Source of the DNA: Geobacter sp. FeAm09 | GTDB lineage: Bacteria > Desulfobacterota > Desulfuromonadia > Geobacterales > Pseudopelobacteraceae | Direction: 5' to 3' | Length of the DNA: 64,000 nucleotides | Assembly: GCF_008330225.1 (NCBI RefSeq) | Contig: NZ_CP042466.1 | Span: 3,714,001 to 3,778,000 of the forward strand | Shown: positions 1 through 64,000 of the stretch, piece after piece | How the letters are laid out: each line of letters starts with the position of its first letter | Numbering within the stretch: position 1 is the first letter of the stretch | Program-made: the position numbers and the translations under genes | Notes under the pieces: model-generated | Database searches by the model: none | What the model was told of the DNA's origin: nothing | Seen by the model: the letters and a program-made list of their open reading frames with translations, nothing else

Positions 1-462
1 CTCGGCGGTGCGGCCGACTTCCGCCATTACGAGGCTGAAGCCAAGGGCTTCATCCCCTTGGACAACGCCCGCTACGTCAGCGTCTTCCGCCTCATGTACA
101 ATCAGACCCTGGGGAAAGGCGTTCCTTTTCTGGAACAGAGTATTCTGGGGGGGGAGACCACCTTGCGGGGGTACGGCAGGAACCGCTTCATCGACAACAG
201 TTTCCTTCTCTGCAACCTGGAGGAGCGGATCAGGCTGTTCCGCTGGGAGATATTCAACGTGACCGCAGATTGGGAGGTTGCCCCCTTCGTCGACCTGGGG
301 GCGGTGATGGAAGCCTTGGACAAGGCCCGCACCAGCAACTTCGAATTCAACCCCGGCATCGGCTTCCGCGCCATTGTCCGGCCGAATATCATCGGCCGGG
401 TCGATCTGGGGGTCGGCCGGGATGGCCCGGCCATCTTCGTCGGCCTGGGCTACCCGTTCTGA
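1..462 (+). CDS. C-terminal part of a BamA/Omp85-type outer-membrane protein (5' end outside window)
   Basis: The reading frame is open from base 1 and ends with TGA at 460-462, so only the last 153 residues are present. The fragment is rich in alternating hydrophobic and aromatic residues, contains a GGETTLRGYGRNRF block like the conserved RGY region of the Omp85 barrel, and ends in phenylalanine (GLGYPF), the usual C-terminal signal of outer-membrane beta-barrels. Full-length family members insert barrels into the outer membrane (BamA) or act as related translocases (TamA-like, surface antigen D15). Without the POTRA region I cannot choose between these. The gene converges on the ABC exporter downstream, with 37 bp between them. 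Confidence 0.75.
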   Translation, partial: LGGAADFRHYEAEAKGFIPLDNARYVSVFRLMYNQTLGKGVPFLEQSILGGETTLRGYGRNRFIDNSFLLCNLEERIRLFRWEIFNVTADWEVAPFVDLGAVMEALDKARTSNFEFNPGIGFRAIVRPNIIGRVDLGVGRDGPAIFVGLGYPF

Positions 463-499
463 GCCGCTCCCCCGCCGTACCCAGACCGGGGGAGCGGGG

Positions 500-2248
500 C
501 TAGAGCAGTTCCTCCTGCAGGCGCTGGCTGCGGAACATCTGCGCATACACCCCTCCCTGCTCCAGCAGGTCGGTAGGCCGCCCCTGCTCGGCGATCGCAC
601 CGTCCTTCAGCACAATCACCCGGTCGCAGTCGCGAAAGGCCGACAGGCGGTGGGAAACGATCAGCACGGTCCTGTTACGGTAGAACATCCCCAGTTGCCC
701 CAGGATCTCTTCCTCGTGAGCGGCATCAACGGCCGAAAGGGGGTCGTCCAGCACCAGGATGGGCGGATCCGTCGCCAGTGCCCGGGCAATGGACAGCCGC
801 TGTTTCTGCCCGCCCGACAACATCACCCCCTTTTCCCCCACCAGGGTGTCCAGGCCATCGTGAAAATTGCCCACATCCTCCAGGAACCCGGCCTGCCGCG
901 CCGCATCGGCCACAATGGGCTCCGGGGCTCCCCCTGCCAGGCCGTAGGCGATATTCTCCCGGATGCTGCGGGAGAAAAGAAAGGCCTCCTGGGGTACATA
1001 GCCGATCAGGCGGCGCAGGCTGTTCAGGGCAATGTGGTTGATATCCCGGCCGTCGAGAAACAGTTCCCCGTCCCCCACCGGCACCAGCCGCAGCAGAAGC
1101 CTGAGCAGCGTGGACTTGCCGCTGCCGACCTCCCCGGTGATCCCCACCTTTTCACCCGGCGCGATATGGAACGAAATCCGCTCCAGCACGGTCTCGGCCC
1201 CATAGCGGAAGGACACCTCGCGAAACTCGATCCCCTGGCGCACCTCCTCCAGGGGTTCCGCGCCAGGGGCATCCGCGACCGCGGGTTCGGCTGTCAGGAT
1301 CACCGCCAGGCGCGCCATGGACGCCGCGCCGCGCTGGGCCAGGGTCAGTATCCACCCCAACATCACCGTCGGCCAGGCCAGCATGGCCAGATAGCCGCTG
1401 AAGGCCACGAAATCCCCCAGGGTCATGGCCCCGGCAATGACCAGGCGCCCCCCCAGAAAGACCACCACCAGCGTACCGGCCCCGGTGGCGGCGGCCATCA
1501 CCGGCAAGATGAGACCGCGCAGCCGGGCCAGGCGCAGGTTGTCGCGCAGATAACAGCCGGATATGGTTTCAAAAAGACCGAGGAAATAATCTTCGCGGCA
1601 ATAGGACTTGATCAGGCGCACCGCCGAGACGGATTCTTCGGCCATGCTCGACAGGCGGGCCAACTCTTCCTGGGCCGCAAGGGACCGCAGGAACATGCTC
1701 TGGCTGATCCGCTTGACCAGCAGCACCATCAGGGGAAAAGGAAGTACGGCCCACAGGGTCAGCCAGGGCTGGATGCGCACCATCAGCGTCACCGCCGCCA
1801 GGTACAGAATCAGGGTATTCACGGCGCTCATGACCCCGAATCCGGTCAGCATGCGCACGTTGGTCAGGTCGTTGGAGAATCGGGACAGGATGTCGCCGGT
1901 CCTGCTGCGGGAAAAATACTCCAGGTCGAGGAGCATCAGGCGGCGGAAGAGGTCGTCGCGGATGCGGAACTCGATGATGCGGGCCGCATTGAGCATCAGG
2001 GTGCGGGAAAAGATACGGGTGACACAGTGGGCCAGGGCCAGGGCAACGATCACCGCGGCACAGGCGGAAGGGGAGAGCGGGGCCGAGGCCGGGCGCTGCA
2101 ACCCCTCCACGGCCAGCTTCATGAACCAGGGGATCAGCAGGGCAAAGCCGTTGGTCAGCAGGAGAAAGAGCGCCCCGCCGGCGTAGCGGCGGCGGAGCGT
2201 TCCAAGGTATGGGACGAGCAGGGCGAGATCTTTAATGCGTGGCCTCAT
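500..2248 (-). CDS. ABC exporter, fused permease and ATPase (MsbA-like)
   Basis: About 582 residues: an N-terminal six-helix ABC transmembrane domain (roughly residues 20-300) followed by one nucleotide-binding domain. Visible ATPase motifs are Walker A (GEVGSGKST, near residue 370), the signature LSGGQKQRLSIARAL and Walker B (ILVLDDPLS) with the D-loop SAVDA. This is the half-transporter layout of MsbA and multidrug or lipid exporters, which work as dimers in the inner membrane. The substrate cannot be read from the sequence. The frame extends upstream to an ATG at 2278; I prefer the ATG at 2248 because the protein then begins just before the first conserved helix, but neither start has a clear ribosome-binding site. 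Confidence 0.85.
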   Translation of the reverse strand: MRPRIKDLALLVPYLGTLRRRYAGGALFLLLTNGFALLIPWFMKLAVEGLQRPASAPLSPSACAAVIVALALAHCVTRIFSRTLMLNAARIIEFRIRDDLFRRLMLLDLEYFSRSRTGDILSRFSNDLTNVRMLTGFGVMSAVNTLILYLAAVTLMVRIQPWLTLWAVLPFPLMVLLVKRISQSMFLRSLAAQEELARLSSMAEESVSAVRLIKSYCREDYFLGLFETISGCYLRDNLRLARLRGLILPVMAAATGAGTLVVVFLGGRLVIAGAMTLGDFVAFSGYLAMLAWPTVMLGWILTLAQRGAASMARLAVILTAEPAVADAPGAEPLEEVRQGIEFREVSFRYGAETVLERISFHIAPGEKVGITGEVGSGKSTLLRLLLRLVPVGDGELFLDGRDINHIALNSLRRLIGYVPQEAFLFSRSIRENIAYGLAGGAPEPIVADAARQAGFLEDVGNFHDGLDTLVGEKGVMLSGGQKQRLSIARALATDPPILVLDDPLSAVDAAHEEEILGQLGMFYRNRTVLIVSHRLSAFRDCDRVIVLKDGAIAEQGRPTDLLEQGGVYAQMFRSQRLQEELL

Positions 2249-2467
2249 TGGACCGGACCGGGAAACGAACCCGCGCATCCTGCCCGGTTTTGGGTCGTCC
2301 GCCTTGTGGGCAGCGCTTTCAGGCGGTCAATGCGTCCCGTTCTCCCCGGTGCCGGGGAGCGGGGCCGAATCCAGCGCCCAGCGGCCGGCCGGCGCCCCTT
2401 TTCACCGCCATCCGTTGCATTTTCCTCTCGAAAGGTTTCGTTTGTCAAACGTTAAATGCACGGGGCG

Positions 2468-2896
2468 CTAGGAAGCCAGGAACTCCTCGAAGGCCCGGTC
2501 ATGGCAATGGATGTGCTCCAGCCAGGAGAGACGCAGGGCGGCCACTTCCTCGGGCAGCACCTCCAGCCCCTTGCCGAAACGGCAGCTCAGCTCGGCGGCG
2601 TTGACCCAGAGGAACTGGTGGTGCAGGCGGTGCCGGGTTGTCTGGGGAAAGCCCACCAGTTCCATGTACTCGTTCTCCGAGCCGATGTGCTCCAGCATGA
2701 CGTCCAGGAGCCGGTCCAATTCATGGGAGAGGTCCAGGCCCGGTTTCCGGCGCAGCAGTTCGATCATGGCATCCAGGTGGCCGATGATGCTCCGGTAGCG
2801 GCTGTCGCAGGCCTGCCTTCGCTCCCTGGCCTGGCGTGAACTGCCCGGCATGCGGGGCGTCCGTTTGTCCGATGGTGCGGCATCCTTTGGGTTCAT
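2468..2896 (-). CDS. Hemerythrin-like diiron oxygen-binding protein
   Basis: A 142-residue protein when started at the ATG at 2896. The helical-bundle pattern of hemerythrins is visible: an H-I-x-x-E-N-E-Y-M block, then H-x3-H in TTRHRLHHQFL, and a C-terminal WLEHIHCHD segment, together supplying most His/Glu/Asp ligands of the diiron site. Bacterial hemerythrins bind O2 or NO and are abundant in anaerobes that meet oxygen. The basic, Pro/Arg-rich N-terminus (about 25 residues) is extra to the fold. The open frame reaches back to 3070, but that extension has the composition of non-coding GC-rich DNA. It stands alone between the exporter and a chemoreceptor gene. Confidence 0.75.
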   Translation of the reverse strand: MNPKDAAPSDKRTPRMPGSSRQARERRQACDSRYRSIIGHLDAMIELLRRKPGLDLSHELDRLLDVMLEHIGSENEYMELVGFPQTTRHRLHHQFLWVNAAELSCRFGKGLEVLPEEVAALRLSWLEHIHCHDRAFEEFLAS

Positions 2897-3079
2897 GGCA
2901 TTATCCGCCCTGCCCCACGCCAGGGGCCTTCCCGGCATTCGGCACGAAATGGGGCCCCGCGGAGGAAGGAGGGAAAACTCCGCGAGGCCCGTGACGCAGC
3001 CGGGGATTCGGCGCCCCCTGCTGCGTGGCCAGACCTGGGGAAAGGGGTACGGGGGAAACGGGCATTTCACACCCCCTGC

Positions 3080-4699
3080 TCAGGAGACCTTGAACAGGCC
3101 GACCAGCGCGCCAAGTTCATCGGACAGACGCGTCAGCTGATCCGCGGCCTGGGAGGTGGTGTGCGTCTCCCGGGCCGTTTCCCGGATGATGTCCGTGATC
3201 TTGTGCATATTGTTGCTGATCTCGCGGCTCGTGGAACTCTGCTCTTCGGCCGCCGTGGCGATCTGGTTGACCTGGCCGGTCACCTCGTTGATCTGGTTGA
3301 GGATATCCTCAAGCGCCCGGCCGGAGCGGGAGGCTTCCCCGGTGCCCCGCTCCACCTCGCCCACCCCTTCCTCCATGGAGTTGACCGCCTGGCGCGTCTC
3401 TCCCTGGATCGCCTTGATCATTTCGCCGATCTCGCGCGTGGCCCGGGTGGTCCGCTCGGCCAGGGCCCTGACCTCATCGGCGACCACGGCGAATCCCCTC
3501 CCCTGTTCGCCGGCTCGCGCCGCCTCGATGGCCGCGTTCAGGGCCAGCAGGTTGGTCTGGTCGGCGATGTCCTCGATGGTCCCGACAATAGTGCCGATCT
3601 GGTCGGAGCGGGAGCCGAGGCTCTCCACCGTGTGCGCCGTGGCGCGGACCTGTTCGGAGATGCGGGCCATGCCGTCCACCGTGCCCTGGACAATGGCGGC
3701 GCCGGACGTGGCCAGTTCGTTGGCGCGCCGGGAGCTCTGCGCGGCGGCGCTGCAATTCGCGGCGATGTCCAGCGAGGTTGCCGCCATCTCTTCGCCCGCA
3801 GCCGCTACCGTGGTTGCCTGGGAGGCGACTTCATCCGTGCCCGCGACCATGGTGTGCGATGTGGCGCGCAGTTCCCTGGCGGCATTCGTGACCAGGACCG
3901 CCGTAGCCGAAACCCGCCTGATGGCATCGCGCATGCGGGCGGTCATGTTTTCCATGGAGCGCATGAGGTGGGACGTCTCGGAGCCCCCTTCGTCCACCCG
4001 GATGGTCACCGTCAGGTCACCCTCGGCGATGCGGTCGGCCACGCCGACGCACTGCTGCAGGGGCGCGATGATGCCGCGGGTGATGAAGAACGCCGTGACG
4101 ATGCTGAACACCAGAGCGATGATGCCGAAAGTAGCGATGGCTTTGATGGCGATCTCCGAGCTGGCGGCGGCCTCGGCGGTGAGCCGTTCGCTGCTTTGTT
4201 CGTAATAGGCCCGCACCGCTTCAAGGGCGCTGTCCACGTTATCGTCAACCGACTTCGCCTCGCCATTCATGATGGCGAGGAAGCCGGCCTTGTCGTCGGC
4301 GAGGGCCGCCGCGGCCAGTTTGTTGTTGACCGCCTTGCCGGCAAGGGCCGCCTTGAGATCGCCAAGCTTCTTCTTCCCCTCGGGCGTGGTGGTGTGCTTC
4401 ATGAGATAGCCGAATTTTTCCCCGTATTTCTGCCGCTGTATCTTCATCTTGTCGATAGAGCGCCGCTTCTCGGCCGGATCGTCGGCCAGGCCGGCAACCT
4501 TTATCGCTTCCTCGATCTCCATGCCGTCGATCTGGAGCTTGTAGGCGGTGTCACGGAGCCCGGAGACGCGCTTGATCTCGGCGAACTCCTTCTGTCCTTT
4601 CAGGATGCTGCCGATGCCGATGGTCGTGCAGGCGATGAGCAGCACGGACACGACGGCAAAGCCTACCATCAGGCGGGTACCGATTCTGAACTTTTTCAT
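3080..4699 (-). CDS. Methyl-accepting chemotaxis protein
   Basis: 539 residues. A short cytoplasmic start is followed by TM1 (about 11-31), a roughly 155-residue helical periplasmic sensor of the four-helix-bundle type, TM2 (about 187-208), a HAMP linker, and a cytoplasmic signalling coiled coil with the near-invariant hairpin tip ([20 protein letters not shown]). It would signal through CheA/CheW. The ATG at 4699 has an AAGGGAAG ribosome-binding site 6-8 bases upstream and gives the expected MKKF start. It lies 123 bp downstream of the porin, but an intrinsic terminator between them suggests separate or attenuated expression. It could report the same substrate the porin admits; that link is only positional. 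Confidence 0.93.
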
Positions 4700-4748
4700 A
4701 GTTACTTCCCTTGCACTGGTGGTGGCCGCATCACGGCCAGCCGGCCGT

Positions 4749-4776
4749 GAAAAATCGGGGGGATTTCTCCCCCCCA
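4749..4776 (-). terminator. Intrinsic terminator after the porin gene
   Basis: Read on the minus strand, a G-rich arm (GGGGGGA), a 4-base loop and the complementary TCCCCCC arm are followed by GATTTTT. It lies between the porin stop at 4823 and the chemoreceptor start at 4699, so it probably ends the reductase-cytochrome-porin transcript. Confidence 0.6.
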
Positions 4777-4822
4777 TTACATGAAGGAGGCTCGTTTGTG
4801 AGCCTTGTGAAGCTGTCGTTGA

Positions 4823-6019
4823 CTAGAAGCTCATTTCCCACTTGGCGCCGGCTTCCAGCGTCCGCGGCTCCTTGTTGCCAAGCGTGTTCGTCATGTCGTT
4901 CATGTAGCCGATCTCGGGCACGATCTTGAAGTTCTTGCTCACCTGGTAATGCGCGTTCACGAAAGCGGCAAAACGCTCGTCGGCGTGCGTCTTGCGGTTG
5001 TCGTCGGCAACGTAGGATGCGCCAGCGTAGATCTTCAGTTTCGGGTTCACCGTGTAGCCGATCTGGCCCCAGCCACCGTACGTGTACGCGTTCGCGTCGT
5101 TCGTTACGTCATAGTAGGAGGCCGTGCCCGTCGTGCTGAACGTCGCAGAGGTCGCAACATAGGCGCTCGCCGCCGAGCTCATCAGGTCGCCCAGGTTCCG
5201 GCCCGTGAAAAGGTTGTAGCTGAATTCAACCGGCGCTACGTCAACCTTGCCGTGAAAGAAGACTAGGTACGAGTGGATGTCCGTCTTGATCGGTGTGGCG
5301 TTGGCAGCCGTGACACGCTCAAGGTTGTACAGGTTGTACGATACGCCGCCGCCGTAGGTCCAGTTCGACAGTTTGCCTTCGTAGCCCGTCACGATCTTCG
5401 GCATGATGGTGTTGTAGTTCGTGTACGTCGTGGCGTAGGTGTTGGCTGTCTCGGAGAAGGCCGCAAGGCTGCTGCCGGCACCAGCGGCGTTGCTGGTGTA
5501 GACGCTGCCGGCACCGGCACGCGGCTGCATCAGGGTGAAGTAAAAGCCGTTGTTCATGGTCAGTTTGATCTGGGCGTAACGGCCGTCCCACAGCGAGCCG
5601 TAGGCGTTCATACCGCCGTCGCTGTCCCACGTCATCTGCGTGCGGTACACGTACGGGCTGGGCGCTTTACCCACGCGGATCTTGCCCTTCCCGAAATCCC
5701 ATTCACCAAACAGCAACCGAACTTCAGGACCGGAGCTCGCGGCCTTCGGGTTGAAAGCGCCCATTTCAGCCACCGCCGAAAAGTCCCCTTCCTTCACGCG
5801 GACGCCCACAAGGCTGTCGCCCATCAGGTCGAGGCTGAAGTCGCTGTCGCTCCTCCGAGCGCCATAGCTCGCTCCCGCAGTGGCACTGTAATACTGGTTC
5901 TGCGTCCAGTACGTACCAACCCGGACCGCACCGTAACCACTGAAGTCCACCGCCAACGCGGGTACCGACAGCGCCACCGACGCCGCACATGCTACCACTC
6001 CAACAATCCCTCTCTTCAT
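4823..6019 (-). CDS. Outer-membrane porin (16-to-18-strand type barrel)
   Basis: 398 residues with a clean Sec signal peptide (MKRGIVGVVACAASVALSVPALA, cleavage after ALA near residue 23). The mature chain is a run of amphipathic beta-strands with many aromatic residues and ends in KWEMSF, a terminal phenylalanine typical of outer-membrane barrels. I do not recognise a substrate-specific porin family. It is the third gene of a minus-strand run (flavoprotein reductase, hexahaem cytochrome, porin, gaps of 84 and 83 bp), so a role in letting an organic-acid electron acceptor into the periplasm is a reasonable inference. Confidence 0.75.
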   Translation of the reverse strand: MKRGIVGVVACAASVALSVPALAVDFSGYGAVRVGTYWTQNQYYSATAGASYGARRSDSDFSLDLMGDSLVGVRVKEGDFSAVAEMGAFNPKAASSGPEVRLLFGEWDFGKGKIRVGKAPSPYVYRTQMTWDSDGGMNAYGSLWDGRYAQIKLTMNNGFYFTLMQPRAGAGSVYTSNAAGAGSSLAAFSETANTYATTYTNYNTIMPKIVTGYEGKLSNWTYGGGVSYNLYNLERVTAANATPIKTDIHSYLVFFHGKVDVAPVEFSYNLFTGRNLGDLMSSAASAYVATSATFSTTGTASYYDVTNDANAYTYGGWGQIGYTVNPKLKIYAGASYVADDNRKTHADERFAAFVNAHYQVSKNFKIVPEIGYMNDMTNTLGNKEPRTLEAGAKWEMSF

Positions 6020-6102
6020 TCTCGTCTCCTTATGGTGAATTTACCCATTGGCAAAAGCCAATCGGTCAGACACGGGCAATGTTGATGCACGATTTCACTT
6101 CA

Positions 6103-6624
6103 TTACGGTACGACAAAGTCGAATTTATGGCACTGCAGGCAGAAGTTCTCGGCCTTCTCGTGCTGGTGGTGGCAGTTGTTGCAATCGAGGGTTGTCCCGT
6201 AGTGGGGGGACTTGTGGGGGTTTTGCGGCTTTACGCCGGCCGTCTTTTCCGCCAGTTTGTCCGTATCGCCGTGACACGCCACACACTGCGCCATGTCGAC
6301 GGGCTGCGGTTTTTTGGTCTTGCCGTGGCATTTCACGCAGGTCACGCCGCTCAGCTGGTGGATATGGCCAAGGGGCAGCTTGCCGGCCAGGCTGCTGGCG
6401 CCCCCTTTTGCGTGGCATTCCCGGCATGAGGCGAGGGTCATGCCCGCAGTACTGGGATGGCCGGCGGGCAGGACGGCCTCTTTGCCGTGGCAGGACGCAC
6501 AGTTGGCCGGCTTGGCCGACGCCAGGCGCTTGGGCGCCGCATGGGCCGTCAGGGAGAACACGACCAGGGCAAACAATGGGACGAGGGCGGCCATCCGGGG
6601 GATGGAACAGATTCTGTTGTGCAT
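6103..6624 (-). CDS. Periplasmic hexahaem cytochrome c, flavocytochrome c3-type electron donor subunit
   Basis: 173 residues with a signal peptide ending ...SLTAHA. Six CXXCH motifs are present (CASCH, CRECH, CVKCH, CVACH, CNNCH, CLQCH). The C-terminal part, ending CHKFDFVVP, matches the haem domain of flavocytochrome c3 enzymes such as Shewanella Fcc3, in which that domain is fused to the flavin domain and carries four haems. Here it is a separate gene placed directly after the flavin subunit, and two further haems precede the tetrahaem-like part. A ribosome-binding site AAGGAG lies about 10 bases before the ATG. It probably passes electrons from the quinol pool to the FAD of the partner. 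Confidence 0.85.
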   Translation of the reverse strand: MHNRICSIPRMAALVPLFALVVFSLTAHAAPKRLASAKPANCASCHGKEAVLPAGHPSTAGMTLASCRECHAKGGASSLAGKLPLGHIHQLSGVTCVKCHGKTKKPQPVDMAQCVACHGDTDKLAEKTAGVKPQNPHKSPHYGTTLDCNNCHHQHEKAENFCLQCHKFDFVVP

Positions 6625-6708
6625 GGTGTAACGGCTCCTTGTCTTTCTTTATGGTTCAAAGCTTTCGGCGAACCGGGGGACATGCGCCCCGGTCCGCCGC
6701 CATTCAAA

Positions 6709-8262
6709 CTAGCCCCAGGGCTTTTCGTTCGCCGCGTTTTTGCCGGCGATCCGGCCGAAAACGACGCAGGAAAGCATGGAGCAGGTACCGAGACGCACGG
6801 CGCCGTGCACCCCGCCGGTGGATTCCCCGGCGGCATAGAGCCCCTGGATCGGTTTCATGTTGAAGCCTTTGACCTGGGCATCCTTGTTGATCACCAGCCC
6901 CCCCATGGTGTAGTGCACCCTCGGCCAGAGCCGGGCGACGTAGAACGGTCCCTGCTGGAGCGGGGTCGTCTCGGGGAAGATCTTGCAATTGAAGTCGGGG
7001 TCCTTTTTGGCGGCAACGTAGGAGTTCCACTTGGCCAACTCCTCCTTGAACGGGGCGAGGGGGATGCCGTAGGCTGCGGCCAGCTCTTCAATGGTGTCGT
7101 ATTTCCTGATGGCGCCGTTGGCCATGCCCTTTTCCAGGGTATGGGCAAGAACCTGGCGTTTGACGTTGACTTCGTCGCTGAAGATGATGGTGTTGTACCC
7201 CAGGGCCATCATCGCGTCGGCGCGCACCTTGCGGTTGCCGGTTTCCTGGATGAAGCGCCTGCCGGTCTTGGGGTCGATCATCGGACCGTAGCCCACGAGC
7301 CGTTCGCAGAATTGCGGGACCTGGCCGAACCCCTTCTCGTCGGGACTGGTCCAGGGGCCCATCTGTATCCAGTCCATCTGTACATCCATGGCCCCGATCA
7401 TGCACGCCGCCAGCGTCGCCTCCCCGGTTGCGCCGGGGTGGTTGGTGGAATCGAACCGCGCGTCGATGCGGGGGTCGTGGATCTGGCGCAGCACAACGTT
7501 CTGGGAAAAGCCGCCCGAGCCCAGCACCACGGCCTTGCGGGCCTTCAGGAAAGCGACCTTGCCGGACTTGTCGTCGGGGAATTTGTACCCTTTACGAATC
7601 TCCATGCCGACGACCCTGCCCTCCTTGTTGGTGACCAGACGCTCCATCTTGGTGGTGAACAAAAACTTCACGCCCATGGCCTTGGCCTTGGCAAACAACG
7701 GATTGACCAGCCCGGAGCCGGAAGCGTTATCGGTCTGGACGGAGCGCTTGACCGAGTGGCCGCCGTGGTAGACCAGCTTGACGAATTTGGCGCCCACGAA
7801 CTGCTCGCACCAGTCGAGGGCCTCGCCGGACCGTTCGGCGCACATTTTGACCAGTTCAGGATGGTTCAGGTTGGAGCCGGCCTTCAGCATGTCTTTCAGC
7901 AACAGCTCCGGGGAGTCCTGTATCCCCGCCTCTTTCTGGAACCGGTTCCCCACCGAGGCCATTTCGCCGCCGTTGATGATCGAGTTGCCGCCGTGGGTCC
8001 GCATCTTGTCTATTACCAGCACCTCGGCACCGGCATGGCGGGCCTCGATGGCGGCGGCAAGACCGGCAAAGCCGGTACCGACAACAATCACGTCGTGGGT
8101 CTCGTCCCACTTCTTCGGCATGGTGTCCCAGGCCGCTTCGGCGTCCCGCGTGAAGGCGGTCAGGCTGCCCGCCACCATGCCGGCGGCGATGGCCGCGGTT
8201 CCCGTCGACTTCAAAAAGTCACGGCGACTGAGATCTTTTCCGTCTTTCCGTTCATCACTCAT
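6709..8262 (-). CDS. Periplasmic FAD-dependent enoate reductase, flavocytochrome c / fumarate-reductase family
   Basis: 517 residues with a twin-arginine signal (SRRDFLKSTG, residues 12-21), so exported folded with FAD. The FAD Rossmann motif GTGFAGLAA is at residues 62-70. Residues matching the catalytic acid Arg (R344), the carboxylate-binding His (H450 in VHYTMGG) and Arg (R490 in VHGAVRLG) of Shewanella fumarate reductase are conserved. The second carboxylate pocket is not: the position of His365 is glycine here (G302) and Thr377 appears to be Cys (C319). That argues for a monocarboxylate enoate such as acrylate, methacrylate or urocanate rather than fumarate. A GGAGGT site precedes the ATG. 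It is first in the sigma-54-type transcript with its cytochrome and a porin. Confidence 0.88.
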   Translation of the reverse strand: MSDERKDGKDLSRRDFLKSTGTAAIAAGMVAGSLTAFTRDAEAAWDTMPKKWDETHDVIVVGTGFAGLAAAIEARHAGAEVLVIDKMRTHGGNSIINGGEMASVGNRFQKEAGIQDSPELLLKDMLKAGSNLNHPELVKMCAERSGEALDWCEQFVGAKFVKLVYHGGHSVKRSVQTDNASGSGLVNPLFAKAKAMGVKFLFTTKMERLVTNKEGRVVGMEIRKGYKFPDDKSGKVAFLKARKAVVLGSGGFSQNVVLRQIHDPRIDARFDSTNHPGATGEATLAACMIGAMDVQMDWIQMGPWTSPDEKGFGQVPQFCERLVGYGPMIDPKTGRRFIQETGNRKVRADAMMALGYNTIIFSDEVNVKRQVLAHTLEKGMANGAIRKYDTIEELAAAYGIPLAPFKEELAKWNSYVAAKKDPDFNCKIFPETTPLQQGPFYVARLWPRVHYTMGGLVINKDAQVKGFNMKPIQGLYAAGESTGGVHGAVRLGTCSMLSCVVFGRIAGKNAANEKPWG

Positions 8263-8596
8263 GTGCTACCTCCATGGAGTTTTATTATTACCCTGAGCCC
8301 GATACGGGGTCGGGCATGGATAAATCCGGTCATATTGCGTTCATGGAACCCGGGCACTTACCCCGTATTCGCAAAATTGGAATTCGCTCGTTAATAGAGC
8401 AACGCCTATGCCAATACACATAACATCTTTACATAAAAGACTATTTTGTCCAGGGCTTATTTTGTTGTTCGCTAAAAAGGTCAATATATCGTCCAAGAGT
8501 CAATTTATTTGTCTTTTGTTGCATCCTGTCTTGTGGTATTAACGGCCATCTCATGGAAACGGGCGTACTTTTTTCCGACGGAAAGGACATGAACGC
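8263..8596. other. Divergent control region between reductase operon and sigma-54 activator gene
   Basis: 334 bp without a gene. Besides the -24/-12 promoter it is AT-richer than its surroundings between about 8390 and 8540, with several copies of a TTTTGT-like string (for example near 8444, 8461 and 8513) upstream of the promoter where activator-binding sites would be expected. I could not define a clean inverted repeat there. A GGAAAGGA ribosome-binding site for the activator lies at about 8580-8587. Confidence 0.5.
8398..8413 (-). promoter_or_regulatory. Sigma-54 (-24/-12) promoter for the reductase operon
   Basis: On the minus strand the sequence is TGGCATAGGCGTTGCT. The consensus is TGGCACG-N4-TTGCW: the GG and GC dinucleotides have exactly 10 bases between them and 10 of the 12 defined bases match. 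Transcription would start near 8387 and give a leader of about 125 nt before the reductase ATG at 8262. The divergent gene encodes a sigma-54 activator, which supports the call. Confidence 0.75.
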
Positions 8597-11500
8597 ATGG
8601 AACCGGACAAACTATGGCGCGAGCTCGAGGGGTGGGAGAGGAGCATTTTGCTGTATCTCGTCCATGGCATTTCGCCGGTTTCCATCGACATGCTCTGCAT
8701 GCTGTCGGCCCGCTCCCCCGTGGAGATACTCAATGTGATGGACAAGCTGAAAAGGAAAAAGGTGGTCTGCGAGAAAAAGGACCACCCCAGGGGGACCTAT
8801 TTTCTCTGCGAGCGGGCTTCGGGAGAGCTTCTTCGGGGGCATGTCCCCGAAGAGATGATGCGGGAAACCGCCGCCGCCATGATCAAGACCTACCGGCAGT
8901 TTCTCGACGAAGGGGAGGAAAAGAGCCTTATTCTGGCGAAGCTGTATATCGAGAGAGGACTGGACGAGGAGGGGCTGGAGCATGTCAGGAGCGCAGCGGA
9001 CATCATGCTGCGCGCCGACCGGCAGGATGAGGCTTTCGCCTATTATACCCAGGTGATCCGCACCATCGAACGGCAGGGCCTGGGTCCCGGGAACGCGGCC
9101 CACTACCTGGCCGCCTATATGGGGAACATCGAGATAACGGGGCAATGGATACCGGTCGGCGAGATCGTGCCCCAACTGCTCGAGGCCCGCAGGATCGCCC
9201 GCGAGTTCAGGTGCTGGAAACTCCTGGGAAAGGTGCAGTTCGAACTGATCTGGCGCCTGCTGCTCAAGGAGGAGGACAAGGCGGCGGCATACTACATTTC
9301 CGCAAACCGGAAGCTGGCCGAAAAGCTGGCCGACGGGCAGATGCTCCAGATGGCCGGCATGTGGCAGTGCGAGATCTATCGCTGGCGGGGCGAGGTGGCC
9401 GAGGGAAACCGCCGCTATGAGGAGTCCGTGGGCAAGCTGGAGCGGTTCGGCGACGACAAGCCGGCGCTCTGGACCGGCGCGGCGCGGGGACTGAGCTACG
9501 TCATCTCGGGCAGGGCCGCCCAGGGGCTGGGGATGATCGAGGCGGTGCGGCTCAAGACCAACCTGCTCAACATCATGTCCCGGCGCCTGACGGTGTTTGT
9601 GGACCGGATGCTCATCATGTCGCTGCTCGAGATCCGCCGGCTCAACGAGGCCGAGGAGCGCGTAAACAACATGTTCACGCTCCCCGACGAGTTGCTCGGC
9701 CACTACATGCTGCGCGAGCTCTACCTCTTCCGGGCCTACCTGCACAGCACCCGGGGAGAATACCACCAGGCCTTCGACAACCACCGCAAGGCGGCGGGCT
9801 ACGCCCGGTACGGCGGGTATACGCAGCAGAAGTTCCCTTGGAGTTTCGAGTACATGGACGCCCTGGAACAACAGGGGTTCATCCATGAAGAGATGAATTA
9901 CGACGGGGAGGTGGAGCGGGTCCTCAGGGGGCACGACATCTACATGAAGGGGGTCGGGCTGCGCTACCGGGCCCTGCGCAGTCTGGATCGGCACGAGCCG
10001 TGCGAAAAGGTGCTGGCGGACCTGCTCAGGAGCGAAAAACTCCTGGGACAGGCCGGGGCCGAGATCGAACTGGCCCGGACCCGCATCGCCCTGGGGCGCG
10101 CCAGCCTGAAGCGGGACGACCTGAAGAACGCCCAGAGCTACCTGGAAAAGGCGTGGATCGTCTTCTCCAAGATCGACAAGGAACTCTTCCCCCAGGATCT
10201 GCTGGCGCTCCTCCCCCAGGAGCGGCGGAGTGAAATGGTTATCGACCGGATCGTGGCCATCAACGAGTCCCTGGGGGTCATCAGGGAAAAAACGCCGTTC
10301 GTCAATCAGGTGATCAGCGCGGCCCTGGATTTCACCATGGCCACCCGCGGGGCCTTCTTCAGCATGGGACCGGGCCGGGAGCCGCGGGTCGTGGCCAGCA
10401 GGAACATGGACCCGCTGTTCTTCACGACCGAACAGTTCCGCCTCATCAGCGACGTCGTGGCCCGGGCGGACCGGGACATGGCGGAGCGGGTCGCGCCGGG
10501 GCCGGGCGAAGAGGACGCCGTCACAGATGAGGAACTGGCCCGGGGCGGCATCACGTCCCTCATCTGCATGCCGGCGAAACTGTATGGCGCGGTCCAGGGG
10601 TATCTGTACATCGACAACCGCTTCGACGGGAGTTCCTTTACCGGAATCCAGGTGTACTATCTGCGCCTTCTGTGCAGCCAGATGGCGGTGGGGCTGTCCA
10701 ACATCGAGGCCTACGAGGCCATTCGGGAGCTGAAGGACCGCTATCAGGACGAGGCGGTCTTCTACAAGCGGGAGATGGGGATCGACAACCCCATCGAGAC
10801 CATCGTCGGCACCTCCACGGGGATCACCACGGTCAAGGAGGCGATCCGCCAGGTGGCGCCCACGGACAGCTCGGTGCTGGTCATGGGGGAAACCGGCGTG
10901 GGCAAGGAGTTGGTGGCCAAGGCCATCCACAACCTGAGCAACCGCAAGGACGGCCCCTTCATCCCGGTCAACCTGGCGGCCATCCCGTCCGAGCTCTTCG
11001 TCAGCGAACTTTTCGGCCACGAGAAGGGGGCCTTCACCGGGGCCGGGGACCTGTACAAGGGGCGCTTCGAACTGGCCCACGGCGGGACCATCTTCCTGGA
11101 CGAGATCGGCGACCTGCCGCTGCACGTCCAGGTGAGGCTGCTGCGCGTCCTCCAGGAGGGGAGCTTCGAGCGGCTCGGGAGCTCGAAAGCGATCCGTTCC
11201 GACTTCCGGGTGGTGGCGGCCACCAACAAGGACCTGGCGCGGGAAGTGGAAAAGGGGACGTTCCGCCAGGACCTGTACTACCGGCTGAACGTCTTCCCGA
11301 TCCAGGTGCCGCCGCTGCGCGAGAGGCTGGAGGACATCCGCCCCCTGGCCCAGCATTTTCTCGTCCTGTCCAGCCGCAAGATGCGCAAAAAACCGGGGCA
11401 TATCCCCGCCGACGAGCTGCGCAAGCTGATGAATTACACCTGGCCCGGCAACGTGCGGGAGTTGAAGCATTCGGTGGAGCGGGCGGTGATCCTGTGCGCC

Positions 11501-11728
11501 GACGGCAAGATGCGTTTTTCGGGGCTTGAGCAGAACCCGCCCGGGCCGCTGGCGGGGAGGGCTCCCTTTCTGGCGCCGATGGCGGACGCCGAGCGGGAGC
11601 ATATCGAAAACGTCCTGAACGCCACGCGCTGGCGGGTCAAGGGGCCGAAGGGCGCGGCAGTCGTCCTCGGGCTCAAACCGTCCACATTATTCGCCCGCAT
11701 GAAAAAGCTGGGCATCAGCAGGGGGTAG
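8597..11728 (+). CDS. Sigma-54-dependent transcriptional activator with a long helical-repeat N-terminus and GAF domain
   Basis: 1043 residues. The first ~60 residues look like a small helix-turn-helix or adaptor segment. Residues ~90-540 are helical and TPR-like (repeated A/L-rich helix pairs). Residues ~560-720 resemble a GAF sensor domain. The AAA+ domain follows, with Walker A GETGVGKE (near 763) and the sigma-54-contacting GAFTGA motif (near 811), and a Fis-type helix-turn-helix ends the protein. This class remodels sigma-54 RNA polymerase at -24/-12 promoters; such a promoter faces it 184 bp away. There is no receiver domain, so control is likely by ligand or protein binding. A GGAAAGGA site precedes the ATG. 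Confidence 0.9.
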   Translation: MEPDKLWRELEGWERSILLYLVHGISPVSIDMLCMLSARSPVEILNVMDKLKRKKVVCEKKDHPRGTYFLCERASGELLRGHVPEEMMRETAAAMIKTYRQFLDEGEEKSLILAKLYIERGLDEEGLEHVRSAADIMLRADRQDEAFAYYTQVIRTIERQGLGPGNAAHYLAAYMGNIEITGQWIPVGEIVPQLLEARRIAREFRCWKLLGKVQFELIWRLLLKEEDKAAAYYISANRKLAEKLADGQMLQMAGMWQCEIYRWRGEVAEGNRRYEESVGKLERFGDDKPALWTGAARGLSYVISGRAAQGLGMIEAVRLKTNLLNIMSRRLTVFVDRMLIMSLLEIRRLNEAEERVNNMFTLPDELLGHYMLRELYLFRAYLHSTRGEYHQAFDNHRKAAGYARYGGYTQQKFPWSFEYMDALEQQGFIHEEMNYDGEVERVLRGHDIYMKGVGLRYRALRSLDRHEPCEKVLADLLRSEKLLGQAGAEIELARTRIALGRASLKRDDLKNAQSYLEKAWIVFSKIDKELFPQDLLALLPQERRSEMVIDRIVAINESLGVIREKTPFVNQVISAALDFTMATRGAFFSMGPGREPRVVASRNMDPLFFTTEQFRLISDVVARADRDMAERVAPGPGEEDAVTDEELARGGITSLICMPAKLYGAVQGYLYIDNRFDGSSFTGIQVYYLRLLCSQMAVGLSNIEAYEAIRELKDRYQDEAVFYKREMGIDNPIETIVGTSTGITTVKEAIRQVAPTDSSVLVMGETGVGKELVAKAIHNLSNRKDGPFIPVNLAAIPSELFVSELFGHEKGAFTGAGDLYKGRFELAHGGTIFLDEIGDLPLHVQVRLLRVLQEGSFERLGSSKAIRSDFRVVAATNKDLAREVEKGTFRQDLYYRLNVFPIQVPPLRERLEDIRPLAQHFLVLSSRKMRKKPGHIPADELRKLMNYTWPGNVRELKHSVERAVILCADGKMRFSGLEQNPPGPLAGRAPFLAPMADAEREHIENVLNATRWRVKGPKGAAVVLGLKPSTLFARMKKLGISRG

Positions 11729-11744
11729 TAGCCCCACCATCCCA

Positions 11745-12269
11745 TTACAGCCCCCTTGGGGGGCGCGGCGGCGTGAATTCGGCATTTTCCAGGTCCAACA
11801 GGGCGGCCTTGCGTTCCAGGCCGCCGGCATAACCGGTCAGGGAACCGTCCGCGCCCACCACACGATGGCAGGGGATGACGATGCTGATCGGATTATGCCC
11901 CACAGCGCTGCCCACCGCCCGGGCCGAGGTGCCGCTCCCTTCGCGTTTTTCCCCCAGGTGCCGGGCCAGGGCGCCGTACGTGGTGACCGTCCCCGGAGGG
12001 ATGGTGCGCAACAGCGCCCAGACCGCCTTCTGGAATTCGGTGCCCCGGGGAGCCAGGGGCAGATCGAACCGGGTGGGCCGGCCGGCGAAATAGGCCTCCA
12101 GTTGCCCCCGCAGCGCCGCAAAAACCGGGTGGTCCGGGTCCTGCCGCCACTCGCTGAAGAATTCCGGGGCATATTTCTGGCCGACGAACCAGAGCCCGCA
12201 GAGGTGTTCCTGTTCAACCAGCCCGACCATCTCCCCCAAGGGCGTCCGGATCATGCAATACCGTTCCAT
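11745..12269 (-). CDS. ogt: Methylated-DNA--protein-cysteine methyltransferase
   Basis: 174 residues from the ATG at 12269, which has a strong GGGGAGGA ribosome-binding site. The active-site block PCHRVVG is present with the acceptor cysteine, followed by the GYAGGLERKAALLDLE segment typical of Ogt/AGT proteins. It removes O6-alkyl groups from guanine (and O4 from thymine) by a single suicide transfer to the cysteine. The frame extends to 12320, but that part lacks a ribosome-binding site. The gene converges with the sigma-54 activator, whose stop lies 16 bp away. Confidence 0.93.
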   Translation of the reverse strand: MERYCMIRTPLGEMVGLVEQEHLCGLWFVGQKYAPEFFSEWRQDPDHPVFAALRGQLEAYFAGRPTRFDLPLAPRGTEFQKAVWALLRTIPPGTVTTYGALARHLGEKREGSGTSARAVGSAVGHNPISIVIPCHRVVGADGSLTGYAGGLERKAALLDLENAEFTPPRPPRGL

Positions 12270-12469
12270 GGTGTCCTCCCCCGCTTTGGCCCGCGCCCGC
12301 CAGACGGCCCACCGGCCCATCCGGCAGCATGCGGCACCCGCTCATGGAGAAATCATACCATGGTGCGGCATGTCTGTGCTCGTGATTTTTCGGCCACGCC
12401 CCCCCTGTGCACGAGAACCGCGGCGACAGCGCAGGCCGCCCCCTTCACGGGGCTGCCCCGGGCGCCGAT

Positions 12470-13009
12470 TTAGACGCGTGAGCCCATTTCATATGCCTGT
12501 CCCATGGCCTGGGTTTCCGTAATGTCCCCCATGTTCCAGGCGCCGACGCCGTAGATGATGCCTTTTTCCTGAGCGCCGGCAAGGCACGAGGTAAATCCCC
12601 TGAACCCTTCCAGGGTCCTTTCCATTGCCGGTATGCCGGTGTCCGCAGCCGCAACGATGAAGTAGAATTCCTTGTTGCTGATTTCGGTATACCGGGAACA
12701 GGTCCTGTCGATCAGCGCTTTCATTTGTGCGCACATCGTATAGAAGTAGACCGGGGTCGCCATGACGATCACATCGGCGGCAATCATTTTCTCCAGGATT
12801 TCGGCCATGTCGTCTTTCTGGGGGCAACTCTTCCTGCCATTGAGGCAGGTACCGCATCCCGTGCAGTAATTGATTTTTTTATCTTTTATAAAAATTTTTT
12901 CGGCGGGGTGCCCAGCTTCCTGCACTCCCCTGGCGAACTGGTCGCACAAAAGGTCGGAATTTCCGCCCCTCCGTGGACTGGAAGACAGCACGAGAACTCT
13001 TTTATTCAT
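12470..13009 (-). CDS. Iron-sulfur flavoprotein / NADPH-dependent FMN reductase family protein
   Basis: 179 residues. The start LVLSSSPRRGGNSDLL is the FMN phosphate-binding loop of the flavodoxin-like FMN-reductase fold. A compact cysteine cluster C-x2-C-x2-C-x5-C follows (CTGCGTCLNGRKSC), as in iron-sulfur flavoproteins of anaerobes that carry a 4Fe-4S cluster. These proteins shuttle electrons between ferredoxin-type donors and O2, peroxide or unknown acceptors. The start overlaps the stop of the flavodoxin upstream by 4 bases (ATGA), so the two are translationally coupled. Confidence 0.82.
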   Translation of the reverse strand: MNKRVLVLSSSPRRGGNSDLLCDQFARGVQEAGHPAEKIFIKDKKINYCTGCGTCLNGRKSCPQKDDMAEILEKMIAADVIVMATPVYFYTMCAQMKALIDRTCSRYTEISNKEFYFIVAAADTGIPAMERTLEGFRGFTSCLAGAQEKGIIYGVGAWNMGDITETQAMGQAYEMGSRV

Positions 13010-13518
13010 TGCAAGAGGTCACCTTTCCTTAATTTTCCCAACCACGCGGAGACATCGCTGCGCGCGGTTTTCACATCCCCGCCCTTAATGATGGCAACGC
13101 CGTCCAGCACGGTCGATTTCGGACAAAGCTTCGCGATGTCCATAACGCTCCGCCCCAACCCCCTGCCATCGTGCGTGCAAAACGGTGCAATGGCCTTCCC
13201 CGAGAAATCTGATGCCGACAGAAAAATCCTGACCGGAGCGGGAACGGTATTCCACCAGTTGGGGTAGCCTATGAAAACCAGATCATACGGCTCGATGTTC
13301 CCGATTTTTGCCTTCAGTGCCGGTTTATGGCCGGAATCCAGTTCCTGCCGCGCTTGCAGGACAAGCGCCTGGCAATCGTGGGGATACGGCTTTACGACCT
13401 GAATTTCGAAAATATCGCCGCCCATGTTTTTGTGAATGTGATTGGCAATTTCGCGAGTGTTGCCACGGTGAGAAAAATAGGCCACAAGAATCCTGCTGGA
13501 GATACCGCCGTACTGCAT
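13006..13518 (-). CDS. Flavodoxin-like protein
   Basis: 170 residues. ILVAYFSHRGNTREIAN matches the FMN phosphate loop of flavodoxins (S-x-x-G-N-T). IGYPNWWNTVPAPVRIFL and APFCTHDGRGLGRS are the family's flavin-contacting loops. It belongs to the 'flavodoxin_4' type seen in anaerobes rather than the classic FldA. An AGAGGAG site precedes the ATG. It sits 36 bp after larC and overlaps the iron-sulfur flavoprotein gene, so it is probably part of the same transcript. The electron-transfer partner is not evident. Confidence 0.82.
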   Translation of the reverse strand: MQYGGISSRILVAYFSHRGNTREIANHIHKNMGGDIFEIQVVKPYPHDCQALVLQARQELDSGHKPALKAKIGNIEPYDLVFIGYPNWWNTVPAPVRIFLSASDFSGKAIAPFCTHDGRGLGRSVMDIAKLCPKSTVLDGVAIIKGGDVKTARSDVSAWLGKLRKGDLLQ

Positions 13519-13554
13519 GCTGCTCCTCTCTCTGGGAAGCCCGGGTGGCGGGGG

Positions 13555-14385
13555 TCAACCGTCCCCCGGCCCCCAGGCAAAGATCGCCCCATTGGGGGCG
13601 TTGACGAAGACCCGCGAGCCATAGACAAGAGCCTGCCGCTCCACCCGCATGGCTGGCCATGGCCCGAAGGTCGCACCGAGGCTGCGCAGCAGTGCCACTG
13701 CCGTCGGCGTTATGGTTTCACCCTCATCCGGGAAGGGGCGGACCGGGATGCCCTCAAGGAGTTCCAGTACGGCGGGGGCCGGAACCGGGATGATGCCGTG
13801 GGCGCAGGCGACGCCGCCATCCGCCAGCGGCAGCGGGCTGACCACGAAACGTGCAGGGGCAAGCCGGGTGAAGAGTTCGCAGGAGAGACAAATGTCAAGA
13901 ATGCTGTCCAAGGCACCGACTTCGTGGAAATGGACATCTTCAGTTTTTTTCCCGTGCACCGCAGCCTCAGCCGTTGCCAGCAGGGTGAAAGCGGCCGTGG
14001 CGAGGCGCTTCGCCGCGTCGTCCATACCGCTTACGGCAATGAGCGTGGTGATGTCCGCAAGCGTCCGGTGTTCATGCTGATGCGGCAGCGCGACTTCCGC
14101 GTGCCAGCCGCCGATGTGGTTCACCTGCCGTTTGGCCAGGCGCACGGTTCCGGACAGTTCGGGAAGGATGGCGGAGAGCAGCCGGTCCGTTTCCGCCTCT
14201 CCCGTATCCGTCATACGCAGCAGCCCGGCGAGCAAGATGTCCCCGGAGAGGCCCGAATTGGCCCGTATGGTCAGGACCCGGCCATGCCGTTTCCCGCTTT
14301 CGCTCCGGTCATGCCCGTGGTGATGGGTGTGCCCATGGTGATGGCCGTGCCCTTCCGGCGTGTGCCCCTCCCCGGCGGCACTCAT
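13555..14385 (-). CDS. larC: LarC1-type nickel insertion protein for the nickel-pincer cofactor
   Basis: 276 residues from the ATG at 14385, which overlaps the larB stop (ATGA). After a His-rich metal-binding stretch (HGHHHGHTHHHGH), the protein follows the LarC N-terminal domain: SGLSGDILLAGLL, HFHEVGALDSILDI, and the PLPLADGG...HGIIPVPAPAVLELL block. LarC inserts Ni into the pyridinium-bis-thiocarboxylate nucleotide made by LarB and LarE. Full LarC proteins are about 400-420 residues. Here the chain ends at the LarC1 boundary, and only 36 bp remain before the flavodoxin gene, so the C-terminal LarC2 domain is absent from this locus. The open frame reaches 14466, but that part lies inside larB. 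Confidence 0.85.
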   Translation of the reverse strand: MSAAGEGHTPEGHGHHHGHTHHHGHDRSESGKRHGRVLTIRANSGLSGDILLAGLLRMTDTGEAETDRLLSAILPELSGTVRLAKRQVNHIGGWHAEVALPHQHEHRTLADITTLIAVSGMDDAAKRLATAAFTLLATAEAAVHGKKTEDVHFHEVGALDSILDICLSCELFTRLAPARFVVSPLPLADGGVACAHGIIPVPAPAVLELLEGIPVRPFPDEGETITPTAVALLRSLGATFGPWPAMRVERQALVYGSRVFVNAPNGAIFAWGPGDG

Positions 14386-15035
14386 AATCCGTTGACCACC
14401 CTCGCTGCGGCGCAGGCGGCACCGTAGCCATTGTCGATGTTCATGATCGCGACGCCGGGAGCGCAACTGGAGAGCATGCTGGCCAGCGCGGCCTTGCCGC
14501 CCCGGGCCACGCCGTATCCCACGGAGGTCGGCACGCCGTAAATCGGCTTGGGCGTGAGGCCGCCCATCACGCTCGCCAGGGCGGCGTCCAACCCGGCCAC
14601 CACGATTACCGCGTCAAAGGCGTTGATTTCTTCCAGGCGCTCCGCAAGCCGCCATAGTCCGGCCACGCCGCAATCCTCGAAAATCTTATGCTGAATTCCC
14701 AAATAGGTCAAGGTGCGTGCCGCTTCCCACGCCACGAAGCTGTCCGACGTCCCTGCGGAGACCACGGCAACCCTTCCCCTGGCCTTGGGGGAGAGCGTAT
14801 CCCCGAACGCCGTGCGGGATAACGGGTGGTAGTCATAGCCGTTGCGCACCGCTTCGGGGGCTTGGGCGAAAACATCCGGGGCAAGCCGCGTGAACAGGAC
14901 AGGGGCGCCGGCCCCCCTGCCGAAGCGGGAAAGCAGTTCTGCCAACGCCGGAAACGGCTTTCCTTCGCAGAAAACCGTTTCCGGCAGACCGATTCGCGCG
15001 GTGCGGGAATGGTCGAAAAGAATACCGTGGTCCAT
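14382..15035 (-). CDS. larB: LarB, pyridinium-3,5-biscarboxylic acid mononucleotide synthase
   Basis: 217 residues. The conserved PurE-like core is clear: VAVVSAGTSDSFVAWEAARTL, GVAGLWRL, a VVVAGLDAALASVMGGL stretch, and PIYGVPTSVGYG. LarB carboxylates nicotinic acid adenine dinucleotide and releases AMP, the first step in making the nickel-pincer cofactor of LarA-type racemases. The last codons overlap larC by four bases, and the DUF362 gene ends 14 bp upstream, so the three genes form one transcript. The N-terminus (MDHGILFDHSRTARIG) matches the family's usual D-x-x-R-x-x-R-x-G pattern. Confidence 0.92.
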   Translation of the reverse strand: MDHGILFDHSRTARIGLPETVFCEGKPFPALAELLSRFGRGAGAPVLFTRLAPDVFAQAPEAVRNGYDYHPLSRTAFGDTLSPKARGRVAVVSAGTSDSFVAWEAARTLTYLGIQHKIFEDCGVAGLWRLAERLEEINAFDAVIVVAGLDAALASVMGGLTPKPIYGVPTSVGYGVARGGKAALASMLSSCAPGVAIMNIDNGYGAACAAARVVNGL

Positions 15036-15049
15036 ATCGCCTCTTGTCC

Positions 15050-16030
15050 TTAGAGCGTAATCAACGAATACCGGTCATTGCCCATGTTCAGCTCTTTCAT
15101 GTACGACAGCTGGCGCAGCCCCTTCCGGGATTCTATCCGTTCCTTGAGGTCGTGAAGTTCCGCTTCGGGCAGCTTATATACCATGTCGATGGAAGCCTGG
15201 TCTACGGCCAAAAGATCGGTGGAAGCCAGGATGCCCAGATCGCGCGCCTTGACCGGAGCCGCATTGGTGCCGGCGCAGTCGCAGTCCACGGACATATTGC
15301 GCAGCACGTTTATATAGACGATCCGCTTGCCGAAATGATCTATGGTGGCTTTGGCCGACTCCACCATGTTCTCCTGAAACGGTTCACCCTTGAGCCAGCT
15401 CTCGTAATGCTCGTTATCCGGGGCGGCGTGGACCATTTTCTTGCCGATGGGCCCGTCCGCGCAGCCTATGGCGATATTCTTCAGCGAACCTCCGAAGCCG
15501 CCCATGGCGTGCCCTTTGAAATGGGTCAGCACGACCATCGAATCATAATTGAGCATGTGCTTGCCTACGGACATCTCCTTGAAGCGCTTCCCCCCCTTGA
15601 CGGGGATCATCACCGCCCCCTCCTCGTCCATGATGTCCACCGGGCAGAAATCCCAGCCATTGATCCTGATGGTTTCGCGATGGTCCGCCGTCGTGTATCG
15701 CTTGCCCTTGTAGAGGGTGTTGGTTTCCACCAGGTTGCTGTTGGCAATACGCTGCTGCAGGGCCTTCACCATGTCCCGCGGCAGTATGTTGGGGCCGTGC
15801 GGCTCGCCGGTGTGCACCTTGATCCCGACTTTGCCGGTTATGCCCTGGTTGATGTGGGAATAGACCCGCAGCAGTCCGGCGGCGCTGATGTCGTTCGTGA
15901 AGAAGACGCGGGATTTTTCCTGCTGGGCGGCAAAAACATCACTTATGCCGCCAAATCTGCTTACGGCGACGGTTCCCAGTGCAATAGCACCTGTCTGTAG
16001 AAAATTTCGACGTGAAATATCGTTTGCCAT
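15050..16030 (-). CDS. Tat-exported DUF362 protein
   Basis: 326 residues. A twin-arginine signal (SRRNFLQTG, residues 5-13) is followed by a DUF362 domain: VFFTNDISAAGLL, GKVGIKVHTGE, VVLTHFKGHAMGGFGGSLKNIAIG. DUF362 proteins often carry a ferredoxin domain; none is visible here. A strong AAGGAGGTG site precedes the ATG. Its function is not known to me. Because it lies directly upstream of larB-larC on the same strand, it may act in the pathway that uses the nickel cofactor, or be the cofactor-using or delivery protein; LarA itself (DUF2088) looks different. Confidence 0.8.
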   Translation of the reverse strand: MANDISRRNFLQTGAIALGTVAVSRFGGISDVFAAQQEKSRVFFTNDISAAGLLRVYSHINQGITGKVGIKVHTGEPHGPNILPRDMVKALQQRIANSNLVETNTLYKGKRYTTADHRETIRINGWDFCPVDIMDEEGAVMIPVKGGKRFKEMSVGKHMLNYDSMVVLTHFKGHAMGGFGGSLKNIAIGCADGPIGKKMVHAAPDNEHYESWLKGEPFQENMVESAKATIDHFGKRIVYINVLRNMSVDCDCAGTNAAPVKARDLGILASTDLLAVDQASIDMVYKLPEAELHDLKERIESRKGLRQLSYMKELNMGNDRYSLITL

Positions 16031-16290
16031 GTAACACCTCCTTGGAAATTGCGTACATTTTTTTGCGAAAAATGCTGTGATCCAGTCCCGTTACCTGCAA
16101 TGTAGCCGATTTGCAATTTGTGCTGCCCGCATACGCCGGGGCAAGGCCCCGGGCTCTGGGATATTACTATGGTGAGAGCGGAGGCGATAGCCTAAACCGG
16201 TTGATTTCTTGCCCGATTGTCCGGATTCGAAAAAACAGGCGGACATGGCCCCGTCACCGTGCGGACAGGGCGGCGCGGCATGTCTCCACG

Positions 16291-17118
16291 CTATGCAGGT
16301 ACCTCGCCGGGGCTTGCCGCATCCGGGTGCCGGTTCAGGCTGCCCCGGCGATAGCCGGCCAGATCCACGGCCACATGGCGGTATCCCAGGCCTTTCAGCC
16401 TGTCGTCGATGCCGTGCCGCCCGGCGGCGGCAATCAGGGCGGGGATCTCCTCCCCGGGGACTTCGATCCGGGCGATCTCGCCATGGCTCCGAAGCCGAAC
16501 CGCAGGGAATCCGATCCGGGCCAGGAACTCTTCCCCCTCTTCGATGCGGCGCAGTTCCGCCTCTTCCACCCGTGTGCCCACGGGAATCCTCGACAGAAGG
16601 CAGGCCTTGGCCGGTTTGTCCCATACCGAAAGCCCGAGTTCCCTGGACAGCCGGCGGATATCGTCCTTGGCCAGACCGGCCCCCAGGAGCGGACTCTCGA
16701 CCCCCAGTTCCCGGAGCGCCCGGAGACCGGGGCGGAAATCCTGCAGGTCGTCGGCATTGGTCCCCTCCAGGACATGGCCGATCCCCTCTCCGGCCGCCAT
16801 GGCCAGCAAAGCCGAAAAAAGGTGGTGCTTGCACAGGTAGCAGTGATCCGGCGGGTTGTCCCGGATCGCCTCCGGGAACGGTTCGATGACCACCCGGTGG
16901 CGGACGCCGAGGGAGTCCGCCAGGGCCTTGGCCTCTGCAACCTCGCTGCGGGGGATGTACGGAGTCGCCAGGGTCACGGCCACGACATGCGCCCCCAGAG
17001 ACTCGCGGGCGGCATACAGCAGGAAGGTGCTGTCAACACCCCCCGAGAAAGCCACAACGGCCTTTCCCATCTGCCGCAGATCCTGGAGAAGGTTCTGGTA
17101 TTTCTGGTTCTCTGGCAT
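16291..17118 (-). CDS. larE: LarE, ATP-dependent sulfur transferase for the nickel-pincer cofactor
   Basis: 275 residues from the ATG at 17118 (AAGGA 6 bases upstream). The PP-loop SGGVDSTFLLYAA binds ATP. DHCYLCKHHLF, GTNADD, RPGLRALRELGV and KPAKACLLSRIPVGT are conserved LarE blocks. LarE converts the two carboxylates made by LarB into thiocarboxylates. Lactobacillus LarE sacrifices its own cysteine sulfur; here three cysteines (a C-x2-C pair near residues 94-97 and the one in KACLLSR) match the type that binds a 4Fe-4S cluster and can turn over. It is 260 bp from the DUF362 gene, on the same strand. The longer frame to 17757 lies in another gene. Confidence 0.9.
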   Translation of the reverse strand: MPENQKYQNLLQDLRQMGKAVVAFSGGVDSTFLLYAARESLGAHVVAVTLATPYIPRSEVAEAKALADSLGVRHRVVIEPFPEAIRDNPPDHCYLCKHHLFSALLAMAAGEGIGHVLEGTNADDLQDFRPGLRALRELGVESPLLGAGLAKDDIRRLSRELGLSVWDKPAKACLLSRIPVGTRVEEAELRRIEEGEEFLARIGFPAVRLRSHGEIARIEVPGEEIPALIAAAGRHGIDDRLKGLGYRHVAVDLAGYRRGSLNRHPDAASPGEVPA

Positions 17119-17165
17119 GCGCAATCCTTGTTGAGGTGTATTTATATCCGGGCTCGCCGGAGCGA

Positions 17166-18305
17166 CTACTTGGCCGGCAGTCCCGGGCCGTCGTCGAAGG
17201 TAGCCGACACGGCCGTCATGAGTTCTGAGATCCGGATATGCTGCGGACAGGCTTCTTCGCATTTTCTGCAGCCGATGCAGTCGCCGGCCCTGCCGTGGTC
17301 CGAGGCCAGGTTCAGGTAATAGACGAACTGGCTTGAAATGTTGTCGGTCACGGCGCGTTTCGAGCTGTTGTACAGCGCGAAGTAGCTCGGGATCGGTATA
17401 TTCTGCGGACATTTGTCCACACAGTACTGGCAGGTCGTGCAGGGGACGGCCGTGTCCGCGTTGATGATGCCGGCCACCCGGTCGATGATCCGGTACTCGT
17501 CTGCGCAAAGCGGCTTGAAGTCCGTCATGTACGACGTATTGTCGAGCACCTGCTCCATGGTGCCCATGCCGCTGAGCACCATGATCACCCCTTCCAGGCT
17601 GGCCGCAAACCGCATGGCCCATGACGGGACGGACGCGCCCGGAGCGTAGGACTTCATCAGCTCTTCCGCCTGGGCGGGGACCACGGCGAGGTTGCCCCCC
17701 TTGCAGGGCTCCATGACGATGATCGGCATACCGTGCCTGCGGGCGACCTCGTAGCACCTGCGGGACTGGATGCCGGGGTTCTCCCAGTCGATGTAGTTGA
17801 TCTGCAGCTGGACGAAATCCAGTTCCGGGTGTGCCGTCAGTATTTCATCAAGCAGCTCCGGCGTGTCGTGGAAGGAAATGCCCACCTTCCCGATGCGCCC
17901 CTCCTGCTTTTTCCTCTGGACGAAGTCGAAGGAGCCGTAGCGGCAGGCCTGCTGGTAGGCGCTGACGCCGAGGTTGTGCAGCAGGTAGTAGTCGAAGAAT
18001 TCGACGCCGCATTTTTCCAGTTGTTCGCTGAAGATCCGCTCGTGATCCCCCTCGTCCGTCAGCATCCTGGGCGGCAGCTTCGTGGCCAGCAGGAAGTCAT
18101 CCCTCCGATGCCGCTTGACCAGCGCCTCCCGAACGAATTCTTCGCTCTTGAAGCCGTGATAGGACAGGGCCGTGTCGAAATAATTGAAGCCTTTTTCCAG
18201 AAAGGCATCCACGAGCGTGTTGAATGCCTCCCTGTCCACGGACGCCTGGTCATCCCTGTTCAGAAGCGGCAGCCTCATGCAGCCGAAACCCAGTTTCTTC
18301 GTCAT
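17166..18305 (-). CDS. Aldo-keto reductase with C-terminal 4Fe-4S domain
   Basis: 379 residues from the ATG at 18305 (GTGGGAG upstream). The N-terminal ~280 residues form the aldo-keto reductase barrel: GFGCMRLPL, NYFDTALSY (Asp/Tyr of the catalytic set), ATKLPP, and YYLLHNLG. The C-terminal ~100 residues carry a ferredoxin-like domain with C-x2-C-x2-C-x3-C-P (CTTCQYCVDKCP) and a second cysteine set (CIGCRKCEEACP). This fused type is common in anaerobes; substrates are unknown. It is on the same strand as larE (47 bp upstream of it) and the alcohol dehydrogenase (62 bp), suggesting one redox gene run. Confidence 0.9.
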   Translation of the reverse strand: MTKKLGFGCMRLPLLNRDDQASVDREAFNTLVDAFLEKGFNYFDTALSYHGFKSEEFVREALVKRHRRDDFLLATKLPPRMLTDEGDHERIFSEQLEKCGVEFFDYYLLHNLGVSAYQQACRYGSFDFVQRKKQEGRIGKVGISFHDTPELLDEILTAHPELDFVQLQINYIDWENPGIQSRRCYEVARRHGMPIIVMEPCKGGNLAVVPAQAEELMKSYAPGASVPSWAMRFAASLEGVIMVLSGMGTMEQVLDNTSYMTDFKPLCADEYRIIDRVAGIINADTAVPCTTCQYCVDKCPQNIPIPSYFALYNSSKRAVTDNISSQFVYYLNLASDHGRAGDCIGCRKCEEACPQHIRISELMTAVSATFDDGPGLPAK

Positions 18306-18367
18306 ATGCTCCCACGTTCCCTTCTGCCGTGACCCGGCTGCGGCGCCAGCCGGACATCGTCCGGCGG

Positions 18368-19426
18368 TCATTCCGATTTCAAAGACGCCATATCGATGGA
18401 GAAACGGTACTTCACATCGGACTTGAGCAGCCTTTCATACGCCTCGTTGATCCTCTGGATGGCGATGACTTCCACATCCGAGGTGATGTTGTGCTCACCG
18501 CAGAAATCGAGCATCTCCTGGGTCTCGGCGATGCCGCCGATGATGGACCCGGAGAGGCTGCGGCGCCCGAACAGCAGGGCAAAGGCGGAGACGGCGAGCG
18601 GTTTTTCCGGCGCGCCGACGAGGGTGATGTTGCCGTCGCGGCCCAGCATGGTGATGTAGGCGTTGATGTCGTGATCGGCGGCAATGGTGTCGAGGATGAA
18701 ATTGAACGTACCCGCGTGTTTCTTCATCTCTTCGGCGTTGGTGGAGATGATGACCTCATGGGCGCCCAGGCGGAGCGCATCCTCTTTCTTGCCGGGCGAG
18801 GTGGTGAAGACCACGACGTGGGCCCCGAAGGCGCGGGCGAACTTGACCCCCATGTGGCCCAGCCCGCCGAGGCCGACCACGCCGACCTTTTTGCCCCTGA
18901 TGTCGCCCCAGCGGCGCATGGGCGAGTACGTCGTGATCCCGGCGCAGAGCAGCGGCGCGACCCCGGCAAGGTCGAGGTTGGCGGGAACGTGCAGCACGAA
19001 GCGCTCATCGACGACGATGCTGTCCGAGTAGCCGCCATAGGTAACCCCGCCCAGGTGTTTGTCCGGGGAACCGTAGGTGAGGGTCTGGTTCGGGCAGAGC
19101 TGTTCCAGGCCGTCCTGGCAATTGGGGCAGGTATGGTCCGAATCCACCAGACAACCGACGCCGGCCAGGTCGCCCGGCTTGAACTTCGTGACCGCGGAAC
19201 CGACCTTGGTGACCCGGCCGACGATCTCGTGCCCCGGCACGCAGGGGTAGACCGTGGGCATGATGCTGTGCCACTCGTCGCGGGCATGGTGAAGATCGGA
19301 GTGGCAGACGCCGCAGAAGAGGATTTCGATCTGCACGTCGCGTTCCGTCGTGTCTCGTCGCGGGATGGTGCTGGAAGCCAGCGGCGCTGTTGCGCTGGCA
19401 GCGGAATATGCCTTTGCCTTGAACAT
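18368..19426 (-). CDS. Zinc-dependent alcohol dehydrogenase, cinnamyl-alcohol-dehydrogenase (YahK-like) type
   Basis: 352 residues from the ATG at 19426, with AAAGGAG upstream. Catalytic zinc ligands are visible in GVCHSDLH and PGHEIVG; the structural zinc site is the four-cysteine lobe CPNCQDGLEQLCPNQ plus an upstream Cys; VVGLGGLGHMGVKFA is the NAD(P) Rossmann loop. The family reduces aldehydes or oxidises alcohols in the cytoplasm, usually with NADPH. About 119 bp upstream lies a 38-bp operator almost identical to the one before the aldo-keto reductase at 20260-21246, so the two genes were probably controlled by related AraC-type regulators. Confidence 0.93.
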   Translation of the reverse strand: MFKAKAYSAASATAPLASSTIPRRDTTERDVQIEILFCGVCHSDLHHARDEWHSIMPTVYPCVPGHEIVGRVTKVGSAVTKFKPGDLAGVGCLVDSDHTCPNCQDGLEQLCPNQTLTYGSPDKHLGGVTYGGYSDSIVVDERFVLHVPANLDLAGVAPLLCAGITTYSPMRRWGDIRGKKVGVVGLGGLGHMGVKFARAFGAHVVVFTTSPGKKEDALRLGAHEVIISTNAEEMKKHAGTFNFILDTIAADHDINAYITMLGRDGNITLVGAPEKPLAVSAFALLFGRRSLSGSIIGGIAETQEMLDFCGEHNITSDVEVIAIQRINEAYERLLKSDVKYRFSIDMASLKSE

Positions 19427-19544
19427 GGTTTTTCTCCTTTGTTGTACCCGGTTATCTACACGGCTTTTCTTTGTGCCGGCGGCCCCGGCAGTTGGACAGG
19501 TCCTTCTGATGATTGCAGCGTACACCTGAAACGGCAAAGGGCGG

Positions 19545-19582
19545 TAGACCGATCCTGTCAAATTATTGCCTGATCGTACGAA
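19545..19582. promoter_or_regulatory. Operator-like element upstream of the alcohol dehydrogenase gene (copy A)
   Basis: This 38-bp element begins TAGACCGATCCTGT and continues AATTATTGCCTGAT. It matches the element at 21320-21357 at 31 of 38 positions. Both lie about 75-120 bp upstream of an oxidoreductase start on the minus strand, where an AraC-family activator would bind. Confidence 0.6.
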
Positions 19583-19665
19583 CCGCCGAAAGAGAGGCCT
19601 CTGCCAGGAAAAGGCTGGAGCAGGCCCGCCTGGCCAACTCACGGGAACCGTGGCTGGCCAGGGGT

Positions 19666-19740
19666 GAAGGGGATACGCCCGGGGCTTCGGGCGGAAGCAT
19701 TGCCCGATAGGCCGAGGTCAGGCAGCAAAGGCCGGGGGGC
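19666..19740 (+). pseudogene. Relic of an AraC-type regulator gene (strongly decayed)
   Basis: The stretch around 19691-19706 shares GAAGCATTGCCCGAT-like sequence with the better preserved relic at 21480-21500, and downstream CCGA, GGCAG and CCCGGCTT blocks keep the same order. Translated, it reads ASGGSIAR then a stop, where the other copy reads ALEASIARW. There is no usable start. It is most simply the remnant of a regulator that was divergent from the alcohol dehydrogenase gene. Confidence 0.35.
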
Positions 19741-19799
19741 ACCCGGCTTCATCGAGGCATCGCAGGGCATTCAACGATCTTGGGTAGCCGACATGCCCC

Positions 19800-20207
19800 C
19801 TATTTCAGTGTGTCGTAATCGTCATCCGCGACCGGCTCCAGCCAGGTTGCCGGGCCTTTCTCGGGATGGATCTCGATGGCGAGGTGGACAAACCAGCTAT
19901 CCCGGGCGGCGCCATGCCAGTGCTTCACATCGGCGGGGATATTGACCACATCTCCCGCGTGAAGCTCCCGGGCCGGCTTGCCCCATTCCTGGTAATAGCC
20001 CCTGCCGCCCGTCACCAGCAGGATCTGCCCCCCCGCGTGCGTGTGCCAACTGTTGCGGCATCCCGGCTCAAAGGTCACGTTCCCGATGGGAAGGGCCGAG
20101 CCGAAAGGGGTCAGCATGTTGAGCCATACCGTCCCGTTGAAATTGCTGCTTTCGAGTTTTTCCCCAACGGGGAAAATCACGCTCTCGCTCAGGTCGTTTA
20201 CGTTCAT
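19800..20207 (-). CDS. Cupin-domain protein
   Basis: 135 residues forming a single cupin barrel. The metal-binding motifs are G-x5-H-x-H (NSWHTHAGG) and a second block with GDVVNIPADVKHWHGA. The residues between them (ILLVTGGRGYY) follow the barrel pattern. It belongs to a set often annotated as 'cupin, carboxymuconolactone-decarboxylase associated', found next to oxidoreductases. The enzyme activity, if any, cannot be read from the sequence. The stop codon lies 594 bp from the dehydrogenase start, and the second aldo-keto reductase ends 53 bp upstream on the same strand, so these two are likely co-transcribed. Confidence 0.85.
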   Translation of the reverse strand: MNVNDLSESVIFPVGEKLESSNFNGTVWLNMLTPFGSALPIGNVTFEPGCRNSWHTHAGGQILLVTGGRGYYQEWGKPARELHAGDVVNIPADVKHWHGAARDSWFVHLAIEIHPEKGPATWLEPVADDDYDTLK

Positions 20208-20248
20208 AACGTCGTCATCCTCTCTTCCTCCGGTTGTTTTTGCCGTGA

Positions 20249-21357
<1,109 letters not shown>

Positions 21358-21405
21358 ACGCGGGATAATGGTCGTAACGCCGCAGGGGGGCGGGCACTGT
21401 TTCAC

Positions 21406-21618
21406 ATGGATAAATACATTCGAAACAAGGTAGTTATGCCGGGTGTCGAGGACAACGACAGGGAAGGGGCGCGTGCAGCTTTGGAGGCAAGCATTGCCCG
21501 ATGGACCGAAAATGGCAGACAACACACAACCCCAGTCCCGGGCTTGTCGCTTTTCCGGCGGGGGGAACGGACCGAGCCGATCACCGGCATGTACGAACCG
21601 GGCGTGTGCGCCGGATGG
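21406..21618 (+). pseudogene. Truncated AraC-family regulator gene (N-terminal part only)
   Basis: The frame from the ATG at 21406 encodes about 70 residues resembling the start of the AraC_N domain of YqhC-like regulators: LEASIARW, then a PVPGLSLFRRGERTEP block and MYEPGVC. After that the similarity stops, and the remaining sequence runs into the ssb stop at 21715. No helix-turn-helix domain follows, so the gene is a remnant. It is divergent from the aldo-keto reductase, the usual position of such a regulator, with the operator between the two. Confidence 0.6.
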
Positions 21619-21714
21619 CCGCCACCGAATGGACCATGCCGCACGCAGCAACAAAAAAGCCCATCAGAACTGGTTCCGACAGGCTTTAGTCTACAAATAT
21701 CGTTACGGCAGATT

Positions 21715-22143
21715 CTAGAACGGGATATCGTCATCCTGGAACGGCGGCTCTTCGAATCCCCCCCCGCCATGTACCGGCTCCGAGGTCACGTCGCCGCCCC
21801 GGCGTCCTTCACCCTTGGGGGAGAGCATCTGCATCTTTTCGCCGACGATCTCGGTGGTGTAGCGTTCATTGCCGCTGTTGTCCTGCCACTTGCGGGTCTG
21901 CAGGCGCCCCTCGATGTAAACGGTCTTCCCCTTGGAGAGGTATTCGCCGGCGATCTCGGCCAGCTTCGACCAGAGGGTGACCCGGTGCCATTCGGTACGC
22001 TCTTCCCATTCGCCGCTCTTGTTCTTGAAGCGTTCGCTGGTGGCCAGATTGAAGCTGGCGACGGCAGCCCCGGACGGGGTATAGCGCACTTCCGGATCCT
22101 TGCCCAGATTTCCTATCAGCATGACCTTGTTCAGGCTTGCCAT
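21715..22143 (-). CDS. ssb: Single-stranded DNA-binding protein
   Basis: 142 residues. The OB fold is recognisable from [22 protein letters not shown] and the [20 protein letters not shown][14 protein letters not shown] segment. A Gly-rich linker leads to the acidic tail DDDIPF, which recruits partner proteins. It coats single-stranded DNA as a tetramer in replication and repair. An AAAGGAG site precedes the ATG. The gene is divergent from the riboswitch-controlled transcript. Confidence 0.97.
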
Positions 22144-22410
22144 GTTCGTGCTCCTTTTACTGCAATAGTATCACAGGGCAACAACGCTGCAACCCGTCGC
22201 ACCCCTGTCAGGCGGATGCAGAATACATCATCTGGGACGCCAGGGCAAGAATTCCCGTCCGCCCCCCGCGCCGGCCCGTTTTTCGCCCGGCGGTCGGCTC
22301 TCCCCTTGCCCTGAAGCGAAAATGACACGGAATGTGCAAATTTATTCTTGACTTTAACGGTTTATTTTCATACCGTGTAAACATTGCTGATTAAAACAGC
22401 AGCAATCAAG
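22144..22410. other. Divergent promoter region of ssb and the riboswitch transcript
   Basis: 267 bp with no gene. It is AT-rich only in the last 80 bp, where the putative sigma-70 promoter lies. The remainder shows no structure that I can name. Confidence 0.5.
22348..22376 (+). promoter_or_regulatory. Putative sigma-70 promoter of the riboswitch transcript
   Basis: TTGACT at 22348-22353, a 17-base spacer, then TACCGT at 22371-22376. The -35 box is good and the -10 box weak. Start of transcription would be near 22383, just before the first aptamer, which fits. Confidence 0.45.
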
Positions 22411-22494
22411 ATAGACGACAATACTAAACCATCCGCGAGGGTGGGGCGGAAAGCCTACAGGGTCTCATCGAGACAGCCGGGTCGCCGAAATATC
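22411..22494 (+). promoter_or_regulatory. GEMM-I cyclic-dinucleotide riboswitch aptamer 1
   Basis: The core reads ACTAAACCATCCG, GAGGGTGGGGCGGAAAGCCT, then GGGTCTCATCGAGACAGCC and GGGTCGCCGAAATATC, the conserved GEMM-I plan (AAACC, tetraloop, receptor, second hairpin, closing stem). Aligned to Vibrio Vc2, the base in the place of G20 is A, as in the Geobacter GEMM-Ib type that prefers cGAMP (3',3'). The closing strand also pairs in the terminator downstream. Confidence 0.9.
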
Positions 22495-22522
22495 GTACCA
22501 GATATTCGGTCCCGGCTTTTTT
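22476..22522 (+). terminator. Riboswitch 1 terminator (expression platform)
   Basis: GCCGGG and CCGAAATATC at the end of aptamer 1 pair with GATATTCGG and CCCGGC downstream, followed by six T. The 5' arm is shared with the closing strand of the aptamer, so ligand binding and termination exclude each other. Confidence 0.85.
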
Positions 22523-22635
22523 CGTACCCGGAACCGACAACGGGGAGGTGAAGAGAACAGCAGCGTTGCAGCGCCTCGAAGGCGGACACCCGCACCGGCC
22601 GGAACCTCGTACTCAACCGGTGCGCAGTACCCGTG

Positions 22636-22719
22636 GTACACGATAATACTAAACCATCCGCGAGGGTGGGACGGAAAGCCTACAGGGTCTCATGGAGACA
22701 GCCGGGTCGCCGAAATATC
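22636..22719 (+). promoter_or_regulatory. GEMM-I cyclic-dinucleotide riboswitch aptamer 2
   Basis: A second copy, nearly identical to aptamer 1 in the core (TAATACTAAACCATCCGCGA, GGGTGGGACGGAAAGCCT, GGGTCTCATGGAGACAGCC). It carries the same A at the G20 position. It lies in the same transcript, about 140 nt after the first. Confidence 0.9.
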
Positions 22720-22746
22720 ACTTCGATATTGGGCCCCGGTTTTTTT
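22701..22746 (+). terminator. Riboswitch 2 terminator (expression platform)
   Basis: The 5' arm GCCGGG...GAAATATC pairs with GATATTGGGCCCCGG after an ACTTC loop, followed by seven T. As in copy 1 the arm overlaps the aptamer closing strand. The lipoprotein gene starts about 150 bp further on. Confidence 0.85.
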
Positions 22747-22894
22747 GTGCCCGGTATCCAGGCAAAACCAACTCAAAAACGAAACAAAATGCTGCCCATC
22801 CTCCACCAACCGCAGCAGGAAGCAAGGAGAAGGAATGAAGACACGGATAGACATGGCAGGTAACGCACCACACGGTTCAAGGAAAGGAGCATTA

Positions 22895-25246
22895 ATGACA
22901 AATCTGATACAAAGGACTCTGGCGGCAATCACGGTATTCTCTCTGGCAACGGCGGGTCTTATTGCCGGCTGCGGCGGCGGTGGAGGGGGGCTTTCCTCCC
23001 AGGTCGTAAGCGGCACGGCCGCCGTCGGGGCGCCCTTGTCCGGCCAGGTAAGCCTCAAGGATTCCTCCGCCACGCCACAGACGAGGACAACCGTCATCGG
23101 CAGCGACGGCTCGTTTGCCATCGACGTGACGGGCATGCAGGCGCCCTTCATCCTCGAGGCGACGGGCAGCGCCGCCGGCACCAGCTACAAACTCCACTCC
23201 TTCGCCGAAAGCACCGGCACCGCCAACATCAACCCGCTTTCCGACGCCATCGTAGCCAGCGCCGCCGGCGATACCGACGCGTCCAAGTCCTACGACAGCG
23301 CCGATCACGACAAACTGGGCAAGATCAAGGGGAACCTGGCGGCGACCGTGGACGCCCTGCTGAAAAAACTGCAGCCCCTGCTCCAGCAGTATAACGCCCA
23401 GAACACCAACCCGATCACCTCGCGCTACATCGCCAACCACCTCGACCTCGACGATATGTTCGACAACGTGAAAATCACCGTCGCCAATGGGGTCCTGTCG
23501 ATCGTCAACGCCAAAACCGGCGCCGTCATCTACAGCGGCAAGGTGACCGACATCGCCAACGGCAACTTCTACCCCGACAACGTCCCCTCGACCCCGGCGG
23601 CTCCCGTAGCTCCGACAGGGGTAGCCGCAGTGGGCGGCGCCGGCCAGGCGACCATTTCCTGGACCGCCGTCAGCAATGCGACCTCCTATAACATCTATTA
23701 CGCCACCACCTCCGGCGTCACCACCGCCACCGGCACCAAGATCGCCAATGCCACCACCCCGTACGTCCAGACCGGTCTCTCCGCCAGCACCACCTACTAC
23801 TATGTGGTGACCGCCGTCAACAGCACCGGCGAAAGCGTCGCCTCGGCCCAGGCATCGGCCACCACCAACGCCGCCGTGCCGACCCCGACCGCCCCGGCGG
23901 CACCGACCGGCGTGACCGCCACCGGCGGCACCAAACAGGTGACCATCTCCTGGCCGGCGGTTACCGGCGCCACCTCCTATAACATCTACTACGCCACCAC
24001 CAGCGGGGTTTCCAAAACGAACGGCACCAAGATCACCGGCGCCACCAGCCCCGCCGTCCAGACCGGGCTCGCCGACGCCACCACCTACTACTACGTGGTG
24101 ACCGCCGTCAACAGCACCGGCGAGAGCGCCGCCTCCGTACAGGTTGCCGCGACGACCCTGGCTGCCGTCCCGGCCCCGACCGCCCCGGCGGCACCGACCG
24201 GCGTGACCGCCACCGGCGGCGCCAAACAGGCGACCATCTCCTGGTCCGCGGTTTCCGGCGCCACCTCCTATAACATCTACTACGCCACCACCAGCGGAGT
24301 CTCCAAAACGAACGGCACCAAGATCGCCGGCGCCACCAGCCCCTATGTCCAGACCGCCCTGTCCGCCGGCACCACCTATTACTACATCGTCACCGCCGTC
24401 AACAGCGTCGGCGAGAGCACCGCTTCGGCCCAGGCATCGGCCACCACCAATGCGGCGCCCCCGGCCGTTCCAACCGCGCCGACCGGCGTGACCGCCACCG
24501 GCGGCACCAACCAGATGACCGTCTCCTGGTCCGCGGTTTCCGGCGCCACCTCCTATAACATCTACTGGTCAACCGCCACGGGCGTCACCATCGCCTCCGG
24601 CACCAAAATCGCCGGCGCCACCAGCCCCTATGTCCAGACCGGGCTCGCCGCCGGAACCGCCTACTACTACATCGTCACCGCGGTGAACAGCTCCGGCGAA
24701 AGCCCCGCTTCGGCTCAGGCATCGGCAAGCACCAGCGCACCGGCCCCGGTCGTCCCGGCCGCGCCGACCGGCGTGGGCGCCACCGGCGGGACCAACCAGG
24801 TGACCGTCTCCTGGTCGGCGGTCAGCGGCGCAACCTCGTACAACATCTACTACGCCACCACCAGCGGGGTCTCCAAAACGAGCGGCACCAAGATCACCGG
24901 CGCCACCAGCCCCTATGTCCAGACCGGACTTACCGCCGGCACCACCTACTACTACATTGTCACCGCAGTGAACAGCGCCGGCGAAAGCGCCGCTTCGGCC
25001 CAGGCATCGGCGGCCACCACGGCGGCGGCGACCTGTGGGAGCTGCCACGCAATACCTCCTGCAACCGGCCAGCATTCGTTCCATATCGGCCTGGGCTACA
25101 CCTGTCTTACCTGCCACGGGACCGGCTACAGCAGCACCACGGTGAACGCGGCGACTCACGCAAACGGCACCGTCAATGTCGTCACGTCCCTCAATTGGAA
25201 CGGGACGTCCTGCTCTCCCGCCTGCCACGGGACCAGGAACTGGTAG
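22895..25246 (+). CDS. FN3-repeat outer-surface lipoprotein with C-terminal c-type haem motifs
   Basis: 783 residues. The start at 22895 has AAAGGAG upstream and gives a lipoprotein signal (lipobox LIAGC near residue 29) followed by a glycine run. Residues ~30-230 are an unrecognised domain. Residues ~237-710 are five fibronectin type III repeats of about 90 residues, each with a GxTxxSWxAV...TSYNIYY core and a YYYxVTAVNSxGES end. The tail has haem-binding motifs CGSCH (714), CLTCH (737) and an unusual C-x3-CH (773). It is transcribed behind two cyclic-dinucleotide riboswitches. Geobacter cGAMP riboswitches are known to control extracellular electron-transfer cytochromes; this protein may bind a surface or mineral and carry electrons. 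Confidence 0.85.
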   Translation: MTNLIQRTLAAITVFSLATAGLIAGCGGGGGGLSSQVVSGTAAVGAPLSGQVSLKDSSATPQTRTTVIGSDGSFAIDVTGMQAPFILEATGSAAGTSYKLHSFAESTGTANINPLSDAIVASAAGDTDASKSYDSADHDKLGKIKGNLAATVDALLKKLQPLLQQYNAQNTNPITSRYIANHLDLDDMFDNVKITVANGVLSIVNAKTGAVIYSGKVTDIANGNFYPDNVPSTPAAPVAPTGVAAVGGAGQATISWTAVSNATSYNIYYATTSGVTTATGTKIANATTPYVQTGLSASTTYYYVVTAVNSTGESVASAQASATTNAAVPTPTAPAAPTGVTATGGTKQVTISWPAVTGATSYNIYYATTSGVSKTNGTKITGATSPAVQTGLADATTYYYVVTAVNSTGESAASVQVAATTLAAVPAPTAPAAPTGVTATGGAKQATISWSAVSGATSYNIYYATTSGVSKTNGTKIAGATSPYVQTALSAGTTYYYIVTAVNSVGESTASAQASATTNAAPPAVPTAPTGVTATGGTNQMTVSWSAVSGATSYNIYWSTATGVTIASGTKIAGATSPYVQTGLAAGTAYYYIVTAVNSSGESPASAQASASTSAPAPVVPAAPTGVGATGGTNQVTVSWSAVSGATSYNIYYATTSGVSKTSGTKITGATSPYVQTGLTAGTTYYYIVTAVNSAGESAASAQASAATTAAATCGSCHAIPPATGQHSFHIGLGYTCLTCHGTGYSSTTVNAATHANGTVNVVTSLNWNGTSCSPACHGTRNW
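23600..25028 (+). repeat. Five tandem FN3-coding repeats
   Basis: Five units of roughly 285 bp coding for one FN3 domain each. Blocks such as GGCGCCACCTCCTATAACAT recur nearly unchanged at DNA level in several units, so the array has duplicated or been homogenised recently. Such an array could change in copy number by recombination. Confidence 0.85.
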
Positions 25247-25307
25247 AGACAGCCTGCCGCGTTGAGGGCGGCCGGCGGTAAAAAACCAGCAATCAAGGCA
25301 TCATCAC

Positions 25308-25341
25308 AAAAAAGAGCTCCGGAATCGGGGCTCTTTTTTTT
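25308..25341 (+). terminator. Intrinsic terminator after the FN3 lipoprotein gene
   Basis: Stem AAAGAGCTCC pairs with GGGGCTCTTT around the loop GGAATC, followed by a run of T. It ends the riboswitch-controlled transcript before gpmI. Confidence 0.8.
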
Positions 25342-25452
25342 ATATGCGCTGCGGGCATGTTCGACATAGCGCTTGAAGCCCCGGCTGTTTTGACTTACAG
25401 TTGTGCCACGCGTTTACGGTATCCGCGATTCCATCGCATACGGAGTCCATTC

Positions 25453-26984
25453 ATGAAAAAACCGCTTCTCCTGATGATCCTCGACGGCTGGGGGATCAAC
25501 GCCAATCCCGGAAATAACGCCGTGGCTCTGGCCCACCCCCCCAACCTCACCAAGCTTTTGGAGGAATATCCCCATGTCCGGATTCACACCTCCGGCATGG
25601 CGGTGGGGCTGCCCGACGGCCAGATGGGCAACTCGGAGGTCGGCCACCTCAATATCGGCGCCGGCCGCATCGTGTATCAGGACCTGACCCGCATCACCAA
25701 ATCGATCCGTGACGATGACTTCTTCGCCAACCCGGTGCTGCTGGAGTGCCTTGCCAAGACCAGGGCCGGCGGCGGCCGGCTCCACCTGGCGGGCCTCCTC
25801 TCCGACGGCGGGGTGCATTCCCACAACAGCCACCTGTATGCCCTGCTGGAGTTGGCCAAACGGGAAGGGGTGAAGGAGGTCTTCGTGCATTGCCTCCTGG
25901 ACGGCCGCGATACCCCCCCCAGAGCGGCAGCGACTACCTGACCCACCTGGAGGAGGAAATCGGGCGGATCGGCGTCGGCCGCATCGCCACGGTCATGGGG
26001 CGCTACTATGCCATGGACCGGGACAACCGCTGGGAACGGGTCGAGAAGGCCTATGACGCCATGGTGTGCGGCGAAGGGGAACGGCGCGCCTCGGCCCGGG
26101 AGGCCATCGAGGCCAGCTATGGCGCCGGGGTGTACGACGAATTCGTCGTCCCGGCCGTGATCGCCGAAAACGGTACGCCGGTGGGCACGATCAGGGACGG
26201 CGACGGCTTCATCTTCTTCAACTTCCGTTCCGACCGGGCCCGGGAGATCACCCGCGCCCTGGCGCTGGACGGCTTTGACGGCTTCCCGCGCCGCTGCCGC
26301 CCGAAGCTTGCCGAATACGTGTGCATGACCGAGTACGACGCCACCTTCGGCCTGCCCATCGCCTACGGCCCCGAGCAGTTGACCAGCATCCTGGGCGACG
26401 TGCTGGCCAAAGCCGGGCTGAAGCAGCTGCGCATCGCGGAGACCGAGAAATACGCCCATGTGACCTTTTTCTTCAACGGCGGCGTGGAAACACCCTTCCC
26501 CGGCGAGGAACGCTGCCTGATCCCCTCCCCCAAGGAGGTGGCCACCTACGACCAGAAGCCGGAGATGAGCGCCTACCCGGTGACGGAGGAGCTGCTGAAG
26601 CGCCTGGACCGGGACCTCTACGACGTGATCGTCCTCAACTTCGCCAACTGCGACATGGTGGGGCACACCGGCATCCTGGACGCGGCCGTCAGGGCGGTGG
26701 CGGTGGTGGACGACTGCGTGGGGAGGATCGTGGCCAAGGTGCGGGAAAAGGGGGGCACGGCGCTGATCACGGCCGACCACGGCAACGCCGAGCAGATGGC
26801 GGACGACAACGGCGAGCCGTTCACGGCCCACACCACCAACCCGGTGTGGCTGCTCTTGGTGGATGACAACCGCAAAGATGCCGTGTTGCGCGAAGGGGGC
26901 CGGCTGGCCGACATCGCGCCGACCATGCTGAAGCTCCTGGGCCTGGCCCAACCCACGGAGATGACAGGAGAGAGCCTGCTATGA
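25453..26984 (+). pseudogene. gpmI: Phosphoglycerate mutase, 2,3-bisphosphoglycerate-independent; frameshifted
   Basis: The first reading frame encodes the start of GpmI ([35 protein letters not shown] with the catalytic Ser) up to LDGRDTPP; the next frame continues without a gap from [12 protein letters not shown] to the end, including [13 protein letters not shown] (metal-binding). The break falls at the C8 run at 25913-25920. One more C would give TPPQSG, the expected sequence, and restore the 510-residue protein. GpmI interconverts 3- and 2-phosphoglycerate, normally needed in this lineage, so either the read is wrong at this run or the strain has another mutase. GGAG lies upstream of the ATG. 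Confidence 0.9.
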
Positions 26985-27162
26985 ATGTGCATGTATATTG
27001 ACGAGCCAGCTTATTAACGTGCAGAGCTAAAGTAAATAAATGCTTTATTGTGGACAGAATGACTTATCTTGTCATATGCTTCGAATATTATTATAAATTC
27101 AGTAAGGATGTATATTGAAACACTGGGCGCAACCAATTTATTCACTTATGGACTGAAGAAGT
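26985..27162. other. AT-rich junction between gpmI and the methyltransferase island
   Basis: 178 bp with no gene. It contains an 11-bp direct repeat (ATGTATATTGA at 26991-27001 and 27108-27118). The gpmI stop overlaps an ATG that opens a frame of only six codons, consistent with a lost downstream neighbour. Confidence 0.4.
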
Positions 27163-30100
27163 ATGAGTGCTTTGATCGACGATAATTTCAGAGACGAATT
27201 GAGCCGTATGGAGATGCTCCCAGCCGACGGAGAGCCGACGAGTCTTTTTTTTGTCGTGGACAAGAAAGCCGCCGAACCACATATCAGAATTGCGCTGGAA
27301 CAGGCAGAATCCTATGAGGCCGATGCTGTTTTCTTCCGTATATTCCCCGAAGGCGACAAACGCTCTCCAATTCCCCAGATTTATGTATATCGCGACATAG
27401 CACTTACTCTGAATGAAAAGTTCTATGCCAATATCCACCTCCGCCTCTGGAATGCCGGAGTTGTACCCCTGGTTTTTGTCATAACCTCAACCCAGGTTAA
27501 AATTCTCAATTGCCGCCAGGAACCAGATTTTAACAAGGAACGGCAAGAGCCTGTCTACACACCATTCCACAAACTTGAAGATATAGTGGCCGCCAACCAA
27601 GCGTTTGTGGCTCGCGAAGTCGCTGCTGGAACACTTTGGGAAAACCCAATATTCAAGAACGATTTCGTGCTGGAGAATACTGCCTACTTCAAGCTGCTAA
27701 GCCACCTTAAAGAATTCAGACAAAAGTTACTCAAACTTGAAATATTGTCTGAACAAACCGTAAATCGCATATTGGTTATGGCGATTTTAGTCAAATACCT
27801 GAATGATCGTAAGGATTCAGCCGGGAACCGGGTTTTTGTACAAGGTTTTCTGCGTCGCTTTTCCCATGCGAGCAATGATGACCTTGAATCGCTTTTCCGT
27901 GAAATGGGGAGTTGTATCAGGCTGTTTGACCATTTGAGTGCACATTTCAACGGCGGCATTTTCGAGTTGACCAACCATGAAAAATCGGAGCTGGAACAAG
28001 CCGATCTTTCCCCTATTGCTGACTTTCTGAAAGGAGATCAGGACCCGACGGGGCAGATGCTGTTCTGGCCGCTCTACTCGTTTCAAGACCTCCCAGTGGA
28101 GTTGATCAGCAATATCTACGAAGAGTTTCTTGCAAAAAATCATTCAAAGACAGAGAAGAAGGGATTAGGTGCTAAGGGCGCTGACAAAGAGAGTAACACT
28201 GGCGATAAGGGTATTGTCTACACTCCGCCCATGCTGGTCGATTTCCTGCTGGACCAGTGTCTACCCCTTTCGACCGAGACCCTTTTCTGGAAAATCCTCG
28301 ACCCTGCTTGCGGCTCTGGTATTTTTTTGGTGGGTGCCTTCAAACGTCTGATCCAATGTTGGCGCATTGCCAACGATTGGAGACAACCGACTCATCTCGA
28401 TCTGAAAGGAATTCTGAAAAACAATATCTTTGGTTTCGACGAAAAACCCGAGGCCGTTTTGATCACGGCATTCAGCCTCTGCGTGGCACTCTGTGATGAA
28501 TTGGAGCCTTTAGTTATTTGGAACAAACTCAAGTTTGACAATCTACAAAAACGCAATCTTTCAGCTAGAGATTTCTTCGAGGTGGTTGAGTCGGGAGAAT
28601 TCAATAATCATTTTGATCTGATAATAGGCAACCCTCCTTTTGAAAGCAAGTTGACAACAGTTGCCGCCAAGAGGGTTGAAGCCGCGAGCATCACCAATAA
28701 ACGTCCCAAACTCCCGGACACACAGCTTGCTCTGCTCTTTCTTGAGCAATCATTCCGGCTTGCCCGTAAAAATGCGGCGATTTGCCTGATTCAACCAGCC
28801 GGACCACTGCTTTACAACGGTAATGCGCTGCCATTCCGTAGTCATCTGTTTGGGGAATATGACATTAATCAGGTTTTTGATTTTACTCCGCTGGAAGGAG
28901 TGCTTTTTTCAAAGGCGCAGGTCGCGGCGGCGGCGATAATCGGCTGCAACGCCCCTGCAACCTCCGATAAAATTCTGCACGTAACCTTCCGTAGAACCAG
29001 GGCTATCAAAGAAAAACTGTTGTTTGAACTGGATCCATACGATTTTCACTGGATAGCCCGCGGCTCGATTACAAAGCGTCCGTATGCCTGGAAAACCAAT
29101 CTGCTCGGTGGCGGTCGTCTTCACCGGATGCTTGATCGTTTGTTTTCTGATGCCCCTACATTGGGAGAGTATCTGAAAGAAAAAAAAATAAATGACGGTT
29201 GGCAATTTGGTGAAGGTTATAGTGTAGGAAATGGAAGTGATTTTAATAGCCTACCCAACGTAAAAGAACTGGCAGAGCTGAAACCCGATGAGCTTAAAGC
29301 AATGTTTGATGTGGAAAAAATTCCCGAGATAGCTTCTTGGATTACGGGAAAACTCAACGTACCTCCGGAAGCATTGTTGCAAAAAGGCATTAATTGGAAA
29401 GCCGTCAAACCATGTGAAGATATTTTCTTTGAGAGAACGCGCAATAGTAAACGCCTCGTATTTTCCCCTCCTCATGTCCTGATAAGAGAAAAAGTTGATG
29501 GCTTAGCCATTCCAGCGGCGTATTCTGACAACTATCTGGTTTTTACAAATCAAATAGTTGGAGTTCATGCGCCGGAAAACGAAAGAGGGCAATTGCGGGT
29601 TCTTGCTAAAAGACTTAATGAGTCAAAGCTTTATGGAGTTTTGGCCGCTCTGGTCAGTGGGAGGATACTGGTCGGGAGGTCAAATTCTTTGTATGCAAGC
29701 GACATAATGTCATTACCATATCCCGATGACATGCAGGATATTGATCTGAATTTCTGGGAGCAAGCCCTTGTTGAGGATATCGGTAATTACCTCGTCGATT
29801 TTCGACGTAAGGGCGAAAAGGCCTCTGTCCTCACCAAAACGAATGAATCAGATTTGCACAGCTTCGGAGATATGTACTGTAACATTCTCAACCCCGTGTA
29901 CAAAAAATTCAGCCCGTTACCACCAATCCTTATGGACTCATTCATCTGTTATCCATTTTGCTACGGTGATGCTCCTCGGATAGAATTGCCGAAAGAGGAT
30001 ACGGTAGTTCCTTACCTTGAGGAGCTGCTACAGCACCAACATAGCAGCCGCCTATTTGTAAATCGCATCCTACGTCTGTACGAACAGAATGTCATCTTCA

Positions 30101-30195
30101 TGATCAAGCCGAATCAGAAGCGGTACTGGCTTCGTTCCATTGCCCTTCGCGATGCGGACGAAACCTTGATTGATCTTTTGGGGCAAGGATACTGA
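27163..30195 (+). CDS. Adenine-specific DNA methyltransferase, large type (IIG/Eco57I-like)
   Basis: 1010 residues. The SAM-binding motif DPACGSGIFL is at about 380 and the catalytic NPPF at about 490, identifying an N6-adenine (gamma-class) methyltransferase. Some 200 residues of N-terminal domain (with an FVIT-x-TQV block) precede it and a ~350-residue C-terminal part, probably the target recogniser, follows. The N-terminus has no clear catalytic nuclease residues. The next gene, 5 bp away, encodes a PD-(D/E)XK nuclease, so this is a restriction-modification-like pair. The region is visibly AT-richer than its neighbours, and codon use differs, consistent with transfer. Confidence 0.85.
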   Translation: MSALIDDNFRDELSRMEMLPADGEPTSLFFVVDKKAAEPHIRIALEQAESYEADAVFFRIFPEGDKRSPIPQIYVYRDIALTLNEKFYANIHLRLWNAGVVPLVFVITSTQVKILNCRQEPDFNKERQEPVYTPFHKLEDIVAANQAFVAREVAAGTLWENPIFKNDFVLENTAYFKLLSHLKEFRQKLLKLEILSEQTVNRILVMAILVKYLNDRKDSAGNRVFVQGFLRRFSHASNDDLESLFREMGSCIRLFDHLSAHFNGGIFELTNHEKSELEQADLSPIADFLKGDQDPTGQMLFWPLYSFQDLPVELISNIYEEFLAKNHSKTEKKGLGAKGADKESNTGDKGIVYTPPMLVDFLLDQCLPLSTETLFWKILDPACGSGIFLVGAFKRLIQCWRIANDWRQPTHLDLKGILKNNIFGFDEKPEAVLITAFSLCVALCDELEPLVIWNKLKFDNLQKRNLSARDFFEVVESGEFNNHFDLIIGNPPFESKLTTVAAKRVEAASITNKRPKLPDTQLALLFLEQSFRLARKNAAICLIQPAGPLLYNGNALPFRSHLFGEYDINQVFDFTPLEGVLFSKAQVAAAAIIGCNAPATSDKILHVTFRRTRAIKEKLLFELDPYDFHWIARGSITKRPYAWKTNLLGGGRLHRMLDRLFSDAPTLGEYLKEKKINDGWQFGEGYSVGNGSDFNSLPNVKELAELKPDELKAMFDVEKIPEIASWITGKLNVPPEALLQKGINWKAVKPCEDIFFERTRNSKRLVFSPPHVLIREKVDGLAIPAAYSDNYLVFTNQIVGVHAPENERGQLRVLAKRLNESKLYGVLAALVSGRILVGRSNSLYASDIMSLPYPDDMQDIDLNFWEQALVEDIGNYLVDFRRKGEKASVLTKTNESDLHSFGDMYCNILNPVYKKFSPLPPILMDSFICYPFCYGDAPRIELPKEDTVVPYLEELLQHQHSSRLFVNRILRLYEQNVIFMIKPNQKRYWLRSIALRDADETLIDLLGQGY

Positions 30196-30200
30196 CCGCC

Positions 30201-30911
30201 GTGACCAACTTCTCTGCAAAACGCATGCTCGGCGGCACCGGAACCTTGCTCGGCCCATCTCTCAACACTCAATTCAACAGTGTTGTTGAGCTCATTGAGA
30301 TTTCCCTACCCACATTCGCAGAATCTGCGCTACAGAAGAATATCAGCAACGAAAATGGCCTCAATAGCCACCTCACTCTCTTTATATCGAAGGTAGCACG
30401 TCAGAAAGATCTGCCATTCATTGCCCAACATCAAAGCATGGAGGACTTGACACGCGGGGATAGCCCCGCACCGGATATCGGCATCCATCTTTATGTAGAT
30501 GACGATGCAGAACCTCCACCTAAAATTACCGTTTTTGAAGGAAAGCGTCTGACATCAACTCTGGGCAAAGAGCGTCGTCAAGAATATGTTATTGGACATG
30601 AAAAAGATGGGAAGCATATACCCTGTGGAGGTATCGAACGTTTCAAATGCGCTATTCACGGTGGCGACTTCACTCATGCCGGCATGATCGGCTATATCCA
30701 GGAAGAAACTCAGGAAAACTGGCGCAAAAGCATCAACACTTGGATTTCTGATTTATGCAATCAACCCTTTGAACCAGCATGGTCCGAGGAGGAACATCTG
30801 ACATATCAGATGAGTGATGGAAAAGTAACGAAGTCTTCGTCGCTTGTACATCGGACCGGCAGCGAACTTAATTTGACTCATCTGTGGGTTAACCTTGTCT
30901 TATTCCGCTGA
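30201..30911 (+). CDS. PD-(D/E)XK-family nuclease-like protein, probable restriction subunit
   Basis: 236 residues. The putative catalytic core is P-D at residues 91-92, then 20 residues later E-G-K at 113-115 within ITVFEGKRL, the PD-(D/E)XK pattern of restriction endonucleases. An upstream Glu (E30 or E33) could be the extra metal ligand. No family is recognised from memory. The GTG start is 5 bp after the methyltransferase stop; an ATG at codon 9 is the alternative, and there is no clear ribosome-binding site, which suggests translational coupling. Together the two genes look like a self-contained host-defence pair. Confidence 0.7.
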   Translation: MTNFSAKRMLGGTGTLLGPSLNTQFNSVVELIEISLPTFAESALQKNISNENGLNSHLTLFISKVARQKDLPFIAQHQSMEDLTRGDSPAPDIGIHLYVDDDAEPPPKITVFEGKRLTSTLGKERRQEYVIGHEKDGKHIPCGGIERFKCAIHGGDFTHAGMIGYIQEETQENWRKSINTWISDLCNQPFEPAWSEEEHLTYQMSDGKVTKSSSLVHRTGSELNLTHLWVNLVLFR

Positions 30912-30915
30912 CATC

Positions 30916-30938
30916 AGACTCCCCAACAGGGGAAGTCT
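30916..30938 (+). terminator. Hairpin after the nuclease gene
   Basis: AGACTCCCC pairs with GGGGAAGTCT (one bulged base) around the loop AACA, five bases after the nuclease stop. There is no T run after it, so terminator function is uncertain. Confidence 0.35.
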
Positions 30939-30965
30939 CTAAACTCTGTTTATAAAGGGAATCAT

Positions 30966-31621
30966 ATGAAAACCGCAAAAATACCGGCCACGGACAACGA
31001 ATACCTGATCGGCAAGATCCTCTGCATCGGCCGCAACTATGTGGACCACATCAAGGAGTTGGGCAACGAGACCCCGGCGGCGCCGGTGGTGTTCATGAAG
31101 CCGGCCACCGCAGTCGTGGACGACGGCGGCACCGTGGTCATCCCCCCCACGGCACACAATGCCATTACGAGGCGGAACTGGCGGTCCTGATCGGCACGGA
31201 CGGCAAGGACATCCCCGAGGCCCGCGCCCTCTCCCACGTGGCCGGTTATGGGGTCGCCATCGACATGACCCTGCGGGATGTGCAGGACAGCCTCAAGAAG
31301 AAAGGACTGCCCTGGGAGATCGCCAAGGCGTTCGACACCTCCTGCCCCCTGTCGGCATTTACCCCGGCGGCCCAGGTTCCCGACCCCCAGGACCTGACCA
31401 TCAGGCTGCTGCTCAACGGGACAGAACGCCAGAACGGTTCCACCGGCCTGATGATCAACCCGGTGGCCACGATCATCAGCTACCTCTCCACCATCTTCAC
31501 GCTTGAAGAGGGGGACGTGATCCTCACCGGCACCCCGGCCGGCGTGGGCCGGGTCCAGCCGGGCGACGGCATGGTCGCCGAAATTGCGGGGGTGGGGCGG
31601 CTTACCGTTTCCGTGGAGTGA
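30966..31621 (+). pseudogene. Fumarylacetoacetate hydrolase family protein (FAHD1/YcgM-like); frameshifted
   Basis: The first frame (AAAGGGAATC before the ATG) runs to VVIPP; the second continues with CHYEAELAVLIG (metal-binding HxE...E), GYGVAIDMTLRDVQ, AKAFDTSCPLS, ending GDGMVAEIAGVGRLTVSVE. The break lies between about 31142 and 31160. Adding one C to the C7 run at 31142-31148 would give IPPHGTQCHYE, which fits the family. The intact protein, about 218 residues, would be the short type acting on acylpyruvates or oxaloacetate. The frameshift resembles those in gpmI and the EamA gene. Confidence 0.85.
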
Positions 31622-31648
31622 TCTTCCCCTCCGGAAGTGCGGGGTCTC

Positions 31649-32845
31649 ATGGCACAGGGTCAGCCAATTCGGCATAACAAGCGCCTGGTGCGGATGCTGC
31701 GCCTGTTCCGGCACATCCGTTTCGTGGGGCAGCCGGTTACCTACCGGCGCAACCGGGTAGTACTCCACCCGGACGGGCCCGATTTCTTCCAGGCCCTGTT
31801 CAGCGCCATCCGCTCGGCGGAGCGCTACATCCTCCTGGAATACTACCTGATCCGCAGCGATGCCACCGGCGCCGCCTTTGCCGCCGAACTCCTCGACGCC
31901 CACCGGCGGGGGGTGCAGGTGTTCCTGATCTACGATTACATCGGCTGCGTCGAAACCCCCTCCGCCTACTTCAGGGACCTGGCCCGGCACGGCGTCAGGC
32001 TCGTTTCCTTCAACGTGCCGTCATTCAAACGGGGCATCCACTGGTTCGACAAACGCGACCACCGCAAAATGGCCATCATCGACGGCCGCCAGGCCTTCCT
32101 CGGGGGGTTCAACATCGGCGACGAATACGCCGGCCTGGTGTCGAGCCCGCTCCGTTTCCGCGACGTGGGTTTCAGCATCGTCGGCAACGCCGTGCATGAA
32201 CTGGAGCGCATCTTTGCCGAGACCTGGCAGATGGAACGGGACGCGCCGCCCCCCATACCCGCCGACGGCGGGGGGGCCGGCACGCGCCGCCCCGGACGGG
32301 CCAACGTCATCATCGTCAGCGGCGGGCCGCACCACCGCAGTTCCTACATCCGCAGCGCCTTTCTGGCCGCCATCACCTCCGCCTCGGAGAGCGTCCTCGT
32401 CGTCACCCCCTACTTCGTTCCCGGCCCGCGCATCATCCGCTCCCTGCTGCGGGCGGTCCGCCGGGGCGTGCGGGTGCGCATCCTGCTCTCGGCCAAAAGC
32501 GACGTGCCGCTGATGCGGCTGGTGGGGCGCAGCTATTATACGGCCCTGCTCAAGGGAGGCATCGAGATCTGCGAACTGGAGCGGGAGGTGCTGCACGCCA
32601 AGGTCATGCTGATCGACGGGGAACGGACGGTGATCGGCTCCGCCAACCTGGACCAGCGCAGCTTCCACCGCAATTTCGAGATCAACGGCATCATCGACAA
32701 CACCTCCTTCGGCAGGCAGATCGCCCTGATGCTGGAACAGGACTTCCGGGATTCCCGGGTCGTCACCCTCGCGGACCACGAGCGCCGCGGCAAGCTGCCC
32801 CAGATCCTGGAGAAGCTGGTCAACCTGTTTGCCTGGTTCCTGTAG
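31649..32845 (+). CDS. Cardiolipin synthase-type phospholipase D
   Basis: About 398 residues, with the two HKD motifs of the phospholipase D superfamily: HRKMAIID near residue 138 and HAKVMLID near residue 315. Each is followed by the family's G-G/S-x-N block (GGFNIGDEY, GSANLDQRS). No long membrane-spanning helices precede them, unlike the classic ClsA; it is closest to the ClsB type, which joins two phosphatidylglycerols or uses PE. A GTG at 31637 in frame is an alternative start; I prefer the ATG because a GCGGGG run lies upstream. It ends convergently over the last 26 bp of the glycosyltransferase gene. Confidence 0.85.
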   Translation: MAQGQPIRHNKRLVRMLRLFRHIRFVGQPVTYRRNRVVLHPDGPDFFQALFSAIRSAERYILLEYYLIRSDATGAAFAAELLDAHRRGVQVFLIYDYIGCVETPSAYFRDLARHGVRLVSFNVPSFKRGIHWFDKRDHRKMAIIDGRQAFLGGFNIGDEYAGLVSSPLRFRDVGFSIVGNAVHELERIFAETWQMERDAPPPIPADGGGAGTRRPGRANVIIVSGGPHHRSSYIRSAFLAAITSASESVLVVTPYFVPGPRIIRSLLRAVRRGVRVRILLSAKSDVPLMRLVGRSYYTALLKGGIEICELEREVLHAKVMLIDGERTVIGSANLDQRSFHRNFEINGIIDNTSFGRQIALMLEQDFRDSRVVTLADHERRGKLPQILEKLVNLFAWFL

Positions 32846-33920
32846 GGGCGTTCCGGGGGCGCCCCGCAAGCATGAGGCGAAACCAGAGCCGGACCAACCC
32901 CGCCGCCGCCATGGCTGCGGGGAGGGTGCCGAAAAACCGCTTCAGGCGGCGCTCGTACAGCCCCAGCCAGCGAGGCTCGACCTCTCCCGGCCCCTGCCCC
33001 CGGAAAAAGGCGCGGCGGGTGTCCAGCCAGAAGAACGGCTGCCAGGCATTGGCGGCCACATGACGGCCGGTGGTGCGCCAGAAGGCGCGGCGCCATCCCC
33101 CCGGCCGGCGGGCAAGCAGGGCGCGGATGCCAGCCAGGAGCGGGTGGAGCGAGAGCCGCCCGGTATCGGCGTCGAGGCGGTACAGCCCGGGAAGGGCGGT
33201 AAAGAATTCCGTCCACCCCGCCACCAGGCAGTTGACGATGATGGCGTTCAACACCTGCCGCTCCCACAGCCCCTCCGCTTCAAAACGGCGGGCCGAGGTG
33301 CCGACTTCGGCCGGGAGGAGCAGCCAGTCGCACCGTTGCGCCGCCGCAGCCACGAAGTGCAGGTCCTCCAGAAAGGGCATCCGTTCGTCAAAGCCGCCCA
33401 AGGAGCGGAAAAACGGGCGGGGCAGCATGAACCCCTGGTCGCCCCGGATGCATTCGGGGCGGGCGAGGCGCGCCTTGGCCTCGTAAAAGAAGTAGGCCGG
33501 GGAGGGCGCGCCGTTGCTCCGGCAGAAACGGAGGGCAAAGCGCCCGGCGGCCTCATGGCACCCGACGGCCGCCTGCCGGGCCCGCAATGCCGACAGTCCG
33601 CGTGCCAGGGCATCGGCCGCAACGAACGTGGAATCGGCATGGAGAAACAGCAGCGTATCGGCTTGGGCAACGGCGGCGCCGGCATTCATCTGGCGGCCGC
33701 GGCCGCGGGACGCGGAGACGACCTCTGCCGGGAACGGCGCCTGCCGGGCCAGGCGGGCGGCCCGCTGGGGGGTGCCGTCCTCCGAACCGCCGTCGCAGAG
33801 GACCAGTTCGAAGCAGAGGCCCTGTTGGGCGGCAAGGGTGGCGAACAGGGATGGCAGGTGGGCGGCCTCGTTGAGGACCGGCACGATGATGGAGAGTTCA
33901 GGGGGATGATCACATGTCAT
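32820..33920 (-). CDS. Family 2 glycosyltransferase
   Basis: 366 residues from the ATG at 33920. The GT-A core is clear: LSIIVPVLNEAAHLPSLFATL, CDGGSEDGT, GRGRQMNAGA and LFLHADS (the DXD-like metal site). The mid-part EDLHFVAAAAQRCDW is the acceptor-binding ED motif region. It resembles the TIGR04283-type transferases seen in many Desulfuromonadales; sugar and acceptor are unknown. The start lies 7 bp inside the divergent TatD gene start, so they share a promoter region. Confidence 0.85.
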   Translation of the reverse strand: MTCDHPPELSIIVPVLNEAAHLPSLFATLAAQQGLCFELVLCDGGSEDGTPQRAARLARQAPFPAEVVSASRGRGRQMNAGAAVAQADTLLFLHADSTFVAADALARGLSALRARQAAVGCHEAAGRFALRFCRSNGAPSPAYFFYEAKARLARPECIRGDQGFMLPRPFFRSLGGFDERMPFLEDLHFVAAAAQRCDWLLLPAEVGTSARRFEAEGLWERQVLNAIIVNCLVAGWTEFFTALPGLYRLDADTGRLSLHPLLAGIRALLARRPGGWRRAFWRTTGRHVAANAWQPFFWLDTRRAFFRGQGPGEVEPRWLGLYERRLKRFFGTLPAAMAAAGLVRLWFRLMLAGRPRNAPTGTRQTG

Positions 33921-34771
33921 TATGTCGTGGCGCTCCGGGAGAATGCAGACCAGTGTATCCGAATCAGCCACATTTGCAATCCCAAGCTGACCTGGAGTTG
34001 ATCGACACCCACTGCCACCTGGACCTGGAGCCGCTGGCACCGCACCTGCCCCGGGTGCTTGCGGCGGCCCGCCGGGCCGGCGTCACCCGGTTCGTGGTGC
34101 CGGGAGTGCATCCCGACGGCTGGCAGCGGATCAGGGCATTGGCGACGGCGCACCACGAGATCCTGCCCGCCGCCGGCATCCACCCCATGCACGCCGACGT
34201 GGCAAACGACGACACCCTCGCCGCCCTAGCCGGCATGGCCGCCGACAGCGTTGCCATCGGCGAGATCGGCCTGGACCCGGCGTATCCCGTCCCCCTCGAA
34301 ATCCAGGAGGCCGCGTTCCGCGAGCAACTCGGGCTGGCCATCTCCCACGGCTTGCCGGTGCTGGTGCATTGCCGCCGGGCCTTCCACCGCACCCTGCAGA
34401 TCATGCGGGAGGAACGGGCCGACCGGGTCGGGGGCATCATGCACGCCTTTTCCGGGTCCCTGGAGATGGCGCGGGAGTTCATCCGTCTCGGCTTCTGCAT
34501 CTCCCTGTCCGGCACCCTGACCTGGCACGAAGCGGTGCGCCCCCTGCACCTCGCCCGGGAGGTACCGCTGGACCGGCTCGTTCTGGAAACCGACGCACCC
34601 GACATGCCCCCCCAGGGCCACCGGGGGAGCCCCAACCAGCCGGCCTGGCTGGTGGAGACCCTGCTCGCCCTGGCAGCGGCAAAAAACAGTACACCGGAGG
34701 CCGTTGCCACCGCCACGCGGGAAAACAGCGTCAGGGTGCTCGGCCTCGCCAGGGAGCGCAACGTTTCTTGA
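33914..34771 (+). CDS. TatD-family metal-dependent hydrolase
   Basis: 285 residues as started at 33914, which has AGGGGG 8 bases upstream; the conserved part begins at LIDTHCHLD (His-x-His metal ligands), so the first ~26 residues may be spurious and a GTG at 33953 is possible. Other family blocks are VVPGVHPDGW, GIHPMHA, GEIGLD (Glu ligand), VLVHCRRAF and the ETDAPDMPP end. TatD proteins are Mg-dependent deoxyribonucleases or related hydrolases of the amidohydrolase fold. Confidence 0.88.
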   Translation: MSLCRGAPGECRPVYPNQPHLQSQADLELIDTHCHLDLEPLAPHLPRVLAAARRAGVTRFVVPGVHPDGWQRIRALATAHHEILPAAGIHPMHADVANDDTLAALAGMAADSVAIGEIGLDPAYPVPLEIQEAAFREQLGLAISHGLPVLVHCRRAFHRTLQIMREERADRVGGIMHAFSGSLEMAREFIRLGFCISLSGTLTWHEAVRPLHLAREVPLDRLVLETDAPDMPPQGHRGSPNQPAWLVETLLALAAAKNSTPEAVATATRENSVRVLGLARERNVS

Positions 34772-35193
34772 CTCGCCTTATCCCGTAGCAGCTTGAGCGC
34801 ACCATGCGGCACACTATCGCGAACGCGGCTATTGCAGGCGCTTGCACCCCCCATGGCCGCCAGTGCATTTATTCTGCGATTTGACCGGACAGCACCGACC
34901 ACCTATCCACATTTATTGCACAATCCACAAATATTGACAGATTCCCTGTTCCAATCTCCCGCAGGCCTGCGCCATGCACTCCCGCCTTCAGGCTGCAATA
35001 TCTATTGCAGCCTGAAAATGAGCCGTTGGAGTCAACATGCGCCAACATTTCGATATCTTTACTATATTTTTTTGGGCTCGATACCTGCACATTTACAATC
35101 ATACATAATAGAATACGCCGGTTCGGCCGCCGGAAAAGCGGCCACCCCCCGGCTTACCTCTACGATCCAAGTACACAGTGGGGAGGTGCTCGT
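34772..35193. other. Intergenic region upstream of the multicopper oxidase gene
   Basis: 422 bp without a gene. It is AT-richer than the surroundings. It contains a 13-bp perfect hairpin at 34987-35016 and a TTGACA at 34934, without a good -10 box, so no promoter is called. Confidence 0.5.
34987..35016. repeat. 13-bp perfect inverted repeat
   Basis: TTCAGGCTGCAAT and ATTGCAGCCTGAA, separated by ATCT. Neither side has a T run, so it is not a plain intrinsic terminator. It lies 178 bp before the multicopper oxidase start and 215 bp after the TatD stop. Confidence 0.75.
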
Positions 35194-37569
35194 ATGACAA
35201 AGGGGAAATGCACATCGTGGATATTCCTGCCGCTTGCATGTGCGGTACTCATGGTGGGGGGATGCAGCGGCAACACGACCAACAATTACGGTTCGGGGAG
35301 CAGCCCGGCAAGCGCCTCCCAGAACCCCCTCAACCCGAAGACACTCGTCCAGTTCAAGAATCCCTTTGTCGAAATCCCCATCGCGCCGGCTCCCACGGCC
35401 AATAGCTATACGGCAACGGCGCGCAAGAACGATGACTGGGACTTCGGCCTGCGCATCGTCGATGGCGTGACCGGCCAGACCATACGCCCCAAAGATCCGG
35501 TCACCGGCCAGACCATCAAGACCCCGACGTGGTACTATGACGTCAACGACGCCCCTCTGGGAATTTACGGCGCCACGGTCGAGACCACATCCAACAACCC
35601 GGTGACCATAACCTATGTGAACGACCTGCGGGACGAGCTGCCCGATCCCAACGCGACCGGGCTCGTCAAGGGGATCAAGGGAACCGGGACGCTCCTGACC
35701 AAACACCTTCTGGCCGTCGATACGACGGTGGACGGCATGAACCTGGGCGAACCGGAGGTCAGGACCGTGCCCCACCTCCACGGCGGGCATGTGGACTGGC
35801 GTTTCGACGGCCATCCCGAGGCATGGTTCACCAATATCCCGGCCAGCCAGCAAACCGCCGTCAAATACGGCCTGGCCGCCGACCCCTCCCGGGGCTTTCC
35901 GGGGAGACCTTCGGACAACAAGGCCATCTACACCTACGCCAATGACCAGAACGCCGCGACCCTCTGGTTCCACGACCACTCCTACGGCATCACCCGGCTC
36001 CAGGCCTACGCCGGCATAGCGGCCTTCTACCTGATCCGCGACAGCTTCGAGGACGCCCTCGGCCTCCCCAGGGGGCCGCTCGGCCCCAATCCGGTGGTGC
36101 CGACGCTTACGTCCTACAAGTACGACCTGCCGCTCGTCATCCAGGACAAGGCCTTCACCGCCGACGGCGCCCTGGTCTTCCCGACGTTCACCAACCTGGG
36201 GCTGTACACCTTCAACGCCCTGCGGGACAAGAACGGCAATGCAACCAATACCATACGACCGGAGATGTTCGGCAACGTCAACGTCGTCAACGGTATGGCC
36301 TGGCCCTCCAAGACGGTGGAACAGACCGCCTACCGCTTCCGCGTTCTGAACGCTGCCGATTCGCGGGTCTACAACCTCTGGCTGGAGGATGCGGACGACG
36401 GCACCGTGATCACACCGGCCCTGGCGGCACAGGCGGCGACGGGCGCCGGCCAGCCCGGCCTCGCCTGGCCGGTCATCCAGATCGCGGCGGAGCAGGGGCT
36501 CTTCCCCACGGCCGTCCCGGTCATGACCGGTGCCCGCGATCTGGGGCTGACCCTGGCCAACGCCGAGCGTGCCGACATCGTCATCGACTTCTCCCACCCC
36601 GTATTCAGGAAGAACGGGGCGGGGCGGAAGCTGATCCTGCGCAATGACGCCCCGGCCCCCTTTGGCGGCCTGTTCGGTCCGGCCAATGAGGACATGTCCA
36701 CCCTCGACCCCAACACCACCGGCAAGGTAATGCGGTTCGTGGTGGATGCCGCCACCACGGCGACCTCCTACGACGCCCAGATCAAGGCGTGGACCGCCTC
36801 GCTGCGTCCCTTTGCCCAGCAGGGGGGGGACCTCAACGCCGCAACCCCGGGCACGGTGAGGTATATCGACCTGCAGGAGCGCAAAGACGCGGCCTACGCC
36901 TTTTTCGATCCCATCGCCAATACCACGGTCTACCGCACCGAACTGCTCATCAACGGTCTCCGCTTTTCCGACCCGATCACGGAGAACGTCCCCCACGATG
37001 CGGTGGAGGAGTGGGTGATCATCAACACCACCCCCGACATGCATCCGCTCCACCTGCACCTGGTCAAGTTCCAGATCATCGAGAAGGGACATATCAAGGC
37101 GGGGCCGGGAGGTACGCCGCTCACAGATACCGAACGCGCCCTCCTGGGGTTGCCGCCCCAGCCCGCTCCCCCCGAGCCCCCCTTCTCCCCGCCGAACTAT
37201 ATCCGGGCGGACGGCGCCGGCGCCCTGCCGGCCCCGATCACGTCCTACACGGCCTACATGCCCAACACCGATCCGCGGGACGACCCGTCGGGCACCCCCA
37301 CCGGGACCCTGGTGCCGGACACCCCCGGCAACTCGCTCTTTGCCCGCTCGGGCAACGAGATAGGCTACAAGGACATGGTGAAGGTGCCGCCGGCCATGGT
37401 CTCCTATGACCCGAACGCCGGGGGCGAGGTGGTGAACCCGGGCTACGTGCGCATCAGGGCCAGGTTCGACCTGCCGGCCGGCGCCCAGGCCCCGGCCACC
37501 TACATGTACCACTGCCACATCATTTCCCACGAGGACGAGGAGATGATGCGCCCCTTCACGGTAAAGTAG
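35194..37569 (+). CDS. Multicopper oxidase lipoprotein
   Basis: 791 residues. The lipobox is LMVGGC near residue 21. The four copper-binding His clusters are visible: HLHGGH, WFHDHSYG, HPLHLH and YHCHIISHEDEEMM (type 1 copper Cys with trailing His and Met). The closest arrangement I know is the CotA/bilirubin-oxidase type. Multicopper oxidases oxidise phenols, Cu(I), Mn(II) or Fe(II) while reducing O2; Geobacter has such enzymes (for example OmpB) linked to metal respiration, but this one cannot be named. A strong GGGGAGG site precedes the ATG. Its nearness to CusAB genes suggests copper handling. Confidence 0.9.
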   Translation: MTKGKCTSWIFLPLACAVLMVGGCSGNTTNNYGSGSSPASASQNPLNPKTLVQFKNPFVEIPIAPAPTANSYTATARKNDDWDFGLRIVDGVTGQTIRPKDPVTGQTIKTPTWYYDVNDAPLGIYGATVETTSNNPVTITYVNDLRDELPDPNATGLVKGIKGTGTLLTKHLLAVDTTVDGMNLGEPEVRTVPHLHGGHVDWRFDGHPEAWFTNIPASQQTAVKYGLAADPSRGFPGRPSDNKAIYTYANDQNAATLWFHDHSYGITRLQAYAGIAAFYLIRDSFEDALGLPRGPLGPNPVVPTLTSYKYDLPLVIQDKAFTADGALVFPTFTNLGLYTFNALRDKNGNATNTIRPEMFGNVNVVNGMAWPSKTVEQTAYRFRVLNAADSRVYNLWLEDADDGTVITPALAAQAATGAGQPGLAWPVIQIAAEQGLFPTAVPVMTGARDLGLTLANAERADIVIDFSHPVFRKNGAGRKLILRNDAPAPFGGLFGPANEDMSTLDPNTTGKVMRFVVDAATTATSYDAQIKAWTASLRPFAQQGGDLNAATPGTVRYIDLQERKDAAYAFFDPIANTTVYRTELLINGLRFSDPITENVPHDAVEEWVIINTTPDMHPLHLHLVKFQIIEKGHIKAGPGGTPLTDTERALLGLPPQPAPPEPPFSPPNYIRADGAGALPAPITSYTAYMPNTDPRDDPSGTPTGTLVPDTPGNSLFARSGNEIGYKDMVKVPPAMVSYDPNAGGEVVNPGYVRIRARFDLPAGAQAPATYMYHCHIISHEDEEMMRPFTVK

Positions 37570-37588
37570 CTGCGGGGCTGCTGCAGAT

Positions 37589-37619
37589 GATGACGGCGGG
37601 CCATCGGCCCGCCGTCATC
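37589..37619. repeat. 14-bp perfect hairpin after the multicopper oxidase gene
   Basis: GATGACGGCGGGCC and GGCCCGCCGTCATC around the loop ATC, 20 bp past the stop codon. No T run follows, so it may stabilise the 3' end rather than terminate by the classical mechanism. Confidence 0.7.
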
Positions 37620-37659
37620 TCGCCACCATAATCGTATCAGGGATTTGACAGGTGACACC

Positions 37660-38079
37660 ATGACCATAAGCGGGCGTATCTATCGCAAAGCAGGGCTCTT
37701 CGTGGCAGGCTGCCTGATGGCCGGAGTGTGCGGCTGCTCGGGCAAGGCCGACCTTACCGGGAAGTGGGGAGGGAAGATGACGCTGCCGGAAACCGGCAAA
37801 TCCCTGAGCGACCTGGAATTCGACCTTACCCAGAAGGGGGGAGAGATCCACGGCACCATGAACTTTACCAAGGTGGACGGCGGCAAGGTCAAGCTGAAGG
37901 GCACCCGGAACGGCGACGAACTGAAATTTACCACGGAACACAAACGGGGCCTTACGATCGGCTTTACCGGGACCGTGAAAAGCGGTTCCCGGGTCAACGG
38001 CAGCGCCATCCTTGCCTATTCCGACCCGAAGGTGCCGGTCAAGCAGGATGCCGTCACCCTGGAGCTGACAAAGAAATAG
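37660..38079 (+). CDS. Putative lipoprotein, lipocalin-like or small beta-barrel
   Basis: 139 residues. A lipobox (AGVCGC, near residue 25) follows a signal peptide. The mature part (ADLTGKWGG...LSDLEFDLTQKGGEIHGTMNF...GTVKSGSRVNGSA) is a set of short beta-strands with polar turns, as in small lipid- or ligand-binding barrels. I do not recognise a family. AGGTGACACC upstream fits as a ribosome-binding site for the ATG at 37660; an upstream TTG in frame is unlikely. It stands 90 bp after the oxidase on the same strand and converges with cusA. Confidence 0.65.
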   Translation: MTISGRIYRKAGLFVAGCLMAGVCGCSGKADLTGKWGGKMTLPETGKSLSDLEFDLTQKGGEIHGTMNFTKVDGGKVKLKGTRNGDELKFTTEHKRGLTIGFTGTVKSGSRVNGSAILAYSDPKVPVKQDAVTLELTKK

Positions 38080-38142
38080 TCGGGAAGCCCACACAAGCGA
38101 TCACGAGCGCCCGGTGCCACATGCCCGGGCGTTCGTGCCTTT

Positions 38143-41100
38143 TCATGTCCGGCGCTCCGCCCCGGAGCGGCTCGGCCGGAGCCTGCCGCGCCGAAGGTCG
38201 CGCTGTTTCATGATGACGAAGATGACCGGGGTCATGATCAGCACATGAATGGCCGAGGTGATCATGCCGCCGATCATGGGCGCGGCGATGGGACGCATCA
38301 CGTCGGCGCCGGCGCCGGCGGACCACATGAGCGGCGCCAGGCCGAGCAGCGCCACCGCCACGGTCATCAACTTGGGACGCAGCCGCAGGACCGCCCCCTC
38401 GCAGGTGGCGTCAACGATATCCTGGGCGGTAACCGCCCCCTGGCGGAGCTTGCGGTCCAGGGCCTCGTGCAGGTAGAGGACCATGACCACGCCGGTCTCC
38501 ACCGCGATGCCGTACAGCGCAATGAAGCCGACCCACACCGCCACCGAGAGGTGATAGTGCAGCAGGTACAGCAGGTATACGCCCCCCACCAGCGCGAACG
38601 GCACCGAGAGCATGACCATGCCCGCCTCCAGGGCCGATGAAAAGGTGAAATAGAGCAGCACGAAGATGATCAGAAGACCCAGGGGGACCATGATCTGCAG
38701 CCGCTCCCGGGCGCGGAGCTGGTTTTCCCATTGGCCCGACCAGGCGATGGAATACCCGGGGGGGAGGTTGATCTGCCGGTTCAGGGCCTGTTTGGCCTCC
38801 TGGACAAAGCCCCCCATGTCCCTGCCCCGCACGTTGAGGAAGACCAGCGAACGGAGCATGCCCCCTTCGCTGCCGATCTCGGGCGGACCGGAGCGGGTAG
38901 TGATCCGGCTCACCAGGGAGAGCGGCACCGGGGTGCCGTCCGCTCCCGCCACCAGGATACGGGGGATAGCCTCCAGGGCATCCCGCTGGTCGCGGTTGTA
39001 ACGGACCCTGATGGGGAAACGTCCCCTGCCGCCCCCCATCCCCATGGCCTCCGAGATCATCCCGCCGCCGAGCGCCGTTTCGATCACGTCCTGCACATCC
39101 TGTACCTGGACCCCGTAGCGGGCCGCAGCCAGGCGATCCACGGTTATGTCCAGGTAGCCCCCCCCGGTGGTCCGCTCGGCCACCACATCGGCCGCGCCGG
39201 GAATCCGCTTGAGGACCGCCTCGGCCTGTATGGCCAGGTCCCTCAGCACGTTCAGGTCGCTGCCGTAGATCTTTACCCCCAGATCGGTGCGGACCCCGGT
39301 GGAGAGCATGTTGATGCGGTTGATGATCGGCTGGGTCCAGCCGTTGCGCACGCCGGTCTGCTGCAGCTTGCCGTCCAGTTCGGCCACGATGTCGTCTTTC
39401 GTGACGCCGGGGCGCCACAACTCCCGCGGCTTGAGGATGATGATGGATTCGAACATAGAAACCGGCGCCGGGTCGGTGGCGGTCTCCGCCCGCCCCACCT
39501 TGCCCAGGACCGAGGCGACCTCCGGCTGCCCCTTGATGACGGCGTCCTGCACCTGGATCAGGCGCTTCGCTTCGGTGATGGAGATCGTGGGAAGCGTGAC
39601 CGGCATATAGAGCAGCGATCCCTCGTCCAGGTTGGGCATGAACTCGCTGCCGAGGGAGAAGAACAGCGGGATGGCCGCCAGAAGCGCGGCGGCATTGAGG
39701 GCGATGACCGTCTTCTTGCGGTGAAGCGCCCAGCGGATGACCGGGCCATACAGCCGGATGAAGAACGACGAGACCGGATTGGCGCTTTCAGGGGACATCC
39801 TGCCCCGCAGCAGCAGACACATGAGGACCGGCACCAGGGTTATGGCGCAGATGCCCGATGCCAGCATGGTGAAGGTCTTGGTGAACGCGAGCGGGTGGAA
39901 GAGCTTTCCCTCCTGCCCCTCCAGGAGAAAGACCGGCACGAACGAGAGGATGATGATCGCCAGGGAGAAGCAGATCGCCCTGCCCACCTGGCACGATGAA
40001 GAGACGACGACCTCCAGCCGGCGTTGTTTTCGCTCCTCGGGCGGCAGTTCCGCCAGGCGGCGGTAGCCGTTCTCCACCATGATGACCCCGGCGTCCACCA
40101 GGACCCCGATGGCGATGGCGATCCCCCCCAGGGACATGATGTTGGAACTGACGCCCATGAGCTTCATGGGGATAAAGGCGCAGATGACCGCCACCGGCAG
40201 GGTCAGGATGATGACCAGTGCGCTCCGCAGGTGCAGGAGGAAGAGCAGCACGACCAGCGCCACGACCAGCGATTCTTCCCCCAAGGCCCTCTTCAGGGTG
40301 GCAACGGCCCTGTCGATCAATTCCGAGCGGTCATAGGCCGTGACGATCTCGACCCCCTGGGGGAGTCCCTTGTGCAGGGAGGCGATCTTTTCCTTGACCC
40401 GCTGGATGACCTGGGCGGCGTTCTCGCCGTAGCGCATGACGATAATGCCGCCCACCGCCTCGCCCTCGCCGTTCAGGTCGAGCAGTCCGCGGCGGAACGC
40501 CCCTCCCGTCTGGACGGTCCCCAGATTCCTGACCAGGACCGGGATGCCGTTGTGATCGGTCGTAACCGGGGTATCCCCGATGTCCCCGACCGATGCGGCG
40601 GCACCTTTCCCCTGGATGATGAATTCGGCGTTGGCCTGCTCCACGACCCGGCCGCCGGCCTCCCCGTTGGACCGTTTGAGCGCCCTGATCACATCAGCCG
40701 TGGTGACACCATAGGTGAAGAGCCTTTTGGGGTCCAACTCCACCTGGTATTCCCGCACGAAACCGCCGATGGAGGCGACCTCCGCAACGCCCTGGACCGT
40801 GCCGAGCTGATAGCGCACGAACCAGTCCTGCAGGGTGCGCAACTGTTCCAGGGTGTACCCGCTGGCGCGCAGGGTGTACCAGAACACATGGCCGACGCCC
40901 GTGCCCTCGGGACCGATCCGGGGGGCGACGCCGGGGGGGAGGAAGGAAGAGGCGTAGGCGAGGCGTTCCATGACCCGTGCCCTGGCCCAATAGATATCGG
41001 CCTGGTCGTCGAAGATGACGTAGATCATGGAAAACCCGAAGGCGGAGGAGGCCCGTACCGCCTTGACCCGGGAAAGGCCCTGAAGGTTGGTCGCCAGCGG

Positions 41101-41301
41101 GTAGGTAACCTGGTCTTCCACCACCTGGGGGGAGCGGCCGGGGAAATCGGTGAAGACGATCACCTGATTGTCCGACAGGTCGGGGATGGCGTCGATCGGG
41201 GTGGTGCGGAACGACCAGAGGCCCCAGCCGATGAGAGCGGCAAAGCCGAGCAGGACGATGATGCGGTTTTGTGCCGAAAACGCTATAATTCGTTCGATCA
41301 T
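38143..41301 (-). CDS. Heavy-metal efflux RND transporter, CusA/CzcA type
   Basis: 1052 residues. The N-terminal helix (IVLLGFAALIGWGLWSF), the FRTTPIDAIPDLSDNQVIVFTDFPG opening, the large periplasmic loops, a conserved second half (VALGLLIIFVLLYF...) and twelve membrane helices fit the HME-RND family. This group (CusA, CzcA) exports Cu(I)/Ag(I) or divalent cations across the periplasm as a trimer with an adaptor and an outer-membrane channel. cusB is 16 bp upstream on the same strand; no cusC-type channel gene is present in the window. A GGAG lies before the ATG at 41301. Confidence 0.93.
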   Translation of the reverse strand: MIERIIAFSAQNRIIVLLGFAALIGWGLWSFRTTPIDAIPDLSDNQVIVFTDFPGRSPQVVEDQVTYPLATNLQGLSRVKAVRASSAFGFSMIYVIFDDQADIYWARARVMERLAYASSFLPPGVAPRIGPEGTGVGHVFWYTLRASGYTLEQLRTLQDWFVRYQLGTVQGVAEVASIGGFVREYQVELDPKRLFTYGVTTADVIRALKRSNGEAGGRVVEQANAEFIIQGKGAAASVGDIGDTPVTTDHNGIPVLVRNLGTVQTGGAFRRGLLDLNGEGEAVGGIIVMRYGENAAQVIQRVKEKIASLHKGLPQGVEIVTAYDRSELIDRAVATLKRALGEESLVVALVVLLFLLHLRSALVIILTLPVAVICAFIPMKLMGVSSNIMSLGGIAIAIGVLVDAGVIMVENGYRRLAELPPEERKQRRLEVVVSSSCQVGRAICFSLAIIILSFVPVFLLEGQEGKLFHPLAFTKTFTMLASGICAITLVPVLMCLLLRGRMSPESANPVSSFFIRLYGPVIRWALHRKKTVIALNAAALLAAIPLFFSLGSEFMPNLDEGSLLYMPVTLPTISITEAKRLIQVQDAVIKGQPEVASVLGKVGRAETATDPAPVSMFESIIILKPRELWRPGVTKDDIVAELDGKLQQTGVRNGWTQPIINRINMLSTGVRTDLGVKIYGSDLNVLRDLAIQAEAVLKRIPGAADVVAERTTGGGYLDITVDRLAAARYGVQVQDVQDVIETALGGGMISEAMGMGGGRGRFPIRVRYNRDQRDALEAIPRILVAGADGTPVPLSLVSRITTRSGPPEIGSEGGMLRSLVFLNVRGRDMGGFVQEAKQALNRQINLPPGYSIAWSGQWENQLRARERLQIMVPLGLLIIFVLLYFTFSSALEAGMVMLSVPFALVGGVYLLYLLHYHLSVAVWVGFIALYGIAVETGVVMVLYLHEALDRKLRQGAVTAQDIVDATCEGAVLRLRPKLMTVAVALLGLAPLMWSAGAGADVMRPIAAPMIGGMITSAIHVLIMTPVIFVIMKQRDLRRGRLRPSRSGAERRT

Positions 41302-41317
41302 ACCGTCTCGTGCTCCG

Positions 41318-42715
41318 TCAGCGCCGTTTGGGCTGCGTCATGTCCTGCGATGTTCCGGCAGGGGACGATGGCGCCATATCCATATCCCCCATGTCCATGT
41401 CGCCCCCTGGGCCGGCCGGATGTTTCCCGCTCGCCGGCGGGGCGCCGCGCTGCGGGGAGGAAACGGCCGGCCCGGCGGGGATCTGCCGGCCGCCCGGCTT
41501 GAGCTGGGCCTCCGAATCGATCAGAAAGGCCCCGTTGACGGCCACGGCATCGTCCTTCTGCAAACCGGCCAGAATCTGGACATCGCTGCGATAGCGTACG
41601 CCGACGCCGACCTCGCGGGGAACGAAGACCCCCTGCTTCACCTGCACCCAGACCAGGTTCCGGTCGCCGGTGTTCACCACCGCTTCGGCAGGCACCGCCA
41701 GGCCGGTGCCCAGGGGAACCTGGACCGTTGCGTTGACCACCATCTCCGGCTTGAGCAGGAGCTGCCGGTTGTCCACCGCCACCCGCACCCGGTTTGTCCT
41801 GCTCTTCGGGTTGAGGAAAGGATAGATGTAGGTGATGCGGCCAATGAACTCTCGGGAGGGGTAGGAGCGGCTGGAGAGCGCTACCTGCTGGCCCGGCTTG
41901 AGAAAAGGAAACTCGTCTTCGTACACGTCCAGCTCGCCCCAGACCCGGGAGAGGTCGGCGACGCTGAACAGGGGGTCGCCCGCCTTGACGTACTGCCCCT
42001 CCTGCACATTCTTCTCCGTGACGACCCCATCCATGGGGGGATAGACCGGAATACGCACCGCCGGCCGGGAGGTCTTCTCGAGCTCCCTGAATTGGGCGTC
42101 CCCAAAGCCCAGCTGGACAAGGCGGAGCCGGGCCCGGTACAGCGGCGATGCTCCGTCCCGGAGCAGGGGCGCCCGCTCCTCCCGGCCCTTCGCCAAAAGC
42201 AGCGTGAGGTACTCTTCCTCGGCGCCGGCGAGTTCGGGAGAAAACAGTTCGGCAACGGGCTGCCCCCTGGCCACGCGCATGCCGACCATGGAGGCATGGA
42301 GCTTCTCGATCCGCCCCGCGCTCCATGCCGAGACCTTCGCCTGGCGGGTCTGGTCGTAATTGATGATCCCCGCCGCTTCGATGGCTTTGAAGAGCGGCTT
42401 GTACAGGACCTTCGCCACCTCGAGGTTCGCCATCACCTGTTGCGCCGGCGAGAGATAGACGTGCTCCTTGAGGTTCAGGTCCCGCACGTCCCCCTTCCCC
42501 GCGACCTTGGGCACCAGTTCCATATTGCAGATGGGGCAGGTTCCCGGACGGTCCTTGACGACGAAAGGGTGCATGGGGCAGGTATACTCGTGCGCTTGCC
42601 TTGCCGCCGCCGTTGCAGGCGGTGCCTGATGGCCGCGCCGAAGGAGAAGGAGTGAGGCGGCGACAAGCGACAGCAGTACGACGAAAAGCACTATCCGCTT
42701 TGTGGTGACGGCCAT
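41318..42715 (-). CDS. CusB-like periplasmic adaptor of heavy-metal efflux
   Basis: 465 residues from the ATG at 42715. One N-terminal membrane anchor (about 7-24) is followed by a heavy-metal-binding domain (YTCPMHPFVVKDRPGTCPICNMEL, a YHS/HMBD-like Cys/Met/His cluster), the barrel-sandwich hybrid, helical hairpin and membrane-proximal domains (GRITYIYP, VPAEAVV). A Met/Asp-rich tail (GDMDMGDMDM) ends the protein, probably another metal site. It links the RND pump to the outer-membrane channel. The frame reaches 43147, but the added residues lie beyond any ribosome-binding site and look non-coding. Upstream, 286 bp without a gene separate it from a divergent dihaem lipoprotein. Confidence 0.9.
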   Translation of the reverse strand: MAVTTKRIVLFVVLLSLVAASLLLLRRGHQAPPATAAARQAHEYTCPMHPFVVKDRPGTCPICNMELVPKVAGKGDVRDLNLKEHVYLSPAQQVMANLEVAKVLYKPLFKAIEAAGIINYDQTRQAKVSAWSAGRIEKLHASMVGMRVARGQPVAELFSPELAGAEEEYLTLLLAKGREERAPLLRDGASPLYRARLRLVQLGFGDAQFRELEKTSRPAVRIPVYPPMDGVVTEKNVQEGQYVKAGDPLFSVADLSRVWGELDVYEDEFPFLKPGQQVALSSRSYPSREFIGRITYIYPFLNPKSRTNRVRVAVDNRQLLLKPEMVVNATVQVPLGTGLAVPAEAVVNTGDRNLVWVQVKQGVFVPREVGVGVRYRSDVQILAGLQKDDAVAVNGAFLIDSEAQLKPGGRQIPAGPAVSSPQRGAPPASGKHPAGPGGDMDMGDMDMAPSSPAGTSQDMTQPKRR

Positions 42716-43001
42716 GGCTCGGGCTCCCGTCGCTGGTGTGGAACTGGGGAAACGATGCGGCGTCCGCCCTTCCGGGCGGCAACGACGATGTATCTTACCA
42801 TAGCGCCGTCGAATTACAACCAAAGCCAACTCCCGGACGACAAACGGCGCACCCCGCAGGTCCATGCCGATCGTGCCGATGGGCAGGCCCCCCATGTCAT
42901 GGTGCATCGTGTCCGCTTTTATGTTTTTTGCGCCGAAATGACTTGCACAGGCGCCGATCAGAGGGTAAGCTTTACCGTCAACCCTTGCGAGGAGCTTCGT
43001 C

Positions 43002-43337
43002 ATGAAATATTTCGGTGTCTTTGTTGCGGCGACCCTTGGTCTGGCCCTCAGCGGTTGCGCCATGTTCACCTCCTGGAAGAGCATCCCGCCGCCCGGCGGC
43101 TGCGACCAGTGCCACACGCTGGCCATCTCCGCCAATTGGCAGGTCACCTACCGACCGGCCGTGGTGTCTGATGAGCGGGGCCGGCCATATTTCCAGACGC
43201 CGGAATACAACCTCCCCCAACAGGGCAAACAGCAATCACCCCTCGACACGAAGAAGGTCGAGGAGATGGCATGTTTCGATTGCCACAAATCGCCGACCCC
43301 GGCGCATCAGGGGCGCAAGGGACGCTTTCACCATTGA
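43002..43337 (+). CDS. Dihaem c-type cytochrome lipoprotein
   Basis: 111 residues. A lipobox (LALSGC, near residue 19) follows a signal peptide, and there are two CXXCH haem-binding motifs (CDQCH near residue 34 and CFDCH near 93). The long distance between them (~55 residues) and the small size resemble the short single-domain cytochromes found next to metal transport genes in Desulfuromonadales. A GAGGAG site precedes the ATG. Divergent from cusB; an electron-transfer or redox-sensing role in metal handling is an inference. Confidence 0.82.
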   Translation: MKYFGVFVAATLGLALSGCAMFTSWKSIPPPGGCDQCHTLAISANWQVTYRPAVVSDERGRPYFQTPEYNLPQQGKQQSPLDTKKVEEMACFDCHKSPTPAHQGRKGRFHH

Positions 43338-43432
43338 TTCCCGCCGCCCACGGGCACGGCTTCCCGCAAGCGGCTTTGTTTGTGCTCTAATTATTTTTTC
43401 TAAAAAAATAGCTCAAGTTACACAAAAAAATA

Positions 43433-43460
43433 TTGACATAGATTTTTTTGCGAGTATATT
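43433..43460 (+). promoter_or_regulatory. Strong sigma-70 promoter of the Ala/Pro lipoprotein gene
   Basis: TTGACA at 43433-43438, a 16-bp T-rich spacer, TATATT at 43455-43460, preceded by A/T-rich sequence that could act as an UP element. The start would be about 65 bp before the ATG at 43532. Confidence 0.75.
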
Positions 43461-43531
43461 TCGTGTTTGATTTTCAAAACCATGCGCATTGCGTTCAAAT
43501 GGTGAATTCTAAGAGAAAGAGGTGACACACA

Positions 43532-43738
43532 ATGAAAAAACTGATCTCCCTGACGCTGGTACTGGCCCTTGCTACCGTTTTTGCTGCCGGCTGCAAGAAA
43601 AAAACGGAAGAAGCTCCGGCTCCGGCTCCGGCTCCGGCCGCTGCTCCTGCCCCGGCTCCCGAGCAGAAGCCGATGTCTTCCGCTAAAGCTGCTCCGGCTG
43701 CTGAAGCCCCCAAGGCTCCTGAAGCTCCCAAGAAGTAA
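43532..43738 (+). CDS. Small Ala/Pro-rich lipoprotein
   Basis: 68 residues. The lipobox is FAAGC near residue 21, followed by KKK, then an alternating Ala-Pro stretch with few Glu and Lys. Such proteins are thought to act as extended spacers between the membrane and the cell wall. No enzyme motif. AGAGGTGA lies upstream of the ATG. The promoter and terminator around it are strong, so it is probably abundant. Confidence 0.85.
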   Translation: MKKLISLTLVLALATVFAAGCKKKTEEAPAPAPAPAAAPAPAPEQKPMSSAKAAPAAEAPKAPEAPKK

Positions 43739-43765
43739 TTCCGCTTTCCCTGTTGTGGATTGCAC

Positions 43766-43797
43766 AAGCCTGCGGGGTAACCCGCAGGCTTTTTTTA
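43766..43797 (+). terminator. Intrinsic terminator after the Ala/Pro lipoprotein gene
   Basis: AGCCTGCGGG and CCCGCAGGCT around a four-base loop, followed by seven T. Confidence 0.92.
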
Positions 43798-43873
43798 TGT
43801 CCACAACCAAAGTTCGAGCATCACCAAATGCGGCGCACCTGGCGCACGCGCTTCCCGGAGGAGACAAACCGCC

Positions 43874-44209
43874 ATGCACGAGATGTCCATAACCCAGGGA
43901 ATCATCGATATCTGCGAACGGCACGCCGGCGGCCGGCGCGTACTCTCATTGGACGTGGAGATCGGGGAGTTGAGCAGCGTGGTCCCCGAAGCGGTGGAGT
44001 TCTGTTTTGAGGCATGCAGCCGCGGCACCCTGCTGGAGGGGGCGCGCCTGAACATCCTGCGCATCCCGGGCCGGGGACATTGCCTGGATTGCGGAACGGA
44101 CACGCCGCTCACCGCGGCCTTCGGCTCGTGCAGTCGCTGCGGCGGCTATCGGGTCACCGTCGAAACAGGAGAAGAGATGCGGGTCCGGGAAATCGAGGTG
44201 GATGAATGA
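43874..44209 (+). CDS. hypA: HypA, hydrogenase nickel metallochaperone
   Basis: 111 residues. MHEMSITQGIID is the conserved N-terminus (His2 is the nickel ligand), EIGELSSVVPEAVEFCFEA follows, and two CxxC pairs (CLDCG and CSRCGG) form the structural zinc site. HypA delivers nickel to [NiFe]-hydrogenases with HypB. CGGAGGAG lies upstream of the ATG. It is unlinked to other hyp or hydrogenase genes here; nickel supply is also needed for the lar cofactor genes of this window, but there is no direct evidence that it serves both. Confidence 0.93.
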   Translation: MHEMSITQGIIDICERHAGGRRVLSLDVEIGELSSVVPEAVEFCFEACSRGTLLEGARLNILRIPGRGHCLDCGTDTPLTAAFGSCSRCGGYRVTVETGEEMRVREIEVDE

Positions 44210-44304
44210 AGGGGGGGCGCTGCCGGACGGAGCGCCCCTTTTTGCGGCATCAGCCATAGCGGCCAACCGGATTGCACGACGGCGGCCACGTCCCGCAAAA
44301 GCAG

Positions 44305-44353
44305 AAAAGGCCGGGCCGAAATCAGTGTCGCCACGATTTCGGCCCGGCCTTTT
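44305..44353. terminator. Bidirectional terminator between hypA and pckG
   Basis: AAAAGGCCGGGCCGAAATC pairs perfectly with GATTTCGGCCCGGCCTTTT across a short loop. The A and T ends allow it to work on both strands, serving hypA and pckG, which converge here. Confidence 0.92.
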
Positions 44354-44404
44354 GTTAATCCCCCTGGCCCATTGTCACCTATAAGACCAGGGTACATCCC
44401 GTCC

Positions 44405-46258
44405 CTATTCGTTCCACCCTTCGGAGTGGGCTTCGCCGATCTGCTCCCAGTGCTCGGGAGAACGCCACAGGCTGGAGAGGATCAGCTCGCGGATATGGAG
44501 GAACTCCTTGGGCAGACGGTCGTACATCTTGACGAACAGCTCCTCGTGGGAGAGGACCTCGTTCTGCCAGACCCCCCGGTCAACCGACATGAGCTCGTTG
44601 AACTTCTCGCGGGTCATGTCCAGCCCTTCCCAGTCCATGTCCTCGTAGCGGGGCATCCAGCCCAGGGGAGACTCGACGGCGCCGCCCTTGCCCTGAACCC
44701 GCTCGACGATCCACTTCAACACCCGCATGTTGTCGCCGTAGCCGGGCCAGATGAACTTGCCGTTGGCATCCTTGCGGAACCAGTTGACGCTGAAGATGCG
44801 CGGCGGACGGGGAATGCTGCGGCCGAACTGCAGCCAGTGGGCGAAGTAGTCGGCCATGTGGTAGCCGCAGAACGGAAGCATGGCAAAGGGATCGCGGCGC
44901 ACGTTGCCCGTGGCGCCGACCGCTGCCGCCGTGGTTTCAGAGCCGAGGGTGGCGGCGAGATAGACGCCGTAGTTCCAGTTGAACGCCTGGTAGACCAGCG
45001 GCACGGTATCCTTGCGGCGGCCGCCGAAAATGAAGGCGCTCATGGGCACCCCTTTGGGGTTTTCCCACTCCGGGTCGATGCAGGGGCACTGGGAGGCCGG
45101 GGCGGTGAAACGGGCGTTGGGATGGGCCGCCGGACGGCCGCAGCCGGGCGTCCATTCCTTACCCTGCCAGTCGGTGAGCTTTGCCGGCGGCTCGTCGCTC
45201 ATCCCCTCCCACCACACGTCGCCGTCCTCGGTCAGGGCTACGTTGGTGAAGATGGAATTCTTCTCGCAGGAGATCATGGCGTTGGGGTTGGTCTTGTAGT
45301 TGGTGCCGGGGGCCACGCCGAAATAGCCGAATTCCGGGTTGATGGCGTAGACCTGCCCGTCGGCGGCCGGCTTGATCCAGGCGATGTCGTCGCCGATGGT
45401 GGTTATTTTCCACCCCTTCTCCTGGAACGGCTTGGGAGGGATGAGCATGGCGAAGTTGGTCTTGCCGCAGGCGCTGGGGAAGGCGGCGCCCACGTAGGTT
45501 TTGTCACCTTTCGGCGATTCCACGCCGAGGATCAGCATGTGCTCGGCCAGCCACCCCTCATCCTTGCCCTGTTTGGAAGCGATGCGCAGGGCGAGGCACT
45601 TCTTGCCCAGAAGGGCGTTGCCGCCGTAGCCGCTGCCGAAGGACCAGATGGACCGTTCTTCCGGGAAGTGGACGATGTACTTTTCCTTGTTGCACGGCCA
45701 GGGGACATCCTGCTGGCCCGGCTGAAGCGGTGCGCCCACGGAATGGAGGCAGGGGACGAACTCGCCGTTGCCGAGTACGTCCAGGACGGCCTTGCCCATG
45801 CGGGTCATGATGCGCATGCTGACGGCAACGTAGGGAGAGTCGGAGATCTCGATCCCGATCTTGGAGATGGGGGAGCCGAGCGGACCCATGCTGAAGGGGA
45901 TGATATACATGGTGCGCCCCTTCATGCACCCCTTGAAGAGCTTCTGCAGGGTTTCCTTCATCTCCTTGGGGGGCATCCAGTTGTTGGTGGGGCCTGCATC
46001 CTGTTTGGAAAGGCTGCAGATAAAGGTGCGGTCCTCGACCCGGGCCACGTCGATCGGGTCCGACCAGGCGAGATAGCTGTTGGGGCGCTTCTGCTCATTC
46101 AGCTTGCGGAAGGTGCCTGATTTGACCAGCAGGTTGCAGAGTTCGTCGTACTCCTCCTGGGAGCCGTCACACCAATGTATCCTTTCGGGCTCGCACAGGG
46201 CGGCGGCCTCTTCGACCCATTTCAGCAGCTTCTCATTTTTGGGGACCTCATAACTCAT
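44405..46258 (-). CDS. pckG: Phosphoenolpyruvate carboxykinase (GTP)
   Basis: 617 residues. The GTP-type family is recognised from the opening [25 protein letters not shown], the kinase-1a loop with catalytic Cys ([14 protein letters not shown]), the CEKNSIFTN block and the [20 protein letters not shown] segment. It makes PEP and CO2 from oxaloacetate and GTP for gluconeogenesis. The ATG at 46258 has a GAGGAGG site. The leader upstream is long (about 270 nt to a plausible promoter) and contains a hairpin with a T run. Confidence 0.96.
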
Positions 46259-46720
46259 ACCACTTCCTCCTCATGTCGTTAAGTTTCATACCTAAAACCG
46301 AAAAGAATCCTGGTCACGATAGGCACTATGACTATGCTGGCGATGCTTATGCGGCGGGAACGGCACCAGGAAGAAGGGCGGGCAAAACCAGCCCTGCCGG
46401 GCTGGTTGGAGCAACTGGCCGGATGTGATGAGAACCTTTTTCGGGCCTGCTTTCGACCCGTGACGACAGGTAAACACCGTTGAATTTTGCTGTCCTGCTT
46501 CCCCATGCAACAACATAAAAAATTTATCTGTAGTAAATACCACAGGGATTATCAAAATGCAAAAGCGTTTTACTAAATAAACGTCCCTGGGGGCAAATAC
46601 GGTTCCGCCGGACGAAACTGCCGGAAGTCCCTTTCCATGGTCCACCAGGACGCGAAGAGGGGTCCCAACCGGTTTTAGGCAGAATAAAGGGGCCCAGCCG
46701 CGACCGTACCGGCCGGCGCC
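46259..46720. other. Long intergenic leader upstream of pckG
   Basis: 462 bp with no gene. On the minus strand a possible promoter (TTGATA near 46555, TACAGA near 46533) would give a leader of about 270 nt before pckG. The leader includes the hairpin at 46386-46407. The last 200 bp next to the ABC-F gene are GC-rich and featureless. Confidence 0.4.
46386..46407 (-). terminator. Hairpin with T run in the pckG leader
   Basis: On the minus strand, AACCAGCCC and GGGCTGGTT surround GGCA, followed by TTGCC. It could be a weak terminator for the ABC-F gene upstream or an attenuator in the pckG leader. Confidence 0.45.
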
Positions 46721-48682
46721 TTACCCCGACAGCCCCTCCCATTCCCCGTACAACTCCTCCAGCCGGATATTCAGTGCGGCGTGGCGTTCGCCCGCCTCGG
46801 CGCCCCGCTGCGGGTCGTCGAAGAAGCCGGGGCCGTTCATCTCCACCTCCAGGCGGGCGATTTCGGCCTCGGCGCGGGCAATCTCCGACTCCACGGCGGC
46901 CAACTGTTTCTGGCGCCCCTGTTCCTCCCGCTTGCGCTGTTTTTCCTCCTCGCGACCCCTCTTGCGTTCTTCCTTGGATACCTCCGGCAGCGGCAGCGGT
47001 GCAGCTTCGGCAGGGGCGGCCGGCCGGGACGCCGCAGGGGACGCCCCGGTGGCACCGGATGCCGGGGTGGGCATCGGATCGGACCGCTCCTTCTTTTCCC
47101 GATAATACTCGTAATCGCCGAAATAGTTGACCAGCGCCCCGCCATCCACCTCCACGATGCGGGTTGCCAGGCCGTTGACGAAATAGCGGTCGTGGGAGAC
47201 AAATACCACCGTGCCGTCGAAGGAGCGGAGGGCGTCCAGCAGCACCTCCTTGCTGAACAGGTCCAGATGGTTGGTGGGTTCGTCCATCAGCAGCAGGTTG
47301 GACGGGCGCAGCAGCATCTTGGCCAGGGCCAGGCGGTTGCGCTCGCCGCCGGAGAGGACGCCGACCTTCTTGTGGATGTCGTCCCCCGAAAAGAGAAAGG
47401 CCCCCAGGATGTCACGCAACCGGGGGACCATGTCGTAGGGGGCGTCGGCATAGAGTTCGTCGTAGGCGCTACGTGCGGCATCCAGAACGCTGGCCTGGTC
47501 CTGGGCGAAGTAATCCATGACAAGGTTGTGTCCCTCGATCCGCTCGCCCCCCTGGAATTCGGCACCGGCCAGGACCGACATGAGGGTGGATTTGCCGGCG
47601 CCGTTATGACCCACCAGCGCGATCCGCTCCCCCTTTTCGATGACCAGGTCCACCCGGTCGAGGACCGCATGGTCGCCGTAGGCCTTGGTGAGTCCCCGCA
47701 GCTCCATGACGGTCTTGCCGCTTTTGGGGGCGGGGGGGAAGTGAAAACGTATCCTTTTCCGCTCCGGCGGCAGCACGATCCGTTCGACCCTCTCCAACTG
47801 CTTGATGCGCGACTGCACCAGCGAGGCCTTGTTGGCCTGATAGCGGAAGCGGCGGATAAAGTCCTCGGACTTCTCGATCTCCTCGTCCTGACGGCGTTTG
47901 GCCTCCCGCAGGGCCGTGACCCGTTCCTCCCGCTGGACGAGGTAATTGGAGTAGCTGCAATGATAATCGGTGATGGTGTGGTTCCAGACCTCGCTGATCC
48001 GGCTGCAGACCCGGTCCATGAAGAACCGGTCGTGGGACACCAGGATCACCGAGCCGGGGTAGGAACAGAGGTACTCCTCCAGCCAGTTGCGCGCCTCGAT
48101 GTCCAGGTGGTTGGTCGGTTCGTCCAAAAGCAGCACGTCCGGTTTCTGCAAGAGCAGGCGGGCCAGCGCGATGCGCATCTGCCAGCCGCCGGAAAACTCG
48201 CCGCAGTCCCGCTGCCAGTCCTCCTGGGAAAACCCCAGCCCCTTCAGCACTGTCCCGATCTCGGCCTCCATGGTGTAGCCACCCCGATGGCGGAACTGTT
48301 CCTGGAGATCCCCATAACGCTGAAGGGCCGCGGGGTGGTCGGCGGAATCATGGGGGAGCCGCTCCAGTTCCCGTCCCAGGCGGTGCAACTCCTCCTCCAT
48401 GGCCAAAAGTTCGGAAAGTGCCGTCCGCGCTTCATGGAACAGGGTGCGCCCGCTGGTGGCGATGCCGTCCTGGGGCAGATAGGCCGCCTTGGCGCCCCGG
48501 GCAAGCTGGATCTCGCCCGAGGTGGGCTCGCTGAGTCCTGCGATGATCTTCATCAGGGTGGATTTGCCGGCGCCGTTCTCGCCGACCAGGGCGACCCGCT
48601 CCCCCTTCTTCAGGTGCCAGGAGATGGCGGTGAAGAGCGGGTTGCCGGCAAAGTCCTTGGAGATATTCATGAGCTGAAGCAT
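46721..48682 (-). CDS. ABC-F family ATPase (Uup/Etta-like)
   Basis: 653 residues from the ATG at 48682. Two ATPase domains in tandem, each with Walker A (GENGAGKST, GHNGAGKST), signature (LSGG variants) and Walker B (LLLDEPTNHLDIE, LLMDEPTNHLDL), joined by a charged linker with a PtIM-like segment. A C-terminal coiled-coil-like region (KEERKRGREEEKQRKREE) follows. There are no membrane helices, so it acts on the ribosome or on DNA like Uup or EttA. The frame extends to 49111, but a hairpin covers the true ribosome-binding site just before 48682. Confidence 0.9.
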   Translation of the reverse strand: MLQLMNISKDFAGNPLFTAISWHLKKGERVALVGENGAGKSTLMKIIAGLSEPTSGEIQLARGAKAAYLPQDGIATSGRTLFHEARTALSELLAMEEELHRLGRELERLPHDSADHPAALQRYGDLQEQFRHRGGYTMEAEIGTVLKGLGFSQEDWQRDCGEFSGGWQMRIALARLLLQKPDVLLLDEPTNHLDIEARNWLEEYLCSYPGSVILVSHDRFFMDRVCSRISEVWNHTITDYHCSYSNYLVQREERVTALREAKRRQDEEIEKSEDFIRRFRYQANKASLVQSRIKQLERVERIVLPPERKRIRFHFPPAPKSGKTVMELRGLTKAYGDHAVLDRVDLVIEKGERIALVGHNGAGKSTLMSVLAGAEFQGGERIEGHNLVMDYFAQDQASVLDAARSAYDELYADAPYDMVPRLRDILGAFLFSGDDIHKKVGVLSGGERNRLALAKMLLRPSNLLLMDEPTNHLDLFSKEVLLDALRSFDGTVVFVSHDRYFVNGLATRIVEVDGGALVNYFGDYEYYREKKERSDPMPTPASGATGASPAASRPAAPAEAAPLPLPEVSKEERKRGREEEKQRKREEQGRQKQLAAVESEIARAEAEIARLEVEMNGPGFFDDPQRGAEAGERHAALNIRLEELYGEWEGLSG

Positions 48683-49013
48683 GCCCCTGTTGTAACACAA
48701 CAGGGGTACCGTCGGCAAGCGACCCGCATGGTCCGCGGACATATTCCCGGGAACGGTCCTTCGCTCCGGCAAAATATGCGCCACAGAGGGGGCTTGGCGA
48801 CGATCCGCCGTTTGGCGAATGGACCGGGACTGCACAAACCCCGGCATTATCTCCCTGTCCCCGTGGCGCCGTGGCCCGGCAGCCGTTGCCGGGCTGAATT
48901 TTACATTCGCATTCTTGACCGCAGGATGATAGAGTGTAACATCCTTTCGTCCGTGTGCGGGCGGAACAATCGGCAACCATTCAATACATTGCGCTTCAGA
49001 CGCAGAGCCAGCC
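48683..49013. other. Divergent region between ABC-F and EAL-HDOD genes
   Basis: 331 bp without a gene. It contains the hairpin at 48684-48706. No promoter boxes stand out. The start of the EAL-HDOD gene lacks an obvious ribosome-binding site. Confidence 0.45.
48684..48706 (-). promoter_or_regulatory. Hairpin over the ribosome-binding site of the ABC-F gene
   Basis: On the minus strand CCCCTGTTGT, a three-base loop and ACAACAGGGG form a perfect 10-bp stem that ends one base before the ATG. The AGGGG that would be the ribosome-binding site is inside the stem, so the hairpin should block initiation until something opens it. Confidence 0.6.
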
Positions 49014-50273
49014 ATGAACGCACCGACACTGACAAAATTCTTTCTGGGGCGCCAGCCGGTCCTGGACATCCGCCAGGAGATTGTGGGATACGAGCTCCTC
49101 TTCCGTTCCACCGAGAAAAATTACAGCGAATACGAAAGCCAGGACCAGGCCAGCATGAGCGTCATCTCCAGCGCCATGGCCAACTTCGGCTTCCGCAACG
49201 TGCTGGGGGACAAGGACGGCTTCATCAACGTCACCCACGATGTGCTCTTCTCGGATATGGTCGAAGTCCTCCCCCCCAGGCAGACCATCCTGGAACTGCT
49301 CGAGTCGGTGGAACTGACCGGCGCGGTCAAGGAGCGCTGCGTCGAACTCAAGGCCAAGAACTTCCGCATCGCCCTGGACGACCATGTCTATTCCCCGGAG
49401 CACCACGACCTGTATCGCTTCGTGGACATCGTGAAGATCGACCTCCTGGAGACCGATCCCGCCATCCTGGCGGAGACCGTCGCCGCGCTCCGCCAGTTCC
49501 CCCTCGCGCTCCTGGCGGAGCGGATAGAAACCCAGGAGCAGTTCCAGGACTGCCTCGAACTGGGCTTTGAGCTCTTCCAGGGGTACTTCTTCGAACGGCC
49601 GGTGGTACTCAAGCGCAAAGGGCTCGAACCATCCAAAATGGCGATGCTGCGGCTGCTTGGCCACCTCAAGGGCGAAACGGATTTCGGCAAGATCGAGGAG
49701 GTGTTCAGGGACCACCCGGAATTGTCGTACAACCTGCTGAAGCTGGTCAACTCGGTGCACATGGGGCTTCGGGAGAAGATCAAGAGCCTGCGGCACGCCA
49801 TTATGCTGCTCGGGCTCGGCAAGCTGCGGCGCTGGGTTCAACTGGCAATCTTTGCCAGTGCCGACAGCCGGGGGATCGACAACCCCCTGCTGGAGATGGC
49901 CGCCGTTCGGGGACGTCTGCTGGAGTATCTGGTCATGGAGCGTTACAACCTCCCACGGGACGACGAGCAGGTGGAGGCGGCCTTCATGCTCGGCATCCTG
50001 TCACTGGTGGATGTGCTCTTCGAAACCTCCGTGGAGGGGGTGGTGCGCGAGTTGCAGCTGAACGACGAAATCGCCGCGGCGCTCATCCACCGCGAGGGAA
50101 GGCTGGGGGCACTCCTGGCCCTGGCGGAGACCCTTGAGCAGACCAATTTCGGCGAAGTCACCAACCTGACCGAAACCTGCGACATCCCCATCGCCACCCT
50201 GTTGACCGCCCAGTTGGACGCCTTCAACTGGCGGACCAGCATCTCGGAAGACAACAAGGAAACGTCCCACTAG
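49014..50273 (+). CDS. EAL-HDOD protein (YuxH-like), probably without phosphodiesterase activity
   Basis: 419 residues. Residues ~1-200 resemble an EAL domain, but the signature is degenerate: YELLFR replaces ExLxR, DDHVYSPE replaces the DDFGTG loop, and LAERIET replaces AEGVET. Residues ~210-400 are an HDOD domain (YNLLKLVNSVHMGLREKIKSLRHAIMLLGL). EAL-HDOD proteins of this kind are signalling adaptors rather than enzymes. There is no strong ribosome-binding site at this ATG. The gene converges on the macrodomain gene. Confidence 0.85.
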   Translation: MNAPTLTKFFLGRQPVLDIRQEIVGYELLFRSTEKNYSEYESQDQASMSVISSAMANFGFRNVLGDKDGFINVTHDVLFSDMVEVLPPRQTILELLESVELTGAVKERCVELKAKNFRIALDDHVYSPEHHDLYRFVDIVKIDLLETDPAILAETVAALRQFPLALLAERIETQEQFQDCLELGFELFQGYFFERPVVLKRKGLEPSKMAMLRLLGHLKGETDFGKIEEVFRDHPELSYNLLKLVNSVHMGLREKIKSLRHAIMLLGLGKLRRWVQLAIFASADSRGIDNPLLEMAAVRGRLLEYLVMERYNLPRDDEQVEAAFMLGILSLVDVLFETSVEGVVRELQLNDEIAAALIHREGRLGALLALAETLEQTNFGEVTNLTETCDIPIATLLTAQLDAFNWRTSISEDNKETSH

Positions 50274-50282
50274 CCTCCCCTC

Positions 50283-50810
50283 TCACCCCGCCTCCCGTTT
50301 CAGGGCAGCGGCCGCCTGCCGGTAGACCTGAAGCGCCTCGTCGTTATACACGACGAAGACGACCCGCTCCAGCGCGGGATAACATGCCGCGGCTTCTTGT
50401 GCCGCGGCCAGCGCGATCAGGGCCGCAGCCCCCATGGGATAGCCGTACACCCCGCAGCTGATGGCCGGAAACGCGATGCTCGCCAGGCCGTTCTTCGCGG
50501 CCAGCGCAAAACAGCTCCGATAGGCGCTCCGCAGAAGTTCCGGCTCTCCCCGGGTGCCGCCGTGCCAGACCGGGCCAACGGTATGAATGACGTGGCGCGC
50601 AGCCAACCGGTAGCCTCCCGTAATCTTGGCGTCGCCGGTCTCGCATCCCCCCAGGCCGGCGCATTCCGCCACCAGTTCCGGCCCCGCCGCCCGATGGATG
50701 GCGCCATCCACCCCGCCGCCTCCCAGCAGGGTGTTGTTGGCGGCGTTGACGATGGCGTCCACGGCCATGCGCGTGATATCTTCCCGTATGATCTCGATTC
50801 GTGGGTTCAT
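50283..50810 (-). CDS. Macrodomain protein, O-acetyl-ADP-ribose deacetylase-like (YmdB type)
   Basis: 175 residues forming one macrodomain. [22 protein letters not shown] is the ADP-ribose-binding loop with the catalytic Asn and Asp, and [13 protein letters not shown] the second loop. This class removes ADP-ribose or O-acetyl groups from ADP-ribose products. A GGAGG site precedes the ATG at 50810. It has no functional neighbour: the histidine kinase lies 174 bp upstream on the same strand. Confidence 0.94.
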
Positions 50811-50984
50811 GGCCTTGCCTCCGGAAGGCGGGATATGGCTGCCGGTTCAAATATACCACACCCGCCCCGCGATGGGTGGCGATGCTCTCGAATATCTTCA
50901 GTGAAGTGGCGCGGCAATAGATACCGCAACCTCACCCCATGAAAAACGATGGTTCATCGGTGCGGAAGCCGCAACAGGGCGCCG

Positions 50985-53900
50985 TCACCGCAGTGCCTGC
51001 CTGACCCGTTCGAGAAAGCGCTCCGCCGTGAACGGCTTCTGGAGAAAATCGATCCCTTCCTCGAGCGTCCCGTCGTGCACGAAGGGCTCGTTGGCGTAGC
51101 CGGAGATATACAGCACCCTGAGCTCGGGCAGGGATTCGTGCAGATAACCGTACAGGTCCTTGCCGTTCATCTCCGGCATGACCACATCGGTTACCAGCAG
51201 GTCGATGGCCGCGCCGTTCCGCCGGGCAAGCTCCCGGGCCGCGGCGGGATGGCCCGCCACGAGCACGCGGTAGCCCGCCGATTCCAGCAGTTCCACCGCC
51301 ATCTCCCGGACCATGTCGTTGTCCTCCACAACCATGATGTTCCCGCCCCCCGGCGCGCCGCCGGCCGCCGCAACGTCCGGTTCCGGTTCCGTTATGGCCG
51401 GCTCATGGCGGCTGAGGGGGAGGTAGAGGCAAAAGGTCGTCCCCTCCCCGCGGCCGCTTCGCACGGTGATGTATCCCTCGTGCTGCTTGATGATGCCGTA
51501 GACCGTGGCCAGGCCGAGCCCGGTTCCATGCCCCACCTGCTTGGTGGTGAAGAAGGGCTCGAAGATGTGTACCAGGGTTTCGTCATCCATGCCGCAGCCA
51601 TTGTCGCTGAAGGCCAGCAGGGCGTAAGGGCCGGGCCGCATGCCGGGGTGCAGGCGGGCATACTCGTTGTCAAGCACCACATGGCCGGTTTCCACGGTAA
51701 TCGTGCCGTTCCCCGTGATGGCGTCCTGGGCATTGACCGCCAGATTGAGCAGGACCTGCTCTATCTGCCCACGGTCCGCCAGGATGGCGACCGTGCCCGG
51801 TGCCAGGCGGATCTTGATGGCGATGCTCTCCCGGATGGTGCGGCGCAGGATGTCCTGGAACGTGCCGATAATCCCGTTCAGGTCCACCGGCTGGATCGTG
51901 AGCATCTGCTTGCGCCCGAAGCTGAGAAGCTGCTGGGTCAGATCCCGCGCCTTGCACGCCGCCGAGATGATCCCCTGGACCTTGCTCCTCAGGGGATCGT
52001 CACTGGCCAGCTTGTTCCGCATCATCTCGGCATAGACCAGTATGGGGGTCAGGAGGTTGTTGAAATCATGGGCGATCCCGCCGGCCAATTGCCCGATGGC
52101 CTCGATCTTCTGCACATGGCGCAACTGCACCTCGAGATGGTTCCTCCGCTCCTCGACCCTGAAGCGTCCGATGGCAATGCTGGCGAGATGTGCGGCGGTC
52201 TCGATCATCTGGATCTCGAACCGGTCCGGTGTCCGGGGCTCACGGCAGTAGAGGGCGACGGCACCGAGCAGTTCGTCCTCCGACGAAAGGACCGGCTCGG
52301 CCCAGCAGGCGCGCAGACCCGCCTCCCGGGCAGGCTGGAAATCCCGCCACGAGGGATGCACACCCACATCCTCCACGATCATCCGCCGGTACCGCCGGCC
52401 ATCCGTCCCGCCGGGCAGCAGCCACTGGCCGGCCCGCCGCCCCTCGACCGCCCGGTTGTAGAATTCGGGGAGGCTCGGGGCGACGCCCTGGTGCACCTGC
52501 TGGCCGTCTTCGTCCAAAAGGAGTATGGAACAGGGTATCCCCCGGCACTCCTGTTCCACAAACCCGACGATGTGGAGGAGGAGTTCCGCCAGGCCGACAC
52601 CGGTCGCCATCTCCTCCAGGATGCGCAGCCTGGCATGCTCGCGCAGGTCGTTGCGTTTGCGCTCGCTGATATCCCTGACGATGCTGAGGACCAGGCTCCG
52701 CCCTGCGTCCGTCATGGTCCGCGCATGGATTTCCACCGGCAGGACCGTCCCCCCCTTGGCACGGTAAACCGACTCGAAGACCGCTTCTCCCCGTTCCAGG
52801 ACCGTGGCGGCGCCGGCAGCCGCAGAGGCTACGCATTCGGGCGTCTGCAGGTCGCGGAGATTCTTGCCCAGCAATTCGCCCTGGGTATAGCCGGTCATGT
52901 GGCACAGGGTCGTATTGACGTGCAGCAGGCGCCCCTCGCGATCCGTCAACAGGATGGCGTCGTTGGCGGCATCGACCTGCGCCGCCTTGAGCCGGACCTG
53001 CTCCTGCTCCTCCCGCAGGGACTTCTGCGCCGCCTGCAGGCGGTCCAGGTGGTTCAGCAGCAGGTGCATCAGCAAGAGGATGGCGAGGCTGAGGCCGGCC
53101 AGGACGGTTGTCTGCAAAACGGCTTTCTGCCGCCAGGAGTCCAGGAAGTCGTTCTGGTGCAGGGAGACCACCGCCACAACGGGAAAGCGGGAGATTCTGT
53201 GGTATGAAATGATGCGCGGGGACGTATCCCGCGGGCTCTGATAGCCGCGGAAGGTTCCGGCCGGGGCATGGGGGAGGTACCGCCGGAAGAGGTCGGATTG
53301 CCGAAAGTCGGTCGTATATGCGTTTTGAGCAAAGGGCTCATTCACCAGCGGCGCCCCGTCGGTCCGGACCAGGAGCACCTTGCCCCGCGGGCCGAGGCTC
53401 GTCGAGGTATAGAAGCGGTGGAAATAGTCGATCTCGAAGGCTGCCGCCACCAACCCCGAAAAGCTGCCGTCCGCCGCAACGAGCGGCCGGGTCATGGTGA
53501 ACCGCCAGCGGTTGCTCAGCCGGCTCACGAGGGGGCGGCTGAAGAAGAGGCCGGCGTGGGTGGCGTCCCTGTTGAAGAGATAATACTCCCGGTCGGCGAC
53601 GTTGATCTGCCGGGAAGGGAATTCCAGGGAATTGACCGTCATCGTTCCGTTGCGGTCGACGATGAAGAGCGCCCCGAGCTGGGGGGTGTCGCTTCCCTGC
53701 CGCCTGATGATGCGGAACAGGGTCAGCCGATCGACCCTGTCCACCCCGCCACGCTGCTCGATCTCGCCGACGATATCCTGCAGGGCGCGATCCGCCTCGG
53801 CAAAGGCGCTGCCGGCGTGCTCGCCGAGGGCGCGGGCGTACCCCTCGGACTGCTTTTCGGCAGCACCGATGATGGCGTGGCGTTCGGAAACCATGTGCCA

Positions 53901-54005
53901 GGCCGAAATGCCGATGACAACCAGCAACAGCAGCCCGACGACAAGCCTGACGCGTGTTTTGAACTGGGTGGTGGTAAGCGCGGGTCGCTGCCTCAACTGC
54001 CTCAC
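50985..54005 (-). CDS. Hybrid histidine kinase with Cache, PAS and GAF sensors and C-terminal receiver
   Basis: About 1006 residues when started at the GTG at 54005 (GGAG 7 bases upstream); the frame extends to a TTG at 54041 without a ribosome-binding site. Order: TM1, a periplasmic dCache-like sensor, TM2 (about residues 300-325), PAS ([13 protein letters not shown]...), GAF ([12 protein letters not shown]), HisKA with the phosphoacceptor in [11 protein letters not shown], HATPase_c ([29 protein letters not shown]), and a receiver domain ([28 protein letters not shown]). The signal is unknown; the phosphate probably passes to a separate response regulator. Confidence 0.92.
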
Positions 54006-54124
54006 GGGGGTGCTCCAGGTCGTATTATTACCTAATTCCAATAATGCAAATTTTGTATACTAACGCAAACTCGCATCGGCTGCCAGCAATAAAAGCCTTG
54101 TCGGAACACCCCCGGAACGGGATC

Positions 54125-54877
54125 CTATTTTTTGATCTGCCCCTGGATGCCGATGGTAACCTCGTTGTAGGGTATCTGCTTGCCGCTGGCGGCGATGGCC
54201 TGCCGGGCAGCCACGGCGATCCCGCCGCAGCAGGGCACTTCCATCTTCAACACCGTGACGCTCTTGATGTCGGAACGGATGAACAGCTCCGTCAGCTTCT
54301 GCTGATAGAACTGATTGTCGTCCAGCTTGGGGCAGCCCATGACAACGGCCCGCCCCTTGAGGAAATCCTCATGGTAACCGGCATAGGCCACCGGCACGCA
54401 GTCGGCGGTGATCAGCAGGTCGGCACCCTGGAAATAGGGGGCGCTGGTGGAGACGAGGTGCAGTTGCACCGGCCACTGGGCCAGCTGGCTCTGGCGGCTG
54501 CCGGTCGGTTCCGAAGCGGCCGCCTCCTGCGGACGGGCAAAGCTCATGGTGCGGGAACCGGGGCAGCCGCCGCCGTGATGGTGCGGGGTGGACGCGGCAG
54601 GTACCGATGGGGCGTGATGATGCGGCGCCGGTTTCCCCTGGCTTGCCAGGTGCTGCTCGACGGCGGCCTCATCGAAGGCGTCGGCCTCGCGCTCCTCCAC
54701 CGTGATGGCGTCACGCGGGCACTCGCCCAGACAGGCCCCCAGGCCGTCGCACAGGTTGTCCGCCGAAAGCTGCGCCTTGCCGTCAACGATCCTTATGGCC
54801 CCTTCGGCGCAGGAGGGGACGCACAATCCGCAGCCGTCGCATTTGTCCTGGTCTATCTTCACGATCTTTCTCAGCAT
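54125..54877 (-). CDS. Ferredoxin-like dicluster protein with C-terminal redox domain (FrdX-like)
   Basis: 250 residues from the ATG at 54877 with AAGGAG upstream. The N-terminus has two 4Fe-4S binding motifs (CDGCGLCVPSC, CDGLGACLGECP). A His-rich linker (APHHHAPS, TPHHHGGG) follows, then a ~130-residue domain with CPKLDD and EVPCCGGI, a pattern like that of ferredoxin-domain proteins in the HcpR regulons of Deltaproteobacteria. The gene lies 107 bp downstream of the YgbA-type gene on the same strand. Its specific redox partner is unknown to me. Confidence 0.75.
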   Translation of the reverse strand: MLRKIVKIDQDKCDGCGLCVPSCAEGAIRIVDGKAQLSADNLCDGLGACLGECPRDAITVEEREADAFDEAAVEQHLASQGKPAPHHHAPSVPAASTPHHHGGGCPGSRTMSFARPQEAAASEPTGSRQSQLAQWPVQLHLVSTSAPYFQGADLLITADCVPVAYAGYHEDFLKGRAVVMGCPKLDDNQFYQQKLTELFIRSDIKSVTVLKMEVPCCGGIAVAARQAIAASGKQIPYNEVTIGIQGQIKK

Positions 54878-54925
54878 GTTTTTCTCCTTTTTTAAAAGTT
54901 TTCCTCTGCTTTTTGATTCAGCCTT

Positions 54926-54975
54926 TATCTCTGTGTTCCTCAGTGTCTCCGTGTCTCTGTGGCAGGTTTTGAATC
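54926..54975 (+). repeat. Intergenic repeat copy A
   Basis: Contains CTCAGTGTCTCCGTGTCTCT and GTGGCAG then TTTTGAATCTTA. It closely matches the right side of the element at 58776-58905. Confidence 0.65.
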
Positions 54976-54984
54976 TTACGATTT

Positions 54985-55341
54985 TCAGAAAAAATAGTGC
55001 CAGATGTAATCCAGCCGCCCCCGCAGCATCAGCCTCTTTCCGGAGTACGCCATGACCTCCTTCACCTTCGCCCGGTTCGCCTCGCTGTAGCAATGGATCC
55101 GGCACCGTTTGCAGGTCGGCTTCTCCGCCTCCAGAGGGCATTTTACCCGCCGGGCCACGGCATAGGCCATGAATGCGGCGCATTCGGCGCACAGACGACG
55201 CTCGCCCAGCCCCGCCGGAAGGGAAAACAACGAACTTTCGCCGGTCCCATGTCGGCCTGCGCAGTAGACCTCGACGAACGTGCCGATCAGCCTGATATCC
55301 TTTTTTTGATGCTTCGTAAGCGTTTCCATGGTTGCCATCAT
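54985..55341 (-). CDS. YgbA-type nitrous-oxide-stimulated-promoter protein
   Basis: 118 residues. The block RLCAECAAFMAYAVARRVKCPLEAEKPTCKRCRIHCY is the conserved Cys-rich core of the YgbA_NO family, and RLMLRGRLDYIWH follows. In Escherichia coli ygbA is induced by nitric oxide through NsrR and helps recovery from nitrosative stress; the biochemical role is unclear. I chose the ATG at 55341 because GGGAG lies at the right distance; the frame extends to a TTG at 55371. An FNR/HcpR-like site lies 24 bp upstream. Confidence 0.85.
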   Translation of the reverse strand: MMATMETLTKHQKKDIRLIGTFVEVYCAGRHGTGESSLFSLPAGLGERRLCAECAAFMAYAVARRVKCPLEAEKPTCKRCRIHCYSEANRAKVKEVMAYSGKRLMLRGRLDYIWHYFF

Positions 55342-55364
55342 GCCCCATTCTCCCGAAATCTTAT

Positions 55365-55378
55365 ATGACAAAGATCAA
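55365..55378 (-). promoter_or_regulatory. FNR/HcpR-like operator before the YgbA-type gene
   Basis: On the minus strand TTGAT CTTT GTCAT. Compared with the HcpR consensus TTGAC-N4-GTCAA it matches 8 of 10 defined positions; compared with FNR (TTGAT-N4-ATCAA) 8 of 10 also. It lies 24-37 bp before the ATG, where it would overlap the promoter. Confidence 0.45.
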
Positions 55379-55406
55379 ATAAATCCCTTTTGCGGGTCCG
55401 GCCAAG

Positions 55407-55556
55407 CGAGCCTTATGCAAAACGCCATGAAGGAGACCGATATGCACGGCGCAAACGAGGGAGGGAACGAGGCGTACTGTCGGTACGTTGAGTTTCCGGG
55501 CGAGCGGCACCACAGCAGATCGGCCCCGCAACAGTTTTGCAAGAGGCTCGTTTTTT
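55407..55556 (+). repeat. Inverted-repeat-bounded element ending in a T run (possible structured RNA)
   Basis: CGAGCCTTATGCAAAAC at 55407-55423 pairs with GTTTTGCAAGAGGCTCG at 55534-55550 (15/17), and TTTTTT follows. Inside are smaller palindromes such as CGTACTGTCGGTACG. The whole lies upstream of ftsK, in the plus orientation. It could be a repetitive miniature element, or a terminated small RNA. Confidence 0.6.
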
Positions 55557-55638
55557 CCTTTGCCTCTCCCCCCGGATTACGGGTAATATGACCCGATTTC
55601 ATCACTCCCCGGATTGCGGATTTGAGCCTATAGACCCC

Positions 55639-57981
55639 ATGGCAGAGCAAAAGAAAGAAAAACTCACCAAAGAATTGCAGGGGATGGCGCTCGCCACGGT
55701 TGGCGTCTTCATCCTGCTGGCGTTTACGACCTTCAACGCCACCGATGTCTCCTTCAACAGCTACTCCAACGAGGGGGCCGTCCACAACCTGGGGGGACGC
55801 CTGGGCGCCCAGGTGGCCGACCTGTTCTTCATCTGCTTCGGCCTGGCCTCCTACCTGGTCCCCCTGGCCCTCCTCTACATGTCCTACACCCTGTTCCGCT
55901 TCAAGGAGATCCGTCTGCGCTCCTACAAGCTCTTGGCGTTTTTCGGGCTGATGTTCACCCTGGCCGTCCTGTTCGCCTTCTTCCGGGACAGGACCATGTT
56001 CCTGGGGCAGCAGGTCCCCACCGGCGGCGCCGTGGGAGTGGTCGCCGCCCGCCTGCTCCGGGGAACGGTCGGCGTCACCGGCTCCATGCTCGTGCTGCTG
56101 CCGCTTTTGGCGGCCTCGGTCATGATCCTGTCGCGCTTCTCCTTCGTCCTCTTCGCCGGCTGGTGGCTGGAAACCCTCAGGCATAAATGGCTCGCCTGGC
56201 AGGAACGCCGCGCCCACGGACTCAAGGAACGCCAGCGGGAAAAGGCCAAGCAGGAGGGGATGCCGGTTGCCGCGGCAGCGGCCGGGCCGGTCATCAAGCC
56301 GGCCACACCGCCGCCGGCCCCGGCCAATGTTTTCAAAAAGGAGAAGGCCAGGAAAAAGGAAGCCGAAAAGAGCGCCTCGGTCCAGGAATCCTTCGAGTTC
56401 ATCAAGAGCGACGGCGATTTCCTCACCCCTCCCTTCTCCCTGCTGGACAACCCGCCGCCCACCGAGAAAAAGCTGGACCGGGACGCCCTGACCATGAACG
56501 CCCGGCTTCTGGAAAAAAAGCTCAAGGACTACGGCATCGACGGCGAGGTGGTGGAGATCTGCCCCGGCCCGGTCATCACCATGTACGAATTTTCCCCGGC
56601 CCCCGGCATCAAGATCAGCCGGATCGCCGGACTGGCCGATGACCTTACCATGGCGCTGCAGGCCATGTCGATCCGTATCGTGGCCCCCATTCCGGGCAAG
56701 GGGGTGGTGGGGATCGAGGTCCCCAACCGCGACCGGGACATGGTCTTCCTGCGGGAGATCTTCAACTGCGAGGAGTTCCACCACAACAAGATGAAGCTCC
56801 CCCTGGCCCTGGGCAAGGACATCGCCGGCCTCCCGGTGGTCACCGACCTGGGCAAGGCTCCGCACCTCCTGGTGGCCGGCTCCACCGGGTCGGGCAAGTC
56901 GGTCTCCATCAACACCATGATCCTCTCCCTGCTCTACACCGCCACGCCCCACGACGTGCGCATGATCATGGTCGATCCCAAGATGCTGGAATTCTCCATG
57001 TACGAGGGGATTCCCCACCTGCTGCTGCCGGTGGTGACCGAGCCCAAGAAGGCCTCCCTGGCCCTGAAGTGGGCGGTCAACGAGATGGAGCGCCGCTACA
57101 AGCTGATGGCCAACAAGGGCGTGCGCAACATCGAGTCCTACAACAAGAAACTGGCCGGCGAGGCCCAGGAGTTGGAAGAATTGGGCGCCATCCCCGAGGC
57201 CGAGATCATCGAGGAGTTGGAGGAGATCGTCGAAGAGGGGGAGGCGGTGGTCGATCCGCTCCCCTTTGCCGTGGACGCCGAGGAGGAGTTGGAGCACAGC
57301 CACCTCCCCTACATCGTGGTCATCGTGGACGAGTTGGCCGACCTGATGATGGTGGCCGGCCGCGAGGTGGAGGAACACATCGCCCGCCTGGCACAGAAGG
57401 CCCGCGCCTCGGGCATTCACCTGATCCTGGCGACCCAGCGCCCGTCGGTGGACGTCATCACCGGCCTGATCAAGGCCAACCTGCCGTCGCGCATCTCCTT
57501 CCAGGTGTCGTCCAAGGTCGATTCGCGCACCATCTTGGACTGCAACGGGGCCGAGAGCCTCTTGGGGGCCGGCGACATGCTCTACATGCCCCCCGGCACC
57601 TCCAAGCTGCAACGCATCCACGGCGCCTTCGTCTCCGACGCCGAGGTCCAGCGGGTGGTGGACTTCCTCAAGAAACAGGGCAAGCCGGTCTACGAAAAAT
57701 CGATCCTGGAGATGAAGGATACGGACGAAAAGGGGGGCGACGGGGAGGACGAGGAACTGGACGAACGCTGGGAGGACGCCCTGCGCCTGGTGGCCGAAAC
57801 CAAGCAGGCCAGCATCTCCATGGTCCAGCGCCGGCTGCGCATCGGCTACAACCGGGCCGCGCGCATCATCGAGATGATGGAGCGGGAAGGGATGGTCGCC
57901 CCCAGCGATGGCACCAGCAAACCCCGGGAGATCTACACGGATATCATCCAGGCCTATCTGAATTCCCAGTTGACGCGGTGA
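55639..57981 (+). CDS. ftsK: DNA translocase FtsK
   Basis: 780 residues from the ATG at 55639 (MAEQKKEK). Four membrane helices occupy about residues 15-170, a short basic linker follows, and the motor starts near 280. Walker A GSTGSGKS is at about 414, Walker B (YIVVIVDELADLMMV) follows, and the C-terminal gamma winged-helix domain (ISMVQRRLRIGYNRAARIIEMMEREG) ends it. FtsK pumps chromosome dimers at the septum and activates XerCD. Other starts (55537, 55588) are possible; none has a good ribosome-binding site. Confidence 0.95.
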   Translation: MAEQKKEKLTKELQGMALATVGVFILLAFTTFNATDVSFNSYSNEGAVHNLGGRLGAQVADLFFICFGLASYLVPLALLYMSYTLFRFKEIRLRSYKLLAFFGLMFTLAVLFAFFRDRTMFLGQQVPTGGAVGVVAARLLRGTVGVTGSMLVLLPLLAASVMILSRFSFVLFAGWWLETLRHKWLAWQERRAHGLKERQREKAKQEGMPVAAAAAGPVIKPATPPPAPANVFKKEKARKKEAEKSASVQESFEFIKSDGDFLTPPFSLLDNPPPTEKKLDRDALTMNARLLEKKLKDYGIDGEVVEICPGPVITMYEFSPAPGIKISRIAGLADDLTMALQAMSIRIVAPIPGKGVVGIEVPNRDRDMVFLREIFNCEEFHHNKMKLPLALGKDIAGLPVVTDLGKAPHLLVAGSTGSGKSVSINTMILSLLYTATPHDVRMIMVDPKMLEFSMYEGIPHLLLPVVTEPKKASLALKWAVNEMERRYKLMANKGVRNIESYNKKLAGEAQELEELGAIPEAEIIEELEEIVEEGEAVVDPLPFAVDAEEELEHSHLPYIVVIVDELADLMMVAGREVEEHIARLAQKARASGIHLILATQRPSVDVITGLIKANLPSRISFQVSSKVDSRTILDCNGAESLLGAGDMLYMPPGTSKLQRIHGAFVSDAEVQRVVDFLKKQGKPVYEKSILEMKDTDEKGGDGEDEELDERWEDALRLVAETKQASISMVQRRLRIGYNRAARIIEMMEREGMVAPSDGTSKPREIYTDIIQAYLNSQLTR

Positions 57982-57988
57982 GGTGAAC

Positions 57989-58765
57989 ATGGACTCCATA
58001 CGGGCAGCCGCCATTCAGTTCCACGTCACACAGGGTGCAGTGGACGCCAACCTGGCCCAGGTCCGGGAGGCCCTGCGGCGCGGCGCCGCCCAAGGCGCCA
58101 ACCTGGCTGTGCTGCCGGAGATGTGGTCCACGGGCTTCGCCTACAAGAACCTCAACGAACTGGCCCAGCGCACCGCCGGGATCGTGGACGAACTTCTCGC
58201 CCTGTCGCGGGAGCTGAACCTGGTGATCGTCGGCAGCATGCCCGAACCGGGCGGGGACAAGGTATTCAACACCGTGTTCCTGGTGGACAACGGCACCCTG
58301 GCGGGGGTCTACCGCAAGATCCACCTCTTCTCCCTGCTGGGGGAGGACCGGGCCTTTTCCGGCGGCGATCGCTGGCTGCTGGCCGAGACCTCCCTGGGCC
58401 CGGTGGGCGTGATCGTCTGCTACGACCTGCGCTTCCCCGAACTCTCCCGCCGGCTGGCCGTGGAGGGCGCCCGGGTGATCTGCATCCCGGCCCAGTGGCC
58501 CCGACCGCGGGAGGAGCACTGGCGCACCCTCGTCCGCGCCCGGGCCATCGAGAACCAGCTCTTCGTGGTGGCCTGCAACGCCTGCGGCCCCAGCGGCAAA
58601 CTGAACCTCTTCGGCATGAGCATGATCGTCGATCCCCAGGGGGAGGTGCTGGCCGAGGCGGGCGACGGGGAGGGCGAAATCGTTGCCTCCCTGGACCTGC
58701 AGGCCATGGCCGACTGGCGGGCCCGGATACCCTGCTTCAACGACCGCCGGCCCGAGTTGTATTGA
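57989..58765 (+). CDS. Carbon-nitrogen hydrolase, omega-amidase-like (nitrilase family)
   Basis: 258 residues from the ATG at 57989, with GAGGTG upstream. The Glu-Lys-Cys triad of the nitrilase fold is visible: VLPEMW (Glu), YRKIHLF (Lys) and VICYDLRFPEL (Cys). The shape and length match omega-amidase/Nit2-type enzymes that hydrolyse alpha-ketoglutaramate and alpha-ketosuccinamate. It starts 8 bp after the ftsK stop. Confidence 0.9.
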   Translation: MDSIRAAAIQFHVTQGAVDANLAQVREALRRGAAQGANLAVLPEMWSTGFAYKNLNELAQRTAGIVDELLALSRELNLVIVGSMPEPGGDKVFNTVFLVDNGTLAGVYRKIHLFSLLGEDRAFSGGDRWLLAETSLGPVGVIVCYDLRFPELSRRLAVEGARVICIPAQWPRPREEHWRTLVRARAIENQLFVVACNACGPSGKLNLFGMSMIVDPQGEVLAEAGDGEGEIVASLDLQAMADWRARIPCFNDRRPELY

Positions 58766-58775
58766 GATAGTGATG

Positions 58776-58905
58776 TCTGCCACGGAGGCGCAGAGAAAAC
58801 CAGAGAGAGTATTAACTCAGGGCCCTTACCCAAAAATCCCTGTTTTAAGTTTCGGCTTTCTCAGTGTTTCTCCGTGTCTCAGTGTCTCTGTGGCAGATTT
58901 TGAGA
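58776..58905. repeat. Inverted-repeat-bounded intergenic element (copy B)
   Basis: Left end TCTGCCACGGAGGCGCAGAG, right end (58870-58896) TCCGTGTCTCAGTGTCTCTG then TGGCAGA, an imperfect inverted repeat. The right side matches the repeat at 54926-54975. It lies between the amidase-like gene and tyrS. Confidence 0.65.
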
Positions 58906-58939
58906 TTCCAGAATTTAATCTTTCCCAGGAGTTAGAAAT

Positions 58940-60151
58940 ATGTCCGTAGCAGAGCAGATGGCCGTCATCAAGCGCGGCGCCGTGGAGATTCTGGTCGAAA
59001 AGGAACTGGAAGACAAGTTGGAGAAGTCCCTCAAAAGCGGCGTGCCCCTGAAGATCAAGGCCGGCTTCGACCCCACCGCCCCGGACCTCCACCTGGGCCA
59101 TACCGTGCTGATCCAGAAACTGCGCCAGTTCCAGCAACTGGGGCATGAGGTCAACTTCCTCATCGGCGACTTCACCGGCATGATCGGCGACCCCACCGGC
59201 AAATCCGTGACCCGCAAGGTCCTGACCCGCGAGGACGTGCTCAGGAACGCCGAAACCTACAAGGAGCAGGTCTTCAAGATCCTCGACCCGGCCAAAACCA
59301 AGGTGGTCTTCAACTCCGAATGGCTCAACAAGCTGGACGCCGGCGGCATGATCGGCCTGGCCTCCAAGTATACCGTGGCCCGCATGCTGGAGCGGGACGA
59401 CTTCCACAAGCGCTTCACCAGCCAGCAGCCGATCAGCATCCACGAGTTTCTCTACCCCCTGATCCAGGGGTACGATTCGGTGGCGCTCCAGGCGGATGTG
59501 GAGTTGGGGGGCACCGACCAGAAGTTCAACCTGCTCATGGGGCGCGAACTTCAGCGGGAGTGGGGCCAGCCGTCCCAGTGCATCCTCACCATGCCGCTCC
59601 TGGAGGGACTGGACGGGGTCAACAAGATGTCCAAGTCCCTGGGCAACTACATCGGCATCAGCGAGCCCCCCGACGAGATCTTCGGCAAGGTCATGTCCAT
59701 CTCCGACGACCTGATGCTGCGCTACTACGAGCTGCTCTCCGACATGTCCCTGACCGAACTGGAACAACTGAAGGCCGGCCTGAAGGACCACTCCCTCCAC
59801 CCCATGGCGGCCAAGAAGGCGCTGGGGCGCGAGATCGTCTCCCGCTTCCACGGCGCCGGGGCCGGCGAGGCGGCGGAGGAGCAATTCGTCAAGCGCTTCA
59901 AGGAGAACGAGATCCCGGACGAGATGCCCCAGGTCGGCTTCTCCCTGGCCGACGGCCCGGTGCTCCTGGCCAGGGCCATGACCGAGGCCGGGCTGACCAA
60001 GTCCAACGGCGAGGGGCGGCGCTCCATCGACCAGGGGGGGGTCAGGCTGAACAACGAAAAGGTCAGCGATACCAACCTGGAACTGGCCGCCCCCGGCGAG
60101 TACATCGTCCAGATCGGCAAGCGCAGGTTTGCCCGGATCGTCGTTTCCTGA
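58940..60151 (+). CDS. tyrS: Tyrosine--tRNA ligase
   Basis: 403 residues. The class I signatures are HLGH near residue 52 and KMSKS near residue 231. [30 protein letters not shown], and the C-terminal S4-like RNA-binding part ([21 protein letters not shown]) fit TyrS of the TyrZ type. AGGAG lies 7 bases before the ATG. The enzyme attaches tyrosine to its tRNA. Confidence 0.97.
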
Positions 60152-60261
60152 GCCGTTTTCCGGGCCCGGCCACGGCGGCTTCAGGGAAGTTTGCCGCCGC
60201 AGCCGTCACCGTCGTGGTACAATGAACAACAGATGGTGAGATCGCGAAAGGGGGTGCACGT

Positions 60262-61659
60262 ATGACCACGCGCAGAGAAAAGGATACCCTCGGCGAGATG
60301 GAAGTCCCGGCCGAGGCGTATTATGGCGCCCAGACGGCGCGGGCGGTGCGCAACTTCCCCATCTCGGGCCTTCGGCCCCATCCCGCCTTTGTGTGGGCCA
60401 CGGTGGCCATCAAGCGGGCGGCGGCCCGGGTCAACATGGCCGGCGGCAGGCTCCCCGCCCCCATCGGCAACGCCATCGTGGCGGCGGCCGACGAGGCGCT
60501 GGCGGGCAGATTCGACGAACAGTTCGTGGTCGATCCCTTCCAGGCGGGCGCCGGCACCTCCCACAACATGAACATCAACGAGGTCCTGGCCAACCGGGCC
60601 CTGGAAATCCTGGGGCGGCAGCGCGGCGATTTTTCCACCCTGCACCCCAACGACCACGTCAACATGGCCCAGTCCACCAACGACGTGATCCCCACCGCCA
60701 TCCGCCTGGCGGCGCTCAGGATGCTCGATCCGCTGCTGGAGGTTCTGGAGGGGCTGGAACAGGCCCTGGCCGACAAGGCCCGGGAGTTCGACCCGATCCT
60801 CAAATCGGGGCGCACCCACCTGCAGGATGCGGTGCCGATCCGCCTGGGGCAGGAGTTCGGCGCCTATGCAGCGGCCGTACGCCGGAGCCGCGAAGGGGTG
60901 GAGGGATGCCTGCCGGCGCTCCTGGAACTGGGCATCGGCGGCACCGCCGTGGGCACCGGCCTGAACGCCGAACCGGACTACCGCAAACGCATGGTGGCGG
61001 AGTTGGCCGCTGCAACCGGTTTCCCGGTCACCGCCAGCGGCAACCTGTTCGAGGCCATGCAGAACATGGAGCCCTTCCTGGCCCTCTCCGCGGCCCTGCG
61101 GGGGGCGGCGGTCGCCATCGGCCGCATCGCCAACGACCTGCGCCTGCTCGCCTCCGGGCCGCGCACGGGGCTGGACGAAATCCGCCTGCCGGCGGTCCAG
61201 CCCGGCTCCTCGATCATGCCGGGGAAGATCAACCCCTCCATGGCCGAGATGATCAACATGGTCTGCTTCCAGGTGATCGGCTGCGACCAGGCGGTCATGC
61301 TGGCGGCCCAGGCCGGGCAACTGGAGCTGAACGTGATGATGCCGCTCATCGCCTACAATGTGCTGTTCGCCATGGAACTGCTCACAAACGGCGTGCGCAA
61401 ATTCACCGAATCGTGCATACTGGGGATACAGGCCAACGAGGAACGCTGCCGCCGCTATCTGGAGGAGTCGCTGGGGCTGGTGACGGTGCTGGCGCCCTAC
61501 ATCGGCTACAACGCGGCGGCGGAGGTGGCCAAGGAATCGGTGGCGACCGGCACGTCCATCCGGCAGATCGTGCTGGAACGCGGCCTGATGCCGGAGGCGG
61601 AGCTGGAAGCGGTCATGAAGCCGGAACACCTGACCGAACCGGGGCTGCCGCTGCGCTGA
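60262..61659 (+). CDS. aspA: Aspartate ammonia-lyase (class II fumarase/aspartase family)
   Basis: 465 residues. The family signature GSSIMPGKINPSMAEMIN (active-site Ser loop) is present, with the substrate-binding blocks SGRTHLQDAVPIRLGQE and QSTNDVIPTA. The family includes aspartase, class II fumarase and others; GTGLNAEPDY and the EKDTLGEMEVPAEAYYGAQTARA opening favour aspartase, but FumC cannot be excluded. It releases ammonia and fumarate from aspartate. AGGGGG lies before the ATG. Confidence 0.8.
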   Translation: MTTRREKDTLGEMEVPAEAYYGAQTARAVRNFPISGLRPHPAFVWATVAIKRAAARVNMAGGRLPAPIGNAIVAAADEALAGRFDEQFVVDPFQAGAGTSHNMNINEVLANRALEILGRQRGDFSTLHPNDHVNMAQSTNDVIPTAIRLAALRMLDPLLEVLEGLEQALADKAREFDPILKSGRTHLQDAVPIRLGQEFGAYAAAVRRSREGVEGCLPALLELGIGGTAVGTGLNAEPDYRKRMVAELAAATGFPVTASGNLFEAMQNMEPFLALSAALRGAAVAIGRIANDLRLLASGPRTGLDEIRLPAVQPGSSIMPGKINPSMAEMINMVCFQVIGCDQAVMLAAQAGQLELNVMMPLIAYNVLFAMELLTNGVRKFTESCILGIQANEERCRRYLEESLGLVTVLAPYIGYNAAAEVAKESVATGTSIRQIVLERGLMPEAELEAVMKPEHLTEPGLPLR

Positions 61660-61810
61660 GAGGGACGGAACGAAGAAACACAGGGCTGAAAAAAGTTTTG
61701 CAGGGTGGCGATGGGGCGAGAGGCCGGTCCGGCATATCCCCTCCCGCCGCCCCTGGTGATTCGGTTTTCACGACTTTGTGTCATTACCCATAGCAAAAAG
61801 GAGAACAGCG

Positions 61811-62032
61811 ATGAAAGCAGAAGTCGAAAAGGTACTTGAAATGGTGCGGCCCGGCCTGCAGGCCGACGGCGGCGATGTGGAACTGGTGGAGGTGACCGAC
61901 GACGGCGTCGTCAAGGTTCGCCTGAAAGGCGCCTGCGGTAGCTGCCCCATGTCCACCATGACCCTCAAGATGGGTATCGAGCGGGCCGTGAAGGAGCAGG
62001 TGCCCGGCATCAAGGAAGTGGTGCAGGTATAA
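61811..62032 (+). CDS. Nfu/NifU C-terminal-like iron-sulfur scaffold protein
   Basis: 73 residues. The CGSCPMS motif (C-x2-C) binds an Fe-S cluster for transfer to target proteins; [20 protein letters not shown] is the other conserved block. It is the stand-alone C-terminal domain of NifU. The start is the ATG at 61811, with AAGGAG upstream. Confidence 0.93.
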
Positions 62033-62111
62033 GCTTGCTGACCATGGCTTGCAACGGGGGGGAAACGGCGCGCCGCTTCCCCCCCGTTGCGTGATGCGTG
62101 GCCGAAGGGCG

Positions 62112-63001
62112 TCAGGCCCGGCGCCAGGAGACGATCAGCACCGCCAGCAGAATCACCCCGCCCCCGGCAAAGAACGACAGGGACAGGTGCTCCCCCAGCA
62201 CCAGCCACCCCAGCAGCGCCCCCACCACCGGCTGGAGAAAGAAGAAGACCGACCCGGTGCCCGCCTCCACCAGGCTCATCCCCTTGTTCCAGAGATAGAA
62301 GGCCCCTGCGGTGGAAACGACCCCCAGGTAGAGGATCGCCCCCCAGAGGACCGGATTGGCCAGCCCGCTCACCGGCAGGAAACGCCATTCGATGACCATG
62401 GCCGGGGTCGTCATCAGGGTGGCCCAGAAGATGGCCCCGGTGGTGATGACCAGGGGGAGAGGCTGGCCGAGAACTTCCGGGCCAGGACCGACAGGAGCGC
62501 CCAGGTGACGGCGGCGCCGATCAGGGCCAGATTGCCGGCCAGCACCCGGCCGCCGGTGGCGCTGGCGTCCCACCCCACGACGATGATGACCCCGATGCTC
62601 GCCAAAAGCACCGAGGAGAGCTTGCGGGGGGTCAGGCGCTCCCCCAGCATGAGCCAGGCAAAGAGCAGGATGAAGGCTGGGCTGGCGGAGGTGAGGATCG
62701 CCCCGTTGTGGGCCGAGGAGAGGCGCGTCCCGATGAACTGGAGCCCCACCGACACGAAGTAGCCCACAAAGCCGATGGCGATGAAGGCGCGGTGGTCGCT
62801 GCGGGTCAGGGGGGCGGTCTGCTGGCGCGCCGCCAGCGGGTAGAGCGTGGCAAAGGCGGTGACGTACCGCAGCCAGAGCAGGGTGAAGGGGGGGATGAAA
62901 TCGAGGGTGTACTTGCTGACCACGTACATGCCGCCCCAGATGGAGGCCGCCGCAGCCAGGGCGCAGTAGCCGCGCATCGTCTGATGTCCGTTTGTGTGCA
63001 T
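62112..63001 (-). pseudogene. EamA/DMT-family transporter; frameshifted
   Basis: The N-terminal part (MHTNGHQTMRGYCALAAAASIWGGMYV...) has about five helices and leaves its frame at ...ARKFSASLSPW. The other frame continues with LVITTGAIFWATLMTTPAMVIEW and the second half (VVGALLGWLVLGEHLSLSFFAGGGVILL). The switch falls at the G5 (minus-strand C5) run at 62453-62457; one more base there would restore the ten-helix protein of about 296 residues. Such transporters export or import small metabolites; the substrate is unknown. It is the third gene in this window broken at a homopolymer. Confidence 0.85.
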
Positions 63002-63212
63002 ACCGTCCGTTTCCGCTGGAGAGTGGGTGATTCCGCCGCGCCGGGTGTTCGTCTGTATACCACAGATTTTTTTCCTGAAATCAAACAAAATGTCATCCTT
63101 CGCACAATTCGCTTGCAGGCATACTGTTTACCGTGATAAAAAACAGTGCTTTTTTCTTCATAAAAGGCACCTTTTTTCATACACTTTTACGCATAATCAC
63201 GGGATATCCGGC

Positions 63213-64000
<788 letters not shown>

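Follow-up and report, generated by a model that had tools for sequence, protein, structure and literature searches.

The window (the whole 64,000-nucleotide stretch of DNA that was analysed) contains a leader with two riboswitch aptamers in series, followed by the gene for a large lipoprotein (Table 1). In a cmscan search of the whole window two matches reached a gathering cut-off, and both are to RF01051 (c-di-GMP-I / GEMM-I), for which the Rfam gathering cut-off is 35 bits. The aptamers belong to a direct repeat of 96 nt whose two copies are 90% identical and 225 nt apart. The initial annotation had described two cyclic-dinucleotide riboswitches with a common core, each with its own terminator and with a closing strand that doubles as a terminator arm, and all of this is borne out. 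Each aptamer runs into a hairpin (22475-22517 and 22700-22740) and a U-tract (22517-22522 and 22740-22746), and the 3' strand of the aptamer itself supplies the first seven hairpin bases, AGCCGGG in both copies. The leader therefore has the make-up of a tandem riboswitch: its two aptamers are complete, belong to one class and have an expression platform apiece. One composite aptamer with a single platform was considered and rejected, as the hairpin and U-tract are present twice, once per copy.

Table 1. Features of the leader and of the gene that follows it (positions in the window).
Feature	Position	Strand	Evidence
Probable promoter, TTGACT-17 nt-TACCGT	22348..22376	+	read by eye; conserved in three-species alignment
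Aptamer 1, GEMM-I fold, A at Vc2-20 position	22413..22489	+	RF01051, 39.9 bits, E 2.5e-4
Terminator 1, hairpin (5' arm is the 3' strand of aptamer 1) and TTTTTT	22475..22522	+	fold; arm-swap test
Linker between the riboswitches	22523..22637	+	linker alignment; by eye
Aptamer 2, GEMM-I fold, A at Vc2-20 position	22638..22714	+	RF01051, 44.0 bits, E 2.6e-5
Terminator 2, hairpin (uses the 3' strand of aptamer 2) and TTTTTTT	22700..22746	+	fold
Controlled gene, lipoprotein of 783 aa: N-domain, five FN3, C-terminal haem motifs	22895..25246	+	ORF, PF00041, lipobox
Haem-binding tail, CGSCH (25034), CLTCH (25103), CSPACH (25211)	25034..25228	+	sequence

The strand that is common to aptamer and terminator makes the two folds exclusive, which is the arrangement of an antitermination ON switch; the direction in vivo is something that we infer. 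Single-sequence folds calculated free of ligand prefer the terminator over the basal helix of the aptamer, as expected of an ON switch. Some aptamer pairs are missing from these folds, and when copy 2 is folded with its terminator, part of the aptamer is mispaired. A simple pattern scan of 22150-22900 reported neither a terminator nor a promoter (sigma-70 pattern). In two sister species the promoter again has TTGACT and a spacing of 17 nt, with TATTCT or TATCCT as the -10 element where the window has TACCGT. The linker holds a Shine-Dalgarno-like element, GGGGAGGTGA, at 22542-22551, and a hairpin, seen by eye, in which CGCACCGG (22591-22598) pairs with CCGGTGCG (22617-22624); in the three-species alignment both of its arms differ together in the sister species.

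The protein encoded downstream is, as had been claimed from the sequence, a lipoprotein that combines five FN3 domains with a haem-binding tail: there are five stretches of PF00041, a lipobox IAGC, and the three motifs listed in Table 1. A further in-frame ATG lies upstream of the chosen start, at 22835. The tail gives a weak match to Cytochrome_C7 (21.1 bits, under the cut-off of 24.8), and NCBIfam gave a single match to the protein, far below cut-off, of an exoglucanase model to the FN3 part. Among 24 homologous proteins including that of the window, three haem motifs are found in 10 (the window's among them), one in 11, and none in 3, two of these last being cut by the contig (L100 and L104) and the other (L103) ending within the FN3 region. 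The one-motif proteins include those of the genomes G001, G002 and G003, where the motif is CLGCH. The number of FN3 domains also varies, being three in G001 and five in G002 and the window. The FN3-stalked haem lipoprotein is probably a surface electron carrier. The haem head differs among close relatives, with three motifs in the window (25028-25243) and a single CLGCH in the tails at L045, L047 and L097.

The leader is conserved within the genus. Both G001 and G002, which belong to the same genus as the window, have both aptamers and both terminators at a spacing of 224 nt, with the same lipoprotein downstream and then a gpmI-like gene (named by eye); an ORF antisense to the upstream ssb-like gene (also by eye) is present in both as well. 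G003 has a single aptamer (L149, G003:C142), as does L097 (PLYK01000043.1, Geobacter sp. palsa_1151; aptamer at 3736-3812), and L097 and L149 are probably one record. The aptamer of L149 is 0.961-0.987 identical to slot 1 of the sisters and 0.909-0.935 identical to slot 2, and the terminator loop of L097/L149 resembles slot 2. This hybrid-looking copy suggests that here the tandem pair has probably been collapsed by recombination.

More distant homologues show how far the pair extends. A search of named GTDB contigs with the N-domain of the lipoprotein found 15 loci, with two aptamers upstream at 10, one at 1 (L097) and none at 4; the last (L107-L110) are 46-52% identical, three being labelled Burkholderiales, Burkholderiaceae or beta, and one Proteobacteria. 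In an overlapping survey, 38 of 76 family genomes have a homologue (62 matches in total), and 30 loci were scanned, one per genome and 34-100% identical, leaving 8 homologue-bearing genomes outside the scan. Close upstream there are two aptamers over cut-off at 20 of the 30 loci, one at 7 (L149, L161, L164, L165, L166, L167 and L169) and none at 3. The seven single-copy loci are counted at the cut-off, so that second aptamers below it fall outside the count, and L165 has another aptamer 942 nt further. The second copy is thus not essential.

In 19 tandem leaders of the lipoprotein, the mean identity is 0.908 within slot 1 and 0.926 within slot 2, against 0.88 across the slots of different leaders and 0.884 between the slots of one leader. 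Each slot therefore resembles the same slot in other leaders, which implies that the pair is old and that its slots evolve as separate units. Since many of the 19 leaders were selected as tandem, the comparison bears on age and not on frequency. Slot identity kept across species rules out a recent duplication and, as judged from these alignments, the pair is well conserved rather than freshly duplicated.

Covariation was analysed in an alignment of 95 copies, made up of the two copies of the window and 93 others, drawn from the family's tandem loci, that read ACT at positions 20-22. Copies with other bases at 20-22, one of odd length and those cut by contig ends were omitted, and L049, L050 and L054 are also absent, not being on the list used, although the second copy of L050 has A20. 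The aptamer helices have standard pairs in 96.1% of cells, a figure that falls to 52% or less when the partner is slid by one to three columns. Five pairs are changed on both sides, against a shuffle mean of 3.1 (13 of 500 shuffles as high). For cells the figure is 39, against a shuffle mean of 9.5 and with none of 500 shuffles as high, and sliding yields no more than 24. The number of additional pair types in the aptamer does not exceed the shuffles (386 of 500 as high). The helices of RF01051 are thus backed by compensatory changes and, together with the scores over cut-off, this excludes a chance match: a leader conserved in two sister species with such changes is more than chance.

The terminator helix behaves differently. 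It is paired in 84.6% of cells, against 52.1% or less when slid, but no pair is altered on both sides and the counts do not rise above the shuffles (500 of 500 as high), since the aptamer holds the 5' arm fixed. Of the upper pairs, two lack pairing, one in 36 of 94 cells and the other in 47 of 91. In addition to this null result, an arm-swap test was run on 93 unique copies with 200 swaps. Their own hairpins average -22.32 kcal/mol, compared with -21.05 (sd 0.16) when the 3' arms are exchanged, and none of the 200 swaps was as low; since swapped arms weaken the hairpins, each terminator is matched to the aptamer to which it belongs. Weak hairpins of -7.3 to -12.5 kcal/mol are seen in four second-slot copies (L059, L087, L090 and L094). 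These four and L078 have no T run in the alignment, and may use another platform.

Aligned to RF01051, both aptamers have A at model position 11, which by our own column count against the Vc2 sequence we take to be Vc2 G20, in agreement with the initial annotation. An A at this position marks the cGAMP type, GEMM-Ib (PMC6456294, PMC9481103), and 3',3'-cGAMP is the most likely ligand of both aptamers. RF01051 gives 18 hits in the window's genome, with base 20, read by eye, being A in nine and G in nine. The genome also has 30 matches to GGDEF. With both strands read, the motif is visible at 22 of the 30 loci, and two of these motifs belong to neighbours (L132 shows that of L127, and L141 that of L138), which leaves 20 distinct motifs; no motif was readable at the other 8 loci, which are unclassed. 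The diagnostic position is Asp in 18 of the 20 and Ser in two (L124 and L140). Ser in place of Asp in a GGDEF domain is characteristic of a Hypr enzyme, that is, a cGAMP synthase. L124 has REC and GGDEF domains with the motif FKSVNDTYGHLVGS, and its best PDB match is 6d9m at 236 bits, the next being at 153 bits. In the 6d9m entry a protein of the diguanylate cyclase type is fused to endolysin, and we take this protein to be the GacA domain of Geobacter metallireducens; a T4 lysozyme-Gmet GGDEF construct is mentioned in the eLife paper (PMC6456294). L124 is accordingly a predicted GacA-like Hypr GGDEF of this host. The motif of L140 is GGDDF, the same as that reported for the second cGAMP synthase of G. 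sulfurreducens (PMC8835794). With the GacA-like L124 and the GGDDF protein L140, the host probably makes cGAMP. Because of its 30 GGDEF matches, it very likely makes c-di-GMP as well.

We therefore consider it highly probable that the leader is a tandem (pseudo-cooperative) pair of GEMM-Ib riboswitches, acting as cGAMP-sensing ON switches in front of the FN3 haem lipoprotein gene. Transcription would start near 22383 and produce aptamer 1. In the absence of ligand, the 3' strand of aptamer 1 would enter the terminator hairpin and transcription would stop at about 22520; with ligand bound, the aptamer would keep this strand, no hairpin would form, and polymerase would proceed to aptamer 2. The same choice would be repeated at about 22745, and only transcripts that pass both terminators would reach the lipoprotein gene. 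Such ligand control and read-through are suggested by what is known of the family and by published tandem examples.

An idealised dose model, in which two identical ON switches act independently one after the other and read-through is the product of the two curves, indicates what the doubling could achieve. In this model EC90/EC10 goes from 81 to 40 (effective Hill coefficient 1.19), EC50 rises 2.4-fold, and the dynamic range goes from 10 to 100. The sharper response that the initial annotation expected of two terminators is thus present to a modest degree, and the larger effect in the model is a lower leak, which would make tightness, not sharpness, the main gain.

One alternative keeps the tandem ON switch and differs as to the ligand, which would be c-di-GMP, or both dinucleotides, and not mainly cGAMP. 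The A variant does not strictly keep out c-di-GMP: a Desulfobacca aptamer carrying it gained cGAMP binding, with binding of c-di-GMP perhaps slightly weakened (PMC9481103), and the riboswitch before OmcST in Geobacter, whose base 20 was not seen in the text at hand, is reported to respond to both (PMC6456294). The c-di-GMP that the host very likely makes would suit this reading too. However, A20 is present in both copies of the window, the change A20G switched the selectivity of a Geobacter GEMM-Ib riboswitch from cGAMP to c-di-GMP (PMC6456294), and the genome keeps equal numbers of A20 and G20 aptamers along with a GacA-like protein. We regard this alternative as unlikely. A mixture of ligands within the window's own leader is not indicated, both copies being A20.

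Two other alternatives concern the doubling itself. Were only one copy to regulate, the other would be a leftover of duplication. This would fit the variation in copy number and the single-copy leaders at the same locus, such as L097/L149, and yet both slots are kept with their own terminators in three species of the genus, and the higher identities within slots than across them argue for an old pair in which both slots are constrained; we think it quite improbable that one copy is idle. That the second copy is a duplicate made in assembly, a thought prompted by the 90% identity of the repeats, is hardly credible: the flanks, linker and terminators differ between the copies, other assemblies show the same arrangement with a spacing of 224-225 nt, and these conserved differences had already refuted it.

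The arrangement itself is already known from Geobacter. G. sulfurreducens has 17 GEMM-I riboswitches, in several cases two in tandem, and its tandem GEMM-Ib leaders have been described with RNA-seq (PMC6456294; eLife 2019). Among bacterial GEMM-I riboswitches 347 doublets and 12 triplets have been counted, and switches in series are called pseudo-cooperative (PMC9481103; RNA Biol 2022). A close likeness is to GSU2885 (OmcAHG) of G. sulfurreducens, where two serial GEMM-Ib riboswitches precede outer membrane cytochrome genes and where, without gacA, RNA was undetected by the second copy (PMC6456294); the comparison is one of text and not of sequence, and the gene in the window differs in encoding an FN3-stalked haem lipoprotein. 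The doublets and triplets are likewise complete riboswitches of the same class in series, but they were counted as c-di-GMP-I (PMC9481103), whereas both members of the window's pair are of the A20 type. The triplet Bc3-5 of Bacillus thuringiensis is described as more stringent and digital than a double or single riboswitch (PMC4759541). GEMM riboswitches are also found before genes for FN3 proteins, namely Gbem_1796, 1798 and 1799 of G. bemidjiensis (PMC2996986) and KN400_1971 of Geobacter (PMC13194489), although the portions of these papers at hand mention neither a tandem pair nor a haem tail. Finally, the gene of an extracellular cytochrome, pgcA (GSU1761), is preceded by a GEMM-Ib riboswitch that is an ON switch of the cGAMP type and has a terminator, but this was used and shown as a single riboswitch, and PgcA is another protein (PMC6456294). 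A search of the open-licence literature by title or start of abstract found no paper on the present locus. With tandem GEMM-Ib leaders and GEMM-regulated FN3 genes both in print, the locus adds an example of a known arrangement, here a tandem riboswitch of the cGAMP type that is conserved and linked to a lipoprotein whose haem head varies among sister species. The related loci with two aptamers, one (hybrid-looking) or none, and with one slot changed from A20 to G20, are natural comparisons for the doubling, and make the tandem logic testable.

That last kind of change emerged from a wider survey. In 42 family genomes there are 445 matches to RF01051 at E 0.001 or better, three of the genomes having none, and 50 tandem clusters were picked by eye, with neighbouring starts no more than 320 nt apart, including that of the window and excluding three wider pairs (422, 523 and 619 nt). 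Of these clusters 42 are A20 only, two are G20 only, one has T then A, and five mix A20 and G20. One of the five (L063, G014:C220:59106-59180 and 58874-58950, minus strand) is a leader of a homologous lipoprotein, with G20 in slot 1, A in slot 2, and a further match of slot 1 to c-di-GMP-I-GGC (61.1 bits, cut-off 59); this locus (L063/L168, G014) belongs to another genus than the window. The other mixed leaders are L051:1496-1734, L057:428-776, L066:444-718 and L073:3268-3544 (-). Each opens with an A20 riboswitch that has a terminator to itself and continues with a canonical G20 aptamer, behind which there are, by eye, stretches complementary to the Shine-Dalgarno region; the platform of this second aptamer differs from that of the first and is perhaps translational. 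The ORFs behind these four leaders resemble secreted repeat proteins by eye. The protein at L066 is found in 2 of the 76 genomes, and its second homologue in each of these (L144, L145) has no GEMM-I match over cut-off in the flank scanned, so that this mixed pair is narrow.

It is possible that the mixed leaders are natural two-signal gates reading cGAMP and c-di-GMP, with the ligands predicted from one base. Table 2 of the RNA Biol 2022 paper, in the portion at hand, lists no gate of cGAMP with c-di-GMP (PMC9481103), and the two dinucleotides have opposed roles in Geobacter (PMC6456294). If the slots follow base 20, counting GEMM-I as a single class conceals such two-signal gates, and if both ligands are truly read, mixed pairs would connect two dinucleotide signals. 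Tentatively, the leader in the window may represent one state of a two-slot sensor that is open to evolutionary change, each slot being able to switch ligand separately, with the Shine-Dalgarno-like element of the linker maybe a third part. Such elements occur in 26 of 57 inter-aptamer linkers against 4.9 expected from a mononucleotide shuffle, many of the linkers being orthologues and so not independent; kept in many relatives, the element could be a third, undescribed part. Some of these motifs precede a frame of 4-6 codons, for example MGLLF or MTRF followed by a stop.

Three further tandem leaders may be mentioned. In the window's own genome, L053 (G000:C1:777450-777681) has A20 with A20 before ORFs that by eye are L,D-transpeptidase-like, and L054 (G000:C1:2391292-2391521) has G20 with G20, one copy of which matches c-di-GMP-I-UAU at 67.6 bits. 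L081 (G023:C10:17164-17530) is an A20 GEMM-I triplet with an even spacing of 145 nt.
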